Source: Deltaproteobacteria bacterium (lineage in GTDB: Bacteria; Myxococcota_A; Polyangia; Haliangiales; J016). Taken from it: a stretch of 38,453 nucleotides of DNA. A program made the translations under genes and the position numbers. The stretch spans positions 1-38,453 of the forward strand of contig RFGE01000360.1 of NCBI GenBank assembly GCA_003696105.1, read 5' to 3'. The notes beneath the pieces were generated by a model that was given only the letters and a program-made list of their open reading frames with translations, searched no databases and had not been told where the DNA came from. Below, in pieces: positions 1 to 38,453 of this stretch (positions are counted from its first letter, which is position 1; every line of letters begins with the position of its first letter).

Positions 1-932
1 CCGACGGCGAGGATCTCGCCGTCGCCAAAGAACCGCTGGGGTCGATCGCAGTCGATGTGCGCGCAGGTCACCTGGATCCACTCCATGTCGGGGAAGTCGA
101 ACATGCGGCCGCGCTGTGCGGCGAGCACCTGGCGCAGTAGCCGCAGCCGCGTCGTGCGCGGAAAGACGATCAGCTCGTAGCGACCGTCGTCGACGCGCGA
201 CACCGGTGCGAGGAAAAACGCCTTGCCGACGCGGTCGCAGTTGGCGACGAGCATGCCGTACGCGTCGACCTCGCGCGTGCGCTCGTCGCCGGACGCGGCG
301 TCCCGATAGCGAATGCGGTAGCGCGCGCCGAGCGACCGGCCGAACAGGATGACGGCCACGCAGGCGACCGTGTACAGCAGCGATCCGATCGCGCCGACGG
401 CCCAGCGGCGCAGGCGCGACCCCGCGCGCAGGCGGTTGGCGAGGTCGGCGACGTCCGCAACCCACCCGAGCCCGCCGGCCGAGTAGAACCGCACCCCGTC
501 GACGTCGATCGCGTCGATGTCGCGGCGCTCGCCGCGCTGCAAGTCGACCGCGGCCGCGGCCGCGCCGGGCCGCTGGCCGAGCACCCGCGCCAGATCGTTG
601 GCCGTGCCCGCCGGCACGACGGCCAGCCGCGTGGGTGCGTCGCCGATGCCGTTGACGCACGCGTTGACGGTGCCGTCACCGCCGACCGCGATCACGAGGT
701 CGGTGTTCCACGCGGCCGCGCCGCGCGCGGCGGCGCGCGCGGCCTCGGCGCTGCGAACGCGGCATTCGGTGATCGTCACGCCGTCGCCGAGCACCGCCTG
801 AAACAGCGGCCGCCACCGCGCGGCGCGAGCGTTCGGCGCCCGCTCGTGAACGACGATGACGGCTGTTCGGATCGCGCCAACGTGTCGCGCGGTGGCGGCA
901 ACTTCAGTTGTCGCCGCAGCCGCAGGCGCCAC
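1..932 (-). CDS. Lipid kinase with diacylglycerol-kinase catalytic domain (YegS/LCB5-like), 3' end cut by window edge
   Basis: Family members phosphorylate diacylglycerol or related lipid alcohols with ATP at the inner membrane. The N-terminal half shows the nucleotide-binding motif VGGDGTVNA near residue 88 and then VVPAGTANDLAR, both hallmarks of the DAGK catalytic domain. A later stretch reading FFGDGE resembles the conserved C-terminal strand, so little is missing at the 3' end. The only in-frame start before the first beta strand (AVIVVHERA) is a GTG at 932. If that is right, a 22-bp palindrome (894-915) falls within the first codons. The gene is divergent from the acyltransferase/ligase/BtaA operon, which suggests a shared control region. 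Family assignment is firm; the substrate and the start codon are not. Confidence 0.85.
   Translation of the reverse strand, partial: MAPAAAATTEVAATARHVGAIRTAVIVVHERAPNARAARWRPLFQAVLGDGVTITECRVRSAEAARAAARGAAAWNTDLVIAVGGDGTVNACVNGIGDAPTRLAVVPAGTANDLARVLGQRPGAAAAAVDLQRGERRDIDAIDVDGVRFYSAGGLGWVADVADLANRLRAGSRLRRWAVGAIGSLLYTVACVAVILFGRSLGARYRIRYRDAASGDERTREVDAYGMLVANCDRVGKAFFLAPVSRVDDGRYELIVFPRTTRLRLLRQVLAAQRGRMFDFPDMEWIQVTCAHIDCDRPQRFFGDGEILAV
894..915. promoter_or_regulatory. 22-bp palindrome, candidate operator (copy 1)
   Basis: The left arm GGCGGCAACT (894-903) and right arm AGTTGTCGCC (906-915) are inverted repeats matching at 9 of 10 positions around a 2-bp centre. A 2-nt loop and no T-run argue against a terminator and for a dimeric-regulator site. 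It lies between the divergent lipid kinase and the GNAT-ligase-BtaA-MMPL operon. An almost identical site sits at 10754-10775. The binding protein is unknown. Confidence 0.55.
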
Positions 933-1109
933 CGCGTGGCATCGCGGCGTTACAGGCGTAGCCGTTTCACGTGTAGTGGCGCTCGCATCGATTTCGCGTG
1001 GCGGCGTCGGTGAACCGGGTTGGAAGGGGACTCGTCGTGTCACGTCGAGTCGACGGAGCAATCTCCGCGCCAGCGAGCGCGTGGCACCGCCATTGCACTC
1101 GGTCGGCGC

Positions 1110-2105
1110 GTGTCCCGTCCATCGCCGACGACCCTCGACACCTTCTGCCAGGTTGGCCGCGCCGTGGCGGAAGCCGAGGGCGATTCGCCGCGCGCGGACG
1201 CGGCGCGGTTGCTCGCGCCGGACTTTCCCGGGCGGGACCGGTACGACGTGACCCTGCTGGCGGCGGGGCGCCGCGGCCGCGTCGCCGCCATCGTCAATCC
1301 CCACCTGCGCGACGACACCGGCCGGCCGATCGGCCTGCTCGGCGCGTACGCGTGCGTCGACGACGACGCCGTCGCGGCCGAGCTGCTGGCCGCCGGCTGC
1401 GCGCACCTTCGCGCGCGCGGCTGCGCGCGGGTGTGCGGCCCGATCGCGCTGTCGACGTGGCACCTCTGCCGGTTCACGACCGCCGGCGACGACGCCGGGT
1501 GGGTGCCCGGCGACCCCGACAACCCGCCGCGCGCGCCCCGGCAGTGGCAGGCCGCCGGCTTCGAACGCATCGCGCGCTACTGCTCGAACTGGTTGCCGGA
1601 CCCCGAGTCGATCGCGGCGCGGTTCGCGCCGCGCGCGCGCGACGCCGAACGCAACGGCTACCGCGTCCGCCGGCTGCGCGCCGCGGACGCCGGCTCGCTG
1701 TACGAGGTCGCGCTCGCGGCGTTCTCGCGCGCATTCTTGTTTGCGCCGATCGATCGCGACGAGTTCGACGCCCTGTACCCACCCGAGTGGATCGCGGCGG
1801 GCGAAGCCACCTCGCCCGTGGCGATCGGCCCGGCCGGCGACATCGCCGGGTTTTTCTTCACCTTCCCGGCGACGGTGGCCGGCCGCCGCACGCTCGTCGG
1901 CAAGACGCTCGCGGTCGCACCGGCACACCGCGGTCGCGGCGTCTACGAGTTGATCATGCACGCGTGGCTTCGCATCGGACTCGCAGCGGGCTACGACCAC
2001 TTCGCCGGCTGGCTCATGCACGCCGACGGGCCTCCGGCCCGGATGGGCTGGGCGCGGCCGGAGACCTGCATCAAGGAGTACGCGCTCTATGGTCGCAGTG
2101 TGTAG
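1110..2105 (+). CDS. GNAT-like N-acyl/acetyltransferase (YghO-like)
   Basis: The protein (about 331 aa) has an N-terminal part of the YghO-like sort, including GYACVDDD-type spacing, GCARVCGPIALS and a WQAAGFERIARY segment. A GNAT fold follows, whose acyl-CoA-binding turn is seen as TLAVAPAHRGRGVYELI near residues 265-285. Such enzymes move an acyl group from a CoA thioester to an amine. The start is uncertain: I chose GTG at 1110, but an in-frame TTG at 1020 would add 30 residues. Its 3' end overlaps the next gene by 17 bp, so it is the first gene of a coupled operon with the acyl ligase, BtaA-like enzyme and MMPL exporter. A role in acylating the amino group made by the BtaA-like enzyme is inference. 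Confidence 0.8.
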   Translation: MSRPSPTTLDTFCQVGRAVAEAEGDSPRADAARLLAPDFPGRDRYDVTLLAAGRRGRVAAIVNPHLRDDTGRPIGLLGAYACVDDDAVAAELLAAGCAHLRARGCARVCGPIALSTWHLCRFTTAGDDAGWVPGDPDNPPRAPRQWQAAGFERIARYCSNWLPDPESIAARFAPRARDAERNGYRVRRLRAADAGSLYEVALAAFSRAFLFAPIDRDEFDALYPPEWIAAGEATSPVAIGPAGDIAGFFFTFPATVAGRRTLVGKTLAVAPAHRGRGVYELIMHAWLRIGLAAGYDHFAGWLMHADGPPARMGWARPETCIKEYALYGRSV

Positions 2106-3702
2106 CGTCGGCAACGGCGGTTTCGCGCCGCTGGCGCACGAGTTGGTGTTGCGCCACGCCCGGACCGCGCCCGATCGCCCCGCGCTCGTGGCCGGCGACC
2201 GGGTCGTCCGCTACGGGGAACTCGCCGAGCGAGCCACCGCGTTGGCGGCGGGCCTCGCCGCGCGCGGCGTCGGCCGCGGCGATCGCGTCGCCGTGCTCGT
2301 GCCGATGAGCCCCGACCTGTACGTCGCCGTCGTCGCGATCGTATCGCTCGGAGCGATCGCGGCGTTCGTCGAACCGCGGTCGTCCGCGCGCGACATCGCG
2401 CGTGCGATCGGCGCGGCCGCACCGGCGGCCTTCATCGGCGTGCCGCGCGCGCACGCCTTGCGCGCGGCATTCGCCGAGGTGGCGCGGGTGCCGGTGGCGA
2501 TCGCCACCGCGAGCCGCGGGGTGGCCCGCACGGTCGCCGCCGTCGCGCTGTCCGACGTGGAAGCCGACGGCCGCGGGGCGCGCGCACCGCGGGCGACCGT
2601 GCAGCCGCACGACCCGGCGCTGCTCACGTTTTCGAGCGGCACGACCGGCACGCCGAAAGCCGTCGCGCGGTCCCACGCGCTGTTGGCCGCGCAGCACGCC
2701 GCGATCGAGCACATGGTCGCCCCGCAGCGACCGCGCGAGGTGCACATGACCGCGTTCGCGATCGTCGCGCTGTCGGGGCTCGCGTCCGGGCACACGGTCG
2801 TCATCCCGCCGCTGGGCCGCGGCGTCGACCGCGTGCACCGCGATCGCGTCGCGCGCGATCTCGTCGCGCGCGGCGTCACCGTGGTGTCGGGCTCGCCGGC
2901 GTTCCTGCAGCCGGTGGTCTCAGCCGCACCGCGCGCCGCGCTCGCGACCGTCCGGCGCGTCATCACCGGCGGTGCGCCCGTGCCGGTCGACCTGTGCGAA
3001 CGGGCGGCGGAGCGGTTGCCGAGGGGCGCGTCGATGCTCGTCGTCTACGGCAGCACCGAGGCCGAACCGATCGCGACGATCGATGCGGCCGACGTGTGCG
3101 GCGACCTGGCGGCCGCCACGCGCGCCGGCCGCGGCCTGTGCGCGGGCCGACCGGTTCCGCAGGTCGACGTGCGTTTGCTGCGCCCGACGGCGGGCCCGCT
3201 GGCGGTCGGGCCGGAGGGGCTCGCCGGGCTGTGCGTCCCACCCGGCGAGGTCGGCGAGGTCGCCGTCGCCGGGCCCCACGTCAACGAGCGCTACTGGCGA
3301 AACCGCGACGCCGAACGCGCGACCAAGGTAACCGACGAACGCGGCCGCGTGTGGCATCGCACCGGCGACGCCGCGTATTTCGACGACCGCGGCCGGCTGT
3401 GGCTCGTCGGCCGCATCGGCGACGCCGTCCGCGTCGGCGACGGCGCGCGCTACTCGTCGGCCGTCGAGGCGGTCGCGCGCACCGTGCCCGGCGTCGACCG
3501 GGCGGCGCTGATCGCCGACCGCGGCGGCCGGCCGCGACTCGTCGTCCAGGGGCGCCGCCGCGCGCGCCGGCCGCTGGCCGCGGCGCTTGCCGCCGCCGGT
3601 ATCCCGGACGCGGCGATCACGTTCGCCCGCAGCCTCCCCGTCGACCCGCGCCACCGCGCCAAGCTCGACCATCACGCCATCCGACAGAGGTACGCCCGGT
3701 GA
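2089..3702 (+). CDS. AMP-forming fatty-acid/acyl ligase, OleC-like
   Basis: This 537-aa protein belongs to the ANL superfamily, which activates a carboxylate with ATP as an acyl-adenylate. The core motifs are present in order: TFSSGTTGTPKA (P-loop, about residues 182-193), YGSTEAEPIA, WHRTGDAAYFDDRGRLW, and the C-terminal lysine motif PVDPRHRAKLD. The stretch VVSGSPAFLQPV, then RRVITGGAPVPVD, and the RH-K motif near the end resemble OleC-type enzymes (beta-lactone synthetases of olefin synthesis) more than ordinary acyl-CoA synthetases. However, no OleA, OleB or OleD is visible nearby. The ATG at 2089 has AAGGAG 10 bp upstream (2073-2078) and overlaps the acyltransferase end. The stop overlaps the next GTG. 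The substrate is not predictable from sequence alone. Confidence 0.88.
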   Translation: MVAVCSVGNGGFAPLAHELVLRHARTAPDRPALVAGDRVVRYGELAERATALAAGLAARGVGRGDRVAVLVPMSPDLYVAVVAIVSLGAIAAFVEPRSSARDIARAIGAAAPAAFIGVPRAHALRAAFAEVARVPVAIATASRGVARTVAAVALSDVEADGRGARAPRATVQPHDPALLTFSSGTTGTPKAVARSHALLAAQHAAIEHMVAPQRPREVHMTAFAIVALSGLASGHTVVIPPLGRGVDRVHRDRVARDLVARGVTVVSGSPAFLQPVVSAAPRAALATVRRVITGGAPVPVDLCERAAERLPRGASMLVVYGSTEAEPIATIDAADVCGDLAAATRAGRGLCAGRPVPQVDVRLLRPTAGPLAVGPEGLAGLCVPPGEVGEVAVAGPHVNERYWRNRDAERATKVTDERGRVWHRTGDAAYFDDRGRLWLVGRIGDAVRVGDGARYSSAVEAVARTVPGVDRAALIADRGGRPRLVVQGRRRARRPLAAALAAAGIPDAAITFARSLPVDPRHRAKLDHHAIRQRYAR

Positions 3703-4808
3703 GATCCACGATTCAGCACGCCGCCGTGTTCCAGCGCATCGTCTACAGCCAGTGCTGGGAAGATCCGGTCATCGCCGCCGAGGCGCTCGCGCTCGGCCCC
3801 GACGACGACCTGCTGTGCGTCACGTCCGCCGGCGACAACGCGCTCGCGCTCGCGCTAGCGCGCCCCCGCCGCGTCACCGCGATCGACTTTTCCGCCGCGC
3901 AAAACGCGCTGCTCGAACTCAAGATCGCGGCGCTGCGCACACTGTCGTGGGACCGCTACGTCGCGTTCCTCGGCGCGCGACCGTGCGCCGACCGGGTCGC
4001 ACTCTACCGCGACCGCGTGCGCCGCGAACTACCGGACGGTGCGCGCCGTTATTTCGACGCCAACGAGCGCCTGCTCGCCGACGGCGTCATCCACTGCGGA
4101 CGGTTCCAGCGATATCTTCAGTTGTTTCGCAGGCGGGTGCTGCCGCTCATCCACCGCGCCGACACGGTCGCCCGCCTGTTCGCCCTGTCCGATCCAGACG
4201 AGCGCGCGCGGTTTTGCGCCGACACGTGGAACAACCGGCGCTGGCGCGCGCTGTTTACCGTGTTCTTCGGCCGAGCGGTGATGGCGCGACTCGGCCGCGA
4301 TCCGGCGTTCTTCACCTACGTGGACCGCGACGACGTCGGCCGCGAGTTCTTGCGCCGCACGAACCGGGCGATCGTCGCCACCGACCCGGCAGACAATCAC
4401 TTCCTGCAGTACGCGCTGCTCGGCCACTACCCCGATCTGTCGCGCGGGCCGATCTATTTGCGCGAGCGCCACTTCGACGCGCTGCGCGCCGCGGCCGACC
4501 GCATCCGCATCGTCCGCGGCGACGTCGAGTCCTACCTCGAAGGGCTGCCGGACGGCGCCCTGTCGGCGCTGTACCTGTCGGACCTGTTCGAGTGGGTGAG
4601 CGCCGACCATCACGAGCAGCTGGTGCGCACGATCGCGCGCGTCGCGCGCCCGGGTGGCCGGTGGGTCTACTGGAACCTGCTCGTCCCGCGGCGGCGTCCG
4701 GACAGCCTCGCCGATCGGGTCGACAGCCACGACGAGGTCGCCGCGGAGCTGCACGCGCGCGACCTCGCATTCGTCTACGGCAGCTTCCACCTGGAGTCGC
4801 GGCGATGA
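3699..4808 (+). CDS. BtaA-family S-adenosylmethionine 3-amino-3-carboxypropyl transferase (DUF3419)
   Basis: The 369-aa product matches BtaA, which transfers the 3-amino-3-carboxypropyl group of SAM to the free hydroxyl of diacylglycerol in betaine-lipid synthesis. Diagnostic segments are YSQCWEDP (about residues 16-23), a SAM-site stretch VTSAGDNALAL followed by TAIDFSAAQNALLELK, and a late LYLSDLFEWVS. The GTG start at 3699 overlaps the ligase stop (GTGA), and the stop overlaps the next ATG (ATGA), so translation is coupled on both sides. No BtaB N-methyltransferase, which would complete a betaine lipid, is visible in the window. The product may therefore stay a primary amine that the operon's GNAT-like protein could acylate (inference). 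Confidence 0.87.
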   Translation: MRSTIQHAAVFQRIVYSQCWEDPVIAAEALALGPDDDLLCVTSAGDNALALALARPRRVTAIDFSAAQNALLELKIAALRTLSWDRYVAFLGARPCADRVALYRDRVRRELPDGARRYFDANERLLADGVIHCGRFQRYLQLFRRRVLPLIHRADTVARLFALSDPDERARFCADTWNNRRWRALFTVFFGRAVMARLGRDPAFFTYVDRDDVGREFLRRTNRAIVATDPADNHFLQYALLGHYPDLSRGPIYLRERHFDALRAAADRIRIVRGDVESYLEGLPDGALSALYLSDLFEWVSADHHEQLVRTIARVARPGGRWVYWNLLVPRRRPDSLADRVDSHDEVAAELHARDLAFVYGSFHLESRR

Positions 4809-7087
4809 CCCGCGCGGAGCGCTGGCTGTCCGCCCTGCACCGCCGCCGGCGCGTCGCGATCGCCAGCGTGGTGTGCGCGGCGCTCGGACTCGGCGCCATG
4901 GCGCGAACGATTCGCGTCGACAACTCGCTCGACGTCTGGTTCGTCGACGGAGATCCGGCGCTGGCCGCGTACGATGCCTACCGCGAGCGGTTCGGCAACG
5001 ACGAAATCGTGGTCATCGCCGCGGTCGCCCCCGACAGCGCATATGCGCCCGCCGCGCTCGAGCGGGTGCGCGCCGCGAGCGATCGGCTCGCCGAACACCC
5101 GCTCGTGCGCCGCGTCAACAGCATCACCCGCGGACTGCACGTTTCCGGCTCGGCCGGCGCGATCGACATCGAGCCGCTGCTCGGCGACGGGCCGGTCACC
5201 CCCGAGGAGGCGGAGCGGGTGCGCGCCCGGGTGGAAGCGGATCCCGCGTTTCGCGGCGTGGTGATCGGCCGCGACGAGCGCACCACGCTGATCCTCGTCG
5301 AACCGCGCGTGGTCGACGACTTCGACGCGGTCCGATCCGATCTGCTCGCCGACATTCGCGCGATCGTGGACGACACGTTGCGGTCCGGCGGCGCCACGGC
5401 CCACATCGGCGGGCTCGGCGTCGTCTACGACGGACTGAACGCCGCGTCGATGCGCGACTCGGCGGTGTTCGTGACGCTGTCGTATCTGGTGCTGCTCGGC
5501 GGGTTGTGGCTGCTGTTCGGCCGGTGGGTGTGGGTCGCGGTCGGCGCGGCGGTCGCGACGGTGACCGTGGTCGCGACCCTGGGCATCGCCGGCTGGGCCG
5601 GGCGCGACCTCAACATGGTCACCGGGGCGCTGCCGACGCTGCTCATCACCGTAGGCCTGATGGACCTGGTCCACCTGATCGACGCCGGGACCGGCGGCGG
5701 CCGGCGGGCGCTGGCGGCCATGGCGGTCATCGCCGCGCCGTGCGCGGTCAACACCGTCACCGATGCGATCGGGTTTTCGGCGCTGGCGAGCGCGCCGCTG
5801 GCGGCCGTCCGCGATCTCGGTTGGCTCGCGGCCGCCGGTCTGGCCGTGGGCCTGGCGAGCGTGTTCGCAATCGGCGTGCCGGCGGTCGTCCGGTTCGGGG
5901 GCGCCGCACCGCGGCGCGCCGGCGGCGACATCGTCGCGCGGGCGACGGCTGCGCTGTATCGCGTCGCGCGCGACCGCCGCGGCGCCGTCCTCGCCGGCAC
6001 GTTGGCCGTGTTCGCGATCTCGGCCGCCGGAATTGCGCGCCTCGACGTCGACACGTACACGATCGGGTTCCTCGACGAGGATCACCCGGTGCGGCGCGAC
6101 CACGCCGCGATCGAGCGGCACTTCGGCCCCTACGTGCCGCTGGAGCTCGAAGTCGACGCCCGCGCAGACGGCGGCGTCGTCCGCCCCGAGCTGCTGCGCG
6201 CGCTCGACCGCGCCGAGCGCGCGGTCGAGGCCCATCCCGCCGTGTCCCGGGTCACCGGCCTGCCGGAGATCGTCAAGCGCGTTCATCAGGTGTACATGGA
6301 CGGCGACCCGACCGCCTACGCGATCCCCGGCGACGCGCGCGTGGTCGCCGAGGAACTGTTGACCTACTCGTTTTCCGCCGATGGCCGCGACACGCTCGAC
6401 GCGCTGGTCGACCCGCCGCAGCGGCGCACCCACATCACCGCGCGCACCGGTCTGCCGACCGCGCGCGGCATCGCCGCGATCGTGCGCGACGCCGAGGCCG
6501 CCGCGCGCGGCGCACTCGGCGATCGCGCCGACGTCCGCGCGGCCGGCTACCTGCCGCTGTACGTGCGCATCATTCAGTACATCACCGAAACGCAGCTGCG
6601 CAGCTTCGCGCTCTGTCTGGTCGCGGTCGCCCTCGTGCTCGTCGCTCTGTTGCGGTCGGTCAAGCTCGGCGTCGTGGCTCTCGTACCCAACCTCCTGCCG
6701 GCGCTGATGACGCTCGGCCTGATGGGGTACTGCGGAATTCGCCTCGACGTGGCCACCGTATTGATCGCCTCGATCGCAATCGGTATCGCCGTCAACGACA
6801 CCTGCCACATCCTGTTTCGCTACCGGCACGAGCGGCGACAGCCCGGCGCCACGCCGACCTCGGCCGTCGAGGCGACCATGCGCCACGCCGGCCACGCGGT
6901 CGTCGCGACCTCCGTGCTGCTGATCGCCGGCTTCTCGGTGCTCGCGTTCGCGAGCGTTCAATCCCTGGCCTACTTCGGCGTGTTGACGGCCGCGACGGTG
7001 GCGTTCGCGCTCGTCGCGGACCTGCTGGTGACCCCGGCGCTGCTGCTGGCGGTCGACGCCGACGCTACCACCCGTAACGCACGGTGA
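4805..7087 (+). CDS. MMPL/RND-family lipid exporter
   Basis: This 760-aa protein has the RND/MMPL architecture in two repeats. One N-terminal membrane segment (about residues 18-35) is followed by a periplasmic loop opening with NSLDVWF and FGNDEIVV, then a cluster of helices. A second segment and loop (FLDEDHPVRRDH) precede a C-terminal helical bundle containing IAIGIAVNDTCHILFRYRHE. Acidic and His residues in that last motif (ND, H) fit proton-coupled transport. Family members such as HpnN and MmpL proteins move lipids out of the inner membrane. It is the last gene of the coupled operon (4-bp ATGA overlap with the BtaA-like gene). Its 3' end overlaps the convergent outer-membrane barrel gene by 23 bp. 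Confidence 0.88.
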   Translation: MTRAERWLSALHRRRRVAIASVVCAALGLGAMARTIRVDNSLDVWFVDGDPALAAYDAYRERFGNDEIVVIAAVAPDSAYAPAALERVRAASDRLAEHPLVRRVNSITRGLHVSGSAGAIDIEPLLGDGPVTPEEAERVRARVEADPAFRGVVIGRDERTTLILVEPRVVDDFDAVRSDLLADIRAIVDDTLRSGGATAHIGGLGVVYDGLNAASMRDSAVFVTLSYLVLLGGLWLLFGRWVWVAVGAAVATVTVVATLGIAGWAGRDLNMVTGALPTLLITVGLMDLVHLIDAGTGGGRRALAAMAVIAAPCAVNTVTDAIGFSALASAPLAAVRDLGWLAAAGLAVGLASVFAIGVPAVVRFGGAAPRRAGGDIVARATAALYRVARDRRGAVLAGTLAVFAISAAGIARLDVDTYTIGFLDEDHPVRRDHAAIERHFGPYVPLELEVDARADGGVVRPELLRALDRAERAVEAHPAVSRVTGLPEIVKRVHQVYMDGDPTAYAIPGDARVVAEELLTYSFSADGRDTLDALVDPPQRRTHITARTGLPTARGIAAIVRDAEAAARGALGDRADVRAAGYLPLYVRIIQYITETQLRSFALCLVAVALVLVALLRSVKLGVVALVPNLLPALMTLGLMGYCGIRLDVATVLIASIAIGIAVNDTCHILFRYRHERRQPGATPTSAVEATMRHAGHAVVATSVLLIAGFSVLAFASVQSLAYFGVLTAATVAFALVADLLVTPALLLAVDADATTRNAR

Positions 7088-8696
7088 GCGACACCGCGTC
7101 GTTGCGCGCCTGCGTGCCGGCGAGCGTGTCCGGCGGGCCGCCGTACACGAGGGCGGCGACCTCCACCGCGATGTGGTCGTGGCCGGACAGCTCCACGGCC
7201 GGGCGCACGGCGTAACCCGGCTCATCGCGCAGCTCGGCGAACGCGAGCAGCTCGAACCGCACCGGCACGCCGCGCGGCGCCCACCGCAGCTGCGTCGCCG
7301 CCACCGTCTGGTGCGCGCCGTCGAACTGGAACACGCGGGCGCCAGCCGGCACGCCGAGCACGCGCGCGTGCGACAGCTCGAACACCGCCGACAGCTCCTC
7401 GCCCCGGTCGTAGTCGATCGAGACCGTACCCGCGATGCGGTCGCGCGCGCGCGGCGTCGCCAGCAGCAGGCCGTCGGCCGGCGACGACACCAGCAACGCC
7501 GTCGCGCCCGGGTCGTAACCGACGTCGACTTTGACGCCGATCGGATCGACCCGCGTCGCCACGGCCGCGCCGAGGTGCCACCGCCGCGGGTAGCTCGCCG
7601 TCACCGCCGCTTCGCCGCGCTCGGCGAGCTGCTGCACCCGCGCCGCGACCGCGTCGACCGCCAGCGCGTCGCCCGCATCGGCGAACAGCGCGCGCAGGTC
7701 GCCGGCCACGTCGATGCGGGGAGACCGCTCGTGGCCCCACAGCGCGAACGCGTACGCATCCACGGCCGCGGTCGTTACGGCCAACCGGCCGCCGACCTCG
7801 CCGCTGCCCACCCCGCGATCCGGCGGATCGCCGATCGCGACGATCGGCTGCAGGGCCGGCGCGAATCGCGGATCGTCGGCGAGCGCCGCCACGATGGCGC
7901 CGACCCGGCGCTCGACCGCCGTGGGCGCGTTCGGGCCGAGCAGCGCGTAGTCGCCGTCGACGAGTTCGAATCGGTGCGCCGGGGCGACCGGCAGGTACAC
8001 GAGCTGCGCCTCGGCCGCGCCGCGGTGGACCGCCGCGGTCGCGGCGAACACCGGCCACCGCACGTCCTCCGGGTGCGCCAGGAACCCGCGCCGCAGGTCG
8101 CGCGCGTCGACCACGTCGTTCGGGCTGAGCAGATCGGCCGTCCCCCACGCGATGAACTGGTTGCCCACGCGCAGATCCAACCAGCGCGAGTACAGGTCCA
8201 CGTAGGTGTCCCACACGTGCGCCTCGTAGCGCTCCGTCGACGCGCGCGCGTCGGCGTCGAACGCCGCGTCCGCGTCGAACCGCACGGCCACCTTGACCTT
8301 GGCCCGGCCGCCGAGCCGGCGCACGCCCTCGCCGCGACCGTGCCAGCGAAACGCGAGCACGTCCTCACCGGCGACCGGCGCGCCGGGTTCCGCCGCCGGC
8401 GGGGCGGGATCCTGCACGACGTCGACGATCGCGCGGGCGAACGCTTCCGCGCGCACCTCGACCTGCGCGCGATGCGCGCCCGGGTCGTCGGCCGGCGCCT
8501 CGTCGGCCGGCGCGGGCGCAACCGCCGGGCCGACGTCGGCGAAGTCGTCGTCGATGACGATCGGCCCCGGCGGCGCGCCGTCCGGTTCGCCAGCCGAGTC
8601 GCCAGCCGAGTCGCCAGCCGGCGCGCCGCTGTTTGCCGGCACCGGCGCCAGCACCGCCGCGAGCGCGAGCCCCGCCGCGATGCCCCGGCCGGCCAC
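7065..8696 (-). CDS. Outer-membrane beta-barrel protein, DUF1302/alginate-export-like
   Basis: The 543-aa precursor starts with a GTG at 8696 and a typical signal peptide (residues 1-24, ending in PVPANSGA). An acidic, Ala/Pro-rich linker with IVIDDDFADV follows. The barrel part contains the segment VGNQFIAWGTADLLSPNDVV and then DARDLRRGF, which is characteristic of DUF1302-like porins. The alternating strands end in an aromatic residue (SLTVRYGW), as expected for BAM-dependent barrels. It begins 4 bp after the LolA-like gene, so both are co-transcribed behind the reductase. DUF1302-like barrels often accompany MMPL pumps and LolA-like carriers, which supports a terminal export role. The ligand is unknown. 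Confidence 0.75.
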   Translation of the reverse strand: MAGRGIAAGLALAAVLAPVPANSGAPAGDSAGDSAGEPDGAPPGPIVIDDDFADVGPAVAPAPADEAPADDPGAHRAQVEVRAEAFARAIVDVVQDPAPPAAEPGAPVAGEDVLAFRWHGRGEGVRRLGGRAKVKVAVRFDADAAFDADARASTERYEAHVWDTYVDLYSRWLDLRVGNQFIAWGTADLLSPNDVVDARDLRRGFLAHPEDVRWPVFAATAAVHRGAAEAQLVYLPVAPAHRFELVDGDYALLGPNAPTAVERRVGAIVAALADDPRFAPALQPIVAIGDPPDRGVGSGEVGGRLAVTTAAVDAYAFALWGHERSPRIDVAGDLRALFADAGDALAVDAVAARVQQLAERGEAAVTASYPRRWHLGAAVATRVDPIGVKVDVGYDPGATALLVSSPADGLLLATPRARDRIAGTVSIDYDRGEELSAVFELSHARVLGVPAGARVFQFDGAHQTVAATQLRWAPRGVPVRFELLAFAELRDEPGYAVRPAVELSGHDHIAVEVAALVYGGPPDTLAGTQARNDAVSLTVRYGW

Positions 8697-8700
8697 CGCG

Positions 8701-9483
8701 CTACTCCCGCTCCAGCGCGCGAACGGTGAACCGCTCCAGCGGAATGTCGTCGCGCAAGTCGATGTGGTCGACCCGCAACACGGTCGCGTGCTGCCGGCGC
8801 AAGTCGACCATCTTCGACTCGAGGATCACCCATCGGCCGTCGACGCGGTCGAGCTTGCGCGCCGCAAAGCGCTTGATCTCCCGCCCGCCGTCGCCGAAGA
8901 ACTGCATGCGCAGCGGCAACAGCGACTCCTTGTCGATCCACAGGTCGATGCGCGCGTACTCGCTGTCCGACGACGCCGGCCGCGCCTCGATCACGTAGCA
9001 GTCGCGGCCGCCGACGCGCTCGTCGGCGCGCCGGCGCGCAGCGGCGTCTTCGACGTCGCGCAGGTCCATGTCCGCGTAGCTGTAGTCGGTGCCGACGAAG
9101 CTCGCGTTGCGCTGCGACGACGAGATGCGGCGGGTGCGGTGCAGCGCCGGCAGAAACAGGTGCTGCGTGCGCTCGCCGCCGGCATCCACGCCCAAAAATG
9201 CGGTGCCCGCGACGTCGTGCGGCGCGACGAAGCGCACGAACGCATAGCGCGTGTCGCCGTCGGTGCGGCTGCGCATCACCAGCGTGCGCTCGCGCCGGTG
9301 ACCGCGCGCGTCGACGAGGACCATCGTCACCTTCGCCTCGGCGCCGCCGTAGCCGAGCGGATCGCGGTCGATCATCGCCGCGACGATCGCCTGGGCCGAT
9401 TCCCGCGCGCCGCCCTTGGGCTGACCGGCCACGGCCGGCGCCGCGGCGGCGACGACGGCGACGGCCGCGAGCGCCCGGGTCAT
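8701..9483 (-). CDS. LolA-like outer membrane lipoprotein-sorting/lipid carrier protein
   Basis: This 260-aa secreted protein (signal peptide residues 1-20, ending AVAG) is of the 'outer membrane lipoprotein-sorting protein' family with a LolA/LolB-like half-barrel. Visible family features are ATVTMVL-type strands after MIDRDPLGYGG, VRFVAPHDVAGTAFL, the RRISSSQRNASFVGTDYSYADM segment (split here by strands), and IDLWIDKESLLPLRMQFF. These carriers ferry hydrophobic cargo across the periplasm, and paralogues like this commonly lie beside MMPL exporters. The ATG at 9483 overlaps the reductase stop (ATGA), so the two are translationally coupled. It probably links the MMPL pump to the outer-membrane barrel (inference from context). 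Confidence 0.82.
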   Translation of the reverse strand: MTRALAAVAVVAAAAPAVAGQPKGGARESAQAIVAAMIDRDPLGYGGAEAKVTMVLVDARGHRRERTLVMRSRTDGDTRYAFVRFVAPHDVAGTAFLGVDAGGERTQHLFLPALHRTRRISSSQRNASFVGTDYSYADMDLRDVEDAAARRRADERVGGRDCYVIEARPASSDSEYARIDLWIDKESLLPLRMQFFGDGGREIKRFAARKLDRVDGRWVILESKMVDLRRQHATVLRVDHIDLRDDIPLERFTVRALERE

Positions 9484-10634
9484 GCGGCCCCCCGGCTCGC
9501 GGCGACGCGCCGCCGCCAGTCGGCGACCGCCAGCGCGACCATCCGGCGGTACAGTTCCTCGTCGATCGGACAGTGGCCGTGGCGCGCGCTGGCGTACAGC
9601 TCGCGCGACACATCCCGCGAAAACTGCTTGCGGCCCGTCACGTAGGGGCGCTCGAACCGCGTCCACCGATGAAACGTCTGCGACAGCGGGTCGAGGTCGT
9701 CGTCTCGGTCGACGATCTCGATGCCGTACAGGCCGAGCGCACGCGCCGTCATGTCGCACACCCACCGCACCGTCGGCGCGGCCGTATTCGTCAGGTGGAA
9801 CACGTGCCCGTAGGTGCGCGGCCCTGCCGCGTCGATGCCGATGCAGTCGTCGATCACCGCGTTGATCGGGATGATGTTGACCTCGGCGTCGGGACGCGCG
9901 ACATAGCGAAGCACCTGGCGCCGGAGACGCCCGCCCGATTGCTTGTCGAGCGCCGCGATCTTGAGCACCCAGCCGAGCAGGCCGGTGTACGCAGTCGCGC
10001 GGCCCGTGTGCGAGTGGCCGACGACGATGCCGGGCCGCAAGATGCGGTACGGGACGCCGGCGCGCTCGCAATGGTCGCGCACGATCGCCTCGGCGTAGTG
10101 CTTCGACTGCTCGTAGCGGTTGGCGAATCCGCGGGGCCGCGCGATGGTCTCGGCCACCACGCCGACCGTGCGGCCCGCGACGTACGCGGTCGACACGTGG
10201 TTGACCGCCCGCGCGCCCATCTCGAGCGCGAGTTCGACGACGCGCTCGGTTCCGCCGACGTTGTGCGCGACGATCGTGCGCAGTCGCCGCTCGCTGTCGT
10301 CGAGCGACGCCGCGCAGTGCCACACGACGACCGGTGCGGCGGCCCGCAACCGCTGGCGGTCGCCGTCGGACAGGCCGAGCCCCGGCGCGGTCAGGTCGCC
10401 GGGCATCGCCGAGGCGCGCGCGATCGCCGACGCGACGTCGGCGCGCGACACGCCGTACGCATCGGCGGCCCGGCGCAGCGCGGTCGCGAGCCGCCGTTGG
10501 GCCTGGGCGACGTCGGGTGCGCGCACCAGGCACAGCGCACGATCCCACGGGCGAACGCGCAACAGCTCGAGGGTGAGGGCGCTTCCGACGAAGCCGGTGG
10601 CACCGGTGACGAACAACGTGCGATGGGGACGCAT
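9480..10634 (-). CDS. Thioester/fatty-acyl reductase, extended SDR (NAD-binding_4, male-sterility type)
   Basis: The 384-aa protein is a stand-alone reductase domain of the kind that ends carboxylic acid reductases and NRPS modules. It reduces an acyl thioester with NAD(P)H to an aldehyde or alcohol. It shows FVTGATGFVGSALTLELL (Rossmann loop, residues 8-25), LCLVRAP, VVVWHCAAS, HVSTAYVAG and the catalytic YEQSK pair, followed by YRILRPGIVVG. I chose ATG 10634; a TTG at 10646 would add four residues. It is the first gene of the minus-strand operon with the LolA-like carrier and the barrel, and a palindrome (10754-10775) sits 120 bp upstream. A free OleD-like role (2-alkyl-3-ketoacid reductase) is a less likely alternative. 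Confidence 0.82.
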   Translation of the reverse strand: MRPHRTLFVTGATGFVGSALTLELLRVRPWDRALCLVRAPDVAQAQRRLATALRRAADAYGVSRADVASAIARASAMPGDLTAPGLGLSDGDRQRLRAAAPVVVWHCAASLDDSERRLRTIVAHNVGGTERVVELALEMGARAVNHVSTAYVAGRTVGVVAETIARPRGFANRYEQSKHYAEAIVRDHCERAGVPYRILRPGIVVGHSHTGRATAYTGLLGWVLKIAALDKQSGGRLRRQVLRYVARPDAEVNIIPINAVIDDCIGIDAAGPRTYGHVFHLTNTAAPTVRWVCDMTARALGLYGIEIVDRDDDLDPLSQTFHRWTRFERPYVTGRKQFSRDVSRELYASARHGHCPIDEELYRRMVALAVADWRRRVAASRGAA

Positions 10635-10933
10635 GGCGGTGGACAAAGCAAGTCCAGGGCCAATCGCGCGCGCGCAATCGCAGTGAGCGAACCAACGTTT
10701 GCGCGCGCGGTTGCGAGCTTCGATACGCGTGCGACATCCCGCTGGCCGCCGGTGGCGGCCACTTTAGTTGCCGCCGGCGTGCGCGCTCGCCCGGGCGGCG
10801 AGCGCGCCTCAGACGCGGCGCGCGCACCCGATCGCGGTTGCCGTCGACGCGTACGCGCGACCGCGGCGGCACGACCGGCAGCGCGCGGCCGCGGCGCCGC
10901 GAGCCGGCGGCACCCCGTCGCGGCGCCGCCGGA
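10635..10933. other. Intergenic control region ahead of the reductase operon
   Basis: No gene is convincing here. The stretch separates the reductase (start 10634) from the same-strand oxidoreductase (stop 10934). It contains the second copy of the palindrome (10754-10775) and is otherwise very rich in GCGC runs. No clear -35/-10 pair or T-run terminator was found by eye. Confidence 0.5.
10754..10775. promoter_or_regulatory. 22-bp palindrome, candidate operator (copy 2)
   Basis: The left arm GGCGGCCACT (10754-10763) and right arm AGTTGCCGCC (10766-10775) match as inverted repeats at 9 of 10 positions around TT. The right arm is the exact complement of copy 1's left arm, and GGT precedes the left arm in both copies. 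It lies 120 bp upstream of the reductase start, as expected for an operator. It is the only other occurrence I found in the window. Confidence 0.55.
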
Positions 10934-12385
10934 TCACGGCGACCACGGCGGCGCGACGAGCCGGCGGCGCCCGGTCGGATCGAGCATGACCCCCGGCTCG
11001 TCCAGCCGGGTGCGGTCCCACAGCTTGCACGTCACCGGCTTGTGCTGCTGGTCGAGCGCCTCGCAGTAGTTGGTGTAGTGGCACCGGCGCACCTCGTCGC
11101 CGCGCCCCAGCCTCGTCTTGCGGAACCAGTCCGGATCGGCGAGCGTCGCGCGGGCCGCCGCGACGATGTCGGCGTCGCCGCGTTGCAGGACGGCCTCGGC
11201 CAGCTCGAACGTGCCGATGCCGCCGGCCGCCACCACCGGCGTCGCCAGCCCGGCCGCGCGCAGCGCCGCGCGGATCCGCGCCGCATACGGCCGGTTCCGG
11301 CCGAAGGGACCGCGCGCGTCCGAGTACACCGTCGGCATGCACTCGTAGCCGCTGCGCCCCGTGTACGGATACACGGCCCAGCCGACCTTCGGCTGCGCGG
11401 CGTCCTCAAACTTGCCGCCGACGCTCACCGAGATGTAGTCGGCGCCGGCGCGAGCCAACTCGACGGAAAAGTACGCTGCGTCGTCGACGCGACTGCCGCC
11501 GTCGACGATCTCGTCGCCGAGCAGGCGGACGCCGACGCACCGGCCCGCGCCGACGCGCGCGCGCACGCGCTCGAGCACCTCGCGCGGCAGCCGCAGGCGG
11601 CCGTCGCGCGTCGTCCCGTAGCCGTCGTCGCGCGTGTTGAGCGCCGACAGAAACGACGCCATCGTGTAGGCGTGCGCGTAGTGCAGTTCGACGCCGTCGA
11701 AGCCGGCGGCAAACGCGCGCTCGGCCGCCGCCGCGAACCGATCGGGCAGGACCTGCGGCAGCGCGCGAATGTGCGGCAGGTGAACGTCCCAGACCCGCTC
11801 GCGGTAGCCGTACTGCAGGTCCTCCCATTCGCGCGCCGACAGCACGTCGCGCAGCCGGTCGTCGTCGAGTGCCGCGAGCGCGGCGCGCACCGCGGCGTCC
11901 GGCGCGCCGGCGAGCCCGAGCGCGGCGCGGTGCCGATCGGTCACGTCGAGAAACTCGGCGAAATAGCGGTCGCGCGGCGGGCGGCGCCGCACCCGCAGGA
12001 AATCGATGATCTGGATGAACAGCCGCGTGCGCCCGCCGGACGCCTCTCGCACCGCGTCCACGAGCCGGCGCAATCCGGGCACGAACCGATCGTGGCCGAT
12101 GCGCAGCAGCGGTCCGGACGGAACGTCGCGAATGCCGGTCGCCTCGACCACGAGCACGCCAGGTTCGCCCTGCGCGAACCGCCGGTACCACGCCACCACC
12201 GCATCGGTGACGAAGCCGTCCTCGGTCGCGCGCCACGGCACCATCGCCGGCACCCACGTCCGCTGCTCCGCGCGCACCGGCCCAATGTCGATCGGCTGGA
12301 ACAGGCGCGCGCGCGCCGCCTCCTCTGCCGTCGGCCAGCGCGTGGCCGGCAGCGGGTGCTTGATGCGCTCCGGTGGCCTCCACAC
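10934..12385 (-). CDS. NADH:flavin oxidoreductase, Old Yellow Enzyme-like TIM barrel
   Basis: This product of about 483 aa carries an FMN-binding barrel. It begins LFQPIDIGPVRAEQR and contains GVELHYAHAYTMASFL, then LNTRDDGYG, a VRLLGDE strand, and the phosphate-binding AAGGIGTFELAEAVL. Family members reduce activated C=C bonds or enoyl-CoA-like substrates. The C-terminal segment has Cys at spacing CHYTNYC and then VTCKLW. The middle cysteine of the 4Fe-4S set in dienoyl-CoA-reductase-type enzymes is a Thr here, so an iron-sulfur cluster is doubtful. No second flavin/NAD domain follows. The GTG at 12385 is the best start; upstream in-frame sequence runs into the divergent HAD gene. Any link to the lipid locus is only positional. 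Confidence 0.8.
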   Translation of the reverse strand: MWRPPERIKHPLPATRWPTAEEAARARLFQPIDIGPVRAEQRTWVPAMVPWRATEDGFVTDAVVAWYRRFAQGEPGVLVVEATGIRDVPSGPLLRIGHDRFVPGLRRLVDAVREASGGRTRLFIQIIDFLRVRRRPPRDRYFAEFLDVTDRHRAALGLAGAPDAAVRAALAALDDDRLRDVLSAREWEDLQYGYRERVWDVHLPHIRALPQVLPDRFAAAAERAFAAGFDGVELHYAHAYTMASFLSALNTRDDGYGTTRDGRLRLPREVLERVRARVGAGRCVGVRLLGDEIVDGGSRVDDAAYFSVELARAGADYISVSVGGKFEDAAQPKVGWAVYPYTGRSGYECMPTVYSDARGPFGRNRPYAARIRAALRAAGLATPVVAAGGIGTFELAEAVLQRGDADIVAAARATLADPDWFRKTRLGRGDEVRRCHYTNYCEALDQQHKPVTCKLWDRTRLDEPGVMLDPTGRRRLVAPPWSP

Positions 12386-12415
12386 GCTCCAGGCATACCA
12401 CGCTACGATGCGCCC

Positions 12416-13009
12416 GTGATCCTGCTGCTCGACGCCATGGGCACGGTCGTCGCGGAGCCGTTCGTCGACGCGGTGCCGGCGTTTTTCGGCACGTCGCTCG
12501 CCGACCTGGTGCCGCAGCTGTCGTACGAGACGTGGTGCGCGTTCGAATGCGGCGACATCGACGAGGATGCGTTTCGGCGCCGGTTCTTCCGCGACGGACG
12601 CGACTACGACCACGCGGGGTTGGTCGCCACGCTGCGCGACGCGTACCGGTACGTGCGCGGCATGGAGGAGCTGCTCGCCGACCTCGCCGCCGCGGGCGTC
12701 GACATGCACATCCTGTCGAACTACCCGCCGTGGTATCGGATGATCGAGGACAAGCTGCGGGTGAGCCGGTACGCGGCGTGGTCGTTCGTGTCGTGCGACA
12801 CCGGCCTGCGGAAGCCCGATCCGGAGGCGTTCCGCTACGCGTGCCGCCACCTGGGAGCGTCTCCGGCCGACTGCGTGTTCGTGGACGACCGCGCCGACAA
12901 CTGCGCCGCAGCGCGCGACGTCGGCCTGCGCGCGATCCAGTTCGAAGGCGCCCGCGCGCTGCGCGCGTCGCTCGCCGCCCTGCCCGAGCGGCCGCTCGCC
13001 GGCGCGTGA
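12416..13009 (+). CDS. HAD-superfamily hydrolase-like protein with altered motif I
   Basis: This 197-aa protein has the HAD core: motif I LLLDAMGTV (nucleophile Asp6), motif II ILSNYPPW, motif III lysine in GLRKPDPEAF and motif IV VFVDDRADN. Phosphatases of this fold normally have D-x-D in motif I, but the second Asp is Met8 here. The general acid is therefore missing, and a standard phosphatase mechanism is doubtful. The cap region is helical with ETWCAFECGDIDEDAFRRRFF. The start is GTG 12416; the nearby ATG at 12408 is out of frame and meets a stop after three codons. It is divergent from the oxidoreductase and ends 9 bp before the convergent metallopeptidase gene. Confidence 0.8.
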   Translation: MILLLDAMGTVVAEPFVDAVPAFFGTSLADLVPQLSYETWCAFECGDIDEDAFRRRFFRDGRDYDHAGLVATLRDAYRYVRGMEELLADLAAAGVDMHILSNYPPWYRMIEDKLRVSRYAAWSFVSCDTGLRKPDPEAFRYACRHLGASPADCVFVDDRADNCAAARDVGLRAIQFEGARALRASLAALPERPLAGA

Positions 13010-13018
13010 CCGCGCGCG

Positions 13019-15970
13019 TCACGGCAGCTCCCACTCGCGCGGCACGTCGGGATCGTCGTCCGGGACGCACACCGGCCAGTCGGGTTCCGCATCCGGCGCC
13101 GGCGCGCACGCGACCGACAGCCCGCCGTCACACACGCACGCCGCCGCGCCGCCGTAGTCGAGCTGCCACAGGGCAGTGCACATCGTGTCGGCGATGATCG
13201 CCGCGTCGTCGGTGTCGCGCTGGGCGATGCCGGTGCCCAACGGCGTCCCGCTGGCGTGCGGTAGATAGATCGGTACGAGCCGGTGGCACCCCGCATCGCC
13301 GCCGACCTGTGGGAACGCAGCGACTACGTCGATGAACCGCCGCGCGACCGCGACGCTGTCGTCCAGGTACGGCCGCCAGCGCGACTGCGCGCGCCACTTG
13401 ACGTCGCGCGCGGCAAACGCGGGGCCCTCCCGGTCGATGTAGCCCTCGACGTAGGCGCGCCGCACGTACCACGCGCCGCGGCCGTCCTCGTCCGCGGGGC
13501 CCTTGGTCCAGAACACGGCCAGCGTGCCGCTGCCGTCGGCGAACGGCTCGGGCGACGGCTCGCCGGCCGTGTGATACGGCAAGAACGTGAGGTTGACCCG
13601 GGTGCGGCGCCGCGGCGCGAGCCCCGCGACGTCGAAGCCGGTCGACCAGACGACCGTCGGTTCGGGCACGACGGTCCATGGCTCGGTCGTGCCGGCCGCG
13701 CGGTACGCGAACCGGATCGTCCCGTCGAAGCCGCCGGTCGAGTCGACGAACGCGAGGTACTCGCGCCCATCGGGCCCCTCGACGATGCCCGGCGTGGTCC
13801 AGCTCGGCAGCGCCAGCCGTTCCCACGCCGACCAGCCGTCCTGGTCGAGCCGAGCGAGATACACGTCGCCGTCCCACTCCGCGCCTCCGCTGTCCAGATC
13901 GCGGAACACGACGGTCACGCCGCCGGCGATCGCGGCGGCGGACGCGGTGCGCGCGCGCGCGCCGGCCGGCCAGCCCGGGATCGGCGCCCACTCGGACAAC
14001 ACGCCGCGCGCCGGATCGAGCGTCGCGTACCACAGCGCGCCGGCGGCGTCGGGGAACACGACGACGATCCGGTCGCCGGCCGATGCGGCGGCGACCTCGC
14101 CGTAGGGCAACCCGCCGCCCGGCAGCGGCCGACCGCCCGACCACCGCGACCACTCGCCGTCGTCGCCGCCGACCGTGTCGGTGCGCATCGACACCTCCGG
14201 GTAGACCTCGCCGAGGTGATCGAACGGAAACACGGCGAACGTGGTCGCGCGCACCCCGCGTTCGTCGTGCGGCACGACCACGAGCGCGCCGCCACCGGTC
14301 GGCACGCGCGCGCCGATCGGCCCGGCGCGCACCTGGTCCGGCCAGTCGTCGGAGCCGCCGTAGGTCACGTAGGTCGGCGCCACGTCGAACACCACGGGGG
14401 CGTCGTCGATGCGGCCGTCGCGGTTGAAGTCCACGTCGTCGGCGCCCGCGAGTTCGAGCAGCGCCGGCCAATTGGCGAGTTGCGACTTGTCGACACCCGG
14501 CGCCACCGCGCGTTCGACCAGCCGAGTCGGGTCGAGCGTCGGCAGCGCCCCGCGCGAGAACCGCGAATCGCCGCACGTCGCCCCCGGGATGCCCCACTGG
14601 AAGGCATAGTTCATCAGGCTCGGGTACGCGTATTGATAGTTGATCGCGCCCCCTTCGACGGACGCCCCCCAGTGCTGGAGGCCGAGGCTGTGCCCCAACT
14701 CGTGGGCGATGAATACGGCTGGATACCGCGCGCGCTTGTCCGACTCCGAAAACTGCGCCCACAAGGTCGTCGTCCCCACCCCCGACTGGCCGCCCCCGCC
14801 CGCCGTGAGCATGCCGTAGTGAAACAGCCCGCGGCGCGCCGGCGACATGTGTTGGCGCACGCGCTTGGGGTCGCTCACGTACGCGGACACCGAGTTGTCG
14901 TCGGTATCCGGGAAGAACACGTCCACGCCGCCGAAGTCGCCGCACACGCCCGGCAGATTCGGGCACGGAGCACCGATGTCGGCGTGCACCTGGATGCCGG
15001 TCGACCCGTCTGGGCTCACGAGGTTGGGCAGGTCGAGCAGCACCGCCGCCAGCGAGCGGATCGTGCGCTCATCCGGTTCGGCCGCCCCCGGCGTGCGGTC
15101 CAGCTCGAGGAACAGATCGCGCCGCAGCGGGTTGGCTCCGTAGCGCGCGAGCGCCTCGACCGCGCCGTCGGCGCGCCGGCCGATGACCTCGTAGTAGTCG
15201 AACAAGCCGTCGCCGTCGCTGTCGTGGCGATCGGGGTCCGTGCCGAGCTCCGCCTCGAGGGGGTCGGACAGCCCGTCGCCGTCGCGATCCCGCGAACAGC
15301 CCCCGCGATCGGGCGTCTCGCCGGTGCAGTCGTTGATGATGACGTCCGTGCATCCGGCGGTCGACGGCGCGTACGCCCCGACGACGACGCGCGCGCCCGG
15401 CGCCAGCGCGTAGACCGCGCCGGCGGCGTCGTCGAACGAGCGATCTGCCAGCGGCGAAAGCGGCGCGCCGTCCGCGCCGAACGCCAGCAACACGGTGTCG
15501 TCGGCGCCGTCGACCACGTGGACGGTGTGCACCGCATACTCGCCGGCGGGCAGGTCCACGTCGATCGCCGTACCGCCAAACGGCACGGTCCCCTCGACCA
15601 GCGGCGCGCCGTCGAGTGCCACCTGCGCGGTGCCGCCCGCGCCGGCCCCCGCCGCGTAGACCGTCACGTCGAAGCGGCCGCCATCCCGCGTGGTGGTCAC
15701 GCACGACCGGCGCTCGCCCGCCGCGCAGTCGTCGTTGACCCACCACGCGCCGCTTTCGTGCGTGACCACGAGCACCGTGTCGGCAGTGGCCGGCGCCAAC
15801 TCGCCGGTCGTGAACACCTTGGGTTCGGCGGTCGGCCCCGCGTCCACCGTCTTGCGGAACACCGGCGTCGCCGCCACCGCCCGGTAGACCCGCGGCGCAG
15901 CCATCGCAGGGGCCGCACTACCGGCCGCGATCAGCGCGATTGTCGCGGCAGCAACAAGCTGGGCTTGCAC
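13019..15970 (-). CDS. Large secreted zinc metallopeptidase with calcium-type DxDxDG repeats
   Basis: The 983-aa precursor has a signal peptide ending AAPAMAAPR (about residue 24). A beta-rich N-terminal domain is followed by Asp-rich repeats DRDGDGLSDPLEAELG and DSDGDGLFDYYEVIG (about residues 225-262) of the thrombospondin-type-3 kind. The zinc motif HELGHSLGLQHWG lies at about 423-435 and fits a metzincin-like active site, with LMNYAFQWG downstream as a possible Met-turn. The C-terminal half is repetitive beta structure without a clear family. GTG 15970 is chosen because GGGAGG (15978-15983) stands 7 bp upstream; a GTG at 16024 lacks this. Its start overlaps the preceding lipoprotein gene by 40 bp, so the pair is co-transcribed. 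The substrate is unknown. Confidence 0.8.
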   Translation of the reverse strand: MQAQLVAAATIALIAAGSAAPAMAAPRVYRAVAATPVFRKTVDAGPTAEPKVFTTGELAPATADTVLVVTHESGAWWVNDDCAAGERRSCVTTTRDGGRFDVTVYAAGAGAGGTAQVALDGAPLVEGTVPFGGTAIDVDLPAGEYAVHTVHVVDGADDTVLLAFGADGAPLSPLADRSFDDAAGAVYALAPGARVVVGAYAPSTAGCTDVIINDCTGETPDRGGCSRDRDGDGLSDPLEAELGTDPDRHDSDGDGLFDYYEVIGRRADGAVEALARYGANPLRRDLFLELDRTPGAAEPDERTIRSLAAVLLDLPNLVSPDGSTGIQVHADIGAPCPNLPGVCGDFGGVDVFFPDTDDNSVSAYVSDPKRVRQHMSPARRGLFHYGMLTAGGGGQSGVGTTTLWAQFSESDKRARYPAVFIAHELGHSLGLQHWGASVEGGAINYQYAYPSLMNYAFQWGIPGATCGDSRFSRGALPTLDPTRLVERAVAPGVDKSQLANWPALLELAGADDVDFNRDGRIDDAPVVFDVAPTYVTYGGSDDWPDQVRAGPIGARVPTGGGALVVVPHDERGVRATTFAVFPFDHLGEVYPEVSMRTDTVGGDDGEWSRWSGGRPLPGGGLPYGEVAAASAGDRIVVVFPDAAGALWYATLDPARGVLSEWAPIPGWPAGARARTASAAAIAGGVTVVFRDLDSGGAEWDGDVYLARLDQDGWSAWERLALPSWTTPGIVEGPDGREYLAFVDSTGGFDGTIRFAYRAAGTTEPWTVVPEPTVVWSTGFDVAGLAPRRRTRVNLTFLPYHTAGEPSPEPFADGSGTLAVFWTKGPADEDGRGAWYVRRAYVEGYIDREGPAFAARDVKWRAQSRWRPYLDDSVAVARRFIDVVAAFPQVGGDAGCHRLVPIYLPHASGTPLGTGIAQRDTDDAAIIADTMCTALWQLDYGGAAACVCDGGLSVACAPAPDAEPDWPVCVPDDDPDVPREWELP

Positions 15971-17487
15971 GGCTCGGCCTCCCGGTCGAGGGGTTCGGAC
16001 GGAAACGGCGCCGGCGCGGCGCACGCCGGCGAGTGATGCGCGCTGCGGCCGCGGCGGCGCTGGCGGGCGGCGACGAGCGCGTCGAAACAGGCGCGGTCGG
16101 CGGCCGTCAGATCGTAGTAGTGCGGCCCGCGCGCCTTGATCGCGCGAATCGCCGCATCGAGCACGGCGGTGCGCGCCGTGACGGCGCCCGCCACCGTGAT
16201 CCGGTCGCTGCCGAGCGACTCGCCGGCCTCGTCGACCGCGCGCACGAGCAGGAGCGAATCGCCGGCGAGCGCCGCCGCGTCCACCGCGACGTCGACGCGC
16301 TCACCGGCGATGGCCACGTCGGCGTCCGCGCGAACGGGCGGCGCACTGCCGTCGGCAGGGCCGACCCAGACCTCGACCGACGCGACGGCGTTCGTGCGCG
16401 TCGCGCGCAGACGAAACGGCCCCGACGTCGGCGCCACCGGGCAGGAGGTCTCGTCGATGCGCACGTGCGCGATCGAAAACGACGTGACGTCGACGGCGGG
16501 CGCACGCCCAGACCAGCCGATCCGCGACACGTAGCGCGCGCCGCTGGCGCCCTGGGTCGGGGCGCCGAGGCGAAACCGATCCGGGGTGCCCAGTTCGACC
16601 AGGTGATCGTCCGTCGCCAGTTCGAACCGCACGCGCTCGCCGAGCGTCCACGCGCGGTCGACGCGAAATCGGCGGTCGCCCCGACGCGGCGGCCCGTTCG
16701 GCCCGCCCAGCGGCACGTCCGCGCCGATCACCCGCCCTCTGGCGTCCTCGAGGATCGCGCTCAGCCGCGCCGGCGCGCGGTCGAACTCGCCCTCGATCGC
16801 GCCGCTGGGCGGAAAGAACAGCGCGCCGCCGGCACCGCGCTCCACCAGCCCGGGCAACGTGCCGCCCTCGCCGGCCAGGCGCAGCGTGTAGCCGATCAGC
16901 ACCGGTGCCTCCGCCGGCCGCTCCGTGCGCACGGACACCGCGACCGTCTCCACGCCGCCGAACGGCACGGCGCTACCCGCCGGCGTGTAGCGGCGGATGC
17001 GGTCGCCGCGGAACCGGAACGTCAGGTCGGTACCGGGGCGCACCGCGGCCGGCCGCATCCGCACGCTCACCGCATCGCAGGTGCGGGCGCTCGAACCGGG
17101 ATCGCACCCACCCTCGCCGAACGCCGGCTGGCGATACGCGCGCCAGAACCGCAGCGAGTGGGGCTCGACGTAAAACGACAGCGGACGGGCCTCCCCGCAC
17201 GTCGAGTCGAAGACCTCGATGGCGTCCACGTCAAACGACGTGAGGTCGATCGGCTCGGCGAACACGAACTCGAGCGTGCGGGCCGCGGCGTCGGCCTCGG
17301 CCGAATCCGGCGCCGCCCCGGCGGCGATCGCCTCCGCGAAGCGAAACGCGTTGTAGCGGTCCGGCTCGACCACGTCTCCGTCGGGCGGCGCCGACCCCGC
17401 CAGGATCGCGTGGGGCTCGCCTCCGTCGCAGGCGGCCAGCGCCGCGAGGGCGACCGTGCACACAACCGAACGCACTCCTGTCACCAT
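15931..17487 (-). CDS. Putative lipoprotein of unknown function, coupled to the metallopeptidase
   Basis: The 518-aa product has a lipoprotein signal with lipobox LAAC (Cys20) and is then predicted extracytoplasmic. I do not recognise the family. The sequence is beta-rich and Asp/Ala-rich. It has an early segment with LEFVFAEPIDLTSFDVDAIEVFDS and a paired-Cys region (CGEARPL, GGCDPGSSARTC) that suggests disulfides. These are features of Big/CARDB-like adhesion domains, but no motif proves it. The ATG at 17487 precedes the lipobox directly. Its 3' end contains the ribosome-binding site of the metallopeptidase gene, so the two likely function together at the cell surface. The C-terminal tail (RQRRRGRSAHHS onward) is basic and probably disordered. 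Confidence 0.65.
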   Translation of the reverse strand: MVTGVRSVVCTVALAALAACDGGEPHAILAGSAPPDGDVVEPDRYNAFRFAEAIAAGAAPDSAEADAAARTLEFVFAEPIDLTSFDVDAIEVFDSTCGEARPLSFYVEPHSLRFWRAYRQPAFGEGGCDPGSSARTCDAVSVRMRPAAVRPGTDLTFRFRGDRIRRYTPAGSAVPFGGVETVAVSVRTERPAEAPVLIGYTLRLAGEGGTLPGLVERGAGGALFFPPSGAIEGEFDRAPARLSAILEDARGRVIGADVPLGGPNGPPRRGDRRFRVDRAWTLGERVRFELATDDHLVELGTPDRFRLGAPTQGASGARYVSRIGWSGRAPAVDVTSFSIAHVRIDETSCPVAPTSGPFRLRATRTNAVASVEVWVGPADGSAPPVRADADVAIAGERVDVAVDAAALAGDSLLLVRAVDEAGESLGSDRITVAGAVTARTAVLDAAIRAIKARGPHYYDLTAADRACFDALVAARQRRRGRSAHHSPACAAPAPFPSEPLDREAEPCKPSLLLPRQSR

Positions 17488-17532
17488 CCGGCATGGCGCG
17501 GCCGCGCGCAAGCCCCCCTCCATACCGCTCGG

Positions 17533-17550
17533 CGCGCCCGCGCGGGCGCG
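17533..17550. repeat. Perfect 18-bp GC palindrome in the gap before the lipoprotein gene
   Basis: The sequence CGCGCCCGC and its exact complement GCGGGCGCG abut with no spacer. It lies between the receiver-EAL gene stop (17599) and the lipoprotein start (17487), on the downstream side of the EAL gene. No T-run follows on either strand, so a terminator is not supported. In such GC-rich DNA it may be chance. Confidence 0.3.
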
Positions 17551-17598
17551 GCAGCGCACCGCGTCATCGCCGCGCGGCGGCGCCCGGCGCGCCCGGCG

Positions 17599-18753
17599 TC
17601 AGGCGACGGCTTCGGCGACCGCGGCGCGTTCCGGCAGTTCGAACCCGGGCCGGCCGAGCAGGTAGCCCTGAAGCAGGTGGACGCCGCAGTCGATCGCCGT
17701 CGCAGCTTCCGCTTCCGTCTCCACCCCTTCGGCGATGACGAGCGACTCGGTCGCGTCGGCAAACCGGCACAGCAGCTCCATCAGCCGACGCTTGCGCGGA
17801 TCGCGATCGATGTGGCGCACGATGCTCATGTCGACCTTGATGAACTGGGGATCGAGGTCGGCGAGCACGCTGAGCGAGCTGTAGCCGGCGCCGAGGTCGT
17901 CCACCGCGATCGCAAATCCGAGCTCCGACAGCCGAGCGATCGCGTCGGGCAGGGAGGACACGCCGGCGATCGAACTGCGCTCGGTAATCTCGAGCACGAC
18001 CCGCGGTGCGTACGGGACCAGCGGCTGCAGGCGCCGCACCATCGCGTCGGGATTGCCCAGCTCGGCCGGGTGCAGGTTCATGAACAACCGCACGTCGAGC
18101 GGGAACCGGCACACCCACTCGGCCGCCAGCCGCGCGACGATCGCGCCTAGATCCTCGATGCGGTCGAACTGCTCGGCGGCCGACAGCAGCGCGCCCGGGT
18201 TGTCGAGCTCCTCGTGGCGACTGCGCAACAGCGCCTCGAACGCGACGATGCGGCGGTCGGACGTCGCGGTGCAGATCGGCTGCACGGCGAGGCTCAGGTA
18301 ATCCCCGCGAAGGCAGTCGACGAGCGCCTCGTAACGCCGGCGATCGTTGCGGTCGCGCCGGGCGCCGATGCGCCGCGCCGCTCGCTCGCGGCTCGCGATC
18401 GCGCTGTCGACCAGCGCCGACAGCTCGGCCATGCGAAACGGCTTTTGCAACACGCGCGACACGTCGCCGCGGTTGACCGCCGCCATCGTCACCGGCAAGT
18501 CGAGTTGGCCTGACATCAGCACGCGCACGCACTCCGGTTGGACGGTGCTGAGGTACTGCAGCACTTCGAGACCGTTGGGCGCCGGAATCCCGTAGTCGAC
18601 CAGCGCGAGGTCGAACAGATCGGCGTCGATCGCGCGAAGGGCGTCCTCGCCCGTGGCCGCGACGACCACTTCGCTGCCCCGGTGTGTCAACACGCGCTCG
18701 AGGATCCGCTGGATTGCCGGGTCGTCCTCGACGGCCAAAATCCGTTCCCTCAC
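17599..18753 (-). CDS. Response regulator with EAL cyclic-di-GMP phosphodiesterase domain
   Basis: This 384-aa cytoplasmic protein has an N-terminal receiver (residues 4-115; acidic pair in VEDDP, phospho-acceptor Asp53 in LVDYGIP, Ser81, Lys104 in QKPF). A short basic linker leads into an EAL domain (about 140-384). Catalytic residues for hydrolysing cyclic-di-GMP are all seen: EALLR (173-177), Asn226, Glu255 in LEITE, Asp285-Asp286 in VDDLGAGYSS, Lys306 in FIKVD, Glu342 in AEGVE and Gln362 in QGYLLG. It is therefore predicted to be an active phosphodiesterase controlled by phosphorylation. GTG 18753 puts the receiver right at the N terminus; a longer form starting at 18855 would overlap the divergent nhaA. 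No partner kinase is in the window. Confidence 0.9.
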   Translation of the reverse strand: MRERILAVEDDPAIQRILERVLTHRGSEVVVAATGEDALRAIDADLFDLALVDYGIPAPNGLEVLQYLSTVQPECVRVLMSGQLDLPVTMAAVNRGDVSRVLQKPFRMAELSALVDSAIASRERAARRIGARRDRNDRRRYEALVDCLRGDYLSLAVQPICTATSDRRIVAFEALLRSRHEELDNPGALLSAAEQFDRIEDLGAIVARLAAEWVCRFPLDVRLFMNLHPAELGNPDAMVRRLQPLVPYAPRVVLEITERSSIAGVSSLPDAIARLSELGFAIAVDDLGAGYSSLSVLADLDPQFIKVDMSIVRHIDRDPRKRRLMELLCRFADATESLVIAEGVETEAEAATAIDCGVHLLQGYLLGRPGFELPERAAVAEAVA

Positions 18754-18853
18754 GCCAGCACAGTCGGCCGGTCGCGGCCGAGCTTGAGCCGTCGCCGCGC
18801 GGCGTGCAACTCCCTGGAATCGCAGGCGAGAAAACGCGGTATAACGCCGCTCC

Positions 18854-20266
18854 ATGGCCGACCTTCAGCGGTTCGACTCCGTTTCTCCACCGCCCGGCGC
18901 GTGGGTGCCGATGCGCCGAATTGCGCGGCGCGTCGCAGCGCCGGTGGAAGACTTCCTGCACACGGAAGCCGGCGGCGGCGTGCTGTTGCTCGCGGCCGCG
19001 GCCGTGGCGCTCGTGTGGGCGAACTCGCCGTGGGGAGACAGCTACGACCACCTGTGGCACACGCCGATCGCGATCGGCTTCGGCGACTGGCGGATGACCC
19101 AGTCGCTGCACTTCTGGATCAACGACGGCCTGATGACCTTCTTCTTCATGGTCGCGGGTCTCGAGATCAAGCGCGAGCTGGTCGAGGGAGAACTGTCGGA
19201 TCTGCGCCGGGCCGCGCTGCCGGCGGCCGCCGCGATCGGCGGCATGCTCGCGCCCGCGGGCATCTACCTGCTGTTCAACGGCGGCGCACCGACGCGCGAC
19301 GGATGGGGCGTGCCGATGGCGACGGACATCGCGTTTGCGATCGGGGTGCTCGCGTTGCTCGGCCCGCGCGTGCCCTCGGCGCTGCGCATCCTGCTGTTGG
19401 CGGTCGCCATCATCGACGACCTCGGCGCGATCGTCGTCATCGCCGTGTTCTACTCGAGCGGGCTGGACGTGACGGGCCTCGCGGTCGTCGGCGGCGGCTT
19501 CGCGTTCCTGATCGCGATCCAACGGCTCGGCGTCAGGCCGGGTGGCGCGTACTTGATCCCGATGACCGTGATGTGGGCCGGCCTCCACATGACGGGCGTC
19601 CATCCGACCATCGCGGGCGTGCTCGTCGGGCTCGCGACGCCCGTACGCCCCTGGCTGACCAAGGACCAGTTCACCGACATCGCCAAGCGTGCGATCGAGG
19701 ATTTTCACGCCACCGAGCGCAGCGGTGCCGACCCGATCGCGCCGCTCAAGCGCCTCATCGCGGCGGGCCGCGAGGCGGTGTCTCCGGTCAGTCGGCTCGC
19801 GTCCGGCTATCACCCGTGGGTCGCGTATCTGATCATGCCGCTGTTCGCGCTCGCCAACGCCGGCGTCCGCATCGGCGGCATCGACTTCGGGATCGATCAC
19901 ACCGCGGCGGTGGCGACCGGCATCGTCTTGGGCCTCGCGATCGGCAAGCCGCTCGGCGTGCTCGCGATGACGTGGCTGCTGATCAAACTGGGCCTCGGCA
20001 AGCTGCCGCGCGGCGTGTCGTGGAGCGGCGTGTGCGTGCTCGGCTTCACCGCCGGCATCGGCTTTACGATGGCCATCTTCATCGCGGAGCTGGCGTTCGC
20101 CGGCGCGCCGCACCTGCCGGTGGCCAAGCTGTCGATCCTCGTCGCGACCGCGCTCGCGGCCGTCGCCGGTCTCGCGGTCGGCCGGTTCGCGCTGCCGCGC
20201 CGTGTCACCGATCCCGTCGCCGCCGAACTGTCCCCGGCCGACGCCGAGGCGTCGACGGAGTACTGA
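18854..20266 (+). CDS. nhaA: Na+/H+ antiporter NhaA
   Basis: The 470-aa inner-membrane protein matches NhaA along its length. It exchanges Na+ or Li+ for protons and keeps cytoplasmic pH and sodium low. The family's transport site is visible as ATDIAFAIGVLALLG (Asp158) and AIIDDLGAIVVIA (Asp188-Asp189, equivalent to the E. coli 163/164 pair). Other signatures are HFWINDGLMTFFFMVAGLEIKREL and the late FTAGIGFTMAIFIAELAF helix. It is longer than E. coli NhaA mainly through the N-terminal extension (about 30 residues) and a cytoplasmic loop near FHATERSGADP. It is divergent from the EAL regulator with a 100-bp gap, and a HAD gene begins 6 bp after its stop. Confidence 0.95.
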   Translation: MADLQRFDSVSPPPGAWVPMRRIARRVAAPVEDFLHTEAGGGVLLLAAAAVALVWANSPWGDSYDHLWHTPIAIGFGDWRMTQSLHFWINDGLMTFFFMVAGLEIKRELVEGELSDLRRAALPAAAAIGGMLAPAGIYLLFNGGAPTRDGWGVPMATDIAFAIGVLALLGPRVPSALRILLLAVAIIDDLGAIVVIAVFYSSGLDVTGLAVVGGGFAFLIAIQRLGVRPGGAYLIPMTVMWAGLHMTGVHPTIAGVLVGLATPVRPWLTKDQFTDIAKRAIEDFHATERSGADPIAPLKRLIAAGREAVSPVSRLASGYHPWVAYLIMPLFALANAGVRIGGIDFGIDHTAAVATGIVLGLAIGKPLGVLAMTWLLIKLGLGKLPRGVSWSGVCVLGFTAGIGFTMAIFIAELAFAGAPHLPVAKLSILVATALAAVAGLAVGRFALPRRVTDPVAAELSPADAEASTEY

Positions 20267-20272
20267 CGCGCG

Positions 20273-21148
20273 ATGGCCGAGCCGACCGCTCCCGGCGCAC
20301 CGGCGCGCGCCGGCGAACCGACGCCCACCACGATCGACTCGCTCATCGCGCGCTACGACGTGCTGCTGTTCGACGCGTACGGCGTGCTGGTGTCGCACTC
20401 CGGCGCGCTGCCGGGCGCGCGCGAGGCGCTCGACGCCATCGATGCCGCCGGCAAGCGGTTTTTCGTCGTGACCAACGACGCGTCGAAGCTGCCGGCGACC
20501 GCCGCGGCGCGGTATCGCGCGTTCGGCCTGCCGGTGACCGCGGATCACATGATCACGTCGGGCATGTTGCTCGCCGACGCCGGCTTGGCGGGCGCCGCCT
20601 GCATGGTGCTCGGCACGCCCGACACGGTCGAGTACGTGCGAGCCGCCGGCGGCGTGCCGGTCCCGCCGGCCGAGGACGGTCGCTACGACGCGGTCATCGT
20701 CGGCGACGACGCCGGCTACCCGTTTCTCGACACGCTCGACGTGGCGCTCACCGCGCTGTACCGCCACATCGACCGCGGCGATCCGGTGCGGCTGCTGTTG
20801 CCCAACCCGGATCTCGTCTACCCGAAGGGCCCGGACCGCTGGGGGTTCACCGCCGGAGGTGCCGCGATGCTGATCGAAGCCGCGCTCGCGCGGCGGTTTC
20901 CGCGGCGCGCGCCGCGGTTCGAGCGGCTCGGCAAACCCAACACGCCGCTGTTCGACCTCGCACGCCGGCGCGCCGGCACCGATGCGATCGTGATGATCGG
21001 CGATCAGCTCGAGACGGACATCGCGGGTGCGCGCGCGGCCGGCATCGACGCCGCGCTGCTGGCGACCGGCGTGTCGCGCTGGGCCGACCGGGGCGACGAC
21101 GCGCCGCGCCCGACCTACTTGCTCGCGACCATCGCCGCCGCGAAATAG
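20273..21148 (+). CDS. HAD-superfamily IIA (NagD-like) protein, altered motif I
   Basis: The 291-aa protein has a NagD-type HAD IIA layout: motif I LLFDAYGVLVS (Asp34), motif II FFVVTNDASK, a C2 cap region (MITSGMLLADAG to VIVGDDAGY), the lysine motif RLGKPNTPLF and motif IV MIGDQLETDIAGA. The residue that is usually the second Asp of motif I is Tyr36, so dephosphorylation may be slow or the activity different. A DLWGVL-type substitution is known in a NagD-like subfamily. The start ATG 20273 is 6 bp after nhaA, suggesting one transcript, and its 3' end overlaps the convergent methyltransferase gene by 34 bp. The substrate is unknown. Confidence 0.83.
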   Translation: MAEPTAPGAPARAGEPTPTTIDSLIARYDVLLFDAYGVLVSHSGALPGAREALDAIDAAGKRFFVVTNDASKLPATAAARYRAFGLPVTADHMITSGMLLADAGLAGAACMVLGTPDTVEYVRAAGGVPVPPAEDGRYDAVIVGDDAGYPFLDTLDVALTALYRHIDRGDPVRLLLPNPDLVYPKGPDRWGFTAGGAAMLIEAALARRFPRRAPRFERLGKPNTPLFDLARRRAGTDAIVMIGDQLETDIAGARAAGIDAALLATGVSRWADRGDDAPRPTYLLATIAAAK

Positions 21149-22056
21149 ACCTCGAAGTGACGCGGCCCGTGCTCGCGAATCCACGGCACGCCGTCGCGCT
21201 CGGCGACGATGCGCAGGCCGGTCTCCTCGATCGCCCGCGCCAGCGCGTCGTCTCCGGCGCCCAACCCGAGGTCCGGCGCCGGCGTGATCACCGCCAGCGC
21301 GCCGCCGTCCGCGAGCGCGGACGCCGCCGCGTGGAGCAGATCGCCGGGGCGATCGAGCAGGTCCACGAGCTGTGCGGCAACGATCGTCTGACAGGTCGCC
21401 GCGCGCAGCTGGACGCAGTCGGCGTCGACCACCGCGCCGGCGAGCAGCGACCCGCGCGTGCGGCGCGCGGCGTCCAGAGTCCGGAACACCGCACGCAGCG
21501 ACAGGTCGCACGCCAGGTAGCGCCGCGCTCGCCGGCGGATCGCGCGCGCCAGCGTGCCCGCCCCCGAGCCAAACTCGACCGTCGTCCCCCACGCGTGGTC
21601 GGCCAACAGTTGCATGAGCACTTCTTGCGGTCCGGCGCCGCGCGCCAGCTCGCAAAAGTGCGCGAATGCGCGCGCCGGTGACCCGTGGTCGACGATCGTG
21701 ATGGCGTCCGCCGGCTGCGGCACCAGCTCGGTCGGGACCCAGTCGTCCGCAAACCGCCGCGCCTCGACCGCGTGCGCGCCGGCTGCGTACTCTCCGATCA
21801 GCTCGACCGCGCGGCGCGTCGCGCGTCCGACCTCCGACAGGGCCGCGAGCACCGCCTCGCGGTAGGCGGCCACCCACGCATGCGGATCGGGAACAGCGAG
21901 CGGCACCCCGCCGACGACCGGATAGCGCACGTGGCACCGCGCGCACGCCAGCTCGCCGACCTCGAGCCCGCCGCCGCGCGTGTGGCCGCCGCGCGCGATC
22001 GCCAGCCGCCCGCCGTCGTGCGGGCAGGCGAGCACGTCGAGCACCCACGTGTCCAT
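21115..22056 (-). CDS. SAM-dependent methyltransferase with N-terminal Trm112-like zinc ribbon
   Basis: The 313-aa protein begins with a Trm112-type zinc ribbon: CPHDGG (Cys11) then CARC (Cys38, Cys41) and YPVVGGVPLAV. The usual second Cys of the first knuckle is replaced by Asp, as in many free-standing relatives. A linker leads to a class I methyltransferase fold with motif I TTVEFGSGAGTLARAI (about residues 155-170), the acidic strand LACDLS, and VVDADCVQLRAA further on. Such proteins methylate small molecules or glycans rather than having one known target. It is the last gene of the RluA, Dabb, methyltransferase operon. Substrate cannot be deduced. Confidence 0.8.
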   Translation of the reverse strand: MDTWVLDVLACPHDGGRLAIARGGHTRGGGLEVGELACARCHVRYPVVGGVPLAVPDPHAWVAAYREAVLAALSEVGRATRRAVELIGEYAAGAHAVEARRFADDWVPTELVPQPADAITIVDHGSPARAFAHFCELARGAGPQEVLMQLLADHAWGTTVEFGSGAGTLARAIRRRARRYLACDLSLRAVFRTLDAARRTRGSLLAGAVVDADCVQLRAATCQTIVAAQLVDLLDRPGDLLHAAASALADGGALAVITPAPDLGLGAGDDALARAIEETGLRIVAERDGVPWIREHGPRHFEVYFAAAMVASK

Positions 22057-22105
22057 CGCGGCTGCGATGGTACGACGAGCGCAGCCGGCGCGACAAATCG
22101 CGCGG

Positions 22106-22405
22106 TCACACCTCGAAGTTCCAGGCCTTGATCACCTCGGCGCGCGGCGCCAGAAACTCGTCGACGTACGCGCGGTGTGCCGGATGGTCGCGGTAGGTGG
22201 CGACGTCCTCGAGGCGCGCGAACCGCACGGCGATCGACACGTCCCACGACGCGCGCGATGCCTCGTCCGCGGGAGCGCCCACCGTGACGCCCTGGACGCC
22301 GGGGATCGCCGCGAGCGCATCGCGCGTTTTCGCGATCACCTCCGCGCGTCCGGCATCGGTGGCATGCGCGTCGGACAGCTTGATGAACACGTACCGTTCG
22401 ATCAT
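22106..22405 (-). CDS. Dabb-domain (stress-responsive A/B barrel) protein
   Basis: This 99-aa protein starts MIERYVFIKLSD and has the single dimeric alpha-beta barrel fold typical of the family (ferredoxin-like). It includes IPGVQGVTVGAP, SWDVSIAVRFARLEDVATY, and the closing DHPAHRAYVDEFLAP, with a conserved His in YRDHPAH. Dabb proteins are small, often homodimeric, and their chemistry is mostly unknown; some bind small ligands or act as cyclases in pathways. The start ATG 22405 is 7 bp after the RluA stop, so they are co-transcribed, and the Trm112-like methyltransferase follows. Confidence 0.85.
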   Translation of the reverse strand: MIERYVFIKLSDAHATDAGRAEVIAKTRDALAAIPGVQGVTVGAPADEASRASWDVSIAVRFARLEDVATYRDHPAHRAYVDEFLAPRAEVIKAWNFEV

Positions 22406-22412
22406 GGCCGCG

Positions 22413-23303
22413 TTATAGCCCGAATACGTCGCGCGCACCCCAGCGCCGCGCCAGCCACTGCGCCAGATCGTCGGGCAGCGGGCTGTCGAATTGAAGCTGC
22501 CGGCCCGTGCGCGGGTGCGCGAATCCCAGCCGCGTGGCGTGCAGCGCCAACCGCGGCGCGCCGAGCCGGTCGCCGCCGTACCGCGGATCGGCGGCGACCG
22601 GGTATCCGGCGGCGGCGCAGTGGACGCGGATCTGGTGGGTGCGGCCGGTGTCGAGCCGAAGGACGAGCGCCGTCGCCTCGCCGGCGCCGAGCAGCGCGCG
22701 CCGGTCGACGTGCGTGACCGCCGGGCGGCCTGCGACCGCGCCGTCGAGCACGCGCACAGACTCCGGGAACGCGCCGGCGACGACCGCAGCGTAACGGCGG
22801 TCCACGTCGTGCACGCGAAATGCGTCGCTCAACACCCGGTTCGCCCGGCGCGTCTTCGCATACACGAGCAGCCCGCTCGTGTGCAGGTCGATGCGATGGA
22901 CGACGTACACGTCGCCGAGCAGCCGGGCGAGGTTGCCGCGGTCTCCCTCGGGCGTCGGCGCCGCCAGCAGCCCGGCCGGCTTGTCGACCACGACCACGTC
23001 GTCGTCCTCGTAGACCACGCGGTGTGGCGGCAACTGGCCGTCGTCGGCGGCGCGCGCGGCGCGGCCGACCCGCTTGGTCGCGCGCGCGAGTGCGCCGCCG
23101 ATATGCGCTTCGACGCGCTGGCCGGGGCGAAGCGTGCGACTCGCCACCTTGACCCGCGCGCCGTCGACGAACACGCCGCCGAGGTCGAGCAGCACGCGCG
23201 CCTGGCGCCGCGACAGCGCCGGCACGCGCGCCGCCAGCAGCTTGTCGAGCCGCAGCCCCGCGTCCTCGGGGCGCACCGTGAACGCATGTCGCGTCGACGT
23301 CAC
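22413..23303 (-). CDS. RluA-family 23S rRNA/tRNA pseudouridine synthase
   Basis: The 296-aa protein has an S4 RNA-binding domain (residues 14-60, with LRLDKLLAARVPALSRRQ) and a PseudoU_synth_2 domain. The catalytic Asp139 lies in VHRIDLHTSGLLVYAKT, the signature of RluA/C/D. DTGRTHQIRVHCAA and GDRLGAPRLALHA follow, matching the RluA-type core. It isomerises uridine to pseudouridine in RNA; whether RluC or RluD activity cannot be told. The start is GTG 23303, with N-terminal MTSTRHAFTVRPE. It is the first gene of a three-gene operon with the Dabb protein and the methyltransferase. Confidence 0.92.
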   Translation of the reverse strand: MTSTRHAFTVRPEDAGLRLDKLLAARVPALSRRQARVLLDLGGVFVDGARVKVASRTLRPGQRVEAHIGGALARATKRVGRAARAADDGQLPPHRVVYEDDDVVVVDKPAGLLAAPTPEGDRGNLARLLGDVYVVHRIDLHTSGLLVYAKTRRANRVLSDAFRVHDVDRRYAAVVAGAFPESVRVLDGAVAGRPAVTHVDRRALLGAGEATALVLRLDTGRTHQIRVHCAAAGYPVAADPRYGGDRLGAPRLALHATRLGFAHPRTGRQLQFDSPLPDDLAQWLARRWGARDVFGL

Positions 23304-23579
23304 CCGGCCATTGTAACGGCCTCTAGGAGGCCGGCGCGCGGCGCGCGCGGTCGGCGGTCCGGCACGTTCGTCGCCCGCGCAACGACATCCGCCGATGATG
23401 CCGTTTTGGAAGGTCCGCGCGACCGAGCGCCGGCGGCGGCCGCCGAGGGCGATGGCCGTCGGCGCGCGCGCGGCGCGCCCGCTCGCCGCGCCTCCACTCG
23501 CGGGGCATCTGGCCGCACGGCCTCCTGCCCGCGCGCCCCTTGGCGTAGGATTCGGCGGTCTGCTGCACGGAGAGCTGCC

Positions 23580-24149
23580 ATGACCACGCACCCCATCCTC
23601 GTCCCGCTGTCCGCCTGCCTCGCCGCGGCCGCCGCCGCGTGCGCCAGGCCGCCCGCCGCGGCGCCGTCCGCTGCGCCCATCGAGCGAACACCCGACCCGC
23701 TGACCGCTTTCGGACCGCTGGAGGTCGGCGCCGGATACGAATCGTGGACCAAGGTGTCCGCGCGCCCGTTCGTGTCGCCCACCCACGGCAATCGGTTCGT
23801 GGAGATCTACGTCAACGACGTCGGACTTGCCGCCTACACGAGCGACGCCGAGTTCCCGCCCGGCAGCGTGATCGTCAAGGAAAGCTGGGAGCGCGACGGC
23901 GACCGCCCCAGCGCGATCCGCGGGCCGATCTTCGTGATGGAGAAACGCGCCCCCGGGTTTTCGCCCGAACACGGCGACTGGTACTACGCGATCCACTGGG
24001 AATCGCCGCCGCCCAAGTTCGTCAAGCAACTCGGCGGCCCGATCTACTGGCGCAGCCCGTCGCCGAAGGTCGCCTACTGTTGGCGATGCCACGATGACTA
24101 CGATCGCGAGGTCGGATTGCCGCCGCGCGACCTGCGCACGTGGGAGTAG
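23580..24149 (+). CDS. Cytochrome P460-family c-type heme lipoprotein
   Basis: The 189-aa precursor has a lipoprotein-like signal (Cys21 in AAACARP). It carries a P460-type fold with NRFVEIYVNDVG, GSVIVKESWE, PIFVMEKRAPGFSPEHGDWYYA and IYWRSPSPKVAYCWRCHDD. The heme attachment motif CWRCH (Cys167, Cys170, His171) sits near the C terminus. P460 proteins cover oxidation of small nitrogen compounds and other redox tasks; substrate specificity is not visible. GGAGAG stands 5-10 bp before the ATG. Stop and next start are 11 bp apart, with the GGAGG ribosome site in that gap, so it forms a unit with the membrane cytochrome. Confidence 0.85.
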   Translation: MTTHPILVPLSACLAAAAAACARPPAAAPSAAPIERTPDPLTAFGPLEVGAGYESWTKVSARPFVSPTHGNRFVEIYVNDVGLAAYTSDAEFPPGSVIVKESWERDGDRPSAIRGPIFVMEKRAPGFSPEHGDWYYAIHWESPPPKFVKQLGGPIYWRSPSPKVAYCWRCHDDYDREVGLPPRDLRTWE

Positions 24150-24160
24150 GCGGAGGTTTC

Positions 24161-25240
24161 TTGACCACGTCGATCAACGCAGCCCTCGGCGTCACGTTCC
24201 TCGCGCTCGCGGTCCTCGCGACCGCGCTGATGTACCAGTTCTGGGGCTATCCGTACGACAAGGAGGCGCGCAAGAGCGCCTGTCCCCAGTGGAAGATGAA
24301 CATTCACCGCGGCGTCGGCTTCGCGTACGCGCTCGTGTACGTGGTGCTCATGGTGCAGATGGTGCCGCGGATGTGGCAGTACCAGGTCGAATTTCCCGCC
24401 CGCACCGTCGCGCACATGATGCTCGGCATCACGATCGGTGTGCTGCTCCTCATCAAGATCTCGATCTTGCGGTTCTGGCGCCACTTCGAGGAGTGGATGC
24501 CGTTTCTCGGCACGGCCTTGCTTCTGTGTACCTTCCTGCTCACGGGCCTGTCGCTGCCGTTCGTCTACAAGGTCAAGCGCCTCGAGGCGCGCGCGCCGGG
24601 CGGCGGCGCGTTCTCCGCGGAATCCCGCGCGCGCGTCGCCCGCCTGCTCGGCAACGTCGACATGGGGCCGGACGCCAATCCCGGCGCGCTGGCGACCGAG
24701 ACCGCGCTGCGTCGCGGCCGGTCGGTGTTGTTGCGAAAGTGCGTCCAGTGCCACGACCTCAAGACGATCATCTCCAAACCGAGGACGCCCGCCGACTGGT
24801 ACCGCACGGTCGTCCGCATGGCCGACAAGCCGACGCTCGGCGAACCGATCGACGCGCGCGACCAGCGCGAGGTCACCGCATTCCTCGTGGCGATCACCCC
24901 GGACCTGCAGCGGTCCGCGAAACGAAAGCGCGAGGACGCGCTCGCCCGCCGCGCGGCCGAACACGCCGCCAAGCGCGTCACCGCCACACCTGCACAGTCA
25001 GCCGCGGCGACGGCCGCGGTCGACCCGGCCGACGCCAAGGCGACCTTCGAGCGCGTCTGCTCCCAGTGCCACGAGTGGACCGACATCGCCGAGGAGGAGC
25101 CCGAGTCGGTCGAAGATGTGGACGACCTGATCGAACGCATGGTCGGCAACGGACTCGAAGCACCGGCCGAGGACCTCGCCAAGGTGCGCTGGCATCTCAT
25201 GCACACGTATGTCCGCGACGCCGCCCCCGCGCAGCCGTAA
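24161..25240 (+). CDS. Membrane cytochrome: four-helix b-type domain fused to diheme cytochrome c
   Basis: The 359-aa protein has four predicted membrane segments (about residues 5-27, 43-63, 75-95 and 106-125). His residues in NIHRGVGFAY and VAHMMLGIT are placed like axial heme ligands of a b561-type four-helix bundle. Two cytochrome c motifs follow: CVQCH (Cys194-His198) and CSQCH (Cys300-His304), in a basic/Ala-rich linker context. The start is TTG 24161, chosen because GGAGG (24152-24156) is 4 bp upstream; a GTG at 24140 lacks a site. Together with the P460 lipoprotein it looks like an electron-transfer pair at the membrane (inference). I do not recognise an exact family for the fusion. 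Confidence 0.8.
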   Translation: MTTSINAALGVTFLALAVLATALMYQFWGYPYDKEARKSACPQWKMNIHRGVGFAYALVYVVLMVQMVPRMWQYQVEFPARTVAHMMLGITIGVLLLIKISILRFWRHFEEWMPFLGTALLLCTFLLTGLSLPFVYKVKRLEARAPGGGAFSAESRARVARLLGNVDMGPDANPGALATETALRRGRSVLLRKCVQCHDLKTIISKPRTPADWYRTVVRMADKPTLGEPIDARDQREVTAFLVAITPDLQRSAKRKREDALARRAAEHAAKRVTATPAQSAAATAAVDPADAKATFERVCSQCHEWTDIAEEEPESVEDVDDLIERMVGNGLEAPAEDLAKVRWHLMHTYVRDAAPAQP

Positions 25241-25270
25241 CGGCGCCGTCGCCGCACCCAGTTGGCGCGC

Positions 25271-25310
25271 GAAAAAGTGGCCGGGAGGGCGGCGGAGCAC
25301 ACTCCCGGCC
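25271..25310 (-). terminator. Intrinsic terminator of the 261-aa secreted-protein gene
   Basis: Arms GGCCGGGAG (25279-25287) and CTCCCGGCC (25302-25310) form a perfect 9-bp stem with a 14-nt loop. On the minus strand a TTTTT run (complement of 25272-25276) follows directly. It lies 35 bp after the stop at 25345 and also separates that gene from the plus-strand cytochrome gene. Confidence 0.8.
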
Positions 25311-25344
25311 GGACGGCCACGCGGCGAAGCTGCGTCGAACCGCG

Positions 25345-26130
25345 TTACGGAACGCGAGCCCCCGTGAAGCCGGTGCGGATCACGACCGTGGCACCGAGGA
25401 CGAGCGCTTCGAGGTCCCCATCCATGTCCGGATCGCCGGCCCATAGACACCCGCCGGCGTAGCCGGTCGTCACCAGGCCGGCCTCCATCGCGACGGCATT
25501 CCAGTCGCCGCCGTCAGCGGAGCCGACGGTCACCAGATCGGCGTCGGCAACGGATGCCGCCAGCAGCGCGCAGTTGACGCCGTTGGTGGCGACGCCCGCC
25601 CCCAGATACAGCCGGAACGAGTCGCCCGCCTCCCCGATCACGCCGAACCGATCGACCTCCGACACGATCACGTCACCGTCACACACCGGTTGACACTCCT
25701 CGTTCGGCGTGCCCGGCCCGCACGACGCCGGGTCGGGATCGACGAGGTCTCCCGCACACGACTGCGTCGGCAGCGTCACGATCATCCGATGCTCGTACCG
25801 GGTGTTTTGTTGGCGGACGGTCACCGTCTGCGGCCACGCCTCGCTCGGACACAGGATGTCGGGACGCGCGCAGTCCAGATCGAACGTCAGCGGATGGCCG
25901 TCATGCGTGATCTCGACGACCCCGCCGGCTGCCCCCAGCGTCCGTTCGTACACCGCGCCGCCGATCGTGATCGTCACGTCGAGCGTATCGTCGTACGTGA
26001 TCGCCCACGTCCCCTCGACGTTCGGCGCCGGCGACTGCGAGTTCGCGGCGCAACCATCGCCGCGGGCCCCCATGACGAACGGCAATGCGAGCGCCATCCA
26101 TACGATCGACGGGCGTGACGTGCGGTTCAC
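25345..26130 (-). CDS. Secreted or lipid-anchored protein of unknown function
   Basis: The 261-aa precursor has a signal-like N terminus (residues 1-25) followed by a Cys at 27 in RGDGCAANS. This is not a canonical lipobox, so lipidation is uncertain. The body is beta-rich: NVEGTWAITYDDTLDVTITIGG resembles a lipocalin/calycin-like opening strand. Further Cys pairs appear (LDCARPDILC, SCAGDL, SCGPG, ECQPVC). A GTG at 26130 is chosen because GGAGG (26136-26140) stands 5 bp upstream. A strong intrinsic terminator follows. I do not recognise the family; a small extracellular protein with disulfides is the safest description. No enzyme motif is seen. Confidence 0.7.
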   Translation of the reverse strand: MNRTSRPSIVWMALALPFVMGARGDGCAANSQSPAPNVEGTWAITYDDTLDVTITIGGAVYERTLGAAGGVVEITHDGHPLTFDLDCARPDILCPSEAWPQTVTVRQQNTRYEHRMIVTLPTQSCAGDLVDPDPASCGPGTPNEECQPVCDGDVIVSEVDRFGVIGEAGDSFRLYLGAGVATNGVNCALLAASVADADLVTVGSADGGDWNAVAMEAGLVTTGYAGGCLWAGDPDMDGDLEALVLGATVVIRTGFTGARVP

Positions 26131-26410
26131 GGGTTCCTCCTTGGGCTCCAGAGCGGCACGGCCACGCGGGGTCGAGAGCAAATACGGTGCCATCGCCAAC
26201 CCCGCGGACGCCGGCGACCGCCGGTGGATAACGCGACAGTCGCCGCGACGCCGTGTGGGATTGCGCGACAGCCGCGCCCCGCGCCCGGGCGTGGCCGCGC
26301 GCCCCCGACCGGGTGCGCGATTGCGGCTTGCAGACCGCACATCGCCGCGGCGGCGTCACGGCGAATTGCGCAGTTGCCGGCTGGCCCACTGCCTGCAATC
26401 CCCCTTCGAC

Positions 26411-26782
26411 GTGCAGATCTTCGTCGATTTCGTCCGAGCCACCGGCCTGTACGAGGCCGCGCACGAACCGAGCTGGATCGATCCGGAGACGCCGACCCGC
26501 GTGCTGGCGGCCCCTGGGTTTCTGCGCGCGTCGGGTCTGCAGGTCGTGGCCAGCCGCCGGCGCATCTATCACGTCGAGTCGGCGACGTTCTTGCCTCCGG
26601 TGTCGTTCCGCGACGCGGAGGTCCGCGACGGCGATACGGTCATCGTCGTCAACAGCGACGATCCGCTGTTCGACGACGCCGGCGCCGTCCGCGCTCTGTG
26701 GCAGGTCACCGGTGGAGCCGACCGGTGCCTGCGTTCGATCGGCGACCGGGGCGCCCGAGCGCCCTCGCACGCAACATCGTAG
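26411..26782 (+). CDS. Small hypothetical protein, 123 aa
   Basis: The reading frame from GTG 26411 has G/C-biased third positions like its neighbours. The product starts VQIFVDFVRATGLYEAAHEPSW and contains RRRIYHVESATFLPPVSFRD and DTVIVVNSDDPLFDDAGAV. A strong intrinsic terminator sits 35 bp after the stop, supporting a real transcript. No signal peptide, membrane segment or known motif is visible. The start is uncertain, since in-frame codons continue upstream without a better start. It is convergent with the trypsin-like protease gene. The function is unknown. Confidence 0.6.
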   Translation: MQIFVDFVRATGLYEAAHEPSWIDPETPTRVLAAPGFLRASGLQVVASRRRIYHVESATFLPPVSFRDAEVRDGDTVIVVNSDDPLFDDAGAVRALWQVTGGADRCLRSIGDRGARAPSHATS

Positions 26783-26816
26783 CGCGAGAACCGAAGGGGC
26801 ATACGGGGATCGCAGG

Positions 26817-26863
26817 CCCGCGCCGTCCGGATCGCACGCCCGGGCGGCGCGGGTCACTTTTTT
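26817..26863 (+). terminator. Intrinsic terminator after the 123-aa gene
   Basis: Arms CCCGCGCCG (26817-26825) and CGGCGCGGG (26845-26853) form a perfect 9-bp stem. TCAC then TTTTTT (26858-26863) follows on the plus strand. The T-run overlaps the last codons of the convergent protease gene (its final Lys codons), so the end signals of the two genes are interleaved. Confidence 0.78.
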
Positions 26864-28290
26864 GTGCGCGGTCGCGCCCGCGGACACGCGCGCGACCGCC
26901 GGGACAACCCGAGGGCGACCGCGCACGCGAAAGCGAGTGCGCCGGCGAAAGGCGGCGTGTCGCCGGCGCGGCAACCGCAACCGCCGGGCTGCGGCAGGCA
27001 CACGCGAACCGCTCCGCCGCGCGCGCGCTGGCACGTGTCGCCGTCGCCGCAGTCCGAATCGGCCGCGCACTTGTTCGCGCAGATGCGCGCGTTCGTGTCG
27101 TCGTCGACGACGACGCACAGCTCCTCGACGCACTCGCTGTCGGCCGTGCACGGCCAGCCCTGGGCTCCCGGCGACGGTGCCTCGTAGCGACACACTCCGT
27201 CGCCGCAAAACATGTCGGCCGGGCAATCGCCGTCGGTCGAGCAGTCCGTCGAGCAATACGTCGCGCGCGGATCGTCGACGCCGCCGATGCACGCGCCGTC
27301 TATGCACGACGTGTCGAATTCGCACGGCTCGCCGACCGCTTGCGTGGGATGGCAATCGCGGTCCGGCGCCGGACAGTCGTCTTCGGCCGCCTCGCACACG
27401 CCGTCGTAGTCGCAGTGCGGCGGGCAGTCGCGGTCGGTTGCCAGCGCGTCGCACGCGTCCGAGCACACGCCGTCCGCTTCACACGGACAATCCGGGTCCG
27501 GGGCTCCGCAGTTCGCCGCGCACAGGCCGTCGGCGTCGCACGCCGGATCGGCGTCCTCGTACAGCGCGACGTAGGTGTCGATCCAGTCCGCGTACACGTC
27601 CACCCGCGTGTCGATACCGATCTCGGCGCAGTCCGCGTCGCCGCGCGACGTGACGCCGGCGAGCACCTCGACCCCGTCGACCAGGACGAATGCCGGACCG
27701 CCGGAGTCACCGAAGCAGGTCTGCGCGGGGGCGCTCGCGTACGCGAAGTCGAGCGCGTCGAAGTTCGAGATTGCGGCGATGCCCTCGCGTTTGCGGCCAC
27801 CGCCGCCGCCGTTCGGATCGGTCACGCCGTAGCCGACGAGGCGCACCTCGCGACCGAGCCACGATGCGTCGAACGCGGTGCGGTTGACCGGCCACGGCCG
27901 CACGGGCGCGGGAGCAGCGAGGACGAGCAGCGCGATGTCGTTCGACCCGCCGTCGTACTCGGCGTGTACGACTCCATCGACGACCGGGATCGGCACGCCG
28001 GACGCGGCGTGCTCGCCCACCTTGATCCACATGTCTGGAATCTCGGCGGGGTCGACGCAGTGCGCCGCCGTGACGACGATGTGCGGCGACACGACGGTGC
28101 CGGTGCAAAACGAGCTGCCGCCGAAAGACAGCGCAACGACGCCAAAGTCGTACGGATCGGCTTCGCCGTTGACGATCGCCGCCCGCCGCGCCGCGGGAGA
28201 CGCGCCGCCTGCATCTGCCGCGCAGCCGGCGGCGGCGATCGTCGCTGCCGCCGCGCACGCCGCGAGCGCCGGGTGTACCGAGCCGCCCAT
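26854..28290 (-). CDS. Secreted trypsin-like serine protease with Cys-rich region and MYXO-CTERM-type tail
   Basis: The 478-aa protein starts with a lipoprotein-like signal (Cys23 in AAAGCAAD). Its peptidase S1 domain shows IVNGEADPYDFGVVAL, then the triad: His77 in VVTAAHCV, Asp118 in SNDIALLVL and Ser196 in CFGDSGGPA. A Cys-rich linker follows (DADGLCAANCGAPDPDC, CDYDGVC and many spaced Cys), resembling Dickkopf/EGF-like disulfide modules seen in myxobacterial surface proteins. The C terminus reads GGCGCRAGDTPP, then a hydrophobic stretch and RRSR, which is a MYXO-CTERM-type sorting signal for surface anchoring. It should act outside the cell. The substrate is unknown, but all catalytic residues are intact. 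Confidence 0.9.
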   Translation of the reverse strand: MGGSVHPALAACAAAATIAAAGCAADAGGASPAARRAAIVNGEADPYDFGVVALSFGGSSFCTGTVVSPHIVVTAAHCVDPAEIPDMWIKVGEHAASGVPIPVVDGVVHAEYDGGSNDIALLVLAAPAPVRPWPVNRTAFDASWLGREVRLVGYGVTDPNGGGGGRKREGIAAISNFDALDFAYASAPAQTCFGDSGGPAFVLVDGVEVLAGVTSRGDADCAEIGIDTRVDVYADWIDTYVALYEDADPACDADGLCAANCGAPDPDCPCEADGVCSDACDALATDRDCPPHCDYDGVCEAAEDDCPAPDRDCHPTQAVGEPCEFDTSCIDGACIGGVDDPRATYCSTDCSTDGDCPADMFCGDGVCRYEAPSPGAQGWPCTADSECVEELCVVVDDDTNARICANKCAADSDCGDGDTCQRARGGAVRVCLPQPGGCGCRAGDTPPFAGALAFACAVALGLSRRSRACPRARPRTKK

Positions 28291-28350
28291 CCCGATCCCC
28301 AGCGTAACGGAGTTCCCGCGCGCGCGACACCGCAGAGCGACACCACGCGG

Positions 28351-29052
28351 TCATACCCCGTCGGGAAACAGCGGCAGGGTGCCGCGCGGCTCCTGTCGCT
28401 CGATGCACCGCGGCGAGTCGTTCGCCGGCGAGTTGACCAGCGGAGACACGGGATAGGCCTCGAGCGCGCCATCCGGGCAAGGCGACAGCAGCGCCGACAG
28501 CGCTTCGGCATCGAACCGATCGTGGTCGAGCCACACGTCGTGCGCATCCGCGGGGAGGATGGCCGGCATGCGATCGTGGATCGGTGCCACGTCGCGGTTC
28601 GGCCGCGTCGTCACGATCGCGCACGTGCGCACCAACTCGCCATCCGGCGCCATCCAGCAGTCCCATAGGCCGGCCATCGCGAACGGCCGGCCCGAACGGT
28701 CGCGGATATACATTGGGATCTTGCGGCGGCCATCGCGACGCCACTCGTAGAACCCGTCGGCCAGCACGAGACAGCGCCGCTTGCGAAACGCGTCGCGAAA
28801 CGCGCGGCGCGTCGCGACGGTCTCGGCGCGAGCGTTGATGAGCCGTCCCGGACGCGGGCGGTCGGCCCACGACGGGATCAAGCCCCACTGGAACAACTCG
28901 AGCGTGCGGCGGGCGCCACCGCCGGTGACGACCGGTACGGGCCGCGTGGGCGCCAGGTTGTAGCTCGGGCGGTAGTCGGAAGCGACCGCGTCCAGCCCGA
29001 ACGCCTCGGCCAGGACGTCGGCGGGAGCGGTGGATGTGAACCGGCCGCACAC
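28351..29052 (-). CDS. yedK: SRAP (SOS response-associated peptidase) protein, YedK/HMCES family
   Basis: The 233-aa protein carries the SRAP fold, which crosslinks to abasic sites in single-stranded DNA to protect them. The active Cys2 follows the start directly (GTG-TGC-GGC; residues CGRF), as required because Met1 is removed. Other conserved residues are Asn32 in YNLAPT, Asn73 and Glu76 in INARAET, Glu103 in ADGFYEWRR, and His159 in PIHDRMP. This supports choosing GTG 29052 over the upstream start at 29088, which would bury the Cys. It stands alone between the protease and the metalloprotease-like gene, 61 and 75 bp away. Family assignment is secure. Confidence 0.94.
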   Translation of the reverse strand: MCGRFTSTAPADVLAEAFGLDAVASDYRPSYNLAPTRPVPVVTGGGARRTLELFQWGLIPSWADRPRPGRLINARAETVATRRAFRDAFRKRRCLVLADGFYEWRRDGRRKIPMYIRDRSGRPFAMAGLWDCWMAPDGELVRTCAIVTTRPNRDVAPIHDRMPAILPADAHDVWLDHDRFDAEALSALLSPCPDGALEAYPVSPLVNSPANDSPRCIERQEPRGTLPLFPDGV

Positions 29053-29127
29053 GCCGGGAGCGTAGCCGCGCGAACGCCCGCACGCCACTGCAGGTGTGCG
29101 AGCGCTCGCGGCCGTCGCCGGCCCGGC

Positions 29128-30642
29128 CTACGCCCGGCCGTGGCGCCGCCGTCGCGCGCCGAGGACCAGGCACGCGATCGCGAGCCACCAGGTCGCGCCC
29201 GCGGTCCCGCCGCCGCCGACCGAGCACCCGCCACCCACCGTGCCATCGCCGGAGCCGTCCGCGCCAGGCCAACATACCGACTCATTGCCAGCGGTGGGCA
29301 CGCACGCGGTGCCGACCGGACAGCTGGCAGCGTCGCCCGGATCGCACAGGTCAGTGCAGTACGAATCGCTGCCGTTGGACAGGCACAGGCCCGAGTCGCA
29401 GTCGGCCGCGTCGTCGCAGCGGCAACCGATGTCACCACAACCGCCGCCGCCGTTGTCGCCGCCGCCGCCGTTGTCGCCGCCGCCGCCGTTGTCGCCGCCG
29501 CCGCCGTTGTCGCCGCCGCCGCCGCCATTGTCGGGCGTGCACGCGCCGGCGTCGCAGCGGTAGCCGGCCGGGCAGTCGTTGTCGTCGGCGCACTGGTCGC
29601 CCGTGTCCGGCTCGGACACCGTCACGCGGACGGTCGCCGTGGACACGTCCGCGGCGTCGTACGCCTTCACCTCCACCGTGTGCTGGCCCGGAGCGATGTC
29701 TGGCGGCGTGTTGAACACGTAGGGCGGCACCGTGAGCGTGTCGACCAGCGCGCCGTCGATGTGCAGTTCGACGCGCTCCACTCCGGTGTCGTCCGTCGCG
29801 GTGACGCGGACGAAGAACCCGGGATCGACCGTCGAGTTGTCCGCCGGCTCGTCGATGCGCACGTCGGGCGGGACGCCGGGACCGGAAGGCCCGAGCGCCG
29901 CCATGAGCATCTGGTACGAGTTCTGCGTCGATCCGCCGCACTGGCACGACCGCGCGCTGAACTCGCCACAACGTGCGTCGATGTCCTGGAACGACTTCGG
30001 GCCACAGCCAGACAGGTAGGTCATCGGGTCCTCGCACAGGTACTCGTGGTCGAGCCCGAACGAGTGGGCCGACTCCTGTGCCACCGTCTCGCACAGGGAC
30101 CGGTATGCGTTGCCGTACACCTCCGCGAACGAGAACACGATCGAGCGCTCGATGATCCCGCAACTAAACGGCGACACGCCGCCTACTCCGGACTGCATGC
30201 CGATGTCTTGCGGCCGCCCGGCGGTGACCGCCTCGATGTGGTCGACGTCGCCCGGGTCCTCCGTCGTAACCGTGATGTTGAACGGCGCGAACTGCTCGCG
30301 CACGCAGTCGGCGACCTGCTGGCGCGCCGACGCGCTACCCCACGGGCGGATCGTGCTGGTGCCGCGGACGATGCTCGAGCGGTTCGTCGCGCTGTCGTTC
30401 GAACCGGGCGTGTAGGTTCCGCCGTCGAAGTTCAGGTAGAGGATGCGGTGGCGCGGCGCCGCCGTCGGCTCGGTCACCTCGTCGTCGGTGAGCACGTAGA
30501 TGCCGCGCGGCAGCTGCCCCGGCGCCGCCGGCGATCCGACGACCGCTTCCTGCGCCTGGCCCACGGCGGCCGGCTGCAGTTCCTCGGCACACGCAGGCAG
30601 ACAACACACAGCGGACAAAACGATTGCGCGAGCACGCAGCAT
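29128..30642 (-). CDS. Secreted metalloprotease-like protein with Ig-like domain, DNGGGG repeats and MYXO-CTERM-type tail
   Basis: The 504-aa precursor has a lipoprotein-type signal (LPAC, Cys18). The metzincin-like region reads AQESAHSFGLDHE: where HExxHxxGxxH is expected, the first position is Gln189, though Glu190, His193 and His199 remain and DPMTYL (Met207) could be the Met-turn. Activity is uncertain. An Ig-like beta domain (about 258-350) follows, then a low-complexity stretch of DNGGGG repeats, then a Cys-rich module (GCRCDDAADCDSGLC). The tail ends GGGCSVGG, a hydrophobic stretch and RRRRHGR, a MYXO-CTERM-type anchor. The start ATG 30642 has GGAGG (30651-30655) 8 bp upstream. Confidence 0.8.
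   Translation of the reverse strand: MLRARAIVLSAVCCLPACAEELQPAAVGQAQEAVVGSPAAPGQLPRGIYVLTDDEVTEPTAAPRHRILYLNFDGGTYTPGSNDSATNRSSIVRGTSTIRPWGSASARQQVADCVREQFAPFNITVTTEDPGDVDHIEAVTAGRPQDIGMQSGVGGVSPFSCGIIERSIVFSFAEVYGNAYRSLCETVAQESAHSFGLDHEYLCEDPMTYLSGCGPKSFQDIDARCGEFSARSCQCGGSTQNSYQMLMAALGPSGPGVPPDVRIDEPADNSTVDPGFFVRVTATDDTGVERVELHIDGALVDTLTVPPYVFNTPPDIAPGQHTVEVKAYDAADVSTATVRVTVSEPDTGDQCADDNDCPAGYRCDAGACTPDNGGGGGDNGGGGDNGGGGDNGGGGDNGGGGCGDIGCRCDDAADCDSGLCLSNGSDSYCTDLCDPGDAASCPVGTACVPTAGNESVCWPGADGSGDGTVGGGCSVGGGGTAGATWWLAIACLVLGARRRRHGRA
29441..29533 (-). repeat. Coding 18-bp tandem repeat in the metalloprotease-like gene
   Basis: Four exact 18-bp units (29441-29512; plus-strand unit begins CCGCCGCCGCCGTTGTCG) and one 21-bp variant (29513-29533) encode the DNGGGG linker. 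The exact units suggest recent unequal recombination or slippage. Copy number could vary between strains. It is a linker in the protein, not a CRISPR. Confidence 0.9.
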
Positions 30643-30932
30643 GCGAAGTACCTCCTCGGGTTGGACCCACCGGCGACGAGGCCGCGCCGGTGACGCATGC
30701 CACATCACATTGCGTGCCACGCAGGCGCGAACCAGAGCATCCATTCGAAATCACGCGCAGCCGCAAAACAAACGTCACCGGCCCGCGGTCCGTGCGGCGC
30801 GCGCAATCGGGGCAAAACGCCCTGCGTGCTGATACATCGGCGCATCACCCGCCGGGAAGTGCGAACGCCGCGCCGCAGCGGGCGTGCGCTCCGCACTTGT
30901 GTCGGGCCTCGGTCGGAGCGATCATCGGGCCC

Positions 30933-31520
30933 ATGAACCTGCGCCCCGCTCGCCACCGGCTGTGGATGTTGGCCCTTGCGACCGCTCTCGTCGCCGGTTC
31001 GGCCGGCTGCGTAGTGCACGCCCGCGCGGCCTACCCGGCCGAACCCCCGCCGCCGCCGCAATACGCCGAAGTCGAGTACCGCCCTGGCTACGTGTGGGTC
31101 GACGGGCGCTGGGTATGGGGCTACGGCGGCTGGCAATGGCAGCCCGGCTACTGGGTACGCGCGCGGCCGGGCTACTACTACGTCGCCGGCTACTGGGACC
31201 GCCGCGGCGGCCGCTACGTGTGGGTCGACGGCCACTGGCGCCGAGGCGCCTATCGGCCGCGCGCCGTGCGCGTCCGCGACCATCGCGGAGGGTTTCGCGG
31301 CCCCGCGACCCGGCCGAGCGGCGTGCGCGTCCGCGACCATCGCGGAGGGTTTCGCGGCCCGGCGACCCGGCCGTCGCCCGTCCGCGATCACCGGTCGCCC
31401 ACGGCGACTCCGCCGCGATCCAAGGCGCCGGCCACGCGGGCGCCCGTGCGCGATCACCGGTCCGGCAAGGGTACGAAGACGAAGGTCCGCGTACGCGACC
31501 ACCGCCCGCGCGCCGACTGA
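30933..31520 (+). CDS. YXW-repeat lipoprotein with tandem VRDHR tail
   Basis: The 195-aa precursor has a lipobox SAGC (Cys26). The middle part has Tyr/Trp-rich repeats, YVWVDGRWVWGYGGW, WQPGYWVRARPGYYY and YVWVDGHWRRG, like the YXWGXW/WxxGxW repeats of small bacterial outer-membrane-associated proteins (BcpO-like). The C-terminal third is very basic with VRDHR repeated five times, two of them inside a near-exact 57-bp tandem duplication. ATG 30933 follows a GGAGCG (30924-30929). It is divergent from the metalloprotease-like gene across a 290-bp gap. It is probably a surface or peptidoglycan-associated lipoprotein; function unknown. Confidence 0.78.
   Translation: MNLRPARHRLWMLALATALVAGSAGCVVHARAAYPAEPPPPPQYAEVEYRPGYVWVDGRWVWGYGGWQWQPGYWVRARPGYYYVAGYWDRRGGRYVWVDGHWRRGAYRPRAVRVRDHRGGFRGPATRPSGVRVRDHRGGFRGPATRPSPVRDHRSPTATPPRSKAPATRAPVRDHRSGKGTKTKVRVRDHRPRAD
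31266..31379 (+). repeat. 57-bp tandem duplication inside the YXW lipoprotein gene
   Basis: Two copies (31266-31322 and 31323-31379) differ by one internal base plus changes in the last codons. Each codes for VRVRDHRGGFRGPATRPS and one linking residue. The copies keep the frame and extend the VRDHR-containing basic tail, suggesting recent duplication. Confidence 0.85.
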
Positions 31521-31571
31521 CGTCCGCCCGCCGGCCGATGGGGCCCTGCTGGCGACCGCCGCCCGCGCCCT

Positions 31572-31660
31572 GACCGACGCCGGCCGCGACGCCGCGCCCC
31601 GATCGACGCCGGTCGAGCACGGAGCGCCCGGACCGACGCCGGCCGCGCACGGAGCGGCGC
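31572..31660. repeat. Three imperfect 29-30-bp tandem repeats in non-coding DNA
   Basis: Units at 31572-31600, 31601-31630 and 31631-31660 share a core GA(C/T)CGACGCCGG then (C/T)CG, and the last two share GCACGGAGCG. They lie between the YXW lipoprotein stop and the mscS-family stop, on neither coding strand. No gene or stem-loop accounts for them. Confidence 0.65.
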
Positions 31661-31678
31661 CAGCCGGCCGGCACAACG

Positions 31679-32518
31679 CTAGCAGGCCGCAGCCTGCGCG
31701 CCGGCGGCGGGATGGATGTGGACGTCCCGCTGCGGATAGGGGAACGAGATTCCGGCGGCATCAAACTCCGCCTTGACCCGCTCGACGAGGTCGAACCGCA
31801 CGCTCCAGTAGTCGTCCGCGTTCACCCACGGGCGGCAGACCCAATTCACCGCGCTGTCCGCCAACTCGGCGACCGCGATCTGCGGCGCGGGATCCGCGAG
31901 CACGCGCGGATCTGACGTCACCACCCGCAAGAGGATCTCGCGTACTTTCTGTAGATCGTCGTCGTACCCCACGCCGAAGACCAAGTCGATGCGCCGCGTG
32001 CCGCGGACGGTGAGGTTCTCGATCGTACCGCCGACGATCTCCCCGTTGGGAACGAGGATCTGCCGGTTGTCTCCCGTCACCAGCACCGTGTTGAATATCT
32101 GGATCGCATCGACTTTGCCCGTATGACCGGCCACCGATACGACGTCACCGACCCGATACGGTTTGAACAACATGATCATGACGCCGGCTGCGAAATGCCC
32201 CAGCGATCCCTGTAGCGCGAATCCCACCGCGAGCCCGGCCGCACCGAGCACGGCGATCGCAGCGGTCGTCTCGACGCCGACGCGTTCCAGCGCGGCGATG
32301 ACCACCATCGTGACGAACAGCGCGTAGCACAGATCGCACAGGAACTTCCGCAGCGCGGGTTCCACCCGCGGTTCCAGCACCCGGTCGACTGCGCGAACGA
32401 CGGCGCGCGCCACCCAGCGGCCGACGACGAAGATCCCCGCGGCGACCGCCAAGTTGACAGCAAACGGCAGGAGATAGTCGCTCGCGATCGAGCGAACGGT
32501 TTCCATATCGAAGTTCAT
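31679..32518 (-). CDS. Small-conductance mechanosensitive channel, MscS family
   Basis: The 279-aa protein has an N-terminal pair of membrane helices (residues 14-40 and 60-85). The pore-lining TM3 follows with the glycine/alanine pattern AAIAVLGAAGLAVGFALQGSL and HFAAGVMIMLFKPYRVGDVV, the hallmark of MscS. The cytoplasmic beta domain has GKVDAIQIFNTVLVTGDNRQILVPNG. It opens under membrane tension to release solutes during osmotic downshock. ATG 32518 has AGGAG 5 bp upstream. The DUF481 barrel lies 69 bp upstream on the same strand, so they may be one transcript. Confidence 0.93.
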   Translation of the reverse strand: MNFDMETVRSIASDYLLPFAVNLAVAAGIFVVGRWVARAVVRAVDRVLEPRVEPALRKFLCDLCYALFVTMVVIAALERVGVETTAAIAVLGAAGLAVGFALQGSLGHFAAGVMIMLFKPYRVGDVVSVAGHTGKVDAIQIFNTVLVTGDNRQILVPNGEIVGGTIENLTVRGTRRIDLVFGVGYDDDLQKVREILLRVVTSDPRVLADPAPQIAVAELADSAVNWVCRPWVNADDYWSVRFDLVERVKAEFDAAGISFPYPQRDVHIHPAAGAQAAAC

Positions 32519-32587
32519 GGTGCTCCTTGCAACTCGGCGCGCCCCGACCGACGTGCGGCCGGGCAGAACGCCCCGCCCGACTCGGCT

Positions 32588-33490
32588 CTACATGAAGGTG
32601 TAGATGGCAGTGATCTCCGTGCGCGTGTCCACGGAATCCGCTGGCGGTACGAATCCGTCCGCGTAGGGCAGGTCGAGCGGAGGACGCGCAGACGGAGCGT
32701 GATCGTAGCGCAGTAGCAGCGCCACGCCGACGCTGAGCTCTTCCCACACGCGGGTTGTGAGCTTCGCCGCCGCATTGACGCGCGTGTCCTCGAAGCGATC
32801 CACCCGCCCCGTCGCAACGTCGAGCCGGTTGACGTTCGACAGCAGTTCAATCGATGCATCCGCCGTGCTGTGCGGGTTGAACTTTGCCTCCCAGCCGCCG
32901 AACGCGCGGACCGAGTGGATCGCCACGCCGTCACCGACAACCGGATCTTCGTAGGACAAGTCGTACCCGAACTCGGCGGTGACGGTCGTTCGGTCCGACG
33001 CGACCAGCGTGCGGCTGTAGCCGACCTGTCCGCCGCCGACAAACTGCTTGCCGGCCGGCTCGTCCGCCGCGGCGTTGAGCGACACGAATGCCGCATTTTG
33101 CGACGTGATGAACACGTCATAGCGCGCCTTCGTCGCCCACGCCTTGGTCGTCGTCACCTCGCGCTCCGCGATCTCTGCAGCGCCGTCGACGACCCCGTTG
33201 GCATTGGCGTCGACGGCGAACGCGATCTGCGACCGCGCGAACGCGCCGCCCGCCTCCAGTTGGAAGCGACTTCGGCGATGCTTGCGCGACACCTTCCCGG
33301 TGCCCGACAGCGCGGTCGTGTCGGAGTTACCCGTCGTCCATGCCAGCCCCGCCGTGACCGACGCCTTCCATTCGGGTGCTTTCGCGTCGACCGGCGCTTT
33401 CTGAAACTCGAACGAGGGGTCCCCGGCGGCTGCAGTGGGGCCCGCCAACGCGACCGCGACGCCCGCTGCAACCCCGACCATCCGCGACAT
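32588..33490 (-). CDS. DUF481-family outer-membrane beta-barrel protein
   Basis: The 300-aa precursor has a signal peptide (residues 1-22, ending TAAAGDP). The barrel region opens WKASVTAGLAWTTGNSDTTALSGTGK, a strong DUF481 signature. Alternating strands follow, including FVGGGQVGYSRTLVA and TVTAEFGYDLSYED, and it ends ITAIYTFM with the aromatic residue one position from the C terminus. The function of DUF481 barrels is generally unknown. ATG 33490 is preceded by AGGAGG (33495-33500). It is upstream of the mscS-family gene on the same strand, which hints at an envelope-stress setting but proves nothing. Confidence 0.85.
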   Translation of the reverse strand: MSRMVGVAAGVAVALAGPTAAAGDPSFEFQKAPVDAKAPEWKASVTAGLAWTTGNSDTTALSGTGKVSRKHRRSRFQLEAGGAFARSQIAFAVDANANGVVDGAAEIAEREVTTTKAWATKARYDVFITSQNAAFVSLNAAADEPAGKQFVGGGQVGYSRTLVASDRTTVTAEFGYDLSYEDPVVGDGVAIHSVRAFGGWEAKFNPHSTADASIELLSNVNRLDVATGRVDRFEDTRVNAAAKLTTRVWEELSVGVALLLRYDHAPSARPPLDLPYADGFVPPADSVDTRTEITAIYTFM

Positions 33491-33689
33491 GTGACCTCCT
33501 GTGTCGTGCGGCGCGCTCGTCATCGCAGGGAACGCGGCCGCGGCCGCCTGTCCGCCCGTCCCCCGTAAAGCTCGTTACAAGAACATGGCATCCCAGCGCC
33601 GTCAACATTCGATTCGTTGCCAACCAATGCAATCCCCAGAGTGGGCGGCATTTTGACCCGATCCGCGACGCGCCGCCGCATCACGCGGC

Positions 33690-33777
33690 GGTCGCATCAG
33701 CGGCCACGGCGCACCGCGACGACGCCCCGCGCCGGTCGCGTCAGCGACCACGGCGCACCGGGACGACGCCCCACGGC
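33690..33777. repeat. 44-bp imperfect tandem duplication across a gene end
   Basis: Copies 33690-33733 and 33734-33777 differ at about five positions. The second copy includes the last codons and stop of the small zinc-finger-like gene; the first lies just after it. Both read GGTCGC, then TCAGCG, with CACGGCGCACCG inside. A 44-bp period is not a multiple of three. Confidence 0.7.
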
Positions 33778-33995
33778 GCGAACACGTCGTCGGCCGGTTC
33801 GTACGGGCGGCGCTCCGGCGCGCGCGCGTGGCAGGTGCGCGTGTCGGCACACGCAACGGTCGGCACGTAGAACCGGACCGCGAGCGCGAGCGAGTGGGCC
33901 GTGCACACCGGCGCGCCGCAGCGGCAACAGCGCTGTCCGGCCGGCTCACCGCAGACATGGCAGCGCGCCGTGTAGTCCGCCGTACGGTAGGGCAT
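33741..33995 (-). CDS. Small Cys/His-rich putative zinc-binding protein, 84 aa
   Basis: The protein starts MPYRTADYTARCHVCGEPAG and contains paired CHVC, CCRC and C-T-A-H groups (RCCRCGAPVCTAHS), with a further Cys pair (ACADTRTC). This spacing resembles a B-box or treble-clef zinc-binding knuckle. No membrane segment is seen. ATG 33995 lacks a clear ribosome site. Its stop lies in a 44-bp tandem duplication. I do not recognise a named family; a role in DNA, RNA or protein contact is possible but not shown. Confidence 0.6.
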   Translation of the reverse strand: MPYRTADYTARCHVCGEPAGQRCCRCGAPVCTAHSLALAVRFYVPTVACADTRTCHARAPERRPYEPADDVFAPWGVVPVRRGR

Positions 33996-34636
33996 CGCTC
34001 TCAAGATAGCGCGACTGCTCCGCGAACCGGTCGCCGCGCTCGGTCCACGTGGCTGTTGCAAACCGGCGCGCGCCGGCGCGGCGGCGACATGCGAGGCGCG
34101 GGTCGGCGCGCGCCCGCAGCGAACGACGGCGCGGTGCACCATCCGGTGCCGACGTGCGCGAGGACGCACGCCGGCGAACGCCCGCCGGCTGCGCCCGCAG
34201 CCACTGGCTACGCGCGACGGCCGCCTGGCTGCGGACCGAGCGCCCGCACCGGCGAACGAACGCGCGCAGATCGCGCTCGGCGTCACCGCCGGCCGGTTCC
34301 CTGGCGACATCGTCGAAGGTCCACGCCGCCTGCGCGGCTGGGCGACGATGCGCATCGGCTTGCGCGACGCCAGGCCCGCCGTCCCCCGATCGCCCGCTCC
34401 GCAGCGGTCATCCGCGCCGCGCGCGTGGGCGCCGCGCGCGCCCCCGCGACGCGCGTGCCGTGTGCGCGGCGCTCGCCGCCCCCTGCACGCGCCGGCGGCG
34501 CGTCCAGACCGCGGCACGCCGTCGCCGGCGACCGCCGGGGTCGCGAAACGGCGAGCCGCAACGAGAAGGCGCCCGGCGAATTCCTCCGGCGGCGCGCGCG
34601 GCGTGAGGTTCTCCGTGATTCGGTCGAAGAGGTGGG
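33996..34636. other. 640-bp stretch with no convincing gene
   Basis: Open frames exist on both strands because stops are rare in this GC-rich DNA, but none has steady third-position G/C bias or a ribosome site. A plus-strand frame around 34201-34375 briefly looks codon-biased (reading ...QIALGVTAGRFPGD...) and may be a decayed gene remnant. No RNA gene or repeat was recognised. Confidence 0.5.
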
Positions 34637-34710
<74 letters not shown>

Positions 34711-34727
34711 AAGTCTTCGGTTTTCAG

Positions 34728-34800
34728 TGGGCGGAACAGGGCTCGAACCTGTGACCCTCGCCTTGTAAGGGCGATGCTCTTCCAACTGAGCTACCCGCCC
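34728..34800 (-). tRNA. tRNA-Val (UAC)
   Basis: The minus strand starts GGGCGGGTAGCTCAG and folds as a cloverleaf: acceptor GGGCGGG with TCCGCCC (one G-U pair), anticodon stem TCGCC/GGCGA with loop CUUACAA (anticodon UAC), and T-arm ACAGG-TTCGAGC-CCTGT. CCA is not encoded (the next bases read CTG). It is 17 bp upstream of tRNA-Asp on the same strand, so they are co-transcribed. Confidence 0.95.
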
Positions 34801-34826
34801 GGTTCGGCCGCCCCGAGGGCATCGGG

Positions 34827-34856
34827 TAAATAGCCGGAGTCCTGCCCGATTGTCAA
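34827..34856 (-). promoter_or_regulatory. Candidate promoter of the tRNA-Val/tRNA-Asp unit
   Basis: On the minus strand a perfect TTGACA (-35, 34856-34851) is followed after 18 bp by TATTTA (-10, 34832-34827, a weak match). It lies 26 bp before tRNA-Val. The fit is good for the -35 and only fair for the -10. Confidence 0.5.
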
Positions 34857-34915
34857 TACCCAAGTGCCGTTCGGCGGCGCCGCGGCGACCGCGGCCAGCG
34901 GTTGCGGACTCCGGC
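34833..34915. repeat. 10-bp inverted repeat around the lon-tRNA gap
   Basis: The arms GCCGGAGTCC (34833-34842) and GGACTCCGGC (34906-34915) are perfectly complementary and 63 bp apart. The first is inside the tRNA promoter spacer; the second is just past the lon stop. On the lon transcript they could pair, but no T-run follows. Confidence 0.5.
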
Positions 34916-34918
34916 CGC

Positions 34919-37381
<2,463 letters not shown>

Positions 37382-37698
37382 TGTGTCTTGCCCGAGATAC
37401 CACGTTTCGCTGACCGCACAACGCGGACGGCCGGCACGCGGCGCGAACCCGGTGGGCTATTTTCGGCCGGAAGATCCGGATTTCCCAAGAAATTCGCCCA
37501 CGAAATGCGCGGCGCCGCAGGTCCGCAAAAAGGTGCATGTGCGGTAAAAACACCTCGCACATGCGCGGTCGACATGCCCCGTTCGTCGCGTCCGGGGAGC
37601 AGTAAATTCAGCCACTTATCTTCATCGCCCCCAGAAACGCGATCTCGCTTACGCGCCACGACGTGGGCACAGGGCCTGCCTCCCTGTACTGCGCCGGG
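37382..37698. other. Divergent intergenic region between lon and the unknown gene
   Basis: The 317-bp region is less GC-rich in places than its flanks (runs of A/T around 37456-37500). It holds the hairpin at 37527-37564, a loose minus-strand pair TTGGGA (37488-37483) and GAAAAT (37464-37459), and an ATCCGGAT palindrome (37474-37481). No gene is evident. No classic CIRCE box was found. Confidence 0.5.
37527..37564 (-). promoter_or_regulatory. Terminator-like hairpin in the lon leader
   Basis: On the minus strand, arms GCATGTGCG and CGCACATGC (37564-37556 and 37543-37535) form a perfect 9-bp stem with a 12-nt loop. ACC and then TTTTT (37531-37527) follow. AGGTG in the loop can also pair with CACCT, which ends at the T-run (37551-37555 with 37531-37535), so two structures compete. 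It lies about 150 bp upstream of lon. Confidence 0.55.
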
Positions 37699-38453
37699 AT
37701 GCACCACGCCCTCACGCCCACCTACGAGTTGTTCTTCGTCCTCGAGTCGTTCCAGGCCTGCCTGGGGGAATACGTAGCGGCCTTGCGGCCGCTGGATGGC
37801 CGGATCGATCACGGCTTGCTCGGCTGCGATGCCTACTACCGCGAGGATACCGACGTCGCACTACTCGCGTTGCGCTTCGACGAGCGCGTACTCGACGCCG
37901 ACCGCCTCGGATGGATCTTGGATTTCGCCACGGGCGCCGGGCTGGCCGCGCTCGACCCGACGCGCCTGTCCGACGACGATCGCCGGCGGTTTTACCGCCA
38001 CTATCTGAACGAATACCCGCTGCGCGCCGAAGGCCACCCGCGCCCCGACGACGCACTCGGCGCGCTGGCCACCGCTCTCGGCATCCGGGTGCCGCGCCCG
38101 CGCGCGCTCACCGGCAACGTCGTGCGAACGCCGGCACCGGAGCGCGAGCCGATGCCAGCCGCGGCCGGCGCGCCCCGCACCGGGGCGGCCGCCCGCGCGC
38201 CGAACGCACCGCCGGCGCCCGCGCGGCCGGGCAGCCGCATGGGGACCGAAGCCACCCGGACGTGGCGTCCGGGCAGTGGGCGTCCCCGGCCGCCCGGTGC
38301 GGAGGCGGCCGGCGCGCCGGCGACGCCCCTGGCCGACCAGCCGACCGAGCCCACCCGCCGGCCGGACGGCGCCGCGGGCGGGACGCGCGCCGCCGCGCGC
38401 CGGCCGCCGCCCATTCCGCGCGCCCCCGGTGCCCCCGCCCGCTACCCGCGCGC
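37699..38453 (+). CDS. Unrecognised protein with N-terminal compact domain and Pro/Ala/Arg-rich tail (partial, 3' end cut)
   Basis: The frame from ATG 37699 runs to the window edge (251 residues). The first 135 or so residues look globular, with [38 protein letters not shown] and [17 protein letters not shown]. From about residue 135 the sequence becomes low-complexity and rich in Pro, Ala, Arg and Gly, probably disordered, and could link to another domain outside the window. No named motif, signal or membrane segment is seen, and the ribosome site is weak. It is divergent from lon. I do not recognise the family. Confidence 0.6.

Follow-up and report, generated by a model that had tools for sequence, protein, structure and literature searches.

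A candidate lipid synthesis and export system of Myxococcota encoded around a BtaA-type enzyme

Which lipid could be made and exported by a locus that places a BtaA-type enzyme beside an acyltransferase, an acyl ligase and a transporter, and do all of its genes serve one pathway? The question is raised by contig C360 of a 381-contig draft genome (the window, 38 453 nucleotides), in which an earlier note, made from the sequence alone, had named eight genes in a coupled, convergent arrangement. All eight were confirmed by translation and Pfam searches, and the spacing of the genes agrees with the arrangement. Genes for a GNAT-fold acyltransferase (1110–2105; alternative start 1164), an AMP-forming acyl ligase (2089–3702), a BtaA/DUF3419 protein that is a putative SAM 3-amino-3-carboxypropyl transferase (3699–4808) and a predicted MMPL/HAE3-type RND lipid exporter (4805–7087) follow one another on the + strand, with spacings of −17, −4 and −4 bases. 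They converge with − strand genes for a stand-alone thioester-reductase-like NAD(P)-dependent reductase (TR; 9480–10634), a LolA-like periplasmic carrier (8701–9483) and a DUF1302-type outer-membrane protein (7065–8696), spaced by −4 (LolA/TR) and +4 bases (DUF1302/LolA); the 3′ ends of the MMPL and DUF1302 genes overlap by 23 bases. A DAGK_cat/YegS-type lipid kinase gene (− strand, 3–869, start codon provisional) diverges from the GNAT gene and crosses the contig edge at its 3′ end. Elsewhere in the window (18911–21148), a gene for a HAD-type hydrolase lies closely 3′ of one for an NhaA-type Na+/H+ antiporter. Our best overall explanation is a conserved lipid system with a full inferred mechanism, most of which the window holds (probability about 0.45). 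The broader proposal of the earlier note, a single system for lipid synthesis and export made up of these genes, is very probably correct, judging from core genes that cluster across many Myxococcota families as well as on a plasmid of an alphaproteobacterium.

Profile scores support the enzyme families, with the Pfam gathering scores exceeded by every protein except the GNAT, and the expected motifs were found in the kinase, the ligase, TR and the GNAT. BtaA matches DUF3419 with 242 bits across residues 9–366 of 369, nearly its full length, and was also placed in a tree. The ligase matches AMP-binding with 204 bits. It missed the NCBIfam OleC equivalog cut-offs by a wide margin (256 versus 900 and 194 versus 850 bits) and OleC equivalog status was rejected; the term 'OleC-like' thus describes a resemblance among adenylate-forming enzymes and carries no indication of OleC chemistry, and the OleABCD olefin pathway further differs in that the window locus has no OleA- or OleB-like gene. 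The MMPL protein scores 55.6 bits in two stretches (Pfam cut-off 20.5) and has 11 hydrophobic segments by a crude count. HpnN, BstA and MmpL are comparable as lipid transporters, but the protein falls under the HpnN and BstA equivalog cut-offs (NCBIfam) and is paired with LolA-like and DUF1302 proteins. The GNAT stays under the Acetyltransf_1 cut-off (16.4 versus 20.7 bits), which is passed by its orthologue (33.6 bits) from Myxococcales bacterium PRO3, the source of the locus that best matches the window. It aligns with E. coli YghO at 22% identity over 177 columns, a part of its length (pairwise E 1e-9; 7e-7 in a small database), such that homology to the YghO/CerS superfamily is detectable. 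Identity as CerS was rejected, since the CerS sequences form one side of a branch with 100/100 support and the window protein lies outside. Structure prediction, suggested by the earlier note, used two-row alignments for BtaA and the GNAT; the models are of low confidence, and their matches to a class I SAM-dependent fold and to tandem-GNAT folds, respectively, lend weak support.

The earlier note regarded the gene set as complete within the window, which did not hold. The contig edge splits the set and the window cuts the locus short. The first 99 bases of contig C148 (L142) are identical to the left end of the window in joining orientation, the kinase reading frame continues across, and C148 carries the conserved UbiA-like and PPDK/PEP-utiliser-type genes past that end. 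In PRO3 (L008), PPDK-like, UbiA-like and DAGK genes diverge from GNAT-ligase-BtaA-MMPL; the window organism very probably has the same order, as the 99-base overlap and synteny suggest. The PRO3 PPDK-like protein matches only PPDK_N and PEP-utilizers (Pfam). Identity as PEP synthase was rejected because it does not have the PEP-utilising C-terminal (pyruvate-binding) domain. Rifampin phosphotransferase (RPH), PigC and RedH similarly have these phospho-histidine domains and no C-terminal domain of the PEP synthase type, but the PPDK-like protein, encoded past the window edge, forms its own subfamily (best match NF004881, 840 bits versus a cut-off of 883).

The kinase passes the Pfam gathering score (DAGK_cat, 72.9 bits), contains a GGDGT motif and is 61% identical to its PRO3 counterpart. 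Its membership of the system, claimed in the earlier note, stands for the window and PRO3 but does not extend to most relatives, which have an unrelated membrane protein in its place; this protein is missing from both the window genome and PRO3. No Pfam or NCBIfam family matched it, and by motif reading only it looks like a member of the dolichol/phytol kinase family.

Gene order was compared across 379 Myxococcota genomes, most of them fragmented drafts. The homologues are clustered elsewhere, and the outcome that had been named as fatal to a joint pathway, genes never found together, did not come true. Close BtaA homologues (E up to about 1e-50) and the UbiA-like protein each occur in 34 genomes and together in 30 (p 8e-36, shared ancestry ignored); the UbiA-like protein is found in just 2 of the 31 genomes that have only weaker DUF3419 matches. 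GNAT matches were obtained in 29 genomes, 19 of which also have the UbiA-like protein (p 5e-16, shared ancestry again ignored), and several of the remaining 10 have Spt or CerR next to the GNAT in loci of the ceramide type. A UbiA-PPDK-BtaA-MMPL operon recurs (L183, L188–L190, L194, L195, L197 and L239). L180 and L181 have the GNAT and ligase genes in the same stretch as the core; in other genomes these genes are found on other contigs. In genus g127 the kinase-like membrane protein is present in 3/3 system genomes versus 0/6 others (Fisher 0.012, a small sample), in line with the other co-occurrences. Pairwise distances of the system proteins correlate (r 0.83–0.95), values that common species ancestry alone could yield. 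Taken together, the comparison supports a predicted system core of UbiA-like, PPDK-like, BtaA, GNAT, acyl ligase and lipid-kinase-like proteins, with MMPL for envelope transport. One genome (G116) carries two system gene sets, on contigs C200 and C345; the C345 set has the kinase-like membrane protein directly after BtaA.

Outside Myxococcota, a plasmid of Roseinatronobacter sp. S2 (NZ_CP121116, L227) carries overlapping or abutting genes for UbiA-like, PPDK-like, DUF3419, membrane, GNAT and AMP ligase proteins, each homologous to a system protein. In our view, no other single finding speaks as strongly for a pathway that unites all six functions as this operon does. The operon does not include MMPL, so transport appears separable from synthesis; the isolate has been sequenced, and the product of the six genes is directly testable there. 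A Mycobacterium riyadhense plasmid (L230, 7662–13323) encodes DUF3419, an iron-containing redox enzyme, a GNAT and an RND transporter consecutively, a DUF3419-GNAT-MmpL-type arrangement. On Rhizobium plasmid pMK-2 (L228, 1–5670), a different DUF3419 cluster consists of consecutive genes for ketoacyl-ACP synthase III, an oxidoreductase, an MBL hydrolase, CoF synthetase, DUF3419 and one protein of no assigned family.

BtaA-type enzymes are known for phosphorus-free betaine lipids: BtaA moves aminocarboxypropyl from SAM onto diacylglycerol, and the amine of the product is subsequently methylated by BtaB. No BtaB homologue was found in the window and 19 system loci (no match below E 0.1; best E 0.12). 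In a Shinella control locus (L229) the methyltransferase (BtaB) gene overlaps BtaA. In the mechanism we propose, BtaA would transfer the 3-amino-3-carboxypropyl group of SAM to the hydroxyl of a lipid alcohol, creating a homoserine head group that is ether-linked and has a free amine; without BtaB, the amine would stay unmethylated and give no betaine. The AMP-forming ligase would activate an acyl group, with which the ceramide-synthase-like GNAT would then N-acylate this amine. N-acylation is proposed because the loci have no BtaB, the GNAT is a distant relative of YghO, and no clear Spt is present: there is none at the locus, and the window genome has only two Spt-family matches of 35–36%, probably other oxoamine synthases. 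The kinase, UbiA-like and PPDK-like proteins would prepare or modify the lipid alcohol by phosphorylation and possibly prenyl or alkyl transfer, and TR would add an accessory step in the window species. MMPL would pull the lipid out of the inner membrane, and the LolA-like protein would ferry it through the periplasm to the receiving DUF1302 barrel. We infer the roles of the kinase, UbiA, PPDK and TR, the order of the steps (activation, aminocarboxypropyl transfer, acylation, reduction) and, from distant relatives, the substrates of BtaA, the GNAT and the ligase. For the specific N-acyl-homoserine chemistry we see slightly under an even chance.

More tentatively still, the product may belong to an as yet undescribed lipid class, namely an N-acylated homoserine lipid with an ether linkage and perhaps an isoprenoid chain. 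BtaA would make it without BtaB, a dedicated MMPL-LolA-DUF1302 route would bring it to the outer membrane, and the cluster is spread through Myxococcota and present on an alphaproteobacterial plasmid. In this product an amino acid would be joined to a fatty acyl group through an amide, as in OlsB/OlsA and related aminolipids; the known N-acyltransferases of that type carry PF13444 (PMC11631085), whereas the window GNAT has no PF13444 match and SAM would provide the amino acid, as an ether. As the earlier note had surmised, no description of this combination was found in the open-licence literature searched. The enzyme families themselves are known, and the system would belong among bacterial amino-lipid pathways and not in a new category. 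If the proposal is true, BtaA-type enzymes also provide the entry into a hitherto undescribed pathway to N-acylated lipids, UbiA-like and PPDK-like enzymes otherwise without link to such lipids take part in it, and a dedicated inner-to-outer-membrane lipid route becomes open to study.

The UbiA-like protein is compatible with a different pathway, in which a prenyl or long-chain alcohol, once activated by the kinase-like and PPDK-like proteins, would be coupled to an acceptor by the UbiA-like protein and decorated by BtaA and the GNAT; the product would be a prenylated amino-lipid or secreted metabolite instead of a diacylglycerol-based membrane lipid. The protein keeps D-E-x-K-D-x-x-x-D, which resembles the motif with which UbiA enzymes bind prenyl diphosphate. 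Its linkage to BtaA is as tight as that of any gene, and it is often accompanied by the membrane protein with dolichol/phytol kinase-like motifs. However, the window and PRO3 use a DAGK_cat kinase, none of the loci showed a prenyl-diphosphate synthase, and the UbiA Pfam score is equivocal (PRO3, 30.1, below the cut-off of 34.2; Roseinatronobacter plasmid, 43.9, above it). We consider this isoprenoid product unlikely, though it deserves to be kept in mind.

The N-acylated lipid system that we favour includes both halves of the locus, and it could be objected that these are unrelated convergent operons, the + strand encoding the lipid system and TR-LolA-DUF1302 serving another purpose. TR matches NAD_binding_4 with 160.8 bits, has the motifs GATGFVG, STAY and YEQSK and finds its best PDB match in the MxaA reductase domain. 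These results place it in the reductase fold family; membership of the TIGR01746 thioester reductases was rejected (136.6 versus 213.35 bits), and the protein is a stand-alone reductase domain. The LolA-like protein scores 178.5 bits (LolA_like) and starts with a signal-like stretch, and the DUF1302 protein scores 32.2 bits (Pfam). In PRO3, other genes lie 3′ of MMPL and TR is alone on a separate contig; most Myxococcota core operons are without adjoining LolA and DUF1302. Against a chance meeting of the two halves, genome G002 has TR-LolA-DUF1302-ligase all in one direction, with a ligase related to that of the window and a 47% identical DUF1302 homologue, and four other genomes (G095, G126, G005 and G247) have homologues of LolA and DUF1302 close to core genes.

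A 22-base, operator-like palindrome also connects the two halves. One copy (GGCGGCAACTTCAGTTGTCGCC, 894–915) sits in the divergent kinase/GNAT promoter region and the second (GGCGGCCACTTTAGTTGCCGCC, 10754–10775) 120 bases upstream of TR; the earlier note set the ends of the locus at 894 and 10775, which coincide with the outer ends of the two copies. The chance expectation in shuffles was 0.00, and, apart from the PRO3 site described next, neither the rest of the window nor 1.97 Mb of loci, some overlapping, contained a site with up to one mismatch to GGCAACTNNAGTTGCC. The PRO3 TR orthologue, which has no adjoining LolA or DUF1302, is preceded by a matching palindrome (CACGGCAACTCGAGTTGCCGTG, L045, 8912–8933), and no copy was found in the PRO3 kinase/GNAT gap. 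We read the palindrome as a putative shared operator, which would govern both halves. Since the palindrome, the four genomes and the G002 gene order tie the halves together, two unrelated operons are quite improbable. TR adjoins LolA and DUF1302 only in the window and G002, consistent with an accessory gene that is not conserved with the core; LolA and DUF1302 are supported by the comparison as probable envelope transport parts in some lineages.

The presence of a GNAT of the YghO/CerS superfamily and an acyl ligase raises the question of a variant of bacterial ceramide synthesis, which combines aasR-cerR-acpR-spt with cerS and in which YghO is the presumed N-acyltransferase of E. coli (PMC9386255, PMC11324152). 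In E. coli BL21, YghO adjoins fatty acyl-AMP ligase, epimerase, ACP and Spt genes. The window locus has neither Spt nor AcpR, the GNAT lies in a separate clade, and by BLAST at E 1e-5 the window ligase has no match to E. coli AasR and TR none to CerR; a ceramide pathway is therefore very improbable. Myxococcota do have ceramide loci of their own, with Spt adjoining a CerS-type GNAT (L126, L128, L129 and L133; CerR in 3/4), and these can serve as an outgroup.

Betaine-lipid (DGTS) synthesis with unrelated neighbours shares the BtaA-type enzyme, strong in its DUF3419 homology and predicted to transfer aminocarboxypropyl to a lipid hydroxyl, but can be practically dismissed, as BtaB is absent from the loci, present in the Shinella control, and replaced across loci by the same partners (UbiA-like, PPDK-like, GNAT, ligase and MMPL).

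Further neighbours were seen around GNAT and DUF3419 genes in the survey. A phosphatidylserine-decarboxylase-type gene adjoins the GNAT in L061 (10719–11615), L102 (8040–8912) and L113 (11159–12043), and two of these genomes also carry BtaA on another contig; the enzyme might decarboxylate an amino-acid head group or supply another amine. In L098, L101, L106, L107, L112, L114 and L115, a gene for a 450–630 residue protein (c8; no Pfam family matched the L101 copy) diverges from membrane-protein-GNAT-ligase genes. In L059 (8881–10985) and L060 (9862–12050), DUF3419 adjoins a protein resembling type III polyketide synthase.
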